A stretch of 50,115 nucleotides of DNA from Marinitenerispora sediminis (lineage in GTDB: Bacteria > Actinomycetota > Actinomycetes > Streptosporangiales > Streptosporangiaceae): the NCBI RefSeq assembly GCF_003336425.1, contig NZ_QEIO01000053.1, positions 1 through 50,115 of the forward strand, in the 5' to 3' direction. A program made the position numbers and the translations under genes. Numbering within the stretch: position 1 is the first letter of the stretch; every line of letters begins with the position of its first letter. This document shows, piece after piece, positions 1-50,115 of this stretch. The notes beneath the pieces were generated by a model that was not told the origin of the DNA, searched no databases, and saw nothing but the letters and a program-made list of their open reading frames with translations.

Positions 1-966
1 TTGATGGGGGTTCCTCAATGGTCGTAAGCCACGAGCGAGCGTTTGACCGGCGCTCCGATCAGCCAGTTGTGCCAGATCGCGGCGTTGAGGGCGAGGATGC
101 GCTGGCAGGTGCGGGCCCAGAGTCCTTCCTGGGTGCGTGCGGCGTGGCGTTCCAGGCCGAGCTGGTTCTTCAGGGTCCAGATGACCGCCTCGATGCGCTG
201 GCGCAGCCAGCCGGGGAAGATACCGGGGACGTCCTCGTCGCGGCGTACCGGGCGGATGAGTACGTGGCCCAAGGCGGCGGCGGCCTTCTCGATCCCGGCC
301 CCGGCGAACCCCTTGTCGCCCACGATCGGGCACGGCCCCGGTGCGCACTGCTGCACGTGGAGCAGGTGCAGGGCTTGCTTGCGTTCGTCCAGCTCTTTGG
401 GGTTGGCCAGGGAGAATGCGCATACGGCACCGTCTGGGGTGGTGATGAGCAGGAGCTTGGCTCCCCAGTAGAAGGCGTGGTGGGACTTGTCCATGCCGTA
501 GCCGGCGATCTCGCCCAGGCCGGATCGGTTCACGGTCACGCGGGAGGCTCCGCAGCGCACCGGGGTGCCGTCCATCAGCCGGAGTTTCTCCTGGTAGGTG
601 GGTGTGGCGCGGGCCAGCCACATCGCGACCGCGAAGAGCACGGGAGCCAGAGCGCGCAGGTGCCGGTTGTACTCCGATTGACCGGGGAGGCGGGGGAAGA
701 GGTGGCCGATCCTGCCGGGGGCCGTCCGCAGCCACCGGCGTTCGGAATCGCATCCCAGCAGGACTTGGGCCACGGCCACGCAGACCAGCTCGGCGTCGGT
801 GAGCAGCCGCGCGGGTCCGCGTGTTCGCATCGACTGTCCTGAAGGCAGGACGTGGTCGTCAAGATGGACGTAGAGTGCGGTGAGAAGGGCGTCCAGGTTG
901 TTGGTCACACATCGATCGTGGGCGCCCTTCGCCATGCCCGCAGCCGGTTCAACAAAATCCCATCAA
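1..966. mobile_element. IS982-type insertion sequence
   Basis: A single transposase gene fills the element. Its ends carry a short inverted repeat: the window begins TTGATGGGGGTT and the complement of 955-966 reads TTGATGGGATTT, so 8 bases match perfectly and two more match after a 2-base mismatch. Because the left repeat starts at base 1, the true left end may lie outside the window and no target duplication can be checked. The right end lies about 53 bp upstream of the start of the sugar-binding lipoprotein gene. The family assignment rests on the transposase; the ends are inferred. Confidence 0.75.
15..908 (-). CDS. IS982 family DDE transposase
   Basis: Transposase catalysing cut-and-paste movement of the surrounding element. 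The protein (297 residues from the GTG at 908; an ATG at 935 would add 9) begins with TNNLDALLTALYVHLDDHV, typical of actinobacterial IS982 members. DDE residues are visible: Asp in LRLMDGTPV, Asp in PIVGDKGF and Glu in RIEAVIWTLKNQLGLE near the C terminus. Length fits the family (about 290-300) and no frameshift is seen, so it may be active. It is transcribed away from the cellobiose operon, so read-through from it would not drive that operon. Confidence 0.85.
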   Translation of the reverse strand: MTNNLDALLTALYVHLDDHVLPSGQSMRTRGPARLLTDAELVCVAVAQVLLGCDSERRWLRTAPGRIGHLFPRLPGQSEYNRHLRALAPVLFAVAMWLARATPTYQEKLRLMDGTPVRCGASRVTVNRSGLGEIAGYGMDKSHHAFYWGAKLLLITTPDGAVCAFSLANPKELDERKQALHLLHVQQCAPGPCPIVGDKGFAGAGIEKAAAALGHVLIRPVRRDEDVPGIFPGWLRQRIEAVIWTLKNQLGLERHAARTQEGLWARTCQRILALNAAIWHNWLIGAPVKRSLVAYDH

Positions 967-1019
967 CGATCTAGTTGGCGAGCGACGCGTCGTCAACCAT
1001 GTCTGGAACAGGGGTCGAG

Positions 1020-2312
1020 ATGCAGAACCTGCTACGTCCCGGCTGGCGGGCCGCCATCGCGGCGGCCGGCGCCGGAGTGCTGCTGGCCGCCACCGCGTGC
1101 GGCGGCGGATCCGGGGAGGCCGACGGCGAGGTCACCCTCGTCGTCGACACCTTTGGTGTGTTCGGCTACGAAGAGCTGTACCAGCGCTTCGAGGAGGAGA
1201 ACCCTGGGGTCACCATCGAGGAGCGCAACATCACGGACCTCGCCGACTACACCCCCCAGCTGCAGCAGAACATCGCGGCCGGCAGCGGCGCCGGCGACGT
1301 CGTGGCGGTCGAGGAGGGCATCCTCGTCCAGTTCCTCCAGCAGGCCGACCGCTTCGTGGACCTCAACGAGCACGGCGGCGCCGAGCTGGAGGCGAACTTC
1401 CTGCCCTGGAAGTGGGAGCAGGGGCACACCACAGACGGCCGGCTGATCGGCCTGGGCACCGACATCGGCAGCATGGCGATGTGCTACAACGTCGAGCTCT
1501 TCCGCGACGCCGGGCTGCCCACCGACCGCGAGGAGGTCGGCGAGCTCTGGCCCACGTGGGAGGACTTCATCGAGACGGGCCAGCAGTTCCAGGAGGCCGA
1601 CACCGGGGCGTCGTTCGTCTCCACGATCTTCCCCTACTTCAACGTGCTCAAGGCCCAGGAGGGCGACCACACCTACCAGAACACCGAGGGCGAGCTGGTC
1701 ATCGAGACCAACCCCGCCGTCCGCGGCTCCTGGGAGACCGTGACCTCGATGGCGGAGGCGGGGCTCTCGGCCAACCTGCCCCTCTGGTCCGACGAGTGGA
1801 ACGCCGGCATCCAGAACAACACCTTCGCCACGCTGCCTTGCCCCGCGTGGATGCTCGGCCACATCGAGAGCACCGCCGGCGACGCCGGCAACGGCAGGTG
1901 GGACGTCGCCGCGGTGCCCGGCGGCGGCGGCAACTGGGGCGGCTCCTTCCTGTCCGTCCCCACGCAGAGCGAGCACCCGGAGCTCGCCGCGGAGCTCGCC
2001 ATCCTGCTGAGCAGCCCCGAAGGCCAGCTCGCCGCCTGGAACGCCGCCAACAACCTGCCCTCCTCCGAGGAGGCCATCGACAGCGCCGACGTCCAGGAGT
2101 TCACCCGCCCCTACTTCAACGACGCGCCCGTCGGCCAGATCTACGGGGCCAGCGCCCGTGAGCTGGAGCCGGTCTACTTCGGTCCGGACAACCAGGCCAT
2201 CGACGACGCCTTCCGCGCCGCCCTGGAGTCGGTCGAGCAGGGACAGGCCAGCCCCGACGAGGGGTGGCAGCGCGCCGCCGAGGAGGCGGAGCGCGCGGCC
2301 GGCGAGGGCTGA
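1020..2312 (+). CDS. cebE: Cellobiose/cello-oligosaccharide-binding lipoprotein
   Basis: Extracellular substrate-binding lipoprotein of a family 1 carbohydrate ABC transporter (430 aa). The start is the ATG at 1020 with AGGGG 5 nt upstream; an ATG at 999 and a TTG at 975 are in frame but lack a good ribosome site. The N terminus has basic residues, a hydrophobic stretch (AAIAAAGAGVLLAATAC) and a Cys followed by a Gly/Ser linker, which is a lipoprotein signal with Ala at -3. It heads an operon with two permeases, a GH1 beta-glucosidase and a LacI repressor, in the order of the T. fusca celR region, so a beta-1,4-gluco-oligosaccharide is the likely ligand. The upstream region is cut short by an IS. 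Confidence 0.8.
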   Translation: MQNLLRPGWRAAIAAAGAGVLLAATACGGGSGEADGEVTLVVDTFGVFGYEELYQRFEEENPGVTIEERNITDLADYTPQLQQNIAAGSGAGDVVAVEEGILVQFLQQADRFVDLNEHGGAELEANFLPWKWEQGHTTDGRLIGLGTDIGSMAMCYNVELFRDAGLPTDREEVGELWPTWEDFIETGQQFQEADTGASFVSTIFPYFNVLKAQEGDHTYQNTEGELVIETNPAVRGSWETVTSMAEAGLSANLPLWSDEWNAGIQNNTFATLPCPAWMLGHIESTAGDAGNGRWDVAAVPGGGGNWGGSFLSVPTQSEHPELAAELAILLSSPEGQLAAWNAANNLPSSEEAIDSADVQEFTRPYFNDAPVGQIYGASARELEPVYFGPDNQAIDDAFRAALESVEQGQASPDEGWQRAAEEAERAAGEG

Positions 2313-2336
2313 GCCGCCGGACCCGCAGCCGGCGGC
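2313..2336 (+). promoter_or_regulatory. Hairpin directly after the binding-protein stop codon
   Basis: GCCGCCGG and CCGGCGGC form a perfect 8-bp stem around an 8-nt loop, starting at the first base after the stop. Stem-loops here are common in binding-protein/permease operons, where they stabilise the upstream mRNA and lower permease expression; that role is inferred. The rest of the 122-bp gap shows only the permease ribosome site (AGGAG at 2422). Confidence 0.5.
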
Positions 2337-2434
2337 CCGGCTCCCCGCCCTCCCGTCCCCGCTGTGCGCGGCCGTGCGCCGCGTACGGGGGGCCGGGCCG
2401 CCCCATCCATGAGACCAACCCAGGAGCGCGTGAC

Positions 2435-3436
2435 GTGACCACACTGGATCGCGGCGGACCCGGGGCGCCCCCCGGCCCGCCGCCGGGCGCCGGGCGCGGC
2501 CGGCCCACCACCGGCGACGACGCCCGGGAGCGCCGCCGCGCCCTCGCCGGCCGGCTGGACGCCAAGGGATCGCCCTACCTCTTCATCGCCCCGTTCTTCC
2601 TGCTGTTCGGGGTCTTCGGCCTGTTCCCGCTGCTGTACACGGTGTGGGTCTCCCTGCACGAGTGGAGCCTCATCGGCGGGAACGAGGGCTTCGTCGGGCT
2701 GGACAACTACGTGCGGCTGGCCACCGACGGCAAGTTCTGGAACGCCCTCTACAACACCATCGGCATCTTCGCCATCGCGGTCGTGCCGCAGCTGCTCATG
2801 GCGCTGCTCCTCGCCGACCTGCTGAACCGCCGGCTGCGCTGGAGCGGCTTCTTCCGCATCGGCCTCATCCTGCCCTACGTGACCTCCATCGCCGCGGTGG
2901 CCATCGTGTTCGGGCAGCTGTTCGGCCCCCAGTTCGGCATGGTCAACTACCTGCTGGAACTCGCCGGGGTCGATCCGGTGGACTGGCGGGGCGAGAAGTA
3001 CGCCTCCTGGGTGGCGATCGCCGTCATGATCGACTGGCGCTGGACCGGCTACAACGCGCTGATCTACCTCGCCGCCATGCAGGCGGTGCCGCGGGACGTG
3101 TACGAGGCGGCGGCCATCGACGGCGCGAGCCGGCTGCGCCAGTTCTGGCAGATCACCATCCCGCTGCTGCGCCCGACGATCATCTTCACCGTCATCATCG
3201 CCACCATCGGCCAGATGCAGCTGTTCACCGAACCCGCCGTCTTCGGGACCGACGGCGCCATGAACGGGGGCACCCAGAGCCAGTTCCAGACCGTGATGAT
3301 GCTCGTCTACCAGGAGGCGTTCCGGTACGGCAACTACGGCTACGGCTCGGCCATCGCCTGGATGCTGTTCCTGCTGATCGTGCTGTTCTCCCTCCTCAAC
3401 GTCCTGGTGACCAGCCGGATTCGGAGCGCCACATGA
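2435..3436 (+). CDS. cebF: Cellobiose ABC transporter permease 1
   Basis: Integral membrane subunit (333 aa) of the sugar ABC transporter, MalF type. The GTG at 2435 has AGGAG 8 nt upstream. A Pro/Gly/Arg-rich cytoplasmic N terminus of about 45 residues precedes the first membrane segment (YLFIAPFFLLFGVFGLFPLL). About six membrane segments follow. The EAA loop that contacts the ATPase is clear: EAAAIDGASRLRQFWQITIP. The gene overlaps the next permease by 4 bp (ATGA). No ATPase is encoded here; in actinomycetes such importers usually share the MsiK ATPase encoded elsewhere. Confidence 0.82.
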   Translation: MTTLDRGGPGAPPGPPPGAGRGRPTTGDDARERRRALAGRLDAKGSPYLFIAPFFLLFGVFGLFPLLYTVWVSLHEWSLIGGNEGFVGLDNYVRLATDGKFWNALYNTIGIFAIAVVPQLLMALLLADLLNRRLRWSGFFRIGLILPYVTSIAAVAIVFGQLFGPQFGMVNYLLELAGVDPVDWRGEKYASWVAIAVMIDWRWTGYNALIYLAAMQAVPRDVYEAAAIDGASRLRQFWQITIPLLRPTIIFTVIIATIGQMQLFTEPAVFGTDGAMNGGTQSQFQTVMMLVYQEAFRYGNYGYGSAIAWMLFLLIVLFSLLNVLVTSRIRSAT

Positions 3437-4350
3437 CCGCCAGTACCACCGGTAGCGCCGCCGTGCCGGCGGCCGCGCGCCGGCCCTCACCGCCGCGGGC
3501 GCGGACCCGCCGCCGCTCCGGCGGAATGCGCGAGGCGACCCCGCTGACCTACGCCGCGCTCGTGCTCACCCTGGTCCTGTCGGTGTTCCCGCTGTGGTGG
3601 ATGTTCGTGGTGGCCACCCGCGACTCCGCCGCCGCGTCCGCCCGCCCGCCGTCCCTGCTGCCCGGGCCCAACCTCGGCCTCAACATGGAACGGCTGTTCG
3701 CCAACAGCACGGCGAACTTCACCACCGGTCTGATGAACTCGCTGATCGCCGCCACCACCGTGGCGGTCTCGGTCGTGCTGTTCTGCTCGCTGGCCGGGTT
3801 CGCCCTGGGCAAGCTGCGGTTCCGCGGCCGGGCCGGATTCACGGCCGCGGTCGTCGTGACGATGGCGGTCCCGGTGCAGGTCGGTGTGATCCCGCTGCTC
3901 ATGCTGATGGAATGGCTGGGGTGGCGGGGCGAGCTGCAGGCGGTGATCGTCCCGTTCATGGTCAGCGGATTCGGGGTGTTCATGATGCGGCAGTACGTGC
4001 AGCAGACCATCCCCGACGAGCTGCTGGAGGCCGCGCGGATCGACGGCTGCTCCACCTTCCGGATCTACTGGAGCGTCGTGCTGCCCGCGCTCCGGCCGGC
4101 CATGGTGGTGCTGGGCCTGCTGACCTTCATGACCGTGTGGAACGAGTTCATCTGGGCGCTCGCGGTGCTCACGCCGGCCAACCCGACCGTGCAGTACTCC
4201 ATCAACCAGCTCAACCTGTCGGCCTTCTCGCGCGACTTCGCGCTGATGTTCACCGGTGCGGCGTTCGCCACCCTGCCGCTGCTGATCATTTTCGTCGTCC
4301 TCGGCCGCCAGCTGGTCGGCCGGATCATGGAAGGTGCGATCAAAGCGTGA
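3433..4350 (+). CDS. cebG: Cellobiose ABC transporter permease 2
   Basis: Second membrane subunit (305 aa), MalG type, expected to pair with the upstream permease. The ATG lies inside the preceding stop region (ATGA overlap), so translation is probably coupled. After a basic, Pro-rich N terminus of about 35 residues come six hydrophobic segments; the first is TYAALVLTLVLSVFPLWWMF. The EAA motif is LLEAARIDGCSTFRIYWSVV. The C terminus is followed at once by the beta-glucosidase through a GTGA overlap. Confidence 0.82.
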   Translation: MTASTTGSAAVPAAARRPSPPRARTRRRSGGMREATPLTYAALVLTLVLSVFPLWWMFVVATRDSAAASARPPSLLPGPNLGLNMERLFANSTANFTTGLMNSLIAATTVAVSVVLFCSLAGFALGKLRFRGRAGFTAAVVVTMAVPVQVGVIPLLMLMEWLGWRGELQAVIVPFMVSGFGVFMMRQYVQQTIPDELLEAARIDGCSTFRIYWSVVLPALRPAMVVLGLLTFMTVWNEFIWALAVLTPANPTVQYSINQLNLSAFSRDFALMFTGAAFATLPLLIIFVVLGRQLVGRIMEGAIKA

Positions 4351-5855
4351 CTCCACGACAGTCCCCCGCGTCCCCCGGCGGCACCGCCACGGGCGCGGTC
4401 CCCGCGGAACTGCCAGCCGAGGGGGCGCCCACGCGGTTCCCGGCCGGCTTCGTCTGGGGCGCCGCCACGGCGTCGTTCCAGATCGAGGGCGCCACGACCG
4501 CCGACGGCCGCGGACCGAGCATCTGGGACACCTTCGCGGCCACCCCCGGCGCGGTGGTCGGCGGCGATACCGGGGAACCCGCCACCGAGCACTACCGCCG
4601 CTACCGCGAGGACATCGCCCTCATGGGCGAGCTCGGGCTCGGCGCCTACCGGTTCTCGGTCGCGTGGCCGCGGGTGCGCCCCGACGGCGCCGGCGCCCTC
4701 AACCCGGCCGGGCTCGCCTTCTACGACCGCCTGGTGGACGCGCTGCTGGAGGCCGGCATCGAGCCGTGGCCGACCCTGTACCACTGGGACCTGCCGCAGG
4801 CGCTGGAGGACGCGGGCGGCTGGCCGCACCGCGACACCGCCCTGCGGTTCGCGGAGTACGCCGTCGCTGTGCGCGACGCGCTCGGCGACCGGGTGGCCAC
4901 CTGGAACACGCTGAACGAGCCGTGGTGCTCGGCGTTCCTCGGCTACGCGCAGGGCGTGCACGCCCCCGGGCGCCGCGAGCCCGCCGCCGCGCTGGCCGCC
5001 GTCCACCACCTGCTGCTCGGGCACGGGCTGGCGGCCGCGGAGATCCGCGGCGGGCGCACCGCCGACGGGCGGCCGCACCGGGTGGGGCTCGTCCACAACC
5101 AGACGGTGCTGCGCCCGCACACCGCCAGCCCGGCCGACCTCGACGCCGTGCGGCGGATCGACGGCCTGCGCAACCGGATCTTCACCGACCCGGTGCTGCA
5201 CGGGCGCTACCCGGCGGACGTGCTGGCCGACGTCGCCGGCGTCAGCGACTTCGGGTTCGTCCGCGACGGCGACCTGGCCGCCGTGTCCGCGCCGATCGAC
5301 CACCTCGGCATCAACTTCTACAACCCGCAGTGGGTCTCCGGCGACGTGCGCGGCATCGATCCCGCGGTGGTGGAGGGCGACGGCGACGCCACCTACGTCG
5401 GCAGCGAGGACGTCCGGTTCGTGCTGCAGGGGCTGCCCCGCACCGCCATGGGGTGGGAGGTCGACGCCAGCGGCCTCTACGACGTCCTCATCCGGCTCGC
5501 GGCGGAGCAGCCGGGCCTGGACCTCTACGTCACCGAGAACGGCGCCGCCTACGAGGACGAGGTGGGCGTCGACGGCGCCGTGCACGACGCGGACCGGATC
5601 GGCTACCTCGACCAGCACCTGCGGGCCGTCCACCGGGCCATCGCCGACGGTGTGCCGCTGCGCGGCTACTTCGCCTGGTCGCTGCTGGACAACTTCGAGT
5701 GGGCGCTGGGCTACAGCCGGCGGTTCGGCCTGGTGCACGTCGACTACGCGACCCAGCGCCGGGTGGTCAAGGACAGCGGGCGGTGGTACGCGGGCGTGGC
5801 CCGCAGCGGGGAGCTGCCCGCGCCGCCGTCCGCGGCCGCTGCCGACCACCTCTGA
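4347..5855 (+). CDS. bglC: Glycoside hydrolase family 1 beta-glucosidase
   Basis: Retaining beta-glucosidase (502 aa) expected to cleave imported cellobiose to glucose in the cytoplasm; no signal peptide is seen. The GTG overlaps the permease stop (GTGA). A 30-residue Pro/Ala N terminus precedes the GH1 start FPAGFVWGAATASFQIEG. The acid/base glutamate is E191 in TLNEPW and the nucleophile is E397 in YVTENGA; YHWDLPQALED is also typical. Length is slightly above the usual 440-480 because of the N-terminal extension. A hairpin separates it from the regulator. Confidence 0.9.
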   Translation: MTPRQSPASPGGTATGAVPAELPAEGAPTRFPAGFVWGAATASFQIEGATTADGRGPSIWDTFAATPGAVVGGDTGEPATEHYRRYREDIALMGELGLGAYRFSVAWPRVRPDGAGALNPAGLAFYDRLVDALLEAGIEPWPTLYHWDLPQALEDAGGWPHRDTALRFAEYAVAVRDALGDRVATWNTLNEPWCSAFLGYAQGVHAPGRREPAAALAAVHHLLLGHGLAAAEIRGGRTADGRPHRVGLVHNQTVLRPHTASPADLDAVRRIDGLRNRIFTDPVLHGRYPADVLADVAGVSDFGFVRDGDLAAVSAPIDHLGINFYNPQWVSGDVRGIDPAVVEGDGDATYVGSEDVRFVLQGLPRTAMGWEVDASGLYDVLIRLAAEQPGLDLYVTENGAAYEDEVGVDGAVHDADRIGYLDQHLRAVHRAIADGVPLRGYFAWSLLDNFEWALGYSRRFGLVHVDYATQRRVVKDSGRWYAGVARSGELPAPPSAAAADHL

Positions 5856-5875
5856 CCATTCCCCCGACCAAGATC

Positions 5876-5923
5876 GGCGGCCTCCTCGGGTGTACCACAA
5901 TTGGTGGCAGCCCGAGGGCCGCC
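5876..5923 (+). terminator. Hairpin terminator between bglC and celR
   Basis: GGCGGC + CCTCGGG (2-nt bulge between them) pairs with CCCGAGG + GCCGCC. Inside the loop CCAC pairs with GTGG around the centre of CCACAATTGGTGG. There is no T-tract, as is usual in actinobacteria. It may reduce read-through from the transporter/glucosidase operon into the repressor gene. Confidence 0.5.
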
Positions 5924-5962
5924 GGACCGGCGGCCGGGACGCGTGACGGGGGTGGGCTGAGG

Positions 5963-6988
5963 ATGAATGGTCGGCGGCAGCGGCCGACACTGGAGATGGT
6001 GGCCGAACACGCGGGGGTGGGACGGGGCACCGTGTCGCGTGTCATCAACGGATCGGAGCAGGTCAGCCCCGCGACGCGGGACGCGGTCCTGAACGCGGTA
6101 CGGGAGTTGGGCTACGTGCCCAACCACGCGGCCCGCACCCTGGTCACCCAGCGCACGGACACCGTGGCGCTCGTGGTGTCCGAACCCGACGAGCGGCTGT
6201 TCGAGCAGCCGTTCTTCGCCCACATCGTGCGCGGGGTCAGCGCGGTGCTGGACGAGCGGGGCCTGCAGCTCATGCTCACCATGGCGCGCTCGGCCAGCGA
6301 CCACGAGCGGCTGGGCGAGTACCTCACCGGCCGGCACGTCGACGGTGTGCTGATCGTCTCGCTGCACAGCGACGACCCGCTCCCGGACCGGCTCGCCGAG
6401 GCCGGCGTGCTGTGCGTGCACGGCGGCCGTCCGCTCGGCCAGAGCCGGCACCCCCTGCACTACGTCGACATCGACAACGTGGGCGGCGCCTACGCGGCCA
6501 CCCGCCATCTCGTCGCCTCCGGGCGGCGCCGGGTGGGCACGGTCGCCGGGCCGCAGGACATGGTGGCGGGCGTGGACCGGCTGCGCGGCTACCGGGACGC
6601 CCTGCGCGACGCCGGCCACCGGCTGGACCCGGAGCTGGTGGCGGTCGGCGACTTCAGCTACGAGAGCGGCGCCGAGGCCATGGGCAGGCTGCTGCGCGCG
6701 GCACCGGACGTGGACGCGGTGTTCGTCGCGTCGGATCCCATGGCGCTCGCCGCGCTGCGGGTGCTGCGCGCGGCGGGCCGCCGCGTCCCCGACGACGTGG
6801 CGGTGGTCGGCTACGACGACTCCACCCTCGCCCTGCACGCCGATCCGCCGCTCACCACGGTGCACCAGCCCACCGAGCAGATGGGACGGGAGATGACCCG
6901 GCTGCTCACCGACGCCCTGGCGGCCGGCACGGAACCCTCGGAGAACGTGGTCCTGGACGCCCACCTCGTCATCCGCGAGTCCGGCTAG
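5963..6988 (+). CDS. celR: LacI family cellobiose-responsive repressor
   Basis: Transcriptional repressor (341 aa) of cellulose/cello-oligosaccharide genes. The HTH is at residues 8-30 (PTLEMVAEHAGVGRGTVSRV), followed by the LacI hinge with INGSEQVSPATRDAVLNAV, then a periplasmic-binding-protein effector domain (FVASDPMALAALRVLRAAGR; VGYDDS). It closely resembles T. fusca CelR as I recall it, including RTDTVALVVSE and VAGPQDMVAGV. CelR/CebR proteins bind the 14-bp palindrome TGGGAGCGCTCCCA and release it on cellobiose. No such site was found upstream of cebE, bglC or this gene within the window. The start is the ATG at 5963; the ribosome site (GGTGGGCTGAGG) crowds the start codon. Confidence 0.88.
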   Translation: MNGRRQRPTLEMVAEHAGVGRGTVSRVINGSEQVSPATRDAVLNAVRELGYVPNHAARTLVTQRTDTVALVVSEPDERLFEQPFFAHIVRGVSAVLDERGLQLMLTMARSASDHERLGEYLTGRHVDGVLIVSLHSDDPLPDRLAEAGVLCVHGGRPLGQSRHPLHYVDIDNVGGAYAATRHLVASGRRRVGTVAGPQDMVAGVDRLRGYRDALRDAGHRLDPELVAVGDFSYESGAEAMGRLLRAAPDVDAVFVASDPMALAALRVLRAAGRRVPDDVAVVGYDDSTLALHADPPLTTVHQPTEQMGREMTRLLTDALAAGTEPSENVVLDAHLVIRESG

Positions 6989-7168
6989 GGCCGGTGGCCC
7001 GGGGCCCCGGGGGCGGCCGGCGCGTGGTGGTGGCCGTGGGAGAAGCGCGGCGCGACCTGGGCGGATCCGGCCGCTCCTGGCCACCGGTGTCCGAGATCTC
7101 CCTCTGGACGGTCGCGCGGGCGCTGTGCCAGTCTGGGCGGGCTCCAGCGAGGCGACGGGAGGAGAGCG

Positions 7169-7324
7169 ATGCCGCGCAACTCGGAGCCGCCGCCGTGCGG
7201 GCGCTGCAAGGGGACGGGCAGGATCACCTACCAGCGCCCCAGACGCGAGACGGACGGTTCCGTCGTCTTCGTGGACAGCGTGGAGGACTGCGACACGTGC
7301 AGGGGGACCGGCAAATGCGGGTGA
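7169..7324 (+). CDS. Small DnaJ-like Cys-rich protein, first of a pair
   Basis: A 51-residue protein with a strong ribosome site (GGGAGGAG, ending 4-5 nt before the ATG). It contains two CxxCxGxG repeats (CGRCKGTG near residue 10 and CDTCRGTG near residue 41) separated by a basic/acidic linker. Such repeats form the zinc-binding module of DnaJ-type chaperones, so it should bind one zinc ion. There is no J domain. It overlaps the next Cys-rich gene by 10 bp. The function is unknown. Confidence 0.6.
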   Translation: MPRNSEPPPCGRCKGTGRITYQRPRRETDGSVVFVDSVEDCDTCRGTGKCG

Positions 7325-7563
7325 GGCGGACACGCGAGCGCTGCCAGCTGGAGACCTGCGAGTGGTGCGACCGTGACGACTGGTCCTGCCGGTTCTGCGA
7401 CGGGTCGGGGTGGTGGCGCCCGGAGATGCCGCACCGGGACGGCAGCGGCGTGATCGACTGGATCCGGGTCGAGGAGCCGTGCCGCATGTGCGACGGAACC
7501 GGCAAGGAGCACAATCCGCTCGCCGGCGGCGGCTCGGCGCTGCCCGCGCAGGCCGGCGCCTGA
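7315..7563 (+). CDS. Small DnaJ-like Cys-rich protein, second of a pair
   Basis: An 82-residue protein. The ATG at 7315 has AGGGGG 8 nt upstream; a GTG at 7321 would instead give a GTGA overlap with the preceding stop. Cysteines fall in pairs: CEWC (15-18), CRFCDGSG (25-32) and CRMCDGTG (56-63), the last two being CxxCxGxG zinc-knuckle motifs. A Trp-rich segment (SGWWRPEM) separates them. Overlap with the preceding gene suggests co-translation and possibly a shared complex. No function is assigned. Confidence 0.6.
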   Translation: MRVRRTRERCQLETCEWCDRDDWSCRFCDGSGWWRPEMPHRDGSGVIDWIRVEEPCRMCDGTGKEHNPLAGGGSALPAQAGA

Positions 7564-7732
7564 CGCCCGGACCGGTCCGCCGCCGGAACTCCGGCGAACA
7601 TCGCGGGTTTCCCTGTCCGGAGCGCGACATGTGCGGCGCCTTCGCCGGCGACTTGTACATCTCCCGCCCGGGGACGCCGTGATCGGGGCGATAATCGACC
7701 CGCACGGTTCATCCTCGGGGAGGGGTACACAC

Positions 7733-8413
7733 ATGCGCTGGGTCACCTATCTGTCGCCCAGTGGGGGAGCGGAGCGGCCCGGTGTCGTCGATGACGGCTG
7801 CGTGTTCGGGTATCCGGGGCACGAGAGCGTGCCCGCCCTCCTGGCCGAGAACCGCGACGCGCTCGCCGACGCCTACCAACGCGCCCTCGCGGCGCCCGTC
7901 GAGATCATCGTGGAGTTCGAGACCCGGCTCTGCCCGCCGGTCCGGCCGAGCGCACCGGTCACGGTGGTCGTCGGCGCGGGGGAGCGGCGCGAGGTCGACC
8001 CGGCACTGGTGCGCGGTACCGACGACGGCGTCATGCTGCCCGCCGGGATGCCGGCGGTCTCCGCGGCGCCGGGGGTCGCCGCGGTGTTCGGCGGCGGCGG
8101 CCGGCACGCGGGGTACTGCCTGGCCTGCCTGTGGCGGACACCGGAGGGCGCGGACGTCGCCCTCACCCTGGGGCCGGCCATCGTGACCGGCGACGAGTTC
8201 GACGGATCGGACCTCGCGGTGACGGCCGCGGCCGACGGCACCGAGCTCGCAGCGGCCGTCCTCGACGGCAAGCTCGCCTGGGCCGAGGGCCTGCGCGGCG
8301 AGATCGTGGCCGCGCTGCCGGCCGGCACCCGCCCGCTGGAACCGGGGGAGGAGCTGTTCATCGACGGCGGCGTCCTCGGTGAGTACGAACTGCGGGTGGG
8401 CTCGGGCGCCTAG
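7733..8413 (+). CDS. Fumarylacetoacetate hydrolase-like protein, probably non-catalytic
   Basis: A 226-aa protein; the ATG has GAGGGG about 7 nt upstream. The N terminus (MRWVTYLSPSG...GVVDDG) and the C-terminal segment GPAIVTGDEFDGSDLAVTAA followed by LEPGEELFIDGGVLGEYEL resemble the FAH fold (gene order of strands and the GDE-F/D-x-x-D-L element). It is shorter than usual (about 280). The stretch that normally supplies metal-binding acids (E-L-x-V-V-I-G) reads GVAAVFGGGG, so activity is doubtful. A GATAAT box lies at 7690 but no matching -35 was seen. Remote assignment. Confidence 0.45.
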   Translation: MRWVTYLSPSGGAERPGVVDDGCVFGYPGHESVPALLAENRDALADAYQRALAAPVEIIVEFETRLCPPVRPSAPVTVVVGAGERREVDPALVRGTDDGVMLPAGMPAVSAAPGVAAVFGGGGRHAGYCLACLWRTPEGADVALTLGPAIVTGDEFDGSDLAVTAAADGTELAAAVLDGKLAWAEGLRGEIVAALPAGTRPLEPGEELFIDGGVLGEYELRVGSGA

Positions 8414-8471
8414 TTCCTGCCTGGGGCCCGGGGGGCTGGTCAGCCCGTGCTCGCGCGCCCCGGAGGCGGCG

Positions 8472-9710
8472 TTACGGCGCCGCGTCGAACTCCCAGTGCC
8501 ACGGCTCGAAACCGCCCTGGGCCCAGGCGGGGTTGTGCCAGCCGTGGGCGGGGGCGTTCGCCATCAGCCACGCGTACTCCGGGGAGCCGTACCGCTCGAC
8601 CCCGCCGCACAGGTCCACCGCGGTGCCGAGGCCGTGCGTGCTGGTCCCCGGGCGCGCGGCCATGCCCGGCTGCTTGCGCAGGAAGAGCACCACCTGCTCG
8701 TCGAGCGGCCGGTAGGAGTCGGTGACGCACATCGGCCGGCCGAAGCGCTCGCGGAACGCGCCGTCCAGCCGGATGAAGGCCGCCGCGGCGTCGGCGCGCA
8801 GCATCTCCCCCGGCTGCGGGAGCGGGCACAGCGCCGACTCCGGTATCCGGCCGTTGCGGAAACCGCGGGCCACGGCGCCGCATCCCGGGCGTGGGTCCGC
8901 GGAGGCGCTGTCCCCACCTGCCGCGTCGGCCGCGCGTTCGGCGCGCCGCAGCGCGCGTTCCCGCCGGCGCTCCAGCCCGGCGCCGTCCTCCCGCGCGGCG
9001 GCGAGCCGCGCCTCCAGCTCCGACTGCTCGCCGAGGATGCCGGCCATCGCGTCCCGCTGCTCGTCCAGAGCCCGCAGCGCCGCGTCGCGGGCCTCGGCGG
9101 CGGCGTCGGTGGCCTGCCGGCGCTCCTCGCGCGCCTCCCGCGCGCGCCGCCGCAGCGTCTCGGCGGCGACGCCCGCGGCGTCGGCCCGGAGCACCACGGC
9201 GTCCTGGCGCTCGGCCAGCAGCTGCATGTAGCCGCTGCGCTCCAGCACCTCCTGCGGGCCGGCGGGCTCCGTCCAGGCGTGCATCATGCTCAGGTCCGCG
9301 CCCTGGTAGGCCGAACGAGCGTAGTCGGCCGCGCCTCGGCGGCGCTCCCGGCGTGCGGCGGCGGCGCTCTCGGCCACGCGCTCGGCCGCGGTGAGCTCCT
9401 CCTCGGCCTCGGCCAGGCGCGCGGCCTGCGCCTGGTAGGCGAGGATGGCGTCCTCCGAGGCCGCCTGGAGGTCGTCGAGCCGGGACCGGACCTCCGCCAG
9501 CCGGGCGCGCAGGGCGCCGAGGGACTCGGCGCGGCCGGCCGCGGTACGCAGCGCGCGGTCGGTCTCCCCGGTCTCCGGGACGCCCTCCGCCCCCGCGGCC
9601 GGCGCCGCCACGCCGAGGACGGCGGCCAGGGCCAGCAGGACGGCCGTGCCCGGCGGGCCGAGCCGGCGCCGCCGGGTCGGTCGGTGGGCCACTCGGTGGC
9701 TGTGCTGCAC
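8472..9710 (-). CDS. Secreted coiled-coil M15 family peptidase (D,D-carboxypeptidase-like)
   Basis: Cell-wall hydrolase, 412 aa. The start is the GTG at 9710, preceded by GGGGGAG 5-6 nt upstream; an ATG at 9746 is in frame but has no ribosome site. Residues 1-42 form a signal peptide: RRRR, then TAVLLALAAVLGVAAPAAGA. Residues about 55-270 are Ala/Glu/Arg-rich heptads that should form a coiled-coil like those of PcsB/RipA-type hydrolases. The C-terminal VanY/M15B domain has zinc ligands H359 and D366 (STHGLGTAVD) and H405, with E402 as likely base (EPWHWEF). Predicted to cut D-Ala-D-Ala or cross-links outside the membrane; the coiled coil may gate it. Confidence 0.8.
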   Translation of the reverse strand: MQHSHRVAHRPTRRRRLGPPGTAVLLALAAVLGVAAPAAGAEGVPETGETDRALRTAAGRAESLGALRARLAEVRSRLDDLQAASEDAILAYQAQAARLAEAEEELTAAERVAESAAAARRERRRGAADYARSAYQGADLSMMHAWTEPAGPQEVLERSGYMQLLAERQDAVVLRADAAGVAAETLRRRAREAREERRQATDAAAEARDAALRALDEQRDAMAGILGEQSELEARLAAAREDGAGLERRRERALRRAERAADAAGGDSASADPRPGCGAVARGFRNGRIPESALCPLPQPGEMLRADAAAAFIRLDGAFRERFGRPMCVTDSYRPLDEQVVLFLRKQPGMAARPGTSTHGLGTAVDLCGGVERYGSPEYAWLMANAPAHGWHNPAWAQGGFEPWHWEFDAAP

Positions 9711-9960
9711 GGACGCTCCCCCCGAGACGTGCGTAGGCGGCATCACGATCGCACATCGGTGGGGTTACTCCTGGTAACGACGTCGGCGTGTCCAAAACGT
9801 TATGAAAAACCTGGAGGCTGGCTCCCAGGGCGTGGACCTGCGGCGGGACACGGCCGGGTGCGGGGCGCCGTGAACGGCGGGGCGACGCCGGATGTGTGGT
9901 GATCTCTGCTAATAGCGCAAAACGTGAGCATCTGCGGCCACATGCCACATTGGTACGCTA

Positions 9961-9990
9961 TCGACCTCACGTGCACTGTTTCGGTTTAAT
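9961..9990 (+). promoter_or_regulatory. Possible promoter of the conservon operon
   Basis: TCGACC (9961-9966), an 18-bp spacer and TTTAAT (9985-9990) approximate a vegetative sigma promoter. A start near 9997 would leave a leader of about 200 nt before the GTG at 10196, containing both CCTCATGAGG sites and the hairpin. Weak evidence. Confidence 0.3.
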
Positions 9991-10010
9991 GGTGCGCGAC
10001 GCCTCTCCCC

Positions 10011-10157
10011 CCTCATGAGGCGAGCCCAGCACCGAAATCCAGGTATCCCCTGGTACTCCTGCTTTTTCGATGACGGACAGCCCTCCCCGCCGGCGGACCG
10101 GCGGGCGCCGCGGTCCTCTGGGTCTCCTCACCGGTCCACGCGCGACCCCTCATGAGG
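10011..10157. promoter_or_regulatory. Two CCTCATGAGG palindromes flanking a hairpin
   Basis: The 10-bp perfect palindrome CCTCATGAGG occurs at 10011-10020 and 10148-10157, 137 bp apart (about 13 helical turns). Between them is the hairpin at 10086-10105. They could be operators for looping or leader RNA elements. No regulator is known to me for this word. Confidence 0.35.
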
Positions 10158-10195
10158 GACCACGTCCATATGCCCGGAGGCGGTGACACGAAAGG

Positions 10196-13100
10196 GTGCG
10201 AGGGTCCGTGTCGACACGAGCGACGAACGGCGCAGCCGACGCCACACAAGATGGCCTGGCCGCGCAGGGCGACGCCGCGGAGGGCGCGCCACGGCGGCGC
10301 GCCCAACGATGGGCGCCGCGCAACTGGCGGGTGCGCTCGCGCCTGCTCGCGCTCATCGTCATCCCGACGGTGGCCGCGGTGCTGCTGGGCGGGCTGCGCA
10401 TCACGGAGAACGTGCAGGACACGCTGACCCACGAGCGCATCGAGACGGCGGCCACGCTCGGCGAGGCCATCGTGGACCTGGCCAACGAACTGGGGCGGGA
10501 GCGGCTGCTCACGGCCGCCTACATCGCCGAGTCGCCCAACCCGGCGAACCGCTCCCAGCAGCGCCGGCTGGAGCTGGAGGAGCAGCAGCAGGTCGTCGAC
10601 CAGGCGGTGAACGAGGTCCGCACCGGCGCCCTGGAACTGGGGGAACCCGGCACCGACCTCGCCGGCGACCGGCTCAGCGGCATGCTGACCGCTCTCGACG
10701 GCCTCGGGGCGATCCGCAACGAGGTGGCCGACACCCGTGTCACCGTGCTGCCGGCCGTCACGAAGTACCGGCAGCTCACCAACACGCTGATCGGCTTCAA
10801 CGAGACGATCGCCGAGAACACCGGCGACACCGCGCTGCGCGAGAGCGTGCGGGCCATGACCGCGCTGAGCAAGGCGCGCGACCAGCTCTCCTACGAAGCC
10901 GCGCTCATGCTGCACTCGCTGATGCGCAACACCATGTCCGGTGGCATCCAGGAGGCCGTCGAGAGCACCCGGGCGCGCTACGAGAACGAGATCCAGAACT
11001 TCACCGCCAGCGCCACCGTCGACCAGCGCAAGATCTACGACGACATCTTCAGCGGCCTGGAGGTCAACCGCATGGCGACCATGCGGCTGCGGGTCATGAT
11101 GCGCGTGGACACCGGGCAGCCGCTCACCGGCCTCACCGCCGGCGACGCCCCCGCGGACTACCTGGAGGTGGCCGGCGAGTCGCTGGACCGCATGCAGGAG
11201 GTCGAGGCCGCGCTGTCCGGCGAGGTCCGCCGGCAGGCCGCCGACCTGAAGACGGGCGCCCGCGGCGACGCGCTCGTGGACTCCGGGTTCATCCTGGCGC
11301 TGCTCGCCGCGGTCCTGGTGATGACCCTGCTGGTCGTGCGCTCGATGGTCGGGCCGCTGCGGGCACTGCGCGAGGGCGCGCTGCGCGTCGCCGAGACCGA
11401 GCTGCCGCGGGCCATCGCCCGGATGCGGGAGAGCAGCGCCGGACCGGGGGAGGTGCGGGTCGCCCCCGTCGGGGTGGACTCCTCCGACGAGATCGGCGAG
11501 GTCGCGCGCTCCTTCGACGAGGTCCACCGGGTGGCCGTCCGGCTGGCCTCCGACGAGGCCGCGCTGCGCAGCAACGTCAACGCGATGTTCGTGAACCTGT
11601 CCCGGCGCAGCCAGACCCTGGTGGAGCGGCAGCTCCGGCTGATCGACGGCCTGGAGCAGAGCGAGCAGGACTCCGACCGGCTCGGGGACCTCTTCCAGCT
11701 CGACCACCTCGCCACCCGCATGCGGCGCAACAACGAGAACCTGCTGGTCCTCTCCGGGCAGGACAACGCGCGCAAGTGGGCGCAGCCCATCCCGCTGGTC
11801 GACGTGCTGCGGGGCGCGCTCTCCGAGGTCGAGCAGTACGAGCGGGTCAACGTCCGGGCGCCGTCGCACATCTCCGTGCTCGGCCGGCCGGTCAACGACG
11901 TCATCCACCTGGTGGCCGAGCTGGTGGAGAACGCCACCTCCTTCTCCGCGCACGACACCCAGGTCTCGGTCACCGCCCGCGCGCTGGAGAGCGGCGAGGT
12001 GATGATCGAGGTCTCCGACAGCGGCATCGGCATGCCCCCGGAGGAGATCGAGGCCGCCAACGAGCGGCTGGCCAAGCCTCCGGTGATCGACGTCGCCGTC
12101 TCCCGGCGCATGGGCCTGTTCGTGGTCGGCCGCCTGGCCGCCCGGCACGGGATCCAGGTGCGGCTGCGGCCCGCCCACAACGGCGGCGTGACCGCGCTCG
12201 TCGCACTGCCGGCCGACCTGCTCATCAGCCCGGTGGACTCCGCCGCGCCGCCGGCCCTGGGCACCGGGCGCGGCGGCGTCCCCGACACCTACGCGGAGGC
12301 GACGGCGGCGTTCGCCGCCAACCCGGCTCCCTCCGACCCCGCGGACGTGTGGCAGGCGCCGGCGGCCGGCGACCGGCCGTCCTGGCAGCGCGAGACGCCC
12401 TCCGGGCTCCCCAAGCGCAACGGCCAGGCGCGCCGCGGCGAGGAGGCGCCGCCGGAGCACCCGCCGAGCGGGCAGGACCTGTGGGGCGACACCGGCTGGC
12501 TGCGGCCCCAGGACCCGGAGCCGGGCGCCCCGGCCGCACCCGCCGGGCCCCACGGCGCCGGCTTCCCGCCGCCCGCCGGCGGGCGGCCGCACGCGGGCGA
12601 GGAGCGGCACGACGCCCCCGCCGGGCCGGAGAACCGCGAGGGCTACGGCTCCACCGCCTACCTCTCCCGGCGGCACGGCAGCACGCCCGGCAACCGCACG
12701 GTGGTCCCGCCGAGCCCGGAGTCCAACAGCGAGCCGCTGCCGATATTCGACTCCATCGAGTCCAACTGGTTCCGGCGGCGGTCCGGCCGGCCGGCCGTCA
12801 CCGCACCGGACACCGGCCCCCTGAACATCGTGGACGACCCGCGCCGGGCGCCGCGGGACGGCGCGGAGCGCTCCGGCGGCCGCCCGGCCGGCCTGGACGC
12901 GGCGAAGTGGTCCACTCCCGGCGGTGCCGGATCCGAGACCGAGCGCCCCCGCGCCACGGGAGCGGCGGCGGACCCGAAGTGGGACTCCGAGGCCGACCGC
13001 GGCTGGGAGGCGGCGCGCTCCGCGGCCGAGCCGCTCGCCGGCGGGCTGACCTCCGCGGGCTTGCCAAAACGCGTTCCCAAGGCAAACCTTGTTCCGGGCA

Positions 13101-13237
13101 CGGCTCCCGTGCCGGAGAATTTCAAGCAGATCCCGGCCCGCTCGGCGGACCAGGTCCGGAACCGCTTCTCCAGTTTCCAGCAGGGGGTGCGCCAGGGCCG
13201 GAGTGAGGCCGGCGACCGACGGCCCAAGGAGAAGTAG
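10196..13237 (+). CDS. cvnA: Conservon sensor histidine kinase-like protein (NIT domain)
   Basis: Membrane sensor of a conservon (1013 aa). The first GTG at 10196 is followed by another at 10208 that has GAGGG close upstream; the real start may be the latter. TM1 is at about residues 48-68; a nitrate/nitrite-sensing-type helical extracytoplasmic domain at about 80-355; TM2 at about 362-382 (FILALLAAVLVMTLLVV); HAMP-like linker; then an ATPase domain at about 560-680 with an N box (VAELVENATSFS) and G box (DSGIGMP). No canonical phosphoacceptor HExxxP was recognised. The last 320 residues are Pro/Gly/Arg-rich and disordered. Followed by roadblock, DUF742 and GTPase genes. Confidence 0.85.
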   Translation: MRGSVSTRATNGAADATQDGLAAQGDAAEGAPRRRAQRWAPRNWRVRSRLLALIVIPTVAAVLLGGLRITENVQDTLTHERIETAATLGEAIVDLANELGRERLLTAAYIAESPNPANRSQQRRLELEEQQQVVDQAVNEVRTGALELGEPGTDLAGDRLSGMLTALDGLGAIRNEVADTRVTVLPAVTKYRQLTNTLIGFNETIAENTGDTALRESVRAMTALSKARDQLSYEAALMLHSLMRNTMSGGIQEAVESTRARYENEIQNFTASATVDQRKIYDDIFSGLEVNRMATMRLRVMMRVDTGQPLTGLTAGDAPADYLEVAGESLDRMQEVEAALSGEVRRQAADLKTGARGDALVDSGFILALLAAVLVMTLLVVRSMVGPLRALREGALRVAETELPRAIARMRESSAGPGEVRVAPVGVDSSDEIGEVARSFDEVHRVAVRLASDEAALRSNVNAMFVNLSRRSQTLVERQLRLIDGLEQSEQDSDRLGDLFQLDHLATRMRRNNENLLVLSGQDNARKWAQPIPLVDVLRGALSEVEQYERVNVRAPSHISVLGRPVNDVIHLVAELVENATSFSAHDTQVSVTARALESGEVMIEVSDSGIGMPPEEIEAANERLAKPPVIDVAVSRRMGLFVVGRLAARHGIQVRLRPAHNGGVTALVALPADLLISPVDSAAPPALGTGRGGVPDTYAEATAAFAANPAPSDPADVWQAPAAGDRPSWQRETPSGLPKRNGQARRGEEAPPEHPPSGQDLWGDTGWLRPQDPEPGAPAAPAGPHGAGFPPPAGGRPHAGEERHDAPAGPENREGYGSTAYLSRRHGSTPGNRTVVPPSPESNSEPLPIFDSIESNWFRRRSGRPAVTAPDTGPLNIVDDPRRAPRDGAERSGGRPAGLDAAKWSTPGGAGSETERPRATGAAADPKWDSEADRGWEAARSAAEPLAGGLTSAGLPKRVPKANLVPGTAPVPENFKQIPARSADQVRNRFSSFQQGVRQGRSEAGDRRPKEK

Positions 13238-13263
13238 TGCGCACCGCCAACGTGCCCGCGGAC

Positions 13264-13302
13264 GCGGATCCGGCGTGGGGTAGCTGGATCCGCCGGATCC
13301 GC
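13264..13302 (+). terminator. Inverted repeat after cvnA
   Basis: GCGGATCCGGCG (13264-13275) pairs perfectly with CGCCGGATCCGC (13291-13302) around a 15-nt loop. It lies 26 bp after the cvnA stop and could end most transcripts or set the cvnA/cvnB ratio. There is no T-run. Confidence 0.5.
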
Positions 13303-13331
13303 GATCCGCGCGAACCGCCCGCCGAAGATCA

Positions 13332-13359
13332 CGGATGAGCTATGAATTAGCATCATCCG
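13332..13359 (+). promoter_or_regulatory. Second hairpin upstream of cvnB
   Basis: CGGATGAGCTA pairs with TAGC-A-TCATCCG (11 pairs, one bulged A, 5-nt loop TGAAT). This patch is unusually AT-rich for the window. TTGGACA follows at 13366 but no well-spaced -10 was found, so a separate cvnB promoter is only possible. Confidence 0.35.
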
Positions 13360-13467
13360 CACTTCTTGGACAATGATCCCCAATAAAGTCACTCACGATG
13401 AAATCTTGGCTTTTGGCCGGCTCCGAACCGCACGGCCATGCGAAGGCTGGGACCGACAGGAGAGCAG

Positions 13468-13869
13468 ATGAATCAACCGGTGAATGAGCTCAACTGGCTG
13501 ATCACTGACTTCGCCAACCGTGTACCCGACGTCGCGCACGCGATCGTCGTATCGGCGGACGGGCTGCCACTGGCCGCCTCGGCGGGGTTCCCCACCGACC
13601 GGGCCGACCAGCTCGCCGCGATCGCGTCGGGTCTGTCCAGCCTGACCCAGGGCGCCGCCCGGGTGTTCGAGGGCGGAGCCGTCGCGCAGACCGTGGTCGA
13701 GATGGAGCGCGGCCTGCTGCTGATCATGGCGATCAGCGACGGGTCGTGCCTGGCGGTGCTGGCCGCCGCCGAATGCGACCTCGGTCTCGTCGCCTACGAG
13801 ATGACGCTGCTCGTGGACCGGGCGGGACGGGCGCTGACTCCGGCAGCGCGCACCTCGGGAATCCACTGA
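13468..13869 (+). CDS. cvnB: Roadblock/LC7 domain protein of the conservon
   Basis: A 133-aa roadblock/LC7 (MglB-like) protein, expected to be the GTPase-activating or scaffolding partner of the conservon GTPase. The ATG has AGGAGA 4-5 nt upstream. The sequence fits the family over its full length: NELNWLITDFANRVPDVAHA, then IVVSADGLPLAASAG and the alternating hydrophobic strands VEMERGLLLIMAISDG and CLAVLAAAECDLGLVAYEM. Second gene of the operon, 230 bp after cvnA and 23 bp before the DUF742 gene. Confidence 0.88.
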   Translation: MNQPVNELNWLITDFANRVPDVAHAIVVSADGLPLAASAGFPTDRADQLAAIASGLSSLTQGAARVFEGGAVAQTVVEMERGLLLIMAISDGSCLAVLAAAECDLGLVAYEMTLLVDRAGRALTPAARTSGIH

Positions 13870-13892
13870 CCCACCACCGACAGGAGGAAGTG

Positions 13893-14390
13893 GTGGCACC
13901 ACCTCACGGTAGAGAAGCCGGGAGCGCCTCGTGGTTCGGACAGCATCCCGACGGCGCGCCCCGCGCGGTGCCGGACGGTCCGATCGGCGGTGATGTTCCA
14001 CGCACAGGCCAGCAACCACCAGACCAACAACAACAGCCGGCCGCGAGCGGCGCGCCCAGTTCCCTGGTGCGCCCCTACGCGGTGACGCGAGGTCGGACCA
14101 AACCGCGCTCCCAGCTGCCCATGGAGGCGCTGATCTCCACGACCCTGACGGCGCGCAACGAGTTCGGGATGCTGACGCCCGAGTGCCAGGCGATCAGCGA
14201 CCTGTGCCGGGAGTGGCGCTCCGTGGCCGAGATCTCCGCCCTGCTGCGGATCCCGCTCGGCGTCGCCCGGGTGCTCGTGGCCGACATGTCGGAGCAGGGC
14301 CTGGTCCAGATCAGAACGTCGCTCAACACCGAAGGCCGGCCCAACGCCAACCTGCTTGAAAGGGTGCTCAGTGGACTTCGCAAGCTCTAG
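13893..14390 (+). CDS. cvnC: DUF742 protein of the conservon
   Basis: A 165-aa DUF742 protein, always found between roadblock and GTPase genes in conservons. The start is the GTG at 13893 with GGAGG 5 nt upstream; a GTG at 13890 is adjacent. The first 60 residues are Gln/Pro-rich and disordered. The domain begins at SLVRPYAVTRGRT and shows a winged-helix-like end (ISALLRIPLGVARVLVADMS; LLERVLSGLRKL). It overlaps the GTPase gene by 20 bp. Confidence 0.85.
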   Translation: MAPPHGREAGSASWFGQHPDGAPRAVPDGPIGGDVPRTGQQPPDQQQQPAASGAPSSLVRPYAVTRGRTKPRSQLPMEALISTTLTARNEFGMLTPECQAISDLCREWRSVAEISALLRIPLGVARVLVADMSEQGLVQIRTSLNTEGRPNANLLERVLSGLRKL

Positions 14391-15015
14391 CCCGGCCGAT
14401 GAGGGCGGTGCTGTGGCGAGCGCGATGACGTCGGTCAAGATCGTCGTCGCCGGAGGCTTCGGCGTCGGCAAGACGACGTTCGTGGGTTCCGTCTCCGAGA
14501 TCGTGCCGCTGACCACCGAAGCGGTCATGACCAGCGCGAGCGTGGGCGTCGACGACCTGGCGAAGACGCCGGACAAGCAGACCACCACGGTCGCGATGGA
14601 CTTCGGCCGGGTCTCGCTCGACTCCGACCTCATCCTCTACCTGTTCGGCACGCCCGGCCAGCACCGCTTCTGGTTCATGTGGGACGACCTGGTCAAGGGC
14701 GCGATCGGCGCCGTGGTCCTGGTCGACACCCGCCGGCTCGCCGACTGCTTCCCGGCCATCGACTACTTCGAAGAGGCGCGGCTGCCCTTCATCGTGGCGA
14801 TCAACGGCTTCGACTCCTACTACCCGCACGACGCCGCCGAGGTCCGCGACGCGCTCACGCTCAGCGAGGACATCCCCATCGTGCAGTGCGACGCGCGCGA
14901 CCGCGGCTCCACGAAGGCGACGCTGATCCGGCTGGTGGAGCACGCCATCACCGTCGGCGACACCGCCTCCGCCGGCCAGCCGACCTCCACCGGAGGGCAG
15001 ACCTCGTGGAGGTAG
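14371..15015 (+). CDS. cvnD: Conservon ATP/GTP-binding protein (small GTPase-like)
   Basis: Ras-like GTPase of the conservon (214 aa). The GTG at 14371 lies inside cvnC; AAAGGG precedes it by 7 nt. The P-loop GGFGVGKTTFVGS is near residue 28, LFGTPGQHRF is the DxxG-region equivalent and NGFD replaces NKxD. In conservons this protein, with cvnB as partner, relays signals from the membrane sensor. No cytochrome P450 (cvnE) follows; the operon ends at a terminator. Confidence 0.87.
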   Translation: MDFASSSPADEGGAVASAMTSVKIVVAGGFGVGKTTFVGSVSEIVPLTTEAVMTSASVGVDDLAKTPDKQTTTVAMDFGRVSLDSDLILYLFGTPGQHRFWFMWDDLVKGAIGAVVLVDTRRLADCFPAIDYFEEARLPFIVAINGFDSYYPHDAAEVRDALTLSEDIPIVQCDARDRGSTKATLIRLVEHAITVGDTASAGQPTSTGGQTSWR

Positions 15016-15045
15016 CCCCGAGCAGGCGTCGCCGATCGTCGTGAG

Positions 15046-15081
15046 AGGCGCACCCATGGCTCCGTCCCCATAGGTGCGCCT
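15046..15081. terminator. Bidirectional terminator after cvnD
   Basis: AGGCGCACC (15046-15054) pairs with GGTGCGCCT (15073-15081) around an 18-nt loop. It sits between two convergent genes, cvnD and the Lrp regulator. Confidence 0.65.
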
Positions 15082-15097
15082 CCGACCGGGCCGGCCG

Positions 15098-15598
15098 TCA
15101 GCCGCCGCCCGGCCGGCGCCGGGTGCGGGCGGTCCCGGGGCGGACCGGCTCCACCGCCGGGGCGCGCAGGTGCTCGTAGACCACGCTGGTCTCCACGTCG
15201 GCCACCTCCGGGCGCTGGGTGAGCCGGTCGATGACGAAGCCGTACAGCGCGTCGGTGTCGGGCACGGCCACGTGCACCAGGAAGTCCTTGTTGCCCGACG
15301 TCACGAACACCCCCACCGTCTCCGGGAGCCGTGCGACCCACTCGCGGAACGCCTCGATGTTGTGCCGGGACGGCGGCCGGATCCGCACCGAGATCATCGC
15401 CTGCACGTGCCGGCCGAGGGCGTCGAGGCTCACCTCCGCGCGGTAGCCGCGCACGACCCCCCGCTCCCGGAGCGCCCGCACCCTCTCCAGCGAGGTGGAG
15501 GGCGCCACCCCCACCGCGGCCGCGAGATCGCGGTTGGTCATCCGCGCATCCTTCTGCAGTTCCCGCAGAATCGCCCGGTCGAGTTCGTCGAGGACCAT
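15098..15598 (-). CDS. Lrp/AsnC family transcriptional regulator
   Basis: A 166-aa feast/famine regulator. The ATG has GAGGGG about 5 nt upstream. The N-terminal HTH spans about residues 5-48 (LDELDRAILRELQKDARM; LAAAVGVAPSTSLERVRAL); a RAM/AsnC ligand domain follows to about residue 145 (VGVFVTSGNKDFLVHVAVPD). The C-terminal 20 residues are basic. It is divergent from the DUF2000 gene with dyads between them, so it probably controls that gene and itself. The ligand is unknown, probably an amino acid. Confidence 0.88.
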   Translation of the reverse strand: MVLDELDRAILRELQKDARMTNRDLAAAVGVAPSTSLERVRALRERGVVRGYRAEVSLDALGRHVQAMISVRIRPPSRHNIEAFREWVARLPETVGVFVTSGNKDFLVHVAVPDTDALYGFVIDRLTQRPEVADVETSVVYEHLRAPAVEPVRPGTARTRRRPGGG

Positions 15599-15613
15599 CG
15601 AAACCCCTCACGT

Positions 15614-15666
15614 GCCGAATTTCGTTCGGCGCGGCTTTCCTCCGCCCGCATACCGAACTAGCGTTC
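15614..15666. promoter_or_regulatory. Dyad sites between Lrp regulator and DUF2000 gene
   Basis: GCCGAA-5-TTCGGC (15614-15630) and GAAC-TAGC-GTTC (15655-15666) are inverted repeats about 39 bp apart, centre to centre. Two phased dyads in a divergent gap are what an Lrp octamer would use. Inferred operators. Confidence 0.4.
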
Positions 15667-15774
15667 AGCGCGATCACCGCACCGTGCGCGATCCTACGCC
15701 GGCCGTCGACGTCGATGCTTCGGCGCCGCCCGGCCCCCCCAGCGCGCCGTGCCGAGGAACGAGGAGAACACCGG

Positions 15775-16272
15775 ATGCCCGACCAGCTGACCCGCCCCGC
15801 CCCCTTCGAGCTCGACCCGGCCGACGTCCGGCCGGACGCCTCCACCCGCGTCGCCCGGATCAAGTGGGTCATGGTCATCGACACCGCGCTCGCCCCCGGC
15901 CTCGCCGCCAACACGGCCGGCTGCCTGGCCGCGGCCGTGGGCGGCCGGGTCCCGGGCATTCTCGGCCCGGACGGCACCGACGCCACCGGGCACAGCCACC
16001 CCGGACTGCCCTGGACGGGGTGCTCCGTCCTCGGCGCCGACGCCGCCACCCTGCGCCGGATCCGGGAGAAGGCCGCCGGCAAGGACGGGCTGCTCGTCGT
16101 CGACATGCCGCGGATGGCCCAGACCAGCCGGGTGTACGAGGGGTACCTGGAGACCCTGGCCGGGGCGGACCCGGCCGAGATCGAGTACAGCGGCATCAGC
16201 GTCCTCGGCCCGCGCAACAAGGTCGACAAGATCGTGGGACGGCTGCCGCTGCTCGGCGCCGCCTGCCCCGGA
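15775..16272 (+). CDS. DUF2000 protein lacking its own stop codon
   Basis: Start ATG with GAGGAG 8 nt upstream. Residues 1-160 match the DUF2000 family (peptidyl-tRNA hydrolase-like fold): RIKWVMVIDTALAPGLAANT, LPWTGCSVLGADAATLRRI and ISVLGPRNKVDKIVG near the end. The family normally stops here, but no in-frame stop follows; the frame stays open to 17877, antisense to the whole acyl-CoA dehydrogenase gene. The coordinates given mark only the recognisable domain. Either the end was lost by a deletion or a one-base shift occurred (a stop at 16302-16304 lies in another frame). Function unknown; probably controlled by the divergent Lrp protein. Confidence 0.65.
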
Positions 16273-17436
16273 TCAGGCCGGGAGCCCCAGGTCGCGGGCG
16301 ATGAGCATCCGCTGCACCTCCGACGTCCCCTCGCCGATCTCCAGGATCTTGGCGTCGCGGTAGAAGCGGCCCACCGGGTAGTCGTTCATGAAGCCGTACC
16401 CGCCGAAGATCTGGGTGGCGTCGCGGGCGTTGTCCATCGCCGCGTTGGAGGCCACCAGCTTGGCGATGGCGGCCTGCCGCTTGAACGGCTCGTCGGCGAG
16501 CATCCGGGACGCGGCGTCGTAGTAGGCCAGCCGGGCGGTGTGCGCGCGGGCCGCCATGTCGGCGATCTTGAACTGGATGGCCTGGTAGCCCCCGATGGTC
16601 CGGCCGAACGCCTCGCGTTCGGCCGCGTAGCGCAGCGACTCGTCCACGCAGCCCTGCGCCAGGCCGACCGCCAGCGCGGCGATCGCGATCCGGCCCTCGT
16701 CCAGGATGCGGAGGAACTGGGAGTAGCCCGCGCCGCGGCGACCGACGAGGTTGGCCTCGGGGACCCGGCAGTCGGTGAAGACGAGTTCGTTGGTGTCGGA
16801 GGCGTTCCAGCCCACCTTGGAGTACTTCTGGCCGACCGTGAAGCCCGGGGTGTCGGACGGCACCAGGATCGCCGAGATCTCGGGGCGGCCGTCCGGGCGG
16901 CGTCCGGTCACCGCCGTCACGGTGGCCAGCGCGGTGATGTCGGTGCCCGAGTTGGTGATGAAGGACTTGGTGCCGTTGACCACCCACGCGCCGTCCACGA
17001 GATCGGCCGTGGTCCGGGTGGCCGAGGCGTCGGAGCCGCCGCCCGGCTCGGTGAGGCCGAACGCGCCGAGCGCCTCGCCGGAGCACAGCCGCGGCAGCCA
17101 CGTCTTCTTCTGCTCCTCGCTGCCGAACCGGTGGATCGGCATCGCGCCCAGCGAGACCCCCGCCTCCAGGGTGATCGCCACCGAGGAGTCCACCCGCGCC
17201 AACTCCTCCAGCGCCAGGCACAGGGCGAAGTAGTCGCCGCCCATCCCGCCGTACTCCTCGGGGAACGGGAGCCCGAACAGCCCCATCCGGCCCATCTTCG
17301 CCACGATCTCGTACGGGAACGCGTCCCGTTCGTAGAAGTCACCGATCACGGGCGCGACCTCGTCTCGGGCGAACTCCTCGACGGTGCGGCGCAGTTGCGC
17401 GTGCTCCGGTGCCAGTCGGTGGTCCATGACGCTCAC
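16273..17436 (-). CDS. Acyl-CoA dehydrogenase (isovaleryl/short-branched type)
   Basis: FAD-dependent acyl-CoA dehydrogenase, 387 aa, full length. The GTG at 17436 overlaps the carboxylase stop (GTGA); an ATG at 17427 is an alternative. Signature motifs are GAFGLTEPGGGSDASATRTT, IQFKIADMAARAHTARL and QIFGGYGF. The base is E369 in GEGTSEVQ. It is the last gene of an operon with biotin carboxylase and carboxyltransferase subunits, which matches branched-chain acyl-CoA (leucine) catabolism: dehydrogenation followed by carboxylation of methylcrotonyl-CoA. HMG-CoA lyase and hydratase genes are not in the operon. Substrate is inferred from context. Confidence 0.88.
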   Translation of the reverse strand: MSVMDHRLAPEHAQLRRTVEEFARDEVAPVIGDFYERDAFPYEIVAKMGRMGLFGLPFPEEYGGMGGDYFALCLALEELARVDSSVAITLEAGVSLGAMPIHRFGSEEQKKTWLPRLCSGEALGAFGLTEPGGGSDASATRTTADLVDGAWVVNGTKSFITNSGTDITALATVTAVTGRRPDGRPEISAILVPSDTPGFTVGQKYSKVGWNASDTNELVFTDCRVPEANLVGRRGAGYSQFLRILDEGRIAIAALAVGLAQGCVDESLRYAAEREAFGRTIGGYQAIQFKIADMAARAHTARLAYYDAASRMLADEPFKRQAAIAKLVASNAAMDNARDATQIFGGYGFMNDYPVGRFYRDAKILEIGEGTSEVQRMLIARDLGLPA

Positions 17437-19811
17437 TCCTCAGCGGTGGCGGACGCCCCCTGCGGACCGGCCGGGGTCTGCGGCGGCTCGGGGGCGATGA
17501 CGGCCAGGATCATGTCCATGGCCACGGCCTGGCCCGGTCGGACCTCCAACCGGGTGACGACTCCGTCGACGGGCGCGGCGACGGCGTGCTCCATCTTCAT
17601 GGCCTCGACCACGACGACTGGGGCCCCGGCGCTCACCCGGGCGCCCGGCTCGACCGGTACGGCGAGGACGGTGCCCGGCATCGGGCTGCGGAGCGTGCCG
17701 TCGCCGGCCGCCGCCGCGGCGCGGGCCGGGGCGAACGCCGGCTCCTCGGCGATCCGCCAGGCGGCGCCCGCCACACCCAGCCACAGGGTGCCCTCGGGGG
17801 CGGTCTCGTGCGGGGCGACACCCGCTCCGGCACCGCCGCGGGCCGCGCGCGCGTACCGCCGGGTGTGCCCGCCGTAGCCCACGTCCAGCGCGCGGCCGCC
17901 GGCCGCGCGGGCGGCCGTGGCCGCGACCACCGGGCCGTCGGCGACCCGCACCTCGTAGTGGTGCGGCCGGCGGGCGTCCCGCCGCACCCGCACCGTCACC
18001 GGCGCGCCGCCCGGGACGCGCAGCCGCCACGGGGTCCACGCCGGTCCGCCGACCCGCCAGCCGTCCGGGACGTCGAACCGGTCGGCGACCGGGCCGGCGG
18101 GCTCCAGCGCGAGCTGGCAGTCCAGGGCCGCCGCCGCGTACACCTCCTCGGGCACGTCACCGGAGCCGGCGAGCCGGGGGCGCAGCCGCTCGGTCAGCCC
18201 GGTGTCCAGCCGGCCGGCCGCCACCTCCGGGTCGCGCAGCAGGCCGCGCAGGAACGCGACATTGGTGGTGCAGCCGAGTAGCGCGTAGCGCCCGAGCGCG
18301 GCGTCCAGGCGGCGCAGGGCCGCCGACCGGTCCGGCGCCCACGCGATGACCTTGGCGAGCATCGGGTCGTAGGCCGAGCCGACGACGGCGCCTTCGGCCA
18401 GCCCGGAGTCGACGCGGACCTCCTCGCCCCGCGGCTCGTCCAGCAGCAGCACCGACCCGCCGGTGGGCAGGAAGTCGCGGGCCGGGTCCTCGGCGTAGAC
18501 CCGCGCCTCCACGGCGTGCCCGGCGAGGCCGACATCGGCCTGGGTGAACGGCAGCGGCTCGCCCATGGCGATCCGGAGCTGGAGTTCGACGAGGTCGATC
18601 CCGCGGTGCCCGCCCACGGTGACGACGGCCTCGGTGACCGGGTGCTCGACCTGCAGCCGGGTGTTCATCTCCAGGAACGCGTAGTCGACGGCATCCGTCC
18701 ACAGGGAAGGGGCCTGTGGCGGTGAGGTGAGGTCGGCGTCGGCTTCACTTGAATCATCGCCTGCGTGGCTGGGAACGCATAGCAGGGGTTCCCCCGGGAC
18801 CTCCGCACCGGCGTGCCCGCCGCCGGTCCCGCCCGGTGGGGCCCCCGCGGTCCCGGAGTCCGCCGGGGCGCTCGCGACGATGAACTCCACCGTGCCCGCG
18901 CCCACGTACCCGCACGCCTTGGCCGCCGCCACCGCGGCCTCGCCCATGGCGGCGCGCTGCGCCGGGGTGAGCAGCGGCGACGGCGCCTCCTCGACGATCT
19001 TCTGGTGGCGGCGCTGCAGGCTGCACTCGCGCTCGCCCAGGTGCAGCACCGCGCCGTGCGCGTCGGCGAGCACCTGCACCTCGATGTGCCGCGGCCGCTC
19101 CACGAACCGCTCCACCAGCAGTGTGTCGGAGCCGAACGCGCCGCGCGCCTCCCGCCGCGCCGCGGCCGCGGCCTCCGGCAGCTCGGCCGGGCCGCGCACC
19201 AGCCGCATGCCCTTGCCGCCGCCGCCCGCCGACGGCTTGATCAGCAGCGGGTAGCCGACGTCGGCGGCGGCCCGCAGCAGTTCGTCGTCGGACATCGGCG
19301 CGCCGTCCCGCTCCGCGAAGCCGGGGAGCAGGGGGACGCCGGCATCGGCCACCGTGCGCTTCGCCCGGATCTTGTCGCCCATCGCCTCGATCGCCTCGGG
19401 CGGCGGGCCGATGAACACCAGGCCGGCTGCCGCGCAGTCCCGCGCGAAGGCGGCGTTCTCCGACAGGAAGCCGTAGCCCGGGTGGACCATGGTCGCGCCG
19501 GTGGCGTGGGCGGCGGCGATGACGGCCGCGCCGTCCAGGTAGCCGGAGGCGCCGCCGTCGTCGCCCACCTGGACGGCGACGTCCGCCGCCCGCACGTGGG
19601 GCGCCCCGGCGTCCGCGGCGGTGTGGATCGCGACCGAGCGCATGCCGAGGCGGCGCAGCGTGCGCATGACGCGCACCGCGATCTCGCCGCGGTTGGCCAC
19701 GAGAACGGTGGTGGTGGCAGCCCCCGTGGCGTGGACGGAGGAGCTCTCCGCGGCGTGGACGGGCGAGCTCTCCGTGGCGTGAACGGACAGACTGGCCTGG
19801 TGCGGTCTCAT
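17433..19811 (-). CDS. Acyl-CoA carboxylase alpha subunit (biotin carboxylase + BCCP)
   Basis: Biotin-dependent carboxylase alpha subunit, 792 aa. After a 30-residue repeat-rich N terminus, the biotin carboxylase begins at VLVANRGEIAVRVMRTL; the ATP-grasp loop KPSAGGGGKGM and FLEMNTRLQVEHPVTE are intact. The biotinyl lysine is K739 in EAMKMEH, in a C-terminal biotin carrier domain. Between VEFI (F310) and FLEMN (F379) there are 69 residues where homologues have about 10, so some 55 residues are inserted in the carboxylase domain. With the neighbouring beta subunit it probably forms methylcrotonyl-CoA carboxylase; propionyl/acetyl-CoA carboxylase is possible. Confidence 0.87.
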   Translation of the reverse strand: MRPHQASLSVHATESSPVHAAESSSVHATGAATTTVLVANRGEIAVRVMRTLRRLGMRSVAIHTAADAGAPHVRAADVAVQVGDDGGASGYLDGAAVIAAAHATGATMVHPGYGFLSENAAFARDCAAAGLVFIGPPPEAIEAMGDKIRAKRTVADAGVPLLPGFAERDGAPMSDDELLRAAADVGYPLLIKPSAGGGGKGMRLVRGPAELPEAAAAARREARGAFGSDTLLVERFVERPRHIEVQVLADAHGAVLHLGERECSLQRRHQKIVEEAPSPLLTPAQRAAMGEAAVAAAKACGYVGAGTVEFIVASAPADSGTAGAPPGGTGGGHAGAEVPGEPLLCVPSHAGDDSSEADADLTSPPQAPSLWTDAVDYAFLEMNTRLQVEHPVTEAVVTVGGHRGIDLVELQLRIAMGEPLPFTQADVGLAGHAVEARVYAEDPARDFLPTGGSVLLLDEPRGEEVRVDSGLAEGAVVGSAYDPMLAKVIAWAPDRSAALRRLDAALGRYALLGCTTNVAFLRGLLRDPEVAAGRLDTGLTERLRPRLAGSGDVPEEVYAAAALDCQLALEPAGPVADRFDVPDGWRVGGPAWTPWRLRVPGGAPVTVRVRRDARRPHHYEVRVADGPVVAATAARAAGGRALDVGYGGHTRRYARAARGGAGAGVAPHETAPEGTLWLGVAGAAWRIAEEPAFAPARAAAAAGDGTLRSPMPGTVLAVPVEPGARVSAGAPVVVVEAMKMEHAVAAPVDGVVTRLEVRPGQAVAMDMILAVIAPEPPQTPAGPQGASATAEE
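18690..18880 (-). other. In-frame insertion inside the biotin carboxylase domain
   Basis: This stretch encodes about 55 extra residues, first Gly/Pro/Ala-rich and then a more ordered part (CVPSHAGDDSSEADADLTSP). Its DNA is less GC-rich than the gene around it (CACTTGAATCATCGCC near 18748) and contains the inverted repeats CCACAGG-7-CCTGTGG (18698-18718) and GGGAAC-11-GTTCCC. This looks like a small mobile or repeat-derived insertion kept in frame. Confidence 0.5.
19725..19796 (-). repeat. Three 24-bp tandem repeats at the carboxylase N terminus
   Basis: Units at 19725-19748, 19749-19772 and 19773-19796 (the last diverged at its end) encode repeats of VHATESSP/VHAAESSS type. They lie before the conserved biotin carboxylase start, so the only effect is a variable N-terminal tail. 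Unit number could vary between strains. Confidence 0.75.
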
Positions 19812-19869
19812 GTCCGGCTTCGCTCTCTCCGTGGCTGGTGGGTCGGGGTCGTCGTCGCGGCGCGGTCGG

Positions 19870-21495
19870 TCACATCCGGAACACCCCGTAGCCGACCGGC
19901 TCCAGCGGTGCGTGCCGCGCGGCGGCCAGCGCGAGCCCGAGCACAGTACGGGTGTCGGCGGGGTCGATCACGCCGTCGTCCCAGAGCCGCGCCGTGGAGT
20001 AGTACGGGCTGCCCTGCTCCTCGTACTGGGCGCGGATGGGCGCCTTGAACTCCTCCTCGGCCTCGGCGGCCCACTCCTCGCCGCGGGCCGCCATCTGGTC
20101 GCGCCGGACCGTGGCGAGCACCGACGCCGCCTGCTCGCCGCCCATCACCGAGATGCGGGCGTTGGGCCACATCCACAGGAACCGGGGCGAGTACGCCCGG
20201 CCGCACATGCTGTAGTTCCCGGCGCCGAACGAGCCGCCGATGACCACGGTGAACTTGGGGACGCGGGCGCAGGCCACGGCGGTGACCATCTTCGCGCCGT
20301 GCTTGGCGATGCCGCCGGCCTCGTAGTCGCGGCCCACCATGAACCCGGAGATGTTCTGCAGGAAGACCAGCGGGACGCTGCGGCGGTCGCACAGCTCGAT
20401 GAAGTGCGCGCCCTTCAGCGCGGACTCCGAGAAGAGGATGCCGTTGTTGGCCACGATGCCCACGGGGTGGCCGTGGACGCGCGCGAACCCGGTGACCAGG
20501 GTGGGCCCGTACTCGGCCTTGAACTCCGTGAACTCGCTGGCGTCGACGACGCGGGCGATGACCTCCCGGACGTCGTAGGGCGTGCGGGTGTCCGTGGGGA
20601 CGATCCCGTAGATCTCCTCGGGGTCCAGCGCCGGCGGCCGGGCCGGCACCCGGTCCCACGCGGGCGCGGGGCGGGGGCCGAGCGTGGCCGCGATCTGCCG
20701 GACGATCCCGAGCGCGTGCGCGTCGTTCTCGGCGAGGTGGTCGGCGACCCCCGAGATCCGGGCGTGCACGTCGCCGCCGCCCAGTTCCTCGGCGCTGACC
20801 ACCTCGCCCGTGGCGGCCTTCACCAGCGGTGGGCCGCCGAGGAAGATGGTGCCCTGGTCGCGGACGATCACCGCCTCGTCGCTCATCGCGGGGACGTAGG
20901 CGCCGCCGGCCGTGCAGGAGCCGAGCACCGCCGCGATCTGCGGGATGCCGAGCCGCGACATCGTGGCCTGGTTGTAGAAGATGCGGCCGAAGTGCTCGCG
21001 GTCCGGAAAGACGTCGTCCTGCATGGGCAGGAACGCGCCCCCGGAGTCGGCGAGGTAGACGCACGGCAGGCGGTTCTGCAGTGCCACCTCCTGCGCGCGC
21101 AGGTGCTTCTTCACGGTCATGGGGTAGTAGCTGCCGCCCTTGACGGTGGCGTCGTTGGCCACCACCACGACCTCGCGGCCGTCGACCCGGCCGACCCCCG
21201 TGATGATGCCGGCTGCCGGGGCGTCCTGCCCGTCGGGGCCGTACATCCCGTAGCCGGCGAGCGGGGAGAGCTCCAGGAACGGGGACCCGGGATCGAGCAG
21301 CGCGTCGACCCGGTCGCGGGGCAGCAGCTTGCCGCGCTCCACGTGCCGGATGCGGGTCTTCTCGGGACCGCCAAGCGCGGTGGTGGCGATCCGCTCGCGC
21401 AGTTCGGCGGCGAGCGCGCGGTTCGCCGCGGCGTTGGCGGCGAACGCCGCGCCTGCCGTGTCGATCGCCGAGGTGAGCACGGGTGCCCCGCTCAT
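19870..21495 (-). CDS. Acyl-CoA carboxylase beta subunit (carboxyltransferase)
   Basis: Carboxyltransferase subunit, 541 aa. Typical motifs run the length: [85 protein letters not shown] and [20 protein letters not shown]. The oxyanion glycine pairs are intact. Features such as [12 protein letters not shown] and LWDDGVIDP are those of methylcrotonyl-CoA carboxylase, so leucine breakdown is the likely pathway. First gene of the operon; 58 bp separate it from the alpha subunit gene. Confidence 0.9.
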
Positions 21496-21528
21496 GGCTT
21501 CCCCTCCGTGGTGCCGCCGAGGCGGCCG

Positions 21529-21571
21529 TGTTAGTGGGCGCTAACATGGCAGATGTTAGTGGTCGCTAACA
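21529..21571. promoter_or_regulatory. Two tandem TetR-type operators
   Basis: TGTTAG-TGGGCG-CTAACA (21529-21546) and TGTTAG-TGGTCG-CTAACA (21554-21571) are near-identical 18-bp dyads, 25 bp apart centre to centre. They sit in the gap between the carboxylase operon and the divergent TetR gene, so the TetR protein is the obvious ligand and would repress both directions. Confidence 0.75.
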
Positions 21572-21632
21572 TCGGTGTCCAGGATCACAGCGCGCGGCCG
21601 GGGCCGGCTTCCGCGCGCCGGAAGGAGGCCGG

Positions 21633-22301
21633 ATGGCGAGCAGTCCGGCGCGGTCCCGCCGCGTGACCATCCTGCGGGCCGCGGCCGACCTGTTCGCGGC
21701 GCGCGGCTTCCACGGGGTGTCGATCGAGGACCTGGGGCGCGCGGTCGGCACCACCGGGCCCGCGCTCTACCGGCACTTCCCCGGCAAGGAGGCGCTGCTG
21801 GCCGCGATGCTGCTGGACGTCAGCGAACGCCTGGCCGCCGGCGGGCGGGCGCGCGTGGCGGCGGCGGCCGATCCCGAGAAGGCCCTGGCCGGGCTGCTGG
21901 ACGGCCACATCGCCTTCGCCCTGGACGAGCCCGCGCTGATCACCGTGCACGACCGCGAGTTGGGGAACGTGCCGCCCGACGAGCGCCGCCGGATCCGCCG
22001 CCTGCAGCGCGGCTACCTGGAGCAGTGGGTCCAGGTTCTCGCCGAGCTGCACCCGGCGGCTCCGACCGCCGCGCTTCGGGCGGCCGTGCATGCGGCGTTC
22101 GGCCTGCTCAACTCCACGCCGCACATCCTCGGCGACCTCCCCCGGGAGGAGACGGCCCGGCTGCTGCACACGATGGGCCGGTCGGCCCTGCTGTCGGTGC
22201 GAGGGGCGGGCGCGGGGGCCCCGACCGACGGGAAGGGACCGGAGCACGTCGCCCCCGGCGCGGCGGGCGCCCCCGGCGCGGCGCCGCCCCCGCCGGGGTG
22301 A
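21633..22301 (+). CDS. TetR/AcrR family regulator of the acyl-CoA carboxylase operon
   Basis: A 222-aa TetR repressor. The ATG has AAGGAGG about 5 nt upstream. The HTH spans about residues 8-55 (TILRAAADLFAARGFHGVSI; LYRHFPGKEALLAAML). The C-terminal domain is compatible with the TetR_C families of acyl-CoA-responsive regulators. The last 25 residues are Gly/Pro/Ala-rich. It is divergent from the carboxylase beta gene with two dyads between, like LiuR/AcdR-type regulators. The inducer is probably a branched acyl-CoA (inferred). Confidence 0.85.
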   Translation: MASSPARSRRVTILRAAADLFAARGFHGVSIEDLGRAVGTTGPALYRHFPGKEALLAAMLLDVSERLAAGGRARVAAAADPEKALAGLLDGHIAFALDEPALITVHDRELGNVPPDERRRIRRLQRGYLEQWVQVLAELHPAAPTAALRAAVHAAFGLLNSTPHILGDLPREETARLLHTMGRSALLSVRGAGAGAPTDGKGPEHVAPGAAGAPGAAPPPPG

Positions 22302-23078
22302 CACGGGCCGGGGAGCCTCCCACGCCCGGCGAACTGGGCGGACGGCGATGCCGGCACCGCCGCACGGTCCGGGTCCCGCGCACGGTCGGGGAGGCCGGCC
22401 GCGTGAGCGGGATGGGCGCGGCCGGGGTTCCGGCCCTTCCTCCGGCACCTCGGCCAGAGGGCGTCTGCCAGGAGGGGCGTCCGGCCAGCTGCGGCTGGGG
22501 TGAAGCCCGGTGCGGTGGGGCCGGTGAGCCGGCCGAGGCGGCCTGGAAACGGATCGAGCCGGCGCCGCCCCGAACCGATGGCCGTGGCCGAGCGGCGGCG
22601 TGATCACCGCCGGGGGCCGACGGGACCCGGGGGCGGTCCGCGGGCGCGCCGTGGCGCGCATTCCCTGAACCGCAGGGCCCGTGGAGGGCCTGTGATGAGC
22701 GGTACCCGCGCTCAGACCGGGACGGCACCCGCTCCCGGCCGACGGACGGGATCCAGGCCAAGGGCGACGCGATCAGCGGCATCATGCGACCCTCCCCGTT
22801 GGCTCCTCGGCCGGGAACCGCGCTCCGGGCGGGGCCGGCGAGGGCGCGGAGCGGTCTGGCGCGGGGGCCGCGGGCGCGCGGTGCCGCACCGCGGGCGCGT
22901 CCCCCGGGGAGCGGCCTCGCGGTCGTGCCCGCGGATCGGCGGGGCCGCCGCATGCGGCGCCGTTCCGTGGGCACGGGACGTCAGGAGGCCGCCCCGGGTC
23001 GGCCGCCGCGGCTCCGGCCTACGCGGCGGGCCGGGGGCGGGGTCCGACAGATCCGGAACCAGACAGGAGGCAGCGCAC
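22302..23078. other. Gene-free GC-rich stretch
   Basis: No gene is supported in this 777-bp region on either strand. The open frames here have random Arg/Gly/Pro-rich composition and no ribosome sites before recognisable protein. Only the ribosome site of the next gene (CAGGAGG at 23064-23070) is evident. Confidence 0.5.
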
Positions 23079-23801
23079 GTGCTCGGAACGGAAGAACACG
23101 AGGTCCCCGCAGTGTCGCGGAGCACCCGCCTCGGAGCCATCGCGTGGCTGCTGGGCGCCGCCCAGTTCCTCGCCGCCCACCTCGTCGTGCAGTGGGCGTG
23201 GCCGCAGCCCTACAGCTGGTCGGCCAACAACGTCAGCGACCTCGGCGCCGTCGAGTGCGGCGACTGGGCCGGCCGCTACATCTGCTCGCCGCTGCACGGC
23301 GTCATGAACGCGTCCTTCGTACTCCAGGGGGTGGCGTTCATCGCCGGGGCGCTGCTCGTCCGGACCCTGTGGCGGCGCGGCGCTGTCGCGTCGTGGGGCG
23401 CCGGGGTGCTGCTCGCCGTGGCGGGTGCGGGCTGGATCATCGTGGGTCTGGCTCCGGCCGACGTGCAGCCGCAGGCGCACTCCGCGGGCGCGCTCCTGCT
23501 GGCCGCCGGCAACGTCGGCCTCGTCCTGGCGGGCCTCGGGGCCCGCGCGGGCGCGCTGCGGCCCACGGCCTCCACCGCCCTCGTGCTCGGACTGGTCGGG
23601 GTGGCCGCCACGGTGCTCTTCATGACCGGCATCGACCTCGGCCTGGGGCTGGGCGGCATGGAGCGCTTCTGGATCCTCCCCGCCCAGATCTGGACCGTCC
23701 TGGCGGGCGCTGTGCTGCTGCTCGCCCGCGAGGGGGTGATGGGGACGCCGGCCCGCCGCGGCCCCCGGCGGCCGCGGCGCGACGTGCGGCGCGGCGCCTG
23801 A
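23079..23801 (+). CDS. DUF998 integral membrane protein
   Basis: A 240-aa membrane protein. The GTG has AGGAGG 8 nt upstream. About six hydrophobic segments are visible: IAWLLGAAQFLAAHLVV, GVAFIAGALLV, GAGVLLAVAGAGWIIVGL, AGALLLAAGNVGLVLAGLGA, ALVLGLVGVAATVLF and LPAQIWTVLAGAVLLL. The loop SWSANNVSDLGAVECG with a Cys in each of two loops (ECG, ICS) is typical of DUF998. The function of the family is not known. It stands alone in its orientation. Confidence 0.75.
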   Translation: MLGTEEHEVPAVSRSTRLGAIAWLLGAAQFLAAHLVVQWAWPQPYSWSANNVSDLGAVECGDWAGRYICSPLHGVMNASFVLQGVAFIAGALLVRTLWRRGAVASWGAGVLLAVAGAGWIIVGLAPADVQPQAHSAGALLLAAGNVGLVLAGLGARAGALRPTASTALVLGLVGVAATVLFMTGIDLGLGLGGMERFWILPAQIWTVLAGAVLLLAREGVMGTPARRGPRRPRRDVRRGA

Positions 23802-24013
23802 GCGGACCGCCAGACGGGCCGGGGCACCGCGAGGTCAAGGTGTCGCCAAACCGCGCTGGCGTCCGGCGCGCCCGGCGGAGCGCGGCGGCGGGCGCGGCTA
23901 CGTTTGACCCCCGGGTCGCCGGGCAACCTGTCACGAACGACGCGATCCGTCCGGTGTCGGCCGAACGGTACACGGCGGGACGCCGGGCCACCAGGAGGGA
24001 GAGTGGTTCGACG

Positions 24014-25384
24014 ATGTCACGGCCTCGCATCGTGGTGGTCGGCCCCGGGTTCGCGGGGCTGAACGCCATACGGCGGCTGGAACGCCGGATCCCGAAGGGC
24101 GCGGCCGAACTCGTGCTGGTGGCGCCCAACGACTACATGCTCTACACGCCGCTCCTCCCGCAGGTGTCCTCCGGGCTGCTGACCCCGCAGTCGCTGGCGG
24201 TCTCGCTGCACCGGCTGCTGCGCCGCACCCGCATCGTCCCGGGGTCCGCGATCGGGGTCGACACGCAGGCCCGGGCCGTCCTCATCCGCAAGATCTCCGA
24301 CGAGCTGACCTACGAGCCCTACGACCGGCTGCTGCTCGCCCCCGGCAGCCTGACGCGGGTCTTCGACATCCCGGGCCTGACCGAGTACGGGTTCGGGAAC
24401 AAGAACCTCGCCGAGGCGGTGGTGCTGCGCGACCACGTCCTCGGGCAGCTGGAGCTCGCCAACGCCAGCCAGGACCCGGTGGAGCGGGAGGAGCGCTCGC
24501 GGTTCATCGTCGTGGGCGGCGGCTACACGGGGGTGGAGACGGCGGCGTCCCTGCACCGGCTGACCGAGGAGGCCGCCGACCGCTACCCCGACCTCGCCTC
24601 GGCGATCCGGTGGCACCTGGTGGACATCGCGCCGCGGCTGCTGCCCGAGCTGGGTCCCCGGCTCGGCGAGGAGGCGCTGGACCTGCTGCGGCGGCGCGGT
24701 ATCGAGGTGAAGCTGGAGGTGTCGGTCCGCGAGGTCTCCGAGAACAAGGTGACGCTCACCGACGGCCGGGTACTGCCCTGCCGGACGCTCATCTGGACGG
24801 CTGGCACCTCGCCGAGCCCGCTGGTGTCGTCCCTGGGGGCGCCCACCGAGCGGGGGCGGCTGCGGGTGGGAGCGGACCTCGCGGTGCCCGACGCGCGCGA
24901 GGTCTTCGCGGTCGGCGACGCCGCGGCGATCCCGGACCTGACCAAGGACGCCGAGGAGGCGCTCTGCCCGCCCACCGCCCAGTACGCGATCCACGAGGGG
25001 CGGGCGGCGGCGGACAACATCATCAACTCCATCCTCGGCCGGCCGCTGCGGCCCTTCTCCTACACCGACAAGGGCCTGGTGGTCGACCTCAGCGGCCGGG
25101 ACGCGGTGGCCCGGCCGCTCGGGGTGGACCTGGCCGGGCTGCCCGCGATGCTGGTGACCCGCGGCTACCACCTCGCTACGGTGCCCTCCGGCCCGGCGCG
25201 GGCCCGGGTGGCGGCCAACTGGGCGATCCGCTCGCTGCTGGGCGGCGAGGTCTCCCGGCTGGGGTTCATGCACGGCAAGCCGTCCACGTTCGTGGACATC
25301 GAGGCCGGCCACTACCTCGACCCCGAGCACGTGCGGGCCGAGGCGGCGCGGCTGCGGGAGCGGGCGGAGCGGCAGCGGGGCTGA
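24014..25384 (+). CDS. FAD-dependent NADH dehydrogenase-like oxidoreductase (NDH-2 type)
   Basis: A 456-aa pyridine nucleotide-disulfide oxidoreductase family protein. FAD-binding GPGFAGLNA lies at residues 9-17; the second Rossmann motif VVGGGYTGVETA is near residue 164; GDAAAIPD is the FAD ribityl-phosphate motif. MLYTPLLPQVSSGLL is typical of type II NADH:quinone dehydrogenases, which pass electrons to quinones at the membrane without pumping protons. The ATG at 24014 has a GGAGGGA about 16 nt upstream, a loose spacing. A carotenoid- or menaquinone-related oxidoreductase is an alternative. Confidence 0.8.
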   Translation: MSRPRIVVVGPGFAGLNAIRRLERRIPKGAAELVLVAPNDYMLYTPLLPQVSSGLLTPQSLAVSLHRLLRRTRIVPGSAIGVDTQARAVLIRKISDELTYEPYDRLLLAPGSLTRVFDIPGLTEYGFGNKNLAEAVVLRDHVLGQLELANASQDPVEREERSRFIVVGGGYTGVETAASLHRLTEEAADRYPDLASAIRWHLVDIAPRLLPELGPRLGEEALDLLRRRGIEVKLEVSVREVSENKVTLTDGRVLPCRTLIWTAGTSPSPLVSSLGAPTERGRLRVGADLAVPDAREVFAVGDAAAIPDLTKDAEEALCPPTAQYAIHEGRAAADNIINSILGRPLRPFSYTDKGLVVDLSGRDAVARPLGVDLAGLPAMLVTRGYHLATVPSGPARARVAANWAIRSLLGGEVSRLGFMHGKPSTFVDIEAGHYLDPEHVRAEAARLRERAERQRG

Positions 25385-25406
25385 TCGGGGGCGGGGCCGC
25401 GCGGAC

Positions 25407-25448
25407 GCGCCGGGAGCGGCGCGCCGCCTCGGCCCGGACGGTGGGCCG
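25407..25448. terminator. Two hairpins between convergent genes
   Basis: GCGCCG-GGAG-CGGCGC (25407-25422) and CGGCCC-7-GGGCCG (25430-25448) lie between the oxidoreductase and csoR stops. Confidence 0.5.
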
Positions 25449-25458
25449 GGGGCGTCGG

Positions 25459-25746
25459 TCAGGAGCGGACCAGCCGGGCGATCGCGTCCGACGCCTCCCG
25501 GACCTTGAGGTCGGCCTCCTCGCCGCCGTTGGCCACCGCGTGGGCGACGCAGTGCTTCAGGTGCTCGTCGAGCAGCGCGAGGGCGAACGAGCGCAGCGCC
25601 TTGTTCACCGCGGCCGTCTGGGTGAGGATGTCGATGCAGTAGTCGTCGTCCTCCACCATCCGCTGGAGCCCGCGCACCTGCCCCTCGATGCGGCGCAGCC
25701 GGTTGATGTGCTGCTGCTTGTGGTCGTGGTAGCCGTAGGTGGCCAT
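25459..25746 (-). CDS. csoR: CsoR family copper-sensing repressor
   Basis: All-helical Cu(I) sensor, 95 aa from the ATG at 25746 (a TTG 39 nt upstream is a poor start). The copper triad is present with the spacing of M. tuberculosis CsoR: C37 (DYCIDIL), H62 (DEHLKHC) and C66. Other family motifs are RLRRIEGQVRGLQRMV. Apo protein should repress and copper should release it. The dyad ATACCC-5-GGGTAT lies about 42 bp upstream. No copper chaperone or ATPase gene follows; the copper-related CopD-CtaG gene is 18 kb away. Confidence 0.9.
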   Translation of the reverse strand: MATYGYHDHKQQHINRLRRIEGQVRGLQRMVEDDDYCIDILTQTAAVNKALRSFALALLDEHLKHCVAHAVANGGEEADLKVREASDAIARLVRS

Positions 25747-25787
25747 GCCCGCGCCCCCCTGATCCTTCTGCTCTTCGTGGTCCAACG

Positions 25788-25804
25788 ATACCCCCTCCGG
25801 GTAT
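25788..25804. promoter_or_regulatory. CsoR operator
   Basis: The perfect palindrome ATACCC-CCTCC-GGGTAT matches the known CsoR-type site (TACCC, short spacer, GGGTA). It lies 42 bp upstream of the csoR start and would overlap its promoter, so autorepression is likely. Confidence 0.75.
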
Positions 25805-26000
25805 ATTTCCCGCTGTGCTCGGCAGGCCCGCGGCTCGTGCGCGGCCGGTGCCGGCGTGCTCCGCGAGCGGGAACGGTCGAGCGGATCCGGTGGCCGGACA
25901 GCGCGCGTTCCCTACCGAGTATCGGTGCTCCGGACGATACGTCGGAATTGTCGGCCGTCCCCGGAGCTCGGCCGGGCGCGGCCGCGGCGGGCGGACCCGC

Positions 26001-26606
26001 TCAGGGGCGCAGACCCAGCCGGTCGAGCTCGACCCGGGCCAGCCGCGCCGTGGCCGCCGCGTCGCCGTCCCGCCACGCCGCGGCCGGATCGGCGTGCACC
26101 CGCGCGAGCCGGCCGACCGGGACGCGGGTGAGCGCCCGCAGGGCCAGCAGCCGGTCCGCCGCGTCCCCGTCCAGGGCGCGGGCGCGCCGCACGTCGGCCG
26201 CCTGGCGCACCCAGCGCACCCGCGGCGGCAACCAGCCGACCAGCACCACCAGGCCCGGCAGCAGCGCGGTGAGCAGCGGCAGCGCCAGCGCCGCGTCGCC
26301 GGCCGCCTCCTGGAACCGCTGCCCCGCCTCGGAGAGCGTCCCGCCGGCCGCCCCGACGCTGCCGAACGGGGCGCTGAGCCCCTCGCCGACCACCGGCAGC
26401 TCCCGGACGCGCTCCGCCGCGTCTTCCATGCTGGAACTCAGCCCGCTGCCCGCGTCGGCCAGCAGTTCGCCGGGCCCCGCCAGCCGGGTGAGCGCGTCCC
26501 GGAGCGCCACCGCCGCCCACACCCACCCGGCGATCCAGGCGAGCGCGGCCGCGTCGCCGCAGATCTGCAGGAGGCGGCGCGCGGGCCGATCGGCGTAGAT
26601 CTTCAA
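26001..26606 (-). CDS. Two-span membrane protein of unknown function
   Basis: A 201-aa protein with a TTG start at 26606 and GGAG 7 nt upstream. Two membrane segments are seen, near residues 15-38 (AAALAWIAGWVWAAVAL) and 113-135 (LALPLLTALLPGLVVLVGWL), separated by a Gly/Ala-rich periplasmic region. The C-terminal 65 residues are charged and Ala/Arg-rich. It looks like a family of actinobacterial membrane proteins without known role. The gene is 250 bp upstream of csoR on the same strand; the gap holds the csoR operator. Confidence 0.6.
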   Translation of the reverse strand: MKIYADRPARRLLQICGDAAALAWIAGWVWAAVALRDALTRLAGPGELLADAGSGLSSSMEDAAERVRELPVVGEGLSAPFGSVGAAGGTLSEAGQRFQEAAGDAALALPLLTALLPGLVVLVGWLPPRVRWVRQAADVRRARALDGDAADRLLALRALTRVPVGRLARVHADPAAAWRDGDAAATARLARVELDRLGLRP

Positions 26607-26781
26607 CGCAGTTCTCCAAGCCGGTGCGAGGGGGAGTGGCCGCGGACGGCCACCGGCGACGGCCGGAACCTTCCCGGCGGGGGCCCCGGCCAACCGCGCC
26701 GCCGCCAACAGGGCCGTGACCTGCGGGGACGAGGCGGCCGGCCCTTGCCACCGGGCCGCGGCAGCGCCGACCATGGAGAAC

Positions 26782-27027
26782 ATGGACCGTCCGAGGAGCC
26801 ACGAAGCGGAGATCATCCGGCGGATCGGGGAACTCGTCACCGAGGAGCGCGACCTCCGGGAGCAGCACGAGCACCGGCTCACCCCCGAGGAGCGCGAGCG
26901 CATGCGCGAACTGGAGACGGCGCTCAACCAGTGCTGGGACCTGCTGCGCCGCCGACGCGCCAGCGAGCGGTACGGCCGCGACTCCGGTGCCCCGGTGCGC
27001 GCCGCCGACACGCGGGGCCGCCGGTGA
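26782..27027 (+). CDS. DUF2630 family protein
   Basis: An 81-aa charged helical protein. The ATG at 26782 follows GGAG closely; an ATG at 26773 would add 3 residues. EIIRRIGELVTEERDLREQ and LETALNQCWDLLRRRRA match DUF2630, a small actinobacterial family of unknown function. The C terminus is short and basic. The next gene lies 125 bp downstream. Confidence 0.75.
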   Translation: MDRPRSHEAEIIRRIGELVTEERDLREQHEHRLTPEERERMRELETALNQCWDLLRRRRASERYGRDSGAPVRAADTRGRR

Positions 27028-27152
27028 CGTGACCGCTGCGCGCCGACCGGCGCGGGCGCCCCGCGAGCGCGGGCCCCCGGGCGCCAGGAACCGTACGGCG
27101 CGGCCCGGCGTCTCTTCCTGTGCCGCCATCCCCCGAGACTGGAAGAGGACGC

Positions 27153-27773
27153 ATGCTAGAGGTGCTGACCGGGACCGGACTGGCCTCGGCCGCCGGGCTG
27201 AACGCCTACGTACCGTTACTGGCTGTGGGGCTGCTCGCCCGCTACACCGACGCGCTTCCGCTGTCGGCGTCGTGGCAGTGGCTGGAGCACCCGGTCGTGC
27301 TCGGGATCGTCGCGCTCCTGCTGGTCGTCGAACTCGTCGCCGACAAGATCCCGGCCGTGGACAGCGTCAACGACGTCATCCAGACCTTCGTCCGGCCGAC
27401 CTCGGGCGGCATCACCTTCGGGGCCGGCGCCTCCGCCATCACCACCGACGAGATCGCGGCGGCCGGCACCGGGGACGGGTCGTGGTGGCCGGTCGTCTGC
27501 GGAATCGTGATCGCGCTCGTCTTCCACGGGCTCAAGGCGCTCGCCCGCCCGGTGCTCAACACGGTCACGGCCGGGGCCGGCGCGCCGGTGATCAGCACGG
27601 TGGAGGACGTCATCAGCACCGTGGTCTCCGTGCTGGCGATCCTGCTGCCCGTCATCATCCTCGTGGTGACCCCGCTGTCGATCGCCGCGATCGTCTGGGT
27701 GTGGCGCGCCCGCCGACGCCGGCGCCGCCGCGACGCGGCGGGCGAGGCGGCCGGCGACGCCGCCCCCGCCTAG
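27153..27773 (+). CDS. DUF4126 membrane protein
   Basis: A 206-aa membrane protein with GAAGAGG 5-6 nt before the ATG. It opens with GTGLASAAGLNAYVPLLAVGLL and continues VVLGIVALLLVVELVADKIPAVDSVND, motifs of DUF4126. About five membrane segments and a charged, Arg-rich C-terminal tail are seen. The glycine-rich loops suggest a channel- or transporter-like fold, but no function is known. A hairpin terminator follows. Confidence 0.75.
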   Translation: MLEVLTGTGLASAAGLNAYVPLLAVGLLARYTDALPLSASWQWLEHPVVLGIVALLLVVELVADKIPAVDSVNDVIQTFVRPTSGGITFGAGASAITTDEIAAAGTGDGSWWPVVCGIVIALVFHGLKALARPVLNTVTAGAGAPVISTVEDVISTVVSVLAILLPVIILVVTPLSIAAIVWVWRARRRRRRRDAAGEAAGDAAPA

Positions 27774-27808
27774 ACCGGTGACGAGGCGCCGGTGCGCGCT
27801 GGCCAGTG

Positions 27809-27838
27809 CCGGTCAGGGGCCGATGGCCGACTGACCGG
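27809..27838. terminator. Terminator between DUF4126 and WD40 genes
   Basis: CCGGTCAG (27809-27816) pairs perfectly with CTGACCGG (27831-27838); GGCC-GAT-GGCC forms the inner part. It separates two convergent genes. Confidence 0.65.
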
Positions 27839-27846
27839 GCGACGCG

Positions 27847-28839
27847 TCACGGCAGGGCCGCGGCAAGGTCCCAGACACGGATCGCGCCGTCCCCGCCCGT
27901 GCCGAGGACGACCGGGCGGCCGCGGAACTCCGCGGTCCGCAGGAGCACGGCGCCGGACCCGTGTCCGAACGGCGTACCGACCGGCGCCGCCTCGACCAGG
28001 TCCCACATCCGCACCGCCCCGTCCTCGGACGCGGTCACCGCGACCGGCCGGCCGCCGACGACGGCGGTGTCCATGGCGAGGATCGGTGCCCCGTGACCGG
28101 TGACCGCGGCGCGCAGCGCTTCGGCGCCGTCCCCGGACAGCCCCCAGACACGCACGTCCGCCCCGGCGGCCACGGCCACGATCGGCCGGTCGCCGAGGCG
28201 GGTGATCGAGACCGCGCCGACCTCCTCACCGGCGCAGTCCAGCTCCGCTACCCGCTCGCCCCGCGTCAGGTCCCACACGTCGACCCCGAGGCCGACCGCC
28301 GCGGCCAGCGCACGGCCCGCCACCGACGCGGCGGCGAGGCCGACGATGTCGGCCTCGCCGCTCGGCAGCTCCAGCGGGGCGGTGCCAGCCGACGGTGCCC
28401 ACACGCGGAGTTCGCCGACGTACTGCGAGCCTGTCACGAACCGCGGCGGGGCCGCTCCCCGCACCGCGGTGACGGCCCCGAGGTAGGGGGCGTCGTAGTC
28501 CGTCCCGCGGATCAGGGCGCCGCTCTCCAGGTCCCACAGGGCCGGCCCCTGCTCGGCTCCGCCCGCCGCGAGCACCACACGGCCGCCGGCGACGACCGCG
28601 GCCACCGCGTCGATCTCGTTCTCGGCGTCGGGGTAGGCGGCGGCGAGCGGGTCCCCGGTGAAGGCGTACGCCAGGGGACGGCTGCGCCACACGTCCCGCA
28701 GCGGCTCCCACGTCCACACCGCCCCGTCGCCGTCGGCGCAGACCACCAGGGGGCCGCCAGGAGTCCCGACCGCCGCGAGGTCGAGGAGGGGAGCCGCGGA
28801 GGACCGGCTGCCGCTCCGCAGCGCGGGTCCGTCGGACAT
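27847..28839 (-). CDS. WD40-repeat beta-propeller protein
   Basis: A 330-aa protein made almost entirely of WD40-like blades without a signal peptide or kinase domain. Blade ends are visible as VWTWEPL, ALWDLESG, LRVWAPS, VDVWDLTRGE, VRVWGLSG, VRMWDLVEA and IRVWDLAA, giving about seven repeats. The inner strands begin with GGRPV or GDRPI. It is a scaffold for protein contacts. The ATG at 28839 has no strong ribosome site. It is divergent from the HAD gene, with a long palindrome between. Confidence 0.75.
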   Translation of the reverse strand: MSDGPALRSGSRSSAAPLLDLAAVGTPGGPLVVCADGDGAVWTWEPLRDVWRSRPLAYAFTGDPLAAAYPDAENEIDAVAAVVAGGRVVLAAGGAEQGPALWDLESGALIRGTDYDAPYLGAVTAVRGAAPPRFVTGSQYVGELRVWAPSAGTAPLELPSGEADIVGLAAASVAGRALAAAVGLGVDVWDLTRGERVAELDCAGEEVGAVSITRLGDRPIVAVAAGADVRVWGLSGDGAEALRAAVTGHGAPILAMDTAVVGGRPVAVTASEDGAVRMWDLVEAAPVGTPFGHGSGAVLLRTAEFRGRPVVLGTGGDGAIRVWDLAAALP

Positions 28840-28865
28840 GGCGCCGCAGCCCAGCCCGGGGTGCG

Positions 28866-28899
28866 GCGGTGCGGGCGGGCGGCCGCCCGCCCGCACCGC
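28866..28899. promoter_or_regulatory. Perfect 34-bp palindrome in a divergent promoter region
   Basis: Seventeen bases beginning GCGGTGCGGGCGGGCGG are followed immediately by their exact reverse complement. The palindrome fills most of the 87-bp gap between the divergent WD40 and HAD genes, covering the -35 position of the likely HAD promoter. It may be an operator or extrude as a cruciform. Confidence 0.6.
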
Positions 28900-28913
28900 G
28901 GCGACCGCTCGTC

Positions 28914-28919
28914 TAGAGT
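28914..28919 (+). promoter_or_regulatory. -10 box of the HAD gene, probably leaderless
   Basis: TAGAGT ends 7 nt before the GTG at 28927, so transcription would start at or next to the start codon. There is no ribosome site. No clear -35 is seen; the palindrome occupies that position. Confidence 0.45.
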
Positions 28920-28926
28920 GCACTGC

Positions 28927-29601
28927 GTGGGACAGGACGCGATCGCACCTCCGAACGGCATCACGCACATCGTCTGGGACTGGAACGGGACCCTGCTCGA
29001 CGACAACCACGCCAACCTCGCCGCGCTCAACCAGGTGTGCGCCGAGTTCGGGCGCGCACCCGTCGAGCTGGAGTACTGGCGTGCCGTGTTCCGCCGGCCG
29101 CTGCTCGCCTGCTACGAGGAGCTGTTCGGCCGCCCGCTCGCCGACGAGGAGTGGGCACGTCTCAACCAGACCTACGACCGCCATTACAGCTCGCTGCTGC
29201 CGTCCTGCCGGCTGGCCGACGGCGCGCTCCAGGTGCTCACGTCCTGGACGGGGCGCGGCCGCACCCAGTCGCTGCTGTCCATGGCCGCGCACCGGCACCT
29301 GGAGCCGCTCATCACCGAACGCGGCCTGACCCGGCACTTCACCCGGGTGGACGGCCGCCGCCACGACGGCGCGCACGACTCCAAGGCCGAGCACCTCGTC
29401 CAGCACCTGGAGGCGCAGGGCATCAGCCCCTCGACGGTGGCGCTGATCGGCGACATCGACGACGACGCCCGCGCCGCCCGCGAGGCCGGGGCGCACGCCG
29501 TCCTGGTCGCCACCGGCCTGATGTCGCGGGCCCGCCTGGAGGCCACCGGCCACCCGGTCGCCGACTCGGCGGCCGAGGCCGTCGCGATGCTCGGCGACTG
29601 A
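28927..29601 (+). CDS. HAD family phosphatase
   Basis: A 224-aa haloacid dehalogenase superfamily hydrolase, PGP-like with a helical cap. Motif I is VWDWNGTLLDD: nucleophile D18, but the usual second Asp is N20, a variant seen in one actinobacterial subgroup. Motif II is the Ser in LLSMA; motif IV is ALIGDIDDDARAAREAG. The start is GTG at 28927, apparently leaderless. Substrate unknown (a small phosphate ester). Confidence 0.8.
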   Translation: MGQDAIAPPNGITHIVWDWNGTLLDDNHANLAALNQVCAEFGRAPVELEYWRAVFRRPLLACYEELFGRPLADEEWARLNQTYDRHYSSLLPSCRLADGALQVLTSWTGRGRTQSLLSMAAHRHLEPLITERGLTRHFTRVDGRRHDGAHDSKAEHLVQHLEAQGISPSTVALIGDIDDDARAAREAGAHAVLVATGLMSRARLEATGHPVADSAAEAVAMLGD

Positions 29602-29626
29602 GCGGGGCGCACGCCCGCACGCACGC

Positions 29627-29659
29627 CGAAGGGCGGCGCCCCGGAGGCGCCGCCCTTCG
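29627..29659. terminator. Strong bidirectional terminator
   Basis: CGAAGGGCGGCGCC and GGCGCCGCCCTTCG form a perfect 14-bp stem with a 5-nt loop between the convergent HAD and superoxide dismutase genes. Confidence 0.8.
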
Positions 29660-29689
29660 ACGGATAGGCGAGAAGCGCGCGGACGTGTG

Positions 29690-30304
29690 CTAGGCGAGCT
29701 TCACCTGACGCGCGTCGGCGAAGCGGCGCTGCACGTCGGCCCAGTTCACGACGTTCCAGAACGCCTTGACGTAGTCGGCCTTCACGTTCTTGTACTGCAG
29801 GTAGAACGCGTGCTCCCACATGTCGAGCAGCAGCAGCGGGTAGGAGCCGGCGGCCAGGTTGCCCTGGTGGTCGTAGAGCTGCTCGATGATCAGCTTCTGC
29901 CCCAGGATGTCCCACGCCAGGATCGCCCACCCAGAGCCCTGGATGCCGGTGGCGGCCGCGTTGAAGTGCGCGCGGAAGGCGTCGAAGGACCCGAACGCGT
30001 CGCTGATCGCCGCGGCGAGCTCGCCCTCGGGCTTGTCGCCGCCGTCCGGCGACAGGTTCGGCCAGAAGACCGAGTGGTTGACGTGCCCGGCCAGGTTGAA
30101 CGCGAGGTTCTTCTGCAGCAGGTTGACCGTGCCCAGGCTCTCCTTGGCGCGGGCCTCCGCGAGCTGCTCCAGCGCGTCGTTCGCACCCTTGACGTAGGTC
30201 GCGTGGTGCTTGTCGTGGTGGAGCTCCATGATCTGCCCGGAGATCCACGGCTCCAGCGCGCTGTAGTCGTAGGGCAGGTCGGGCAGCGAATATGGCGCGG
30301 ACAT
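29690..30304 (-). CDS. Fe/Mn superoxide dismutase
   Basis: Cytoplasmic superoxide dismutase, 204 aa, complete. The ATG has AGGAAGG about 7 nt upstream. Metal ligands are H29 (MELHHDKHH), H77 (GHVNHSVFW), D161 and H165 (DMWEHAFY). The pair YDHQ around residue 146 resembles the mycobacterial enzyme with His at that position, which prefers iron, but metal use cannot be settled from sequence. The upstream region has CGCGAG-TCT-CTCGCG (30344-30358). Confidence 0.92.
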
Positions 30305-30343
30305 CTACGCACCTTCCTGTGAACAAGTCATCTGCAATAAAAT

Positions 30344-30358
30344 CGCGAGTCTCTCGCG
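30344..30358. promoter_or_regulatory. Inverted repeat upstream of superoxide dismutase
   Basis: CGCGAG-TCT-CTCGCG lies 40 bp upstream of the start, next to an AT-rich patch (AATAAAAT at 30336). It may be an operator or a leader hairpin; no matching regulator is known to me. Confidence 0.35.
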
Positions 30359-30443
30359 GGTAAAAAGTTATCAGCCGGGCCGGCCGCCGACCGGTGTTGC
30401 CCTTGCGACAGGCCCGATCGGGAATAACCCGGTGCCCGCCGCC

Positions 30444-31190
30444 CTACCCGGCCACCGGCCGGTCATGCAAACGCGCGTCATGCGCGAGGGGAGCGCCGGG
30501 GGCGGCCAGGGCCAGATCCAGCGCCCGCTCCACGTGCAGCCGGGTGGAGTCGAACACCGGCACCGCGACATCGTCCGGGCCGATGAGCAGGGTGATCTCC
30601 GTGCATCCGAGGACCACGCCCGCGGCGCCGCGCGCGGCGAGGTCGCCGACGACGCGGACGAACTCCCGCCGCGACTCGTCCCGGACCCGCCCCAGGGTGA
30701 GTTCCTGGTAGATGACCTCGTGCACGAGGGTGCGGTCCGCTTCACCGGGGACGAGGACCTCGACGCCGTGCTCCCGCATCCGGGCGCGGTAGAACTCGCC
30801 CTCCATGGTGAAGCGGGTCCCCAGGAGCCCGACGGTCCGCGCTCCGGCGGCGCGGATCCGCTCGGCGGTGGCGTCCACGATGTCCACGAACGGGATCCGC
30901 ACCGCCGCCGTGACGTGGTCCGCGACGCGGTGCATGGTGTTGGTGCACAGCACCACCAGGTCGGCTCCGGCGCGCTCCAGGCTGGAGGCGGCCTCGGCGA
31001 GCCGCCGCCCGGCGCCGGGCCAGTCCCCGGCCCGCTGCATGGCCTCGATCTCGGCGAAGTCCACCGTCACCATGACGCTCGGCGCGCAGTGGTGCCCGCC
31101 CAGCCGCTCGCGGGTCAGCTCGTTGAGCAGCCGGTAGTACTCCGCCGAGGACTCCCAGCTCATCCCGCCGATCAGTCCGATCGTCCGCAT
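30444..31190 (-). CDS. Aspartate/glutamate racemase family protein
   Basis: A cofactor-independent amino-acid racemase, 248 aa. The ATG has GGAGGAAGCG directly upstream. The catalytic cysteine pair is C82 (LCTNTMH) and C196 (LGCTEI). The start MRTIGLIGGMSWESSAEYY is typical of YgeA-like aspartate/glutamate racemases. It would interconvert D and L amino acids for cell-wall or signalling use. It is not in an evident operon. Confidence 0.87.
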   Translation of the reverse strand: MRTIGLIGGMSWESSAEYYRLLNELTRERLGGHHCAPSVMVTVDFAEIEAMQRAGDWPGAGRRLAEAASSLERAGADLVVLCTNTMHRVADHVTAAVRIPFVDIVDATAERIRAAGARTVGLLGTRFTMEGEFYRARMREHGVEVLVPGEADRTLVHEVIYQELTLGRVRDESRREFVRVVGDLAARGAAGVVLGCTEITLLIGPDDVAVPVFDSTRLHVERALDLALAAPGAPLAHDARLHDRPVAG

Positions 31191-31296
31191 CGCTTCCTCC
31201 GTCCGTCGCAGACCTGCCGCCGGGGCGCCGCCGACCGCACCCGAGGACGCCCGGACGCGGCCGCGCGGTCCCGCGGCGGGGGAGCGGGGGCTACCG

Positions 31297-31572
31297 CTAT
31301 CCGGCGCTCCTGCCCTTGCCCCCGCTCGTTCGCTTCGGGTGGAAGTCGGGGCCCAGGTCGTTCCTATTCTTGTACGCGCGGGTGGCCGCTGCCGCCTTGC
31401 CGGAGGCCGCACGACGCGTCTCGGGGTCCTCCGACTTGCTGTCCCGGGCGGCCTCCGCCATGGCCAGAGTCTCTGAAAGCGAAGGAGCGCCGGAGTCGAG
31501 GTCGTGGTCCAGCCCGCGGAGAAACGATACGAGCTCGCTGAGTTTGGCCGAATCGGAGTCCTGTCCGCTCAT
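31297..31572 (-). CDS. Small hypothetical protein
   Basis: A 91-aa soluble protein; the ATG has GGGAG 4 nt upstream, a convincing site. The N-terminal half is acidic (GQDSDSAKLSELVSFLRGLD), the C-terminal half basic (RAYKNRNDLGPDFHPKRT). No family recognised. It lies just downstream, on the same strand, of the JetC-like remnant and is less GC-rich than its neighbours, so it may have arrived with that locus. Confidence 0.5.
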   Translation of the reverse strand: MSGQDSDSAKLSELVSFLRGLDHDLDSGAPSLSETLAMAEAARDSKSEDPETRRAASGKAAAATRAYKNRNDLGPDFHPKRTSGGKGRSAG

Positions 31573-31696
31573 CTTGCTCCCTTTCGTTGATAAGCCACGA
31601 GTGGGGCAACACTAGCGAGACACCGCATCTCCCGGCGATCCCGGACAGCGCCGAGTACCGGCGGGCCGGCGCCAGCCGCCGCGACCCGGCCCTGCG

Positions 31697-31968
31697 CCAT
31701 GCGCTCGCTCTTCGGCGAGACCCCCACCGGACGGCCGCGTGCTGGCCCCGTCCATGCCGAGGTCCACCAGCGGCTCCAGCAGCCGCGCGACCGCCGGGTC
31801 GTCCAGGCGCTCGAACGCCTCGTCGAGCAGCACGCGCCGGAGCGGGCCCTCGATCGTGGACTCGTCCGCCCGCAGGATGTCGTAGAACGCCGCGCTGGCC
31901 GCGAACAGCGGCACATAGGAGACCAGCCGGGTCTCACCCGAGGACAGCTGGCGGCCCCGGCGGTTGCG
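31697..31968 (-). pseudogene. Frameshifted C-terminal remnant of a Wadjet JetC-like SMC ATPase
   Basis: Reading on the minus strand, RGRQLSSGETRLVSYVPLFA (ABC signature region) is followed by RRVLLDEAFERLDDPAVARL (Walker B) and LVDLGMD, the order and wording of the C-terminal lobe of TIGR02680/MukB-like ATPases (JetC of Wadjet). After VDLGMD the frame is broken: the expected continuation GVSPKSERM is found in another frame at about 31697-31720, implying a one-base indel. Trp positions are also mutated. No N-terminal ATPase half, coiled coil or jetA, jetB, jetD gene is nearby. Family recognition is from memory and remote. Confidence 0.6.
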
Positions 31969-32112
31969 GGGTGTTCGCGCTGGCCGAGAGCAGGCGGGAC
32001 GGGGGAGGCCGCGCCTGGCGGCCCGCGGCCCGGTCGGTGCCGCGGGGCCGGAGCGCGCCTGCGCGCCTGCCGGTACCGGCAGGCGCTGTCAGGGCACGGC
32101 CGGCAAGCGCGG

Positions 32113-32568
32113 TCAGGGCACGGCGAGCGTCAGTGTCTCGGCGACCAGGGCCGGGCGCCCGCCGTCCTCGATCTCCACCTCGTGCCGCATGGTGAGCAGG
32201 ACGCCCTTGGCCGACTCCGCCGCCTCCACCAGCTCGATGCCGTCGCGTACCCGCGACCCCACCGCCACCGGGGCGAGGAACCGCACCCGGTTGAGGCCGT
32301 AGTTGACCAGCAGCCGCGGCCGCTCCTCAAGCGTGTACACCTCGGCGGCGAGGGCCGGCAGCAGCGACAGGGACAGGAAGCCGTGGGCGATCGTGGTACC
32401 GAACGGGCCGTCGGCGGCGCGTCGCGGGTCGACGTGGATCCACTGCCGGTCGTCCGTCGCCTCGGCGAACGCGTCGATCCGGTCCTGGGTGATGACGTGC
32501 CAGTCGCTGTGTCCGAGGTGCTCTCCCCGGGCGGCGGCGAGGGCCGCCGCGTCGGCGAACTTCCGCAT
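32113..32568 (-). CDS. MaoC family dehydratase
   Basis: A 151-aa hot-dog-fold (R)-specific enoyl-CoA hydratase-like protein. The ATG has AGGAGAAGC upstream. FAEATDDRQWIHVDP supplies the catalytic D40 and H45; FGTTIAHGFLSLSLLP completes the site. Predicted to hydrate 2-enoyl-CoA in fatty-acid or polyhydroxyalkanoate metabolism. Three and a half 28-bp tandem repeats lie 42 bp upstream of the start. Confidence 0.87.
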   Translation of the reverse strand: MRKFADAAALAAARGEHLGHSDWHVITQDRIDAFAEATDDRQWIHVDPRRAADGPFGTTIAHGFLSLSLLPALAAEVYTLEERPRLLVNYGLNRVRFLAPVAVGSRVRDGIELVEAAESAKGVLLTMRHEVEIEDGGRPALVAETLTLAVP

Positions 32569-32610
32569 GCTTCTCCTTGGGTCGCAATCGGCCGTTGTGG
32601 GGTCCAGCCC

Positions 32611-32719
32611 GAGCGGCTGCGGAGCGGGGAGGCTGTCCGAGCGGCTGCGGAGCGGGGAGGCTGTCCGAGCGGCTGCGGAGCGGGGAGGCTGTCCGAGCGG
32701 CTGCGGAGCGGGAGGCCGG
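32611..32719. repeat. 28-bp direct tandem repeat upstream of the MaoC gene
   Basis: Units begin GAGCGGCTGCGGAGCGGG and end GGCTGTCC: exact copies at 32611-32638, 32639-32666 and 32667-32694, then a partial copy to about 32719 with one base missing. There are no spacers, so it is not a CRISPR array. It occupies the promoter region of the MaoC gene. Confidence 0.85.
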
Positions 32720-32819
32720 CCGGAGCCGACGGGGGCCGGACCCGTCCCGTACCGACTGTTTGGTCTGCGTGGGCGGGTGCACGGCTCCGTCGGTGAATTC
32801 GGTCGGACCACGTCGGGGA

Positions 32820-33191
32820 TCAGCCCTGGGCGAGCTGCTGGAGGCGCTGCGGTGACAGGCCCAGGTAGTGCGAGATGTCGGTGGGGGTGAGGCCGGCGTC
32901 GGCCAGCCCGTAGACGGCCTCCCGCGCCTTCGCCGCCGCACCCCGCATGGCCTCGTCGGCGTCGTGCACCGCGCGGCGGGTCTCCAGGACCAGCTGGTCC
33001 AGGTCGTCGCTCACTCTCGGCAGCAGTTCGATGTGGACGTTCTGCTCCTCCACCTCCACCTGGGCGGAGATGTACTCGCGGGCTCGGGACTCCGCGTCGC
33101 TCAGTGAGGGCGACCAGGTCACCCCGACGTCCTTGACCCGCAGCTCCCACCCGTTCTCCCACTTGCGGGCGTGAACCTCGTACAACGCCAC
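32820..33191 (-). CDS. HicB-like protein with C-terminal helix-turn-helix
   Basis: A 123-aa protein. The GTG at 33191 has GGGAGG 6 nt upstream; an ATG at 33230 is in frame but has no site. The N terminus (VALYEVHARKWENGWELRVK, then SLSDAESRAREYI) resembles the HicB antitoxin partial RNase-H fold. The C-terminal segment LADAGLTPTDISHYLGLSPQ is a helix-turn-helix. No HicA toxin is adjacent, so it is an orphan regulator or solitary antitoxin. Confidence 0.55.
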   Translation of the reverse strand: MALYEVHARKWENGWELRVKDVGVTWSPSLSDAESRAREYISAQVEVEEQNVHIELLPRVSDDLDQLVLETRRAVHDADEAMRGAAAKAREAVYGLADAGLTPTDISHYLGLSPQRLQQLAQG

Positions 33192-33306
33192 CGCTACCCT
33201 CCCTGCCGCGTCGTCGGGAGCACTGATCATCCCCGAAAGCCCGCGCGGGCGGCAAGACCACGCGGGCGTACGGGGAGTTATCGGTGGAAAACGGAGCGCC
33301 GCCGCG

Positions 33307-35463
33307 CTATTTCACCGGTGTCATCTCCGCCGTGAGCCGCTCGAAGACCACTCGGCCGGAGTAGGAGGCCGACGCGCGGTCCTCCACGAGGTACAGCCGG
33401 TCCACGGCGACCGGCTGCGCCGTGCCCTCGGGAACCGGGATCTCCGCACTGCGCCGGCCCCGCCAGTCCACCGCCGGGCCGTAGGCGGTGCGCCGCTGGC
33501 CCGTGCCGTCGACCAGCCGGACGGCGATCCGCGCGCCGTTGGCGTCGCCGCGGAGCCGGAGCCGCAGCGCTCGGGTGTGCCCGTCGACCGTGAGCGGAGC
33601 GGGCGGCACCGCGTACGCGGCGCGGGTGCCGGCGGAGCCGGTGAAGTCGTAGCGCAGTGCCAGCCCGGAGTCGCGGCCGGGGGCGACGTCGGCCGTGGCG
33701 CGGGTGGCCTCGGCGGACCAGCGGGCCGGGTCGTCGAACGTGGTGACGGTCTGCTCGGTGCTGCCGATTCCCACCGGGACGGAGACGTGCCGGTCCCCGA
33801 CCGCGATCCTGATCTCGCCGGTCCCGCTCTTCGCCACCGGCCGGACCTCGAACGTGCCGTCCCCGCGAGGCGCGACGGCGACCAGGCCGGAGTCGGCGCG
33901 CACGGTGGCGTCGAGCGGCTCGATGGGCGCCCGGGTGCCGTCGGGTGCGGTCCCGATCAGGCCGAACGTCGCCGACCCGCCCGCCTCGGGGAACGCGATG
34001 CTCGGCACGGTGGCCTCGACCCGGTCGGGCGGCGGGAGCACCTCCAACTCGACCTCGCCGGTCGCGGAGCCGGCGGTGGCGGTCACCGTCGCGGTGCTCC
34101 TGCCGCGGCTCTCAGGGGCGGTGAACCGGCCCTCTGCGACGCGCCCGCTGGTCGCGCTCCATGTGACGCTCTCCGGGGAGAACCGCGTGCGGACCGGCCC
34201 GTAGGCGTCGTCGTGGGCCGTGGCCAGCAGCGACCGGGTCAGCCCGGCGAAGACCCGGTGCGGATCGGCGTGCGGCACGGAAGCGGGCCCCGGCGCCGGC
34301 CGCGTGTCCGGCTTCGGCCGCACCCAGAGGCCGTGCGGCCGGCCGCCACCCTCCGGGGCGTAGACGGCCAGGCCGTTCGGCACCGCGCGTTCGTCCTCAC
34401 CGGTACGGTTCCACAGTTCGAGGCCGCTCCCTCCGGGCGGGCGGGCGAGCAGTGCGGACGACCCGCCACCGTCGAGCTCCAGGGCGTGCACGGCCCCTGC
34501 CGCCTTCAGGCGTTCCGCCATCTCCCGCAGGGTCGCCCCGCGGCTGCCGGCGTGCCGGCCGTCCGCCACGAGGATCGTCATGTCGGTGCCGTCCGCCGAG
34601 AACCCGATCGCGGTGCGGGGCTGCCGGGCGGAGTCGTCCACATCGAGGATCCGGCCGCCCCGCAGCAGCACGTTGCGGCCCCCGATGGCGGTGTGCGGCT
34701 CCCGGCCGTCCGCCGTCAGGGAGCGGCGCACCGTGACGCGGTCCCCCTCGGCGAGCCGGGCCAGGCGGTCGGCGCCGGCCTCCCGGCCCAGCAGCACGGT
34801 CTCGCCCGCCGCGACCGGCCGGGGCCGGACGCGCGGGCGGACCTCGCGCACGACTCCCCGGGACAGCACCACCTCGGTGACGCGCTCCGCGCCGGCGACC
34901 GCGGACCCGCGCGGGTGGCCGCCCCAGCGGGCGGTGAAGAGGCCGACCCCGTCCCGCGGTATCTCATGGCTGTTCATGCGGTCGATCCGCAGGCTCCCGT
35001 CGGGGAGTTCGGCGGTTCCTTCGAACAGCAGCTCCTCCACCCTGCCGAGTCCCGCGGCGGAGATGGTGGCGGCGGAGCGGTGCGTCCCGGTCGCGGACTT
35101 CACCGCCTCGCCGTCCTGTACGGCGGCGCCGAGCGGTGCCAGCGAGTTGCCGGCGTCGAAGAAGTCGCCGTTGACCGCCGCCACCGCCCCGGTCCGGGCC
35201 GCGTGCTCGCTCAGCCGCGCCGCCGAGGCGACCTTCCCGGCGTCGACGTAGCCGACGCGCGCGCCATGGGCGAGGTCCACGCTGAGCGCGTTGAGCCGCA
35301 GCGGGCCGCCGTCACCCGTGGTCTCGGTCGTGGTGAGCGTGACACCGGGCGCCACGGGGAGCGAGCGCCGCGACTCCACCTCGGCTGCGGCGGGCGGCAG
35401 GCCGCACAGCGCCACCAGCAGCGGCGGGACGGCGATCAGGGCGGCGGTACGTCGGGACAGCAC
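33307..35463 (-). CDS. Secreted phosphodiester glycosidase family protein
   Basis: A 718-aa exported protein. The start is the GTG at 35463 with GGAGGG 6 nt upstream. A signal peptide follows (RRTAALIAVPPLLVALCGLPPAAAE, residues 3-28). The NAGPA-type domain covers about residues 80-370, with AVNGDFF near the start and ALELDGGGSSALLA near its end, both typical. It continues with an Ig-like region (about 420-600) and a carbohydrate-binding-like beta-sandwich at the C terminus. Likely removes phosphodiester-linked sugars from wall polymers. Substrate unknown. Confidence 0.78.
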   Translation of the reverse strand: MLSRRTAALIAVPPLLVALCGLPPAAAEVESRRSLPVAPGVTLTTTETTGDGGPLRLNALSVDLAHGARVGYVDAGKVASAARLSEHAARTGAVAAVNGDFFDAGNSLAPLGAAVQDGEAVKSATGTHRSAATISAAGLGRVEELLFEGTAELPDGSLRIDRMNSHEIPRDGVGLFTARWGGHPRGSAVAGAERVTEVVLSRGVVREVRPRVRPRPVAAGETVLLGREAGADRLARLAEGDRVTVRRSLTADGREPHTAIGGRNVLLRGGRILDVDDSARQPRTAIGFSADGTDMTILVADGRHAGSRGATLREMAERLKAAGAVHALELDGGGSSALLARPPGGSGLELWNRTGEDERAVPNGLAVYAPEGGGRPHGLWVRPKPDTRPAPGPASVPHADPHRVFAGLTRSLLATAHDDAYGPVRTRFSPESVTWSATSGRVAEGRFTAPESRGRSTATVTATAGSATGEVELEVLPPPDRVEATVPSIAFPEAGGSATFGLIGTAPDGTRAPIEPLDATVRADSGLVAVAPRGDGTFEVRPVAKSGTGEIRIAVGDRHVSVPVGIGSTEQTVTTFDDPARWSAEATRATADVAPGRDSGLALRYDFTGSAGTRAAYAVPPAPLTVDGHTRALRLRLRGDANGARIAVRLVDGTGQRRTAYGPAVDWRGRRSAEIPVPEGTAQPVAVDRLYLVEDRASASYSGRVVFERLTAEMTPVK

Positions 35464-36079
35464 GGTCGACCCTCCGGAGAGCGGACACGGCGAGGAGCGC
35501 GGGAAGGGGGTGGGCGGTCGCCCAACCATCATTACGCAGAGTGATCGTAGCTGCTTGGGTGGTGATTTCCGTGCCGTCGCGACCGCGTCGCCGAGAACGG
35601 CGCCGCGGAGACCGCGCGGACGCGCGGTCGGCCGTGCGGGGCGGAGCACCCGGGGAGCCGGTACGGCTGGTCACCGCGCGAACGCGGGCCCCGACGGAGA
35701 GAGGGCGTCCGGGCAGGGCGCGGTCCCGACGTCCGTGCGGGTGTCGGCCGCCCTCCGGCGCCCCGGAGGCATGCCGGGTTTGGCCGGGGGTGCGGCGGGG
35801 GCGTCGATGGGGAGGCGCAAGCTCCGTCGGCGGTCGCCGAGAGGTCGGGCTGAAATCGCCGGGTGTGTCCCCAGGGCTCACGAGCGCTCGGCGGGTCCGC
35901 GCCGGGCGCCATGCCGGCAGCGGCTCCGGTGTGTGCGGCCAGGACCGCAATCCCTCCGCGCCCGCGCGGTCCGGTGCGGCTGCCGGAACGTCCCCTCCGC
36001 GTGCTGGTCGGGGGCGTGCGGACCGAGCGGCGGCGCACGGTGGTGGGCCGGGCTCCCGCCGACCGCGTCCCCCGGGAGG
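35464..36079. other. Gene-free stretch
   Basis: No supported gene in 616 bp. Only GC-rich sequence and, near 35528, a somewhat AT-rich patch (AACCATCATTACGCAGAG) that could carry the promoter of the glycosidase gene. Confidence 0.45.
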
Positions 36080-37213
36080 TCAGTCCTCGGCGGACAGGCG
36101 GGTCGAGCGCACCGCCAGGGCGCGGACCGCCCGCTCGTCGACGGTGTGGCCCAGGCCCGGCTGGGTGAGCGGGACGGGGATGACACCGTCGTCCGAGCGC
36201 ACCGGCGGGCTGACGACATCGCGGGTGAACCAGCCGCCGGCGCCGGAGGTCTCGCTGGGCAGGGTCACCCCGGGCAAGGACGCGAGCGCGACGTGCGCGG
36301 CGCGGCCGATGCCGGTCTCCTGGTCGGCGCCGCACCAGACCTGCCAGCCGGCGTCGACCGCGCGGTCGTGGGCGCGGCGGGCCGGGGTCAGGCCGCCCAT
36401 GCGCGCCGGGCGCAGGTTGAGGGCGCCGGCGGCCTCCAGCCGGATGGCCTCGTCGAGCGTCTCCAGCGAGTCGATGGAGGAGTCGAGGGCGACGGGGGTA
36501 CGGAGGTCGCGGCGGAGGCGGGCGTGCGCGGCGAGGTCGCCGGCCGGGAACGGCTGCTCGATGGCGAGCAGGCCGTACTCGTCCAGCGCGTGCAGGGCGG
36601 CGAGGTGCTCGGGGTCCTCGGTGTAGCGTCCGCTGCCGGTCACCTGGAGCACCAGGAAGGGATACGCCGCCTGGACGGCGCGCACCGCCTCGACGTCCCA
36701 CCCCGGCTCGATCTCCAGCCGGATCCGGCGGAAACCGCTGCCGACCTGCCGGTTGACCTCGTAGACGAGCGACTCCAGCGAGGGCTGCCGGGTGACCGTG
36801 ACACCGGCTGTGACGGCGGTGCGGGAACCCCCGAGGGCGTGCGACAGCGGGGTGCCGCGCTGCCGGCTCCACAGGTCCCAGCAGGCGATGTCCAGCCCCG
36901 ACTCCACCGCCGGATCGGCGGGGAGGTCCTCCCAGGCGGCCGCGACATCGGTGGGCCGCTGCCAGGCGTGCCGCAGCAGCGCGGGCGCGAAGTCCCGCAC
37001 CAGCGACCGCCAGCGCTCGGAGTCGGCCACGGGGACCTCGCCCCAGCCGCTGGCCCCCGAGGGGTCGCAGACCCGGACCAGGATCCGCTCGGCGAAGCGC
37101 GGCCGCCCGCCGTCCGGCCGGTGCCGCGGCTTGGGGTGGACCAGCGGCAGCCGCACCCGGGTGACGTCGACGGTCGCGACGCGGGTGAGAGTGGCCGGCT
37201 CCGTGCGTGACAC
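36080..37213 (-). CDS. Enolase-superfamily (MenC/NSAR-like) protein without catalytic lysines
   Basis: A 377-aa protein; GTG at 37213 with GGAGG 8 nt upstream. It aligns with o-succinylbenzoate synthase/N-acylamino acid racemase over its length (GWGEVPVADSE; ESGLDIACWDLW; IEPGWDVEAVRAVQ; WCGADQETGIGRAAHVALAS). The catalytic KxK is R165-L-E167, the metal aspartate of DAN is T192, and the second lysine (NIKPGRVGG in active members) is R268. E219 and D244 remain. Without both bases and one of three metal ligands the usual chemistry cannot occur. No menaquinone genes adjoin it. Confidence 0.78.
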   Translation of the reverse strand: MSRTEPATLTRVATVDVTRVRLPLVHPKPRHRPDGGRPRFAERILVRVCDPSGASGWGEVPVADSERWRSLVRDFAPALLRHAWQRPTDVAAAWEDLPADPAVESGLDIACWDLWSRQRGTPLSHALGGSRTAVTAGVTVTRQPSLESLVYEVNRQVGSGFRRIRLEIEPGWDVEAVRAVQAAYPFLVLQVTGSGRYTEDPEHLAALHALDEYGLLAIEQPFPAGDLAAHARLRRDLRTPVALDSSIDSLETLDEAIRLEAAGALNLRPARMGGLTPARRAHDRAVDAGWQVWCGADQETGIGRAAHVALASLPGVTLPSETSGAGGWFTRDVVSPPVRSDDGVIPVPLTQPGLGHTVDERAVRALAVRSTRLSAED

Positions 37214-37906
37214 GCGGTTCCGCCTCCAGAGGGCCGGGAACAGGACCGAAGGGCGCGGGGTGCCCTTCCCTTCGACGGTATCCCCTCTCACCCGGCGCAA
37301 CCAGCTGATCGGTCGGGGTTGTGGGAAAACCCGCTTACCGGTGAGTCACCTTCCGCTGCGGGGGGCGGGGTGCCCCGCCCGCGCGCCCCGCCCGGCCGAG
37401 GCTTCGGAACCGGAGAACGCGGCGGCCTCCAGCCACACGCCCAGCGGCCCCGGAGGGAGGGCACGCTGCTACCGGCGGCCAGGCTTCACATTCCGCAGGA
37501 CGGCCGCCATACGGTGCCGCGCCCCTTCCCGGCCCCGGGACGGCGGCGGTGACCGCTCTCGACGGCGGCAACCGCCACACCGTCATCCTCCGTACCGGCC
37601 CCGACGGCCCGTACCGCTACCCCGGGTGGCAGCAGCTCCGCCGCGGAGACGACCCGGACCATGACCGGGCGTACCCGGAGGTGGCGGAAAGGCCGGCGCA
37701 CGCCGTATCGCCAACGGGCTGGCGGTCCTGGAGCCCGAGCCGCCGAGCTGGGGAACAGGACGGCCGGCCGTGCCGGGGCGGAGGGGCTCCCGGAGCGGCC
37801 GCGCCGTCGGCGCGGCCACCCGACCCCACCCGAGCTCACCCGACCCCGGCCGACCCCGGCCGGACCGGCCAGCACGCCGCGGGCCGAACGCCGGCCGCCG
37901 ACACCG
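37214..37906. other. Gene-free stretch
   Basis: No gene is convincingly supported in 693 bp. A GTG at 37549 opens a frame whose first 45 residues look protein-like (GGNRHTVILRTGPDGPYRYP) but it then becomes Arg/Pro-rich and runs antisense into ald; no ribosome site. Possibly a decayed gene. Confidence 0.4.
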
Positions 37907-39028
37907 TCACACCCGGCCCAGGACCTCCGCCACCGGCTGGGACTTCAGGTCGTGCGCCTCGGCCACCGCCTCGTTGGTCAGTTCGCCGCCGAACGTGTTC
38001 AGGCCCAGGGCCAGCGCCGGGTCGTCCGCCAGTGCCCGCTGCCAGCCCTTGTTCGCGAGGGCGACGGCGTAGGGCAGCGTGTCCTTGGTCAGGGCGTGGG
38101 TGGAGGTGTTGGGCACCGCGCCGGGCATGTTCGCGACGCAGTAGAAGACGGTGTCGTGGACCGCGAACGTGGGGTCGGCGTGCGTGGTGGGCCGGGTGTC
38201 GGCGAAGCAGCCGCCCTGGTCCACCGCGATGTCGACGAGGACCGCGCCGGGCTTCATCCGGGACACCAGGGCGTTGTCGACGAGCTTCGGGGCCCGTGCG
38301 CCCGGAATGAGCACGGCGCCGATGACCAGGTCGGCGCCCAGCACCGCCTGCTCGATCTCGAAGGCGTTGGAGGCCACCGTGCGGATCCGGCCCTGGTAGA
38401 TGGCGTCGGCGTGCCGCAGCTTGTTGATGTTGAGGTCGAGCAGCGTCACCTCGGCGCCCATACCCACCGCGATCTGGGTGGCGTTCATGCCCGAGACTCC
38501 GGCGCCGAGCACCGCCACCCGTGCCGGGCGCACCCCGGGCACACCGCCCATGAGCACGCCGCGCCCGCCGCTGGGGCGCTGCAGCGTGGCGGCGCCGACC
38601 TGCGGCGCCAGCCGGCCGGCGACCTCCGACATCGGCGCGAGCAGCGGCAGCGAGCCGTCCGGCAGCTGCACCGTCTCGTAGGCGATGCCGGTGACCTTGC
38701 GGTTCAGCAGCGCGTCGGTGCACGAGCGGGAGGCGGCGAGGTGCAGGTAGGTGAAGAGCGTCTGCCCGTCCCGCATCCGGTGGTACTCCTCGGGGACCGG
38801 CTCCTTGACCTTGAGGATGAGCTCGCCTTCGGCCCACACGTCGTCCGCGGCGGCGAGCGTGCGGGCGCCCGCGGCGGTGTACTCCTCGTCGGGGATGGAG
38901 GAGCCGAGGCCGGCACCGGCCTCGATGACGACCTCGTGGCCGTGGGAGACGAGCTCGTGGACGCCGGCCGGCGTGATGGCCACCCGGTACTCGTGGTTCT
39001 TGATCTCGCGGGGCACACCGACGCGCAC
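37907..39028 (-). CDS. ald: Alanine dehydrogenase
   Basis: NAD-dependent L-alanine dehydrogenase (alanine to pyruvate and ammonia), 373 aa, full length. It begins [20 protein letters not shown]. Active-site K75 (LKVKEP) and H96 (TYLHLA) match the M. tuberculosis enzyme. The Rossmann motif is [12 protein letters not shown] and the C-terminal half holds VDQGGC and [13 protein letters not shown]. The 122-bp upstream gap contains no second gene; an Lrp-type regulator would be expected to bind there but no clear site was identified. Confidence 0.95.
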
Positions 39029-39150
39029 GGTCTTCCTCCTCTGTCAGGTACCCCTCCACTCTGACTCAGGAGTACGGGGAGTGTCATCAGCATCGTGCGT
39101 GAGAACGCGGAGTGTTCCTGACAACGTGTAAGCAGCCCCGGTGGCGCACC

Positions 39151-40452
39151 TCACGACCGGCCCGGGAGCAGGGCGCCGCCGCCCGGGCCGGCCGCCGTAC
39201 CGTTCGCCAGCCTTCCCGGCGCGGTCTCCTGGCCGGACACCCAGGTGGCGAGCACCCTGCCGGCCAGCCGGCGGCCGGTGTAGGGCCCGCCGCCAGGCGG
39301 CACCTGCTGCTCGGCGTCCGGGTCGAAGGCCACCAGGTCGGCGTCCCGGCCCACGGCGATCGCCCCCTTGGCGGAGAGCCCGACCAGCGCGGCGGGCCGC
39401 TCGGCGGTCCACCGGCTCAGGTCGGCCAGGCCCAGGGCGCGCCGCCGCGCGGCCGTCCACAGGGCCGGGAGCAGCCAGCGGACGGCCGCCACCCCGGTGC
39501 CGGGCCGGTGGCCCGAACCCACCGAGGCCACCGTGTCGCCGTCGCCCGCGTCGTCGAGCAGCGCGCGCCACAGCGCGGCGCGGTTGGCGTCGGAGCGCAG
39601 CGGCGGCCGGCAGCGGTAGTCGGGGTCGTCGTCCGGTGCCGCCTCCGCGGGCAGGCACAGGTAGTGCGGCGAGGTCTGCGCGCTGACGCGGACTCCGACG
39701 GAACGGGCGGCGGCCAGCATGGCGGCGCACTCGGCCGCGGCGAACGGCGCCACGTGGGCCCGGCCGCCGGTCAGCCGGGCCGCGGCGATGACGCGCTCCA
39801 GCCCGCGGCGCTCCGCGCGCGGCGGCCGCGCGGCGAGCAGGGCGCCGTTCCCGGGCCCGCGCGGCTCCGCCAGCTCCGCGGCGTCCTCGGTGTGCACGAC
39901 CAGCAGGGCGTCCATGGCCGCGAGCTCGCCCAAGACCTTGCGCAGCTGGCCGTCGCCCATGGCGGCGACGTCCGGCGCACCGCCGTCGGACAGCGAGCAG
40001 TGGAAGCCGACGACGCCGGCCGCCCGCAGGTCGGCGAGATCGGCGGGTGTGCTGCGCGCGGTCATCCCGCCCAGGAACGCCACGTGCGTCCCGCGTTCCT
40101 CGGCCGCGACGGCGCGCAGGTGCGCCTCCAGGGCCCCGGCGCAGGTGATCGGGGGAGAGGCCGGCGCGGGGGTGACCACGATCGTCGTCACGCCGCCGGC
40201 GGCCGCGGCGGCGGTCGTCTCGGCGTACCCCTCGGCGAGCGGCTGCCCGGGGCGCTGCACGGCCACGTCGATGTCGACGCAGCCCGGAAGCAGGGCGGCC
40301 GCGCCGAGGTCGGTCTCCCGCCGGGCCGGAAGCTCGGCATGGCGGTCGGCCACGACGGATATCCGTCCGCAGCGGACGCCGACCGCCGCCGGGATGACAC
40401 CGTCGGGCGTGACCACCCGATCGGAGCGGATGACGAGATCGAAATGTCGCAC
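39151..40452 (-). CDS. Allantoinase/dihydroorotase-like protein without metal ligands
   Basis: A 433-aa cyclic amidohydrolase homologue; GTG at 40452 with AAGGGGG 5 nt upstream. FDLVIRSDRVVTPDG, GYAETTAAAAAGGVTTIV, GVVGF, VHTED, SPHYLCL and KGAIAVGRDADLVAFDPD place it next to allantoinases. Ligands of E. coli AllB map to H to D62, H to A64 (VDIDVAV instead of VDxHxH), carboxylated K to H151, H to P236 and D to G314 (GSGH instead of SDH); only H187 survives. It therefore should not bind the binuclear metal centre. No purine-catabolism genes flank it. Confidence 0.78.
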   Translation of the reverse strand: MRHFDLVIRSDRVVTPDGVIPAAVGVRCGRISVVADRHAELPARRETDLGAAALLPGCVDIDVAVQRPGQPLAEGYAETTAAAAAGGVTTIVVTPAPASPPITCAGALEAHLRAVAAEERGTHVAFLGGMTARSTPADLADLRAAGVVGFHCSLSDGGAPDVAAMGDGQLRKVLGELAAMDALLVVHTEDAAELAEPRGPGNGALLAARPPRAERRGLERVIAAARLTGGRAHVAPFAAAECAAMLAAARSVGVRVSAQTSPHYLCLPAEAAPDDDPDYRCRPPLRSDANRAALWRALLDDAGDGDTVASVGSGHRPGTGVAAVRWLLPALWTAARRRALGLADLSRWTAERPAALVGLSAKGAIAVGRDADLVAFDPDAEQQVPPGGGPYTGRRLAGRVLATWVSGQETAPGRLANGTAAGPGGGALLPGRS

Positions 40453-40762
40453 CTGGCCCCCTTCGCGGTGGCACCGGCCGTGGGGGAACCAGGTCACCGC
40501 GGAGCGGTCGGCACTCCGTCGGTCCGTTTCCAGCAGGCGAACTCTCGGGAAATGCCTGGTTCGATCGTGCGGCTGTCCAGCGTCCGGGGCACCGCCGTCG
40601 CTATTGTCGTCAGCATCCCCGCCCGAGGGCGGGCACCGTTCTTATTCTCCTCAGCCGCTCTTCGGTTCGCGGGTTTTTCGCGGGATACCCGGCCGGCGAT
40701 GCCCATCGCCCTGCCGCCACCGCGTGCGGCCGGACAACCTGATACTCGTGGAGGTTCACGAC
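40453..40762. other. Divergent gap between two genes
   Basis: A 310-bp region upstream of both the amidohydrolase-like gene and the membrane methyltransferase. Nothing clear except GATACT at 40741 and the GTGGAGG ribosome site at 40749. Confidence 0.4.
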
Positions 40763-41821
40763 ATGCGGATGCCGAGCCCCCGCCTGTGGATTCCCCCCGC
40801 CGCGGCCGGGGCGGCCGGCGTCGCGGTCCTCGCGGTGCTCACCGCCACCGGGGCCGTCGAGTGGGTGGCCGCCGTCCAGCTCCTCGTGCTGTGGGGCCTG
40901 GCGCTGGCCGTCGGCCTGCTGCTGCTCGTCGTGCGGCGCGTCAGCCGCAACGTCGACCGGCTCGGCCGCCGGCTGGAGCACTACCACAAGTCGGCGGCCA
41001 GCGAGGGCGGTATCGCGCAGCGGCTGGAGTCCATGAACCGGATGCTGCGCCTGGTCCGCGACAACGACGTGCCCTCCCTGCACGCCGACGCCCGCAAGCT
41101 GGGTGCCCGGCTGGTCGAGGAGCAGCGCGGCCGGTTCGACCGCCTCACCGCGCACGTCACCGACCAGGGCCGCCGCGACTACCAGCAGCAGGTCGCCGAG
41201 CGCGAGCTGCGCGACTTCGTGGACCCGGACCGCTTCATGCCGGCGCTGCGGGGCTGGGCGGCCTCGCCGGACGTGCTGTGCCTGCTGGTCGAGAAGATCC
41301 GGGAACGCCGGCCGGGCCTGGTGGTCGAGTGCGGCAGCGGGGCGTCGAGCGTCTGGCTCGGGCACGCACTGCGCCGCGTGGGCGAGGGCCGGCTGGTCGC
41401 CTTGGAGCACGACGAGCGCTACGCCGAACTCTCCCGCGACCTCGTGGCCGCGCACGGCCTGGCCGACCTGGTGGAGGTCCGCTACGCGCCGCTGCGCCCC
41501 TGGCCGCCGGCCCGCGACGACGCGCAGGCCGCCGACGAGCGGGAGCGGCAGCCCTGGTACGACCTGGACGCGATCGCCGACCTCACCGGCATCGACCTTC
41601 TCTTCGTGGACGGCCCGCCCGGCGGCACCGCCCCGCTGGCCCGCTACCCCGCCGGCCCGGTCCTGCTGCCGCGCTGCTCACCGCGCGCCGTCGTACTCCT
41701 GGACGACACGATCCGAAAGGCCGAGCAGGAAACGAGTGACCGCTGGCTGGCCGACCACCCGGAGTTCGAGCGCGTGACCGTCGCGACCGAGAAGGGCACG
41801 CACATCCTCACGCGCAAGTGA
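40763..41821 (+). CDS. Membrane-anchored coiled-coil methyltransferase-like protein
   Basis: A 352-aa protein; the ATG has GTGGAGG about 7 nt upstream. Residues 10-60 hold two membrane segments (AAAGAAGVAVLAVLTATGA and LLVLWGLALAVGLLLLVV). A coiled region of about 100 residues follows (RLESMNRMLRLVRDNDVPSL). The C-terminal half is a class I SAM methyltransferase fold: VVECGSGASSVWLGHAL, VALEHDERYAEL and LLFVDGPPGGT. Gene products like this act on surface glycans in some bacteria, but the substrate here is unknown. Confidence 0.75.
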   Translation: MRMPSPRLWIPPAAAGAAGVAVLAVLTATGAVEWVAAVQLLVLWGLALAVGLLLLVVRRVSRNVDRLGRRLEHYHKSAASEGGIAQRLESMNRMLRLVRDNDVPSLHADARKLGARLVEEQRGRFDRLTAHVTDQGRRDYQQQVAERELRDFVDPDRFMPALRGWAASPDVLCLLVEKIRERRPGLVVECGSGASSVWLGHALRRVGEGRLVALEHDERYAELSRDLVAAHGLADLVEVRYAPLRPWPPARDDAQAADERERQPWYDLDAIADLTGIDLLFVDGPPGGTAPLARYPAGPVLLPRCSPRAVVLLDDTIRKAEQETSDRWLADHPEFERVTVATEKGTHILTRK

Positions 41822-41833
41822 GCCGGCCGGAGA

Positions 41834-41867
41834 GGCGGCCGGCCGGGGGCTGTCCCGGCCGGCCGCC
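41834..41867. terminator. Strong bidirectional terminator
   Basis: GGCGGCCGGCCGGG (41834-41847) and CCCGGCCGGCCGCC (41854-41867) form a perfect 14-bp stem with a 6-nt loop between two convergent methyltransferase genes. Confidence 0.8.
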
Positions 41868-41943
41868 TTCGCGGTCTCGGAGCGGCCGGGTATGTCGTCC
41901 CCGCGGGCGCGCCCTGACGGAGGAACGACGGAGGAACAACGCC

Positions 41944-43140
41944 CTACCGCTGTGCCACCGCCGCTCCGGGGCGGCGCAGGGGCTGTGACGGGGAGTCGAC
42001 CCAGAGCACCTGGTCGCCTTCGGGGGTGACGGTGAGCCCGAGCCGGTCGCGCCCGGGGCGGCCCGCCCGCTGCCAGGCCGACCAGGCCGCGCCGATCTCG
42101 GTCCACAGATCCCGGGGGCCGCGTACCTTGGCCTCCCAGGCGTCCTCGGCGGGCGAGTACTCGCCCAGCGCCCACGATCCCGTCCCCGTGCCGCGGTCGA
42201 AGACGTACACGGATGCTTCGCCGGAGTCGTCGGCCGCTTCGTAGGACGCGAAATCCACGCCCGGCACGAGGTGTCCCACCACCAGCCGCCATCCCTCGTC
42301 GCGGTGGGCGATCCACCGGGGGTTCGTCCTGGTGCGCCTCGCCACCGCGGTCGGATCGTCTTCGTTCACGTACTCGCGCCATTCGCCGAAGGGCGACCGG
42401 GAGCGTTGCGACCGCAGCATCATGAAGTCGGCGTTACCCACGAACCGCCCGGACGCGCTGCCGTCATGGGCCCGCACCAGCCGCAGCAGGACGCCCGGCG
42501 CGAACCACGTCGACCACGGGGTGACGATCACCCCGCCGGGACGGACCTGCTCGATCCACGCGGCGGGGACGTCATGGGCGGCGACGGTGGCCAGCAACCG
42601 GTCATAGGGAGCGTCCTCCGGCACACCGCGGACGCCGTCGCCGACCACCAGGCGCGGCCGGTAGCCCAGCTCGGCGAGGGCTGTGCGAGCACCCTCGGCC
42701 ACCACCGGGTCGACCTCGATGGAGATGACGTGCTCGGCGCCGAGCCGCTCGCACAGCAGCGCCGTGTTGTAGCCGGTGCCGGTGCCGATCTCCAGTACCC
42801 GGAGCCCGGCGTCGGCGTCGAGTGCCTGGAGCATCGCCACCACCAGGGAGGGTTGGGAGATGCTGGAGGTGGCCAGCCGGCCCCACCCGTTCCCACCGGC
42901 GGGCGCGCCGTCGTCGACCTGGGTGATGAGGGACCAGTCGGCATCCGCCCACGTCGCGTACTCGGGATCATCGCGGGTGACGGGGCGGTACCAGCCCGGC
43001 CGGTCACGCGACGACACCCACACGGTGTCGGGAACGAACAGCGCCCGCGGCACCGTGAGGAGCGCGCGGTGCCAGGCCGGATCGGTGACGGCGCCGAACG
43101 AGGTGAGCGCCTCGGCGAGCCGTGCCCCGGGGTTAGGCAT
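41944..43140 (-). CDS. PIMT-like O-methyltransferase, candidate aspartimide-forming maturase
   Basis: A 398-aa homologue of protein-L-isoaspartyl O-methyltransferase. The ATG at 43140 follows AGGTGAGG; a GTG at 43146 overlaps the peptide stop (GTGA). The catalytic Ser/Thr region is SSISQPSLVVAM (residues 92-103, compare QTISQPY in PIMT) and SAM motif I is VLEIGTGTGYNTALL. Housekeeping PIMT is about 210 aa; here a roughly 170-residue C-terminal extension follows, as in the RiPP-associated enzymes that methylate Asp to make aspartimide. It is encoded 2 bp after a 46-residue Asp-Gly peptide, with no cyclase or ATP-grasp gene near, so it may be the sole maturase. A repair role is the alternative. 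Confidence 0.8.
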   Translation of the reverse strand: MPNPGARLAEALTSFGAVTDPAWHRALLTVPRALFVPDTVWVSSRDRPGWYRPVTRDDPEYATWADADWSLITQVDDGAPAGGNGWGRLATSSISQPSLVVAMLQALDADAGLRVLEIGTGTGYNTALLCERLGAEHVISIEVDPVVAEGARTALAELGYRPRLVVGDGVRGVPEDAPYDRLLATVAAHDVPAAWIEQVRPGGVIVTPWSTWFAPGVLLRLVRAHDGSASGRFVGNADFMMLRSQRSRSPFGEWREYVNEDDPTAVARRTRTNPRWIAHRDEGWRLVVGHLVPGVDFASYEAADDSGEASVYVFDRGTGTGSWALGEYSPAEDAWEAKVRGPRDLWTEIGAAWSAWQRAGRPGRDRLGLTVTPEGDQVLWVDSPSQPLRRPGAAVAQR

Positions 43141-43142
43141 CC

Positions 43143-43283
43143 TCACCTGCCGGGATTCTGGCCATCGCCGCCCTGGGAGGGGAAGCCCTCCGAACCGTGG
43201 GCGTTGGGCTTGCTTCCGTCGCTACCGGCGCTGCCCCCCGATCCGCTGTCGCGGGGCTTGTCCTGGTTCTCATGACGACCCAT
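43143..43283 (-). CDS. Candidate RiPP precursor peptide (imiditide-like)
   Basis: A 46-aa peptide with a strong ribosome site (GGGAG, 7 nt before the ATG). It starts MGRHENQDKPRD and is rich in Gly, Ser and charged residues; it has no Cys. Aspartates stand in aspartimide-prone contexts: D12-S13, D22-G23, D40-G41. The stop is 2 bp from the methyltransferase ATG, a tight coupling. Its promoter at 43320-43348 is one of the better ones in the window. Together these suggest the substrate of the neighbouring enzyme. No leader/core boundary can be set from sequence, and no family was recognised. Confidence 0.6.
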   Translation of the reverse strand: MGRHENQDKPRDSGSGGSAGSDGSKPNAHGSEGFPSQGGDGQNPGR

Positions 43284-43319
43284 CTTGCTGCTCCCGGTGC
43301 CGGGGGACGAGACGGCATG

Positions 43320-43348
43320 ATCGTAATCGTATGGTCGCGGAGCGTCAC
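43320..43348 (-). promoter_or_regulatory. Promoter of the peptide/methyltransferase operon
   Basis: On the minus strand GTGACG (43348-43343), a 17-bp spacer and TACGAT (43325-43320) make a good vegetative sigma promoter. A second TACGAT (43331-43326) overlaps the spacer. The start would be near 43313, giving a leader of about 30 nt before the peptide ATG. Confidence 0.6.
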
Positions 43349-43651
43349 CAGTGTGGCCGGTAGTGGTCACGCGGCAGGTCGAGGGCATGATCGCTGTCGT
43401 CGGCGACCTCGGAGCGCTCACGTCTCGACCGCCGGCCGCCCGAGCCGGCCGGGGGGCAGGGGGAGGCGCCACCCCTTCGTCCGGCCGGGGGCCCCGCACG
43501 CATCACCGCGTCGAAGGGTGCGCAGAGGCGTAGTCTCCTCGTGGATCGGCGGAGCGGATCCGGGCGCCTGACGCGGAGGGTCGACGCGCCGGTCGCCCGC
43601 GCGGGGAGGTAAGTCCGACACGTTGTAGTAGTTCGTCTACTCTGGACCGAG

Positions 43652-43795
43652 GTGGTGTCCGCGCTGGACATACTGGGCCTGCTGTTCGGTGACGCGGCCG
43701 CCGAGATCGTTCCCTGGCTGTGGGGCGGACTCGGGATGCTGGTCGGCGCGGGGGCCGCCCTGGCGGTCATCCGACGCCAACGCAGACGGCAGTAA
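43652..43795 (+). CDS. Small single-span membrane protein
   Basis: A 47-residue protein with GTG at 43652 (or 43655). One hydrophobic segment (WLWGGLGMLVGAGAALAVI) is followed by RRQRRRQ, so the C terminus should face the cytoplasm. TACTCT at 43638-43643 would start the RNA near 43650, a leaderless transcript. It lies 25 bp before the CopD-CtaG gene and may be co-transcribed. Its function is unknown. Confidence 0.5.
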   Translation: MVSALDILGLLFGDAAAEIVPWLWGGLGMLVGAGAALAVIRRQRRRQ

Positions 43796-43820
43796 CCACG
43801 ACCACACTGGAGCGGCACGC

Positions 43821-45854
43821 GTGGCTTCCCCCGTTACTCGCGAGAGCGACCCCCGGCGGCAGGGAGGTGCGGGCGCCGTCGTCCAGACCGCGGTCGTGTC
43901 CGCGGCCGTCTGCCTCATCGCGCTGATCATCGCCCTGATGGCCGGGGGCGCGGTGACCGCCCAGGTCATCCCGGGCCTGCCCGACGCCGGGATGCTGACG
44001 CGGTGGGGGCTTCCCGTCGCCAAGACCGCACTGGACGTCTTCGCGGCGCTCACCCTCGGCGCGCTCCTGCTCTCGGCGGTACTGCTGCCCTCGGACCGCG
44101 GCCGGCTCGGCGACCAGGCGCAGGCGTACGTGCGCGCGGCCTCGTGGCTGGCGCTCGGCTGGGCGGCCGCCGCGGCCGCCACCCTGGTCTTCCAGCTCTC
44201 CGACCTGCTCGGCCTGCCGCCGGGCGAGGTCATCGGGGACCAGCTCACCAGCTTCGCCGGATCGGTGCCGCAGGGCATCGGGCTGATGCTGGTCATCCTG
44301 GTCTCGACGGCCGTGGCGCTGCTCGGGCGCACGGTGGCCTCGGCCGGGGGCGGGCTCGGGCTGCTCGCCCTCACCCTGGTCGGACTGGTGCCGCCGGCCC
44401 TCACCGGGCACTCGTCGTCCTCGCCCAACCACGACCTCGCGACCACCGGCCTGGCGCTGCACGTCCTCGCCATCTCCGTGTGGGTCGGCGGGCTCGCCGC
44501 GGTGGCCTACCACGCGCTGCGCGCCGACGGGGAGCAGCTTCCGGTGGTCGGGGACCGGTTCAGCCGGATCGCCCTGTGGGCCTACGCCGGAGTGGCGGTC
44601 GGCGGCGTCGCGAGCGCGGCCAGCCGCCTCTACTCGGTCGGGGACCTGGTCACCACCGCCTACGGCCTCATCATGGTCGCCAAGGCGGTGCTGTTCCTGG
44701 CGCTGGGCTACGTCGGGTGGCTGCACCGCGGGCGGACGGTTCCGGCCCTGGCGGACGGTGGCGGGCGCGGCCTGTTCGTCCGGCTCGTCGTCGTGGAGAT
44801 CGTGGTCATGTCGGCGGCCATGGGACTGGCGACGGCCCTCAGCCGCACCGCGCCGCCACCGCCGCTGGACGGCACCTTCGACCCGGTGCGCGAGCTGCTC
44901 GGCTTCAGCATGCCGCCGCCCGTCTCGGCCGGCACGCTGCTGGCCCTGTGGCGGCCCGACCTGTTCTACATCCTGCTCGTGGCGGTGCTCGGCGGGCTCT
45001 ACGCCGCCGGCGTGGTGCGGCTGCGGCGGCGCGGCGACCGCTGGCCGTGGGGCCGCACCGTCGCGTGGTCCCTGGGGCTGCTCACCATCGTCGCCACGAA
45101 GCTCAGCGGGGTCGCCACCTACGCCATGGTGCTGTTCAGCACGCACATGATCCAGCACATGGTGCTGTCGATGCTGACCCCGATCCTGCTGGTGCTCGGC
45201 GCGCCCGCGACGCTGGCCCTGCGCGCCCTGCGGCCGGCCCGCCGGCGCGGCGACCGGGGACCGCGCGAGTGGCTGACACTGTTCCTGAACAGCCGGTACT
45301 CCCACCTGGTGACGCACCCCGGGTTCGCCACGCCGGTGTTCGTGGCGAGCACCTACGCGCTGTACTTCACGCCGCTGTTCGGCACCCTCATGAGCAGCCA
45401 TCTCGGCCACCTGTTCATGAGCGTGCACTTCCTGCTCGCGGGGTTCCTGTTCTACTGGATCATGATCGGCGTCGACCCGGCGCCGCGGAAGATCCCCTAC
45501 CTGCTGCGCATCGTGCTGCTGCTGCTCGTCATGGGCTTCCACGCGTTCTTCGGCATCGCCATCATGATGCAGTCGGCGCCGATCGGCATGGAGTACTACG
45601 GCCAGTTCGACGTGCCGTGGCGCTCCAGCATCGAGGAGGACCAGTACGCGGGCGGCGGCGTCGCGTGGGCGGTCGGCGAGCTTCCCACCCTGCTGGTGCT
45701 GGTGGCGCTGGTCGTGCAGTGGTCCCGCGACGAGGAGCGGACCGAGCGGCGGCGGGAGCGGCACAGCCGCCGGGGCGGCTCCGACGACGCCGACATGGAC
45801 GCCTACAACGCCTACCTCCAGCGGCTGGACCAGCGCTCCCGGGAGAACGGGTAG
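43821..45854 (+). CDS. CopD-CtaG fusion (copper uptake / cytochrome oxidase assembly)
   Basis: A 677-aa membrane protein with about 14 hydrophobic segments; GTG with GGAG about 9 nt upstream. The N-terminal part (to about 350) is CopD-like: LPSDRGRLGDQAQ, PPALTGHSSSSPNHDLATTGLALHVLAISVWVGGLA in pieces, and HALRADGEQLP. The C-terminal part is caa3-type CtaG: FSTHMIQHMVLSML, SRYSHLVTHPGF and SSHLGHLFMSVHFLLAG. Predicted to bring copper to cytochrome c oxidase. The His/Met pairs in these helices are the likely copper ligands. The C terminus is charged and cytoplasmic. Confidence 0.85.
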   Translation: MASPVTRESDPRRQGGAGAVVQTAVVSAAVCLIALIIALMAGGAVTAQVIPGLPDAGMLTRWGLPVAKTALDVFAALTLGALLLSAVLLPSDRGRLGDQAQAYVRAASWLALGWAAAAAATLVFQLSDLLGLPPGEVIGDQLTSFAGSVPQGIGLMLVILVSTAVALLGRTVASAGGGLGLLALTLVGLVPPALTGHSSSSPNHDLATTGLALHVLAISVWVGGLAAVAYHALRADGEQLPVVGDRFSRIALWAYAGVAVGGVASAASRLYSVGDLVTTAYGLIMVAKAVLFLALGYVGWLHRGRTVPALADGGGRGLFVRLVVVEIVVMSAAMGLATALSRTAPPPPLDGTFDPVRELLGFSMPPPVSAGTLLALWRPDLFYILLVAVLGGLYAAGVVRLRRRGDRWPWGRTVAWSLGLLTIVATKLSGVATYAMVLFSTHMIQHMVLSMLTPILLVLGAPATLALRALRPARRRGDRGPREWLTLFLNSRYSHLVTHPGFATPVFVASTYALYFTPLFGTLMSSHLGHLFMSVHFLLAGFLFYWIMIGVDPAPRKIPYLLRIVLLLLVMGFHAFFGIAIMMQSAPIGMEYYGQFDVPWRSSIEEDQYAGGGVAWAVGELPTLLVLVALVVQWSRDEERTERRRERHSRRGGSDDADMDAYNAYLQRLDQRSRENG

Positions 45855-45897
45855 CCGCAGACGCGGGTCGCCGTTCCCGCGGATACCGGCGGCCGAT

Positions 45898-45936
45898 CGT
45901 GCCCGCCGGCGGCCGCGCGGACCGCCAGCGGGCACG
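45898..45936. terminator. Terminator after the CopD-CtaG gene
   Basis: CGTGCCCGC (45898-45906) and GCGGGCACG (45928-45936) form a 9-bp stem; inside it GGCGG pairs with CCGCC. It lies 43 bp after the stop. Confidence 0.65.
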
Positions 45937-46133
45937 GCCCGGAGGTACTGGACGCGATCGCCCGCAGTGGCCTCGGCAGCCTCGGCGCCGCCGGGCGGCC
46001 GTTCCGGCGGAGGCGCTCGGGCGGGTCCGGGTAACGCGGGGGCTGCCGTGCGGCGGGACGCCCGCCCGTTCCCGGGCGGCTCCGCGTGCCGGGTGCCGGT
46101 CGAGCCCGGGCCGGAGCCCCGGACCCGGGCCGG

Positions 46134-46547
46134 CTAGCGCAGCAGGCTGCCGATGCCGGCGTCGACCACGCCGAGCAGGGCGCAGACCACGAGCCCGCCC
46201 ACCAGGGTGGCGGCCGACAGCCGGGGCAGCGCGGCGGGCCGGTCGGGGCCGGCCGCCCGGCGGGTCACCAGCGGGAGCAGCGCGACGTTGGCGGCGTAGA
46301 TGATCACGATCACGGCGAAGGCCGTGAGGAACGCGCGGCCGAAACCGGGGGCGGCGCCGGTGCTGAGCAGGTCGGCGGCGGCGAGCGCCGGAAGGGCGAC
46401 GAGCACCACGACCGACAGCGTCCCGAACAGGACGCGCGCCCACCTGGCGCGCTCGTGTCCGGCGAAGACGAGCAGCAGCCCCAGGAGCGCCGCCATCATG
46501 ACGGCGCCGGCGATTCCGAACACGGCGATGTTGACCAGCGCATCCAC
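46134..46547 (-). CDS. Four-span membrane protein
   Basis: A 137-aa membrane protein with about four segments: IAVFGIAGAVMMAALLGLLLVF, GTLSVVVLVALPALAAADLL, FLTAFAVIVIIYAANVALLP and TLVGGLVVCALLGVVDAGI. The loops are short and basic on alternate sides (ERARW; TRRAAGPDR). Family not recognised. It is convergent with CopD-CtaG and 90 bp after the NTPase gene on the same strand. Confidence 0.6.
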   Translation of the reverse strand: MDALVNIAVFGIAGAVMMAALLGLLLVFAGHERARWARVLFGTLSVVVLVALPALAAADLLSTGAAPGFGRAFLTAFAVIVIIYAANVALLPLVTRRAAGPDRPAALPRLSAATLVGGLVVCALLGVVDAGIGSLLR

Positions 46548-46637
46548 CCGGACATTCTCCCACCGCCGGGCGGGTGCCCCGGCCGGGGTCGGCCGGGGCC
46601 GGAGCGGCGCACGGGCCGTATGGGCGCCGCCAGGCGG

Positions 46638-47351
46638 TCAGAGCGGGGCGAGCATCGCGGCGGAGTAGACGGCCGGGCAGGTCAGCACCCGCATCGCCGG
46701 ACCGTGGACCGGGGCCGGCCGGGCATGGAACCGGATGCCGCCCAGCCGCCCGGCGCGGACGCGGTCCAGCAGCAGCAGGGAAGCGGCGCCGGGCACGACG
46801 GCGGCCGGGCCGCGGCCGCTCGCGGCGAGCAGCCGCCGCCAGCGGCGCTCGTGGGTGCGGAAGCTGCGCGCCGTCACCATCCGGCCGCGGACGAGCTGGC
46901 CGACCCGGGCGGTCGCCGGTTCCACGTCGATGAGGAGCAGGTGGACCTCGACCCGCTTCAGCCGGCAGTAGGCGCCGAGCAGCACGCGCACCAGCCGCCT
47001 CGTGGCCGTGTCGTGCACGATGACCGGTGCACCGGTGCGCAGCGCGGCCACCACCCGCAGGTAGTGCAGGACGTGTACGACCCACCGCCACGCCGGGTAG
47101 GGGAGCGGACGCAGCCACGGGGTCAGCCGGTTGCGGGAGGCCTGGGAGTCGACGACCCGCACCCCGTCGGGGGCGTGCACCGTGTGGTCCTCCGTCCCGG
47201 TCAGGCCGTACAGCCGGCTCAGCAGCGTGCTCTTGCCGGCTCCTGGGATGCCGCCGAGCAGCACCAGGGACCGGGCGGGATACCGCAGGATCTCGGTGGT
47301 CCCGCCCGGGGACTCGTTCCGCTCGGTGGCGGTGGGCAGCGTGTGCATCAC
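46638..47351 (-). CDS. P-loop NTPase (zeta toxin/kinase-like)
   Basis: A 237-aa protein with a P-loop LVLLGGIPGAGKSTLLSRLYG near residue 30 and no further AAA motifs. GTG at 47351 and ATG at 47348 are both possible; the sequence before them lacks a proper ribosome site (AGGGGTG adjacent), and TACAGATT upstream suggests a leaderless transcript. VIVHDTATRRLVRVLLG could be the Walker B-like element of kinases. The fold resembles small-molecule kinases or zeta-type toxins; no antitoxin is adjacent. The substrate is unknown. Confidence 0.6.
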   Translation of the reverse strand: MMHTLPTATERNESPGGTTEILRYPARSLVLLGGIPGAGKSTLLSRLYGLTGTEDHTVHAPDGVRVVDSQASRNRLTPWLRPLPYPAWRWVVHVLHYLRVVAALRTGAPVIVHDTATRRLVRVLLGAYCRLKRVEVHLLLIDVEPATARVGQLVRGRMVTARSFRTHERRWRRLLAASGRGPAAVVPGAASLLLLDRVRAGRLGGIRFHARPAPVHGPAMRVLTCPAVYSAAMLAPL

Positions 47352-48461
47352 CCCTAATCTGTACCGGCTGAATAAGACGCGCCTAAACGCCCTCGTCAGG
47401 CGGACGATTCGCCATGGGCCGGGGTAGGCCGGCGGGCAGCGGCCGAGATTCCCGCCGCGTCGGCCGCGGGGGAAATCCGGGACCGGGACGTCTGCCCTTT
47501 TCGGAGCGGACCATTCAGTATTTCGGAAGTATGACGCTGAGTAGTCGTCCCTGGCGCGTCGATAACGCTGCGCAGTCGGCCTTCCGGACGGCTATTGGTC
47601 GACCTCGCGATATACACAGCCGCCGCGACACCCTGTGGATATCCGCGGTCACCCTCCGACGCTACCGGCCCGCCACTTCCCATTATCGGAACAGACATCC
47701 ACAGGTCTCCGACTGGCGGACGCGGGAATCCCGGACCGCCAATGAATTCCCCGGGAACGCGGTCGGCCCGCGCCGCCCGCCGCCGTTTCCGGCAATGCCG
47801 GCGGCCGCACCCTCGAAGCCGCCGGACGCGGCCCGGCGGCCCGGCTCCGCGCGGGTTATCCACAGGCGGGCGCGCCGGCCCGCGCTGTACCGGCTCGCCG
47901 GGAACCGACGGTCGCCCAGGGCCGGTTCCGGACCGGCCAGTCCCGTTACGGACACCGCCGCGTCGGCCGGGGGCTGGTCCCGCCTCCGACCAGCACGCCG
48001 GGGCGGCGTCCGGCGGCGCGAGCGGTCCGGCGCGCGGCGGGCCGCGGCATTCCCGGGGGCGCCGCCCCCACACGCCGTCGCCAGTCGTGTCCGGTCCGAG
48101 GAGTGCGCCCCCAGGAGGAGCCTCCGGGAAGGTGCCGCCCGTCCGCCGACGCGCCACGGCAGGGGGGAAGGCCGCCCGCTCTTCGGCGCCGGGCGGTTCC
48201 AGGCCGGTGCGGTTCCCTGACGCTCGCCCGCCCCGCCTCGGCCGGCCGGCACCATCCACTCCCCGCGCGTGCTGGCCGTGGGACACGGCGCGCGCCCGAC
48301 CAGCGGAGTGCCGCCCGCCACGCGACGGCCCGTGCCGGAAGCCGACACCGGCCGCGCCGAGCGGGTAACGTGCTCGGTGCCGCCGAGAAAGGCAGACCGG
48401 GCGCCCAACGCGCCGGCCCCTCGGCCGGCAGGAGGGGTGACATGCGGGTCGGGAGGCCGTG
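47352..48461. other. 1.1-kb gene-free region
   Basis: No gene is supported here. The left part (about 47490-47720) is clearly less GC-rich than the rest of the window, with TTCAGTATTTCGGAAGTATG and CATTATCGGAACAG. DnaA-box-like words occur (separate entry). The right part is GC-rich and holds the sbcD leader. Very close to other genes only at its edges. Confidence 0.5.
47610..47864. promoter_or_regulatory. Cluster of DnaA-box-like words
   Basis: TTATCCACA at 47856-47864 is an exact E. coli-type DnaA box; ATATCCACA (minus strand, 47634-47642) and ACATCCACA (47695-47703) differ by one base. TATACACA at 47610 is weaker. Four in 255 bp is too few for an actinobacterial oriC, and no dnaA or dnaN gene is near. 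Confidence 0.35.
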
Positions 48462-48465
48462 GTGA
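48442..48465 (+). CDS. Possible leader peptide overlapping the sbcD start
   Basis: GGAGGGG 5 nt before an ATG opens a 7-residue frame (MRVGRPW) whose stop overlaps the sbcD GTG. It could couple or tune sbcD translation. Very short; could be coincidence. Confidence 0.3.
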   Translation: MRVGRPW

Positions 48466-49613
48466 GGATTCTGCACACGTCCGACTGGCACCTCGGCAGG
48501 TCGTTCCACCGCGAGAACCTGATCGGAGCCCAGGCCGCGTTCGTCGACCACCTGGTCGAGACCGTGCGCGCCGAGCGGGTGGACGTCGTGGCCGTCGCCG
48601 GCGACCTCTACGACCGCGCCCTGCCGCCGATCGACGCCGTCCGGCTCTTCGGTGAGGCGCTGGCCCGGATCCGCGACACCGGAGCGCGCGCGGTGCTCGT
48701 CAGCGGCAACCACGACTCCATGGTGCGGCTGGCCTACGCCGCCGAGCTCATCGACGCGGCCGGCGTCCATCTGCGCAGCTCCCTCGACGGTGTCGGGCAG
48801 CCGGTGATCGTCGAGGACGCGCACGGGCCGGTCGCCTTCTACGGCATCCCCTACCTCGAACCCGAGATCGTCCGGCACCACTGGAACCTGCCGGACCGCA
48901 GCCACGCCACCGCGCTCGGGCACGCCATGGACCTGGTCCGCGCCGACCTCGCCACCCGCCCGGCCGGTGCCCGCTCCGTCGTCCTCTCGCACGCCTTCGT
49001 GGTCGGCGGCGAGCCGTCCGACAGTGAACGCGACATCACTGTGGGCGGCGCCGCGCACGTCCCGGCCGGCGTGTTCGACGGTGTCGACTACGTCGCACTC
49101 GGCCACCTGCACGGTGCCCAGCGGATGGCGCCGGGCGTCCGCTACTCGGGCTCCCCGCTCGCCTACTCGTTCTCCGAGGAGCACCACGTCAAGGGCTCCT
49201 GGCTGGTGGAACTGTCCGCCACCGGGCTGTCCGGCGCCGAGTTCGTGCCCGCTCCGGTGCCCCGCCGGATCGCCCGTATCCGGGGCCGGATCGAGGACCT
49301 GCTCTCGGAGCCGGAGTGGGAGCGCTACACCGACCACTGGCTGCAGGTCACGCTGACCGACCCGGTCCGCCCCGGCTTTCCCATGGACCGGTTGCGTGAG
49401 CGCTTCCCGCACGCCCTGCACCTCGACTTCGCGCCCGAAGGCGGCTCCTCGGACGGCGGTGTCAGCTGGGCCGAACGCGTCGCCGAACGCTCCGAGCCCG
49501 AACTCGTCCTGGACTTCGTCGACTGGGCCCGGGGCACGGCCGCGAGCCCGGCCGAGCGCCGGCTGATCGAGACCGCGTTCGAGCAGGTCCGCCAGCGCGA
49601 GGCCGGCCGGTGA
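48462..49613 (+). CDS. sbcD: SbcD-like nuclease (exonuclease subunit D)
   Basis: Calcineurin-like phosphoesterase nuclease subunit, 383 aa. The GTG at 48462 has GGGAGG 5 nt upstream; a GTG at 48459 is too close to it. Mn-binding motifs are LHTSDWHLGR, VAGDLYDRA, VSGNHDS, VLSHAF and LGHLHG. With SbcC (Rad50-like ATPase) it opens and cuts hairpin DNA and double-strand ends. An sbcC gene normally follows at once; here the remaining 502 bp does not encode one. Confidence 0.9.
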   Translation: MRILHTSDWHLGRSFHRENLIGAQAAFVDHLVETVRAERVDVVAVAGDLYDRALPPIDAVRLFGEALARIRDTGARAVLVSGNHDSMVRLAYAAELIDAAGVHLRSSLDGVGQPVIVEDAHGPVAFYGIPYLEPEIVRHHWNLPDRSHATALGHAMDLVRADLATRPAGARSVVLSHAFVVGGEPSDSERDITVGGAAHVPAGVFDGVDYVALGHLHGAQRMAPGVRYSGSPLAYSFSEEHHVKGSWLVELSATGLSGAEFVPAPVPRRIARIRGRIEDLLSEPEWERYTDHWLQVTLTDPVRPGFPMDRLRERFPHALHLDFAPEGGSSDGGVSWAERVAERSEPELVLDFVDWARGTAASPAERRLIETAFEQVRQREAGR

Positions 49614-50115
49614 GCGCACGACGCGGCCCCTGGCGGCGCCCGTCGCGACGCGACGGCGGCGGGCGGGCCCGGCAGTACCGACGGGCCTCGCGGCCGCGCT
49701 CCGCGGCCCGTCCCCGTGGGAACGCACCCCGGCGGCCCCTCGCCGGCGGAGCGGCCCCCCTGGTCAGCGCCGTCCCGCTCGCGCCGGTCCCCTCGGGTGA
49801 GCGGTGTCCCGGCGGCCGCCGCGGTGCGGGGGCGGCCCGAAGCACCGGCCTCGGGGGAGGCGGGACGGTGGCGGCCCGTGGTCGGGAAGCGCGCCGTCGC
49901 GGTCCGGGGGCACTGTCCGCGGCCAGGTTCTCCGACAGGGCCCGGACGCGCGGAGGCGGCGGCGGACGCCGCGCGGGCCGGCCCGCCCGATGCGGTGGTC
50001 GGGGGCGGGCCGCCGACCGCGTAGCGGCCGTGCAGGCGCCGCCCAACGGATTCACCGGCCGGCACCCCGGCGGCGCGCCACGCCGCACCAGCGACGCCGG
50101 CGGCCGGCCGCTGAG
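49614..50115 (+). other. No gene recognised downstream of sbcD
   Basis: The expected sbcC start (a P-loop of the Rad50 type) is absent. Open frames exist on both strands but all are Arg/Gly/Pro-rich without ribosome sites or motifs. No terminator hairpin stands out. The region is cut by the window end, so sbcC may lie further right. Confidence 0.45.

Follow-up and report, generated by a model that had tools for sequence, protein, structure and literature searches.

A stand-alone gene pair resembling the imiditides, with two conserved Asp-Gly units in the precursor peptide and an adjacent PIMT-type methyltransferase

The closest described systems are the imiditides, or type I pamtides, a class already published (PMC10787088, PMC13001092) with about 1,400 mined members. 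Its stand-alone pairs NmaA-NmaM of Nonomuraea maritima and SpaA-SpaM of Streptomyces sparsogenes have been shown to give the +14 and -18 Da species (PMC13001092, PMC10787088). These systems consist of two genes and no cyclase: the precursor, a linear peptide of about 45 amino acids with much Gly, Pro and Asp and no Cys, is encoded directly before a PIMT homologue that has a C-terminal domain and WXXXGXP, the latter named as a motif of RiPP-associated PIMTs (PMC13001092). The RiPP PIMT systems characterised so far have a single modified Asp per peptide (PMC13001092). The cysimiditides or type II pamtides (FcaA-FcaM, TceA, NalA), common in Nocardiopsis, are likewise made of a stand-alone precursor and its PIMT-type Asp O-methyltransferase (PAMT), but they need a zinc-binding tetracysteine hairpin; the graspimiditides (group 13 graspetides such as fuscimiditide and amycolimiditide) use the same PAMT family and an Asp-Gly site, but depend on ester rings and on an ATP-grasp enzyme. 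As for protein repair, the canonical PIMT is a single domain of ~210 residues, and the Thermotoga maritima PIMT (1DL5) has a PIMT domain plus a C-terminal domain and no precursor peptide partner described in the literature covered.

The locus that we compare with these systems lies in a window (the whole stretch of 50,115 nucleotides that was analysed) and is formed by two minus-strand genes with the following features:

43320..43348, minus strand: promoter, with -35 GTGACG at 43348..43343, 17 bp spacing and -10 TACGAT at 43325..43320
43291..43295, minus strand: ribosome-binding site GGGAG, 7 nt 5' of the peptide ATG, assigned from the sequence
43143..43283, minus strand: precursor peptide of 46 aa with twin Asp-Gly, ATG at 43283 and stop at 43143, assigned with a profile of relatives
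43218..43220, minus strand: Asp22 codon in the first DG unit SDGSKP, invariant in 24/24 precursors; probable aspartimide site
43164..43166, minus strand: Asp40 codon in the second DG unit GDGQNP, invariant in 24/24 precursors; candidate second aspartimide site
41944..43140, minus strand: PAMT of 398 aa, assigned by PF01135 (6e-32) and the PIMT fold
42772..42798, minus strand: SAM-binding motif I VLEIGTGTG, near-invariant across 99 relatives
42055..42075, minus strand: WQRAGRP, the WXXXGXP motif (residues 356-362), inside the C-terminal extension
41944..42402, minus strand: C-terminal extension (residues ~247-398), proposed substrate-recognition domain

The peptide stop and the methyltransferase ATG at 43140 are 2 bp apart, and an alternative GTG start at 43146 would add two residues to the enzyme and overlap the peptide stop. 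A preliminary description of this DNA had proposed the promoter GTGACG-17-TACGAT, the ribosome site, the 46-residue peptide and the adjacent PIMT homologue; the promoter sits as stated there, and the remaining elements were correct in all points checked. Comparison supports the promoter as well, since its pattern is kept in relatives: 25 of 32 relatives have TGAC-18-TA(C/G)nnT at 55-71 nt 5' of the start codon, where Markov shuffles predict 0.12 of the 32 by chance, and of 42 other stand-alone precursors 5 have the same pattern. Relatives also have a purine-rich ribosome site at the same place as GGGAG. The promoter looks like one of the housekeeping-sigma type, and from its conservation it seems that the two genes form a self-contained transcription unit. 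Among 25 neighbourhoods, only the methyltransferase is common to more than a few, an HTH-like protein is seen in just 4 of them, and no conserved protease, transporter or regulator was found beside the pair. A convergent class I methyltransferase that ends at 41821 was rejected as a possible partner, since it is on the opposite strand and is not kept beside the pair. A 71-aa ORF (43348..43133) overlapping the peptide was set aside, as the other frame is the one that carries the conserved peptide.

The window peptide, MGRHENQDKPRDSGSGGSAGSDGSKPNAHGSEGFPSQGGDGQNPGR, has neither Cys nor Thr and contains D12-S, D22-G and D40-G. We did not take its twin DG alone as evidence, given that two DG in one peptide of such composition are within chance (P = 0.28). 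It has no match in Pfam or NCBIfam, and against a profile of its relatives, in which it was itself included, it scores E = 1.5e-21, with relatives matched down to E about 2e-20. Built from eight precursors, this profile was searched in 343 genomes of the family and picked out 37 places, spread over 26 genomes from 11 genera; in 347 genomes of the order, the matches came from 28 genomes and 13 genera, none of them outside that family, and a class-wide draw of 395 genomes gave only one borderline match beyond it. Apart from a few decayed copies, the recovered and assessable precursors lie directly 5' of a methyltransferase relative, with a stop-to-start distance of about -6 to +9 nt. The identities of peptide and enzyme in the twin-DG set are correlated (r = 0.45), a value reached in 0 of 2000 shuffles.

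In 24 distinct precursors, H4, G16, D22, G23, H29, G30, D40 and G41 are all invariant, so that the conservation of Asp-Gly positions which the preliminary description had asked to be looked for is indeed present at D22-G and D40-G. Its third aspartate fared less well: D12, like D8, is retained in 23 of the 24, and the residue after it may be Ser, Thr, Gly or Ala, which makes D22 and D40 the likelier modification sites. The peptide pN/pS has a median of 0.66, with the closest pairs at 0.0 to 0.69, and the constraint is therefore real but moderate. The precursors of the clade have a median of 45 aa with Gly 24%, Pro 11% and Asp 13%, and a mean net charge of -3.5 (-0.5 in the last ten residues); none of the 24 has Cys, and the two CXXCXGXG motifs of the cysimiditides are therefore missing. 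The clade has an N-terminal M-x(1-5)-H in common with most other stand-alone precursors, including three in the window's genome.

Regarding the methyltransferase, the PF01135 match covers residues 92-244 of the 398, and TIGR04188, the model for graspetide-associated methyltransferases, gives 330 bits, below its curated cut-off of 380. An AlphaFold2 model, made with the 48 window and locus sequences as input alignment, has a mean pLDDT of 94.7; its residues 1-247 match repair PIMTs with Z about 22-27, and T. maritima PIMT aligns with residues 4-386 (Z 26.1, 5.1 A, 282 residues), hence with the C-terminal domain included; the window enzyme is longer by about 80 residues. The modelled C-terminal part has the order strand-helix-four strands-helix, the one reported for the C-terminal domain of RiPP-associated PIMTs (PMC10787088), and W356 and P362 are invariant in the 48-sequence alignment, with G360 nearly so. 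Thus, the C-terminal extension, which the preliminary description had wanted compared with PIMT-like RiPP enzymes, turned out to contain WXXXGXP and to align with the C-terminal domain of the T. maritima enzyme. The N-terminal domain is closest to repair PIMTs among solved structures, as it would be if the methyltransferase were a long-tailed protein-repair PIMT and the small ORF a leader or upstream ORF without any role as a product. We nevertheless consider this highly improbable, given the strict pairing and the amino-acid conservation of the peptide, the presence of WXXXGXP and of a second domain not found in the canonical repair enzyme, and the fact that the window's genome encodes six more full-length members of this enzyme family, which makes seven divergent copies in all.

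The two genes, the linear Gly-, Pro- and Asp-rich precursor of ~45 aa without Cys, the conserved Asp, the C-terminal domain of the enzyme, WXXXGXP and the lack of a cyclase file the window pair, by these shared features, as a member of the imiditides or type I pamtides. The imiditide-like pathway put forward in the preliminary description is thus supported by comparison, although as a member of a published class and not as a discovery. Several differences from NmaA and SpaA should be kept in mind: instead of one modified Asp, the window clade has two invariant Asp-Gly; the modified Asp is followed by His in NmaA, where the window peptide has Gly; and the clade precursors are neutral to acidic, without the basic tail. 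Recognition of NmaA and SpaA depends on charged precursor residues, and given the acidic clade precursors and their -0.5 tails this charge-based recognition may not apply as such.

Lanthipeptide, lasso, YcaO and RiPP ATP-grasp genes are all missing among the predicted window genes as searched with Pfam, which agrees with the earlier statement that no cyclase or ATP-grasp gene is nearby; the sole ATP-grasp fold in the window is a biotin carboxylase (17433-19811), 22 kb off. The peptide might also be modified by an enzyme encoded elsewhere in the genome, the methylation being an auxiliary step of another RiPP class, as happens with the graspetide, lanthipeptide and lasso PIMTs, which act after a cyclase, and some tree relatives do adjoin ATP-grasp-like genes (a label given by sequence inspection). 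However, the window peptide lacks the Cys or Thr for lanthionine or Thr-Asp ester rings, the pair has no conserved neighbour, and the ATP-grasp-linked enzymes, so labelled by inspection, form a separate group of the tree, so we regard such an auxiliary role as hardly credible. We also think it very unlikely that the methyltransferase has another protein as its substrate, with the peptide as its partner or regulator, as proposed for FHA-associated PAMTs. In the wider family, some enzymes lack a recognised precursor alongside, as a regulatory role of the peptide would allow, but the invariant residues of the peptide include both chemically favoured Asp-Gly sites and two stand-alone relatives modify their own peptide (PMC13001092). 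A two-gene imiditide or type I pamtide pathway very probably offers the best account of the pair.

By analogy with the known members, this two-gene pathway would start from the single promoter, giving a translationally coupled mRNA for the linear, Cys-free precursor and the PIMT-related methyltransferase, whose C-terminal domain would recognise the unmodified linear peptide. With SAM, the enzyme would then place a methyl ester on the Asp side-chain carboxylate in the Asp-Gly units of the precursor, and the ester would be spontaneously converted to aspartimide through attack by the amide of the next Gly, with hydrolysis presumably leading mainly to isoaspartate.

In a tree of 99 methyltransferases, the window enzyme belongs to a clade of 27 with 100/100 support, within which all intact precursors of normal length contain two DG units. 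The neighbouring lines have one DG and then an HGGGGEKTG tail, with further twin-DG members (L046, L057 and L051) amid the single-DG lines, and overall the precursor type tracks the enzyme tree (34 label changes vs. 63.1 in shuffles). Two contracted precursors, of 28 aa in L147 (MRSGKHGDQDVPRDGGKGRGGDGQDPNK) and 26 aa in L162 (MGGHENPDVPRDSGRGSDGDGQDPNK), retain one unit and have lost the HG spacer, each beside a near full-length enzyme, and since these two enzymes are at different, supported positions of the clade, the contractions were independent. In L126, which is near L147, a stretch of 17 bases, GGCGACGGCCAGGACCC, is identical between the two units, as a direct repeat of which L147 has a single remaining copy, and this fits recombination between the repeats. 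We read this as a DG unit that can occur once or twice per precursor. Asp22 is also retained in the single-DG sister precursors with HGGGGEKTG tails, in one of them as Asp-Ser; we infer, more weakly, that Asp22 would be the ancestral site and Asp40 a second one, derived from the duplication of a DGQxP-like unit. What appears to be new, judging from the sequences, is a clade in which the precursors have two DGQxP-like units, though this twin-DG subgroup may already be among the mined precursors listed with PMC10787088.

It is within the same pathway that the two units may have different functions, only one Asp (e.g., Asp22) being modified and the C-terminal DG unit serving for recognition by the enzyme, a reading to which we give somewhat less than an even chance. 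It agrees with NmaA and SpaA, where C-terminal residues are required and one Asp is modified (PMC13001092, PMC10787088), and with the sister precursors, in which a single DG is followed by a different tail. Conversely, the two DG are equally invariant, the units share the 17-nt direct repeat in L126, the contracted natural precursors retain one unit while losing the HG spacer, and the known recognition tails are basic (the last ten residues of GGGTRGK-type precursors have a mean net charge of +2.1), whereas that of the window peptide is not. Only tentatively, and as a possibility that we would rather doubt than assume, do we propose from the sequences that both Asp22 and Asp40 are modified, one PAMT making two aspartimides per peptide. 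If this were true, expansion or contraction of the DGQxP-like repeat would determine how many sites there are, and the one-unit precursors of L162 and L147 (26-28 aa) would be built-in natural comparisons. In either case, the clade is a natural series of one- or two-unit Asp-Gly precursors with closely related enzymes, whose natural pairs allow the comparison of site choice, aspartimide number and recognition without a basic tail; this makes the clade more useful than the window pair, itself one added member of ~1,400.

The same peptide, which the preliminary description had proposed to look for beside orthologues of the enzyme, is present there, the exceptions being decayed copies and one orphan methyltransferase. 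The peptide is frameshifted in L143 and L052 and has an early stop in L050. The orphan, L041:5962-7128, is 66% identical to the window enzyme with the precursor absent alongside, and is the one exception seen to the pairing of intact copies; its genome, G007, has several other twin-DG pairs and a second peptide copy that precedes a remnant enzyme. In L163 (G228:C23:13409-13501) the first half of the precursor, through the first Asp-Gly, is fused to unrelated sequence, with no methyltransferase within 2.4 kb, and this looks like a remnant. Given all these decayed and odd copies, pairing can be claimed only for cases in which peptide and enzyme both seem intact, and not for every copy. Related peptides were also seen near the opposite ends of a 6.1-Mb contig, at L158 (G021:C1:11994-12116) and at G021:C1:6129146-6129244, the methyltransferase beside the second being apparently frameshifted. 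Copies are found on plasmids as well: in Streptomonospora litoralis the annotation calls the peptide a hypothetical protein, and in Nocardiopsis flavescens the peptide has no annotated gene. Such copies, together with those in unrelated contexts, fit a mobile cassette.

Some further observations concern the enzymes and the genome. The window methyltransferase has an acidic loop, ADDSGE, and the stretch N-terminal to SAM motif I (residues 92-97) differs between groups: the twin-DG clade has SSISQP there, many proline-rich precursor types have SSASMP and the ATP-grasp-linked enzymes SSxSAP. This stretch may track the substrate type. Elsewhere in the window's genome, L002, L003 and L005 (contigs C399, C432 and C102) are stand-alone pairs of other type I kinds, e.g., MGKHQEKRDHDGQWSGPVPPPTPDDGGSGGGRHERDDQDEE, and L004, L006 and L007 are family enzymes without a recognisable precursor. 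Within the window itself, at 10196-15015, genes for a nitrate-sensor kinase, roadblock/LC7 and ATP-binding proteins lie in a row that resembles an actinobacterial conservon.
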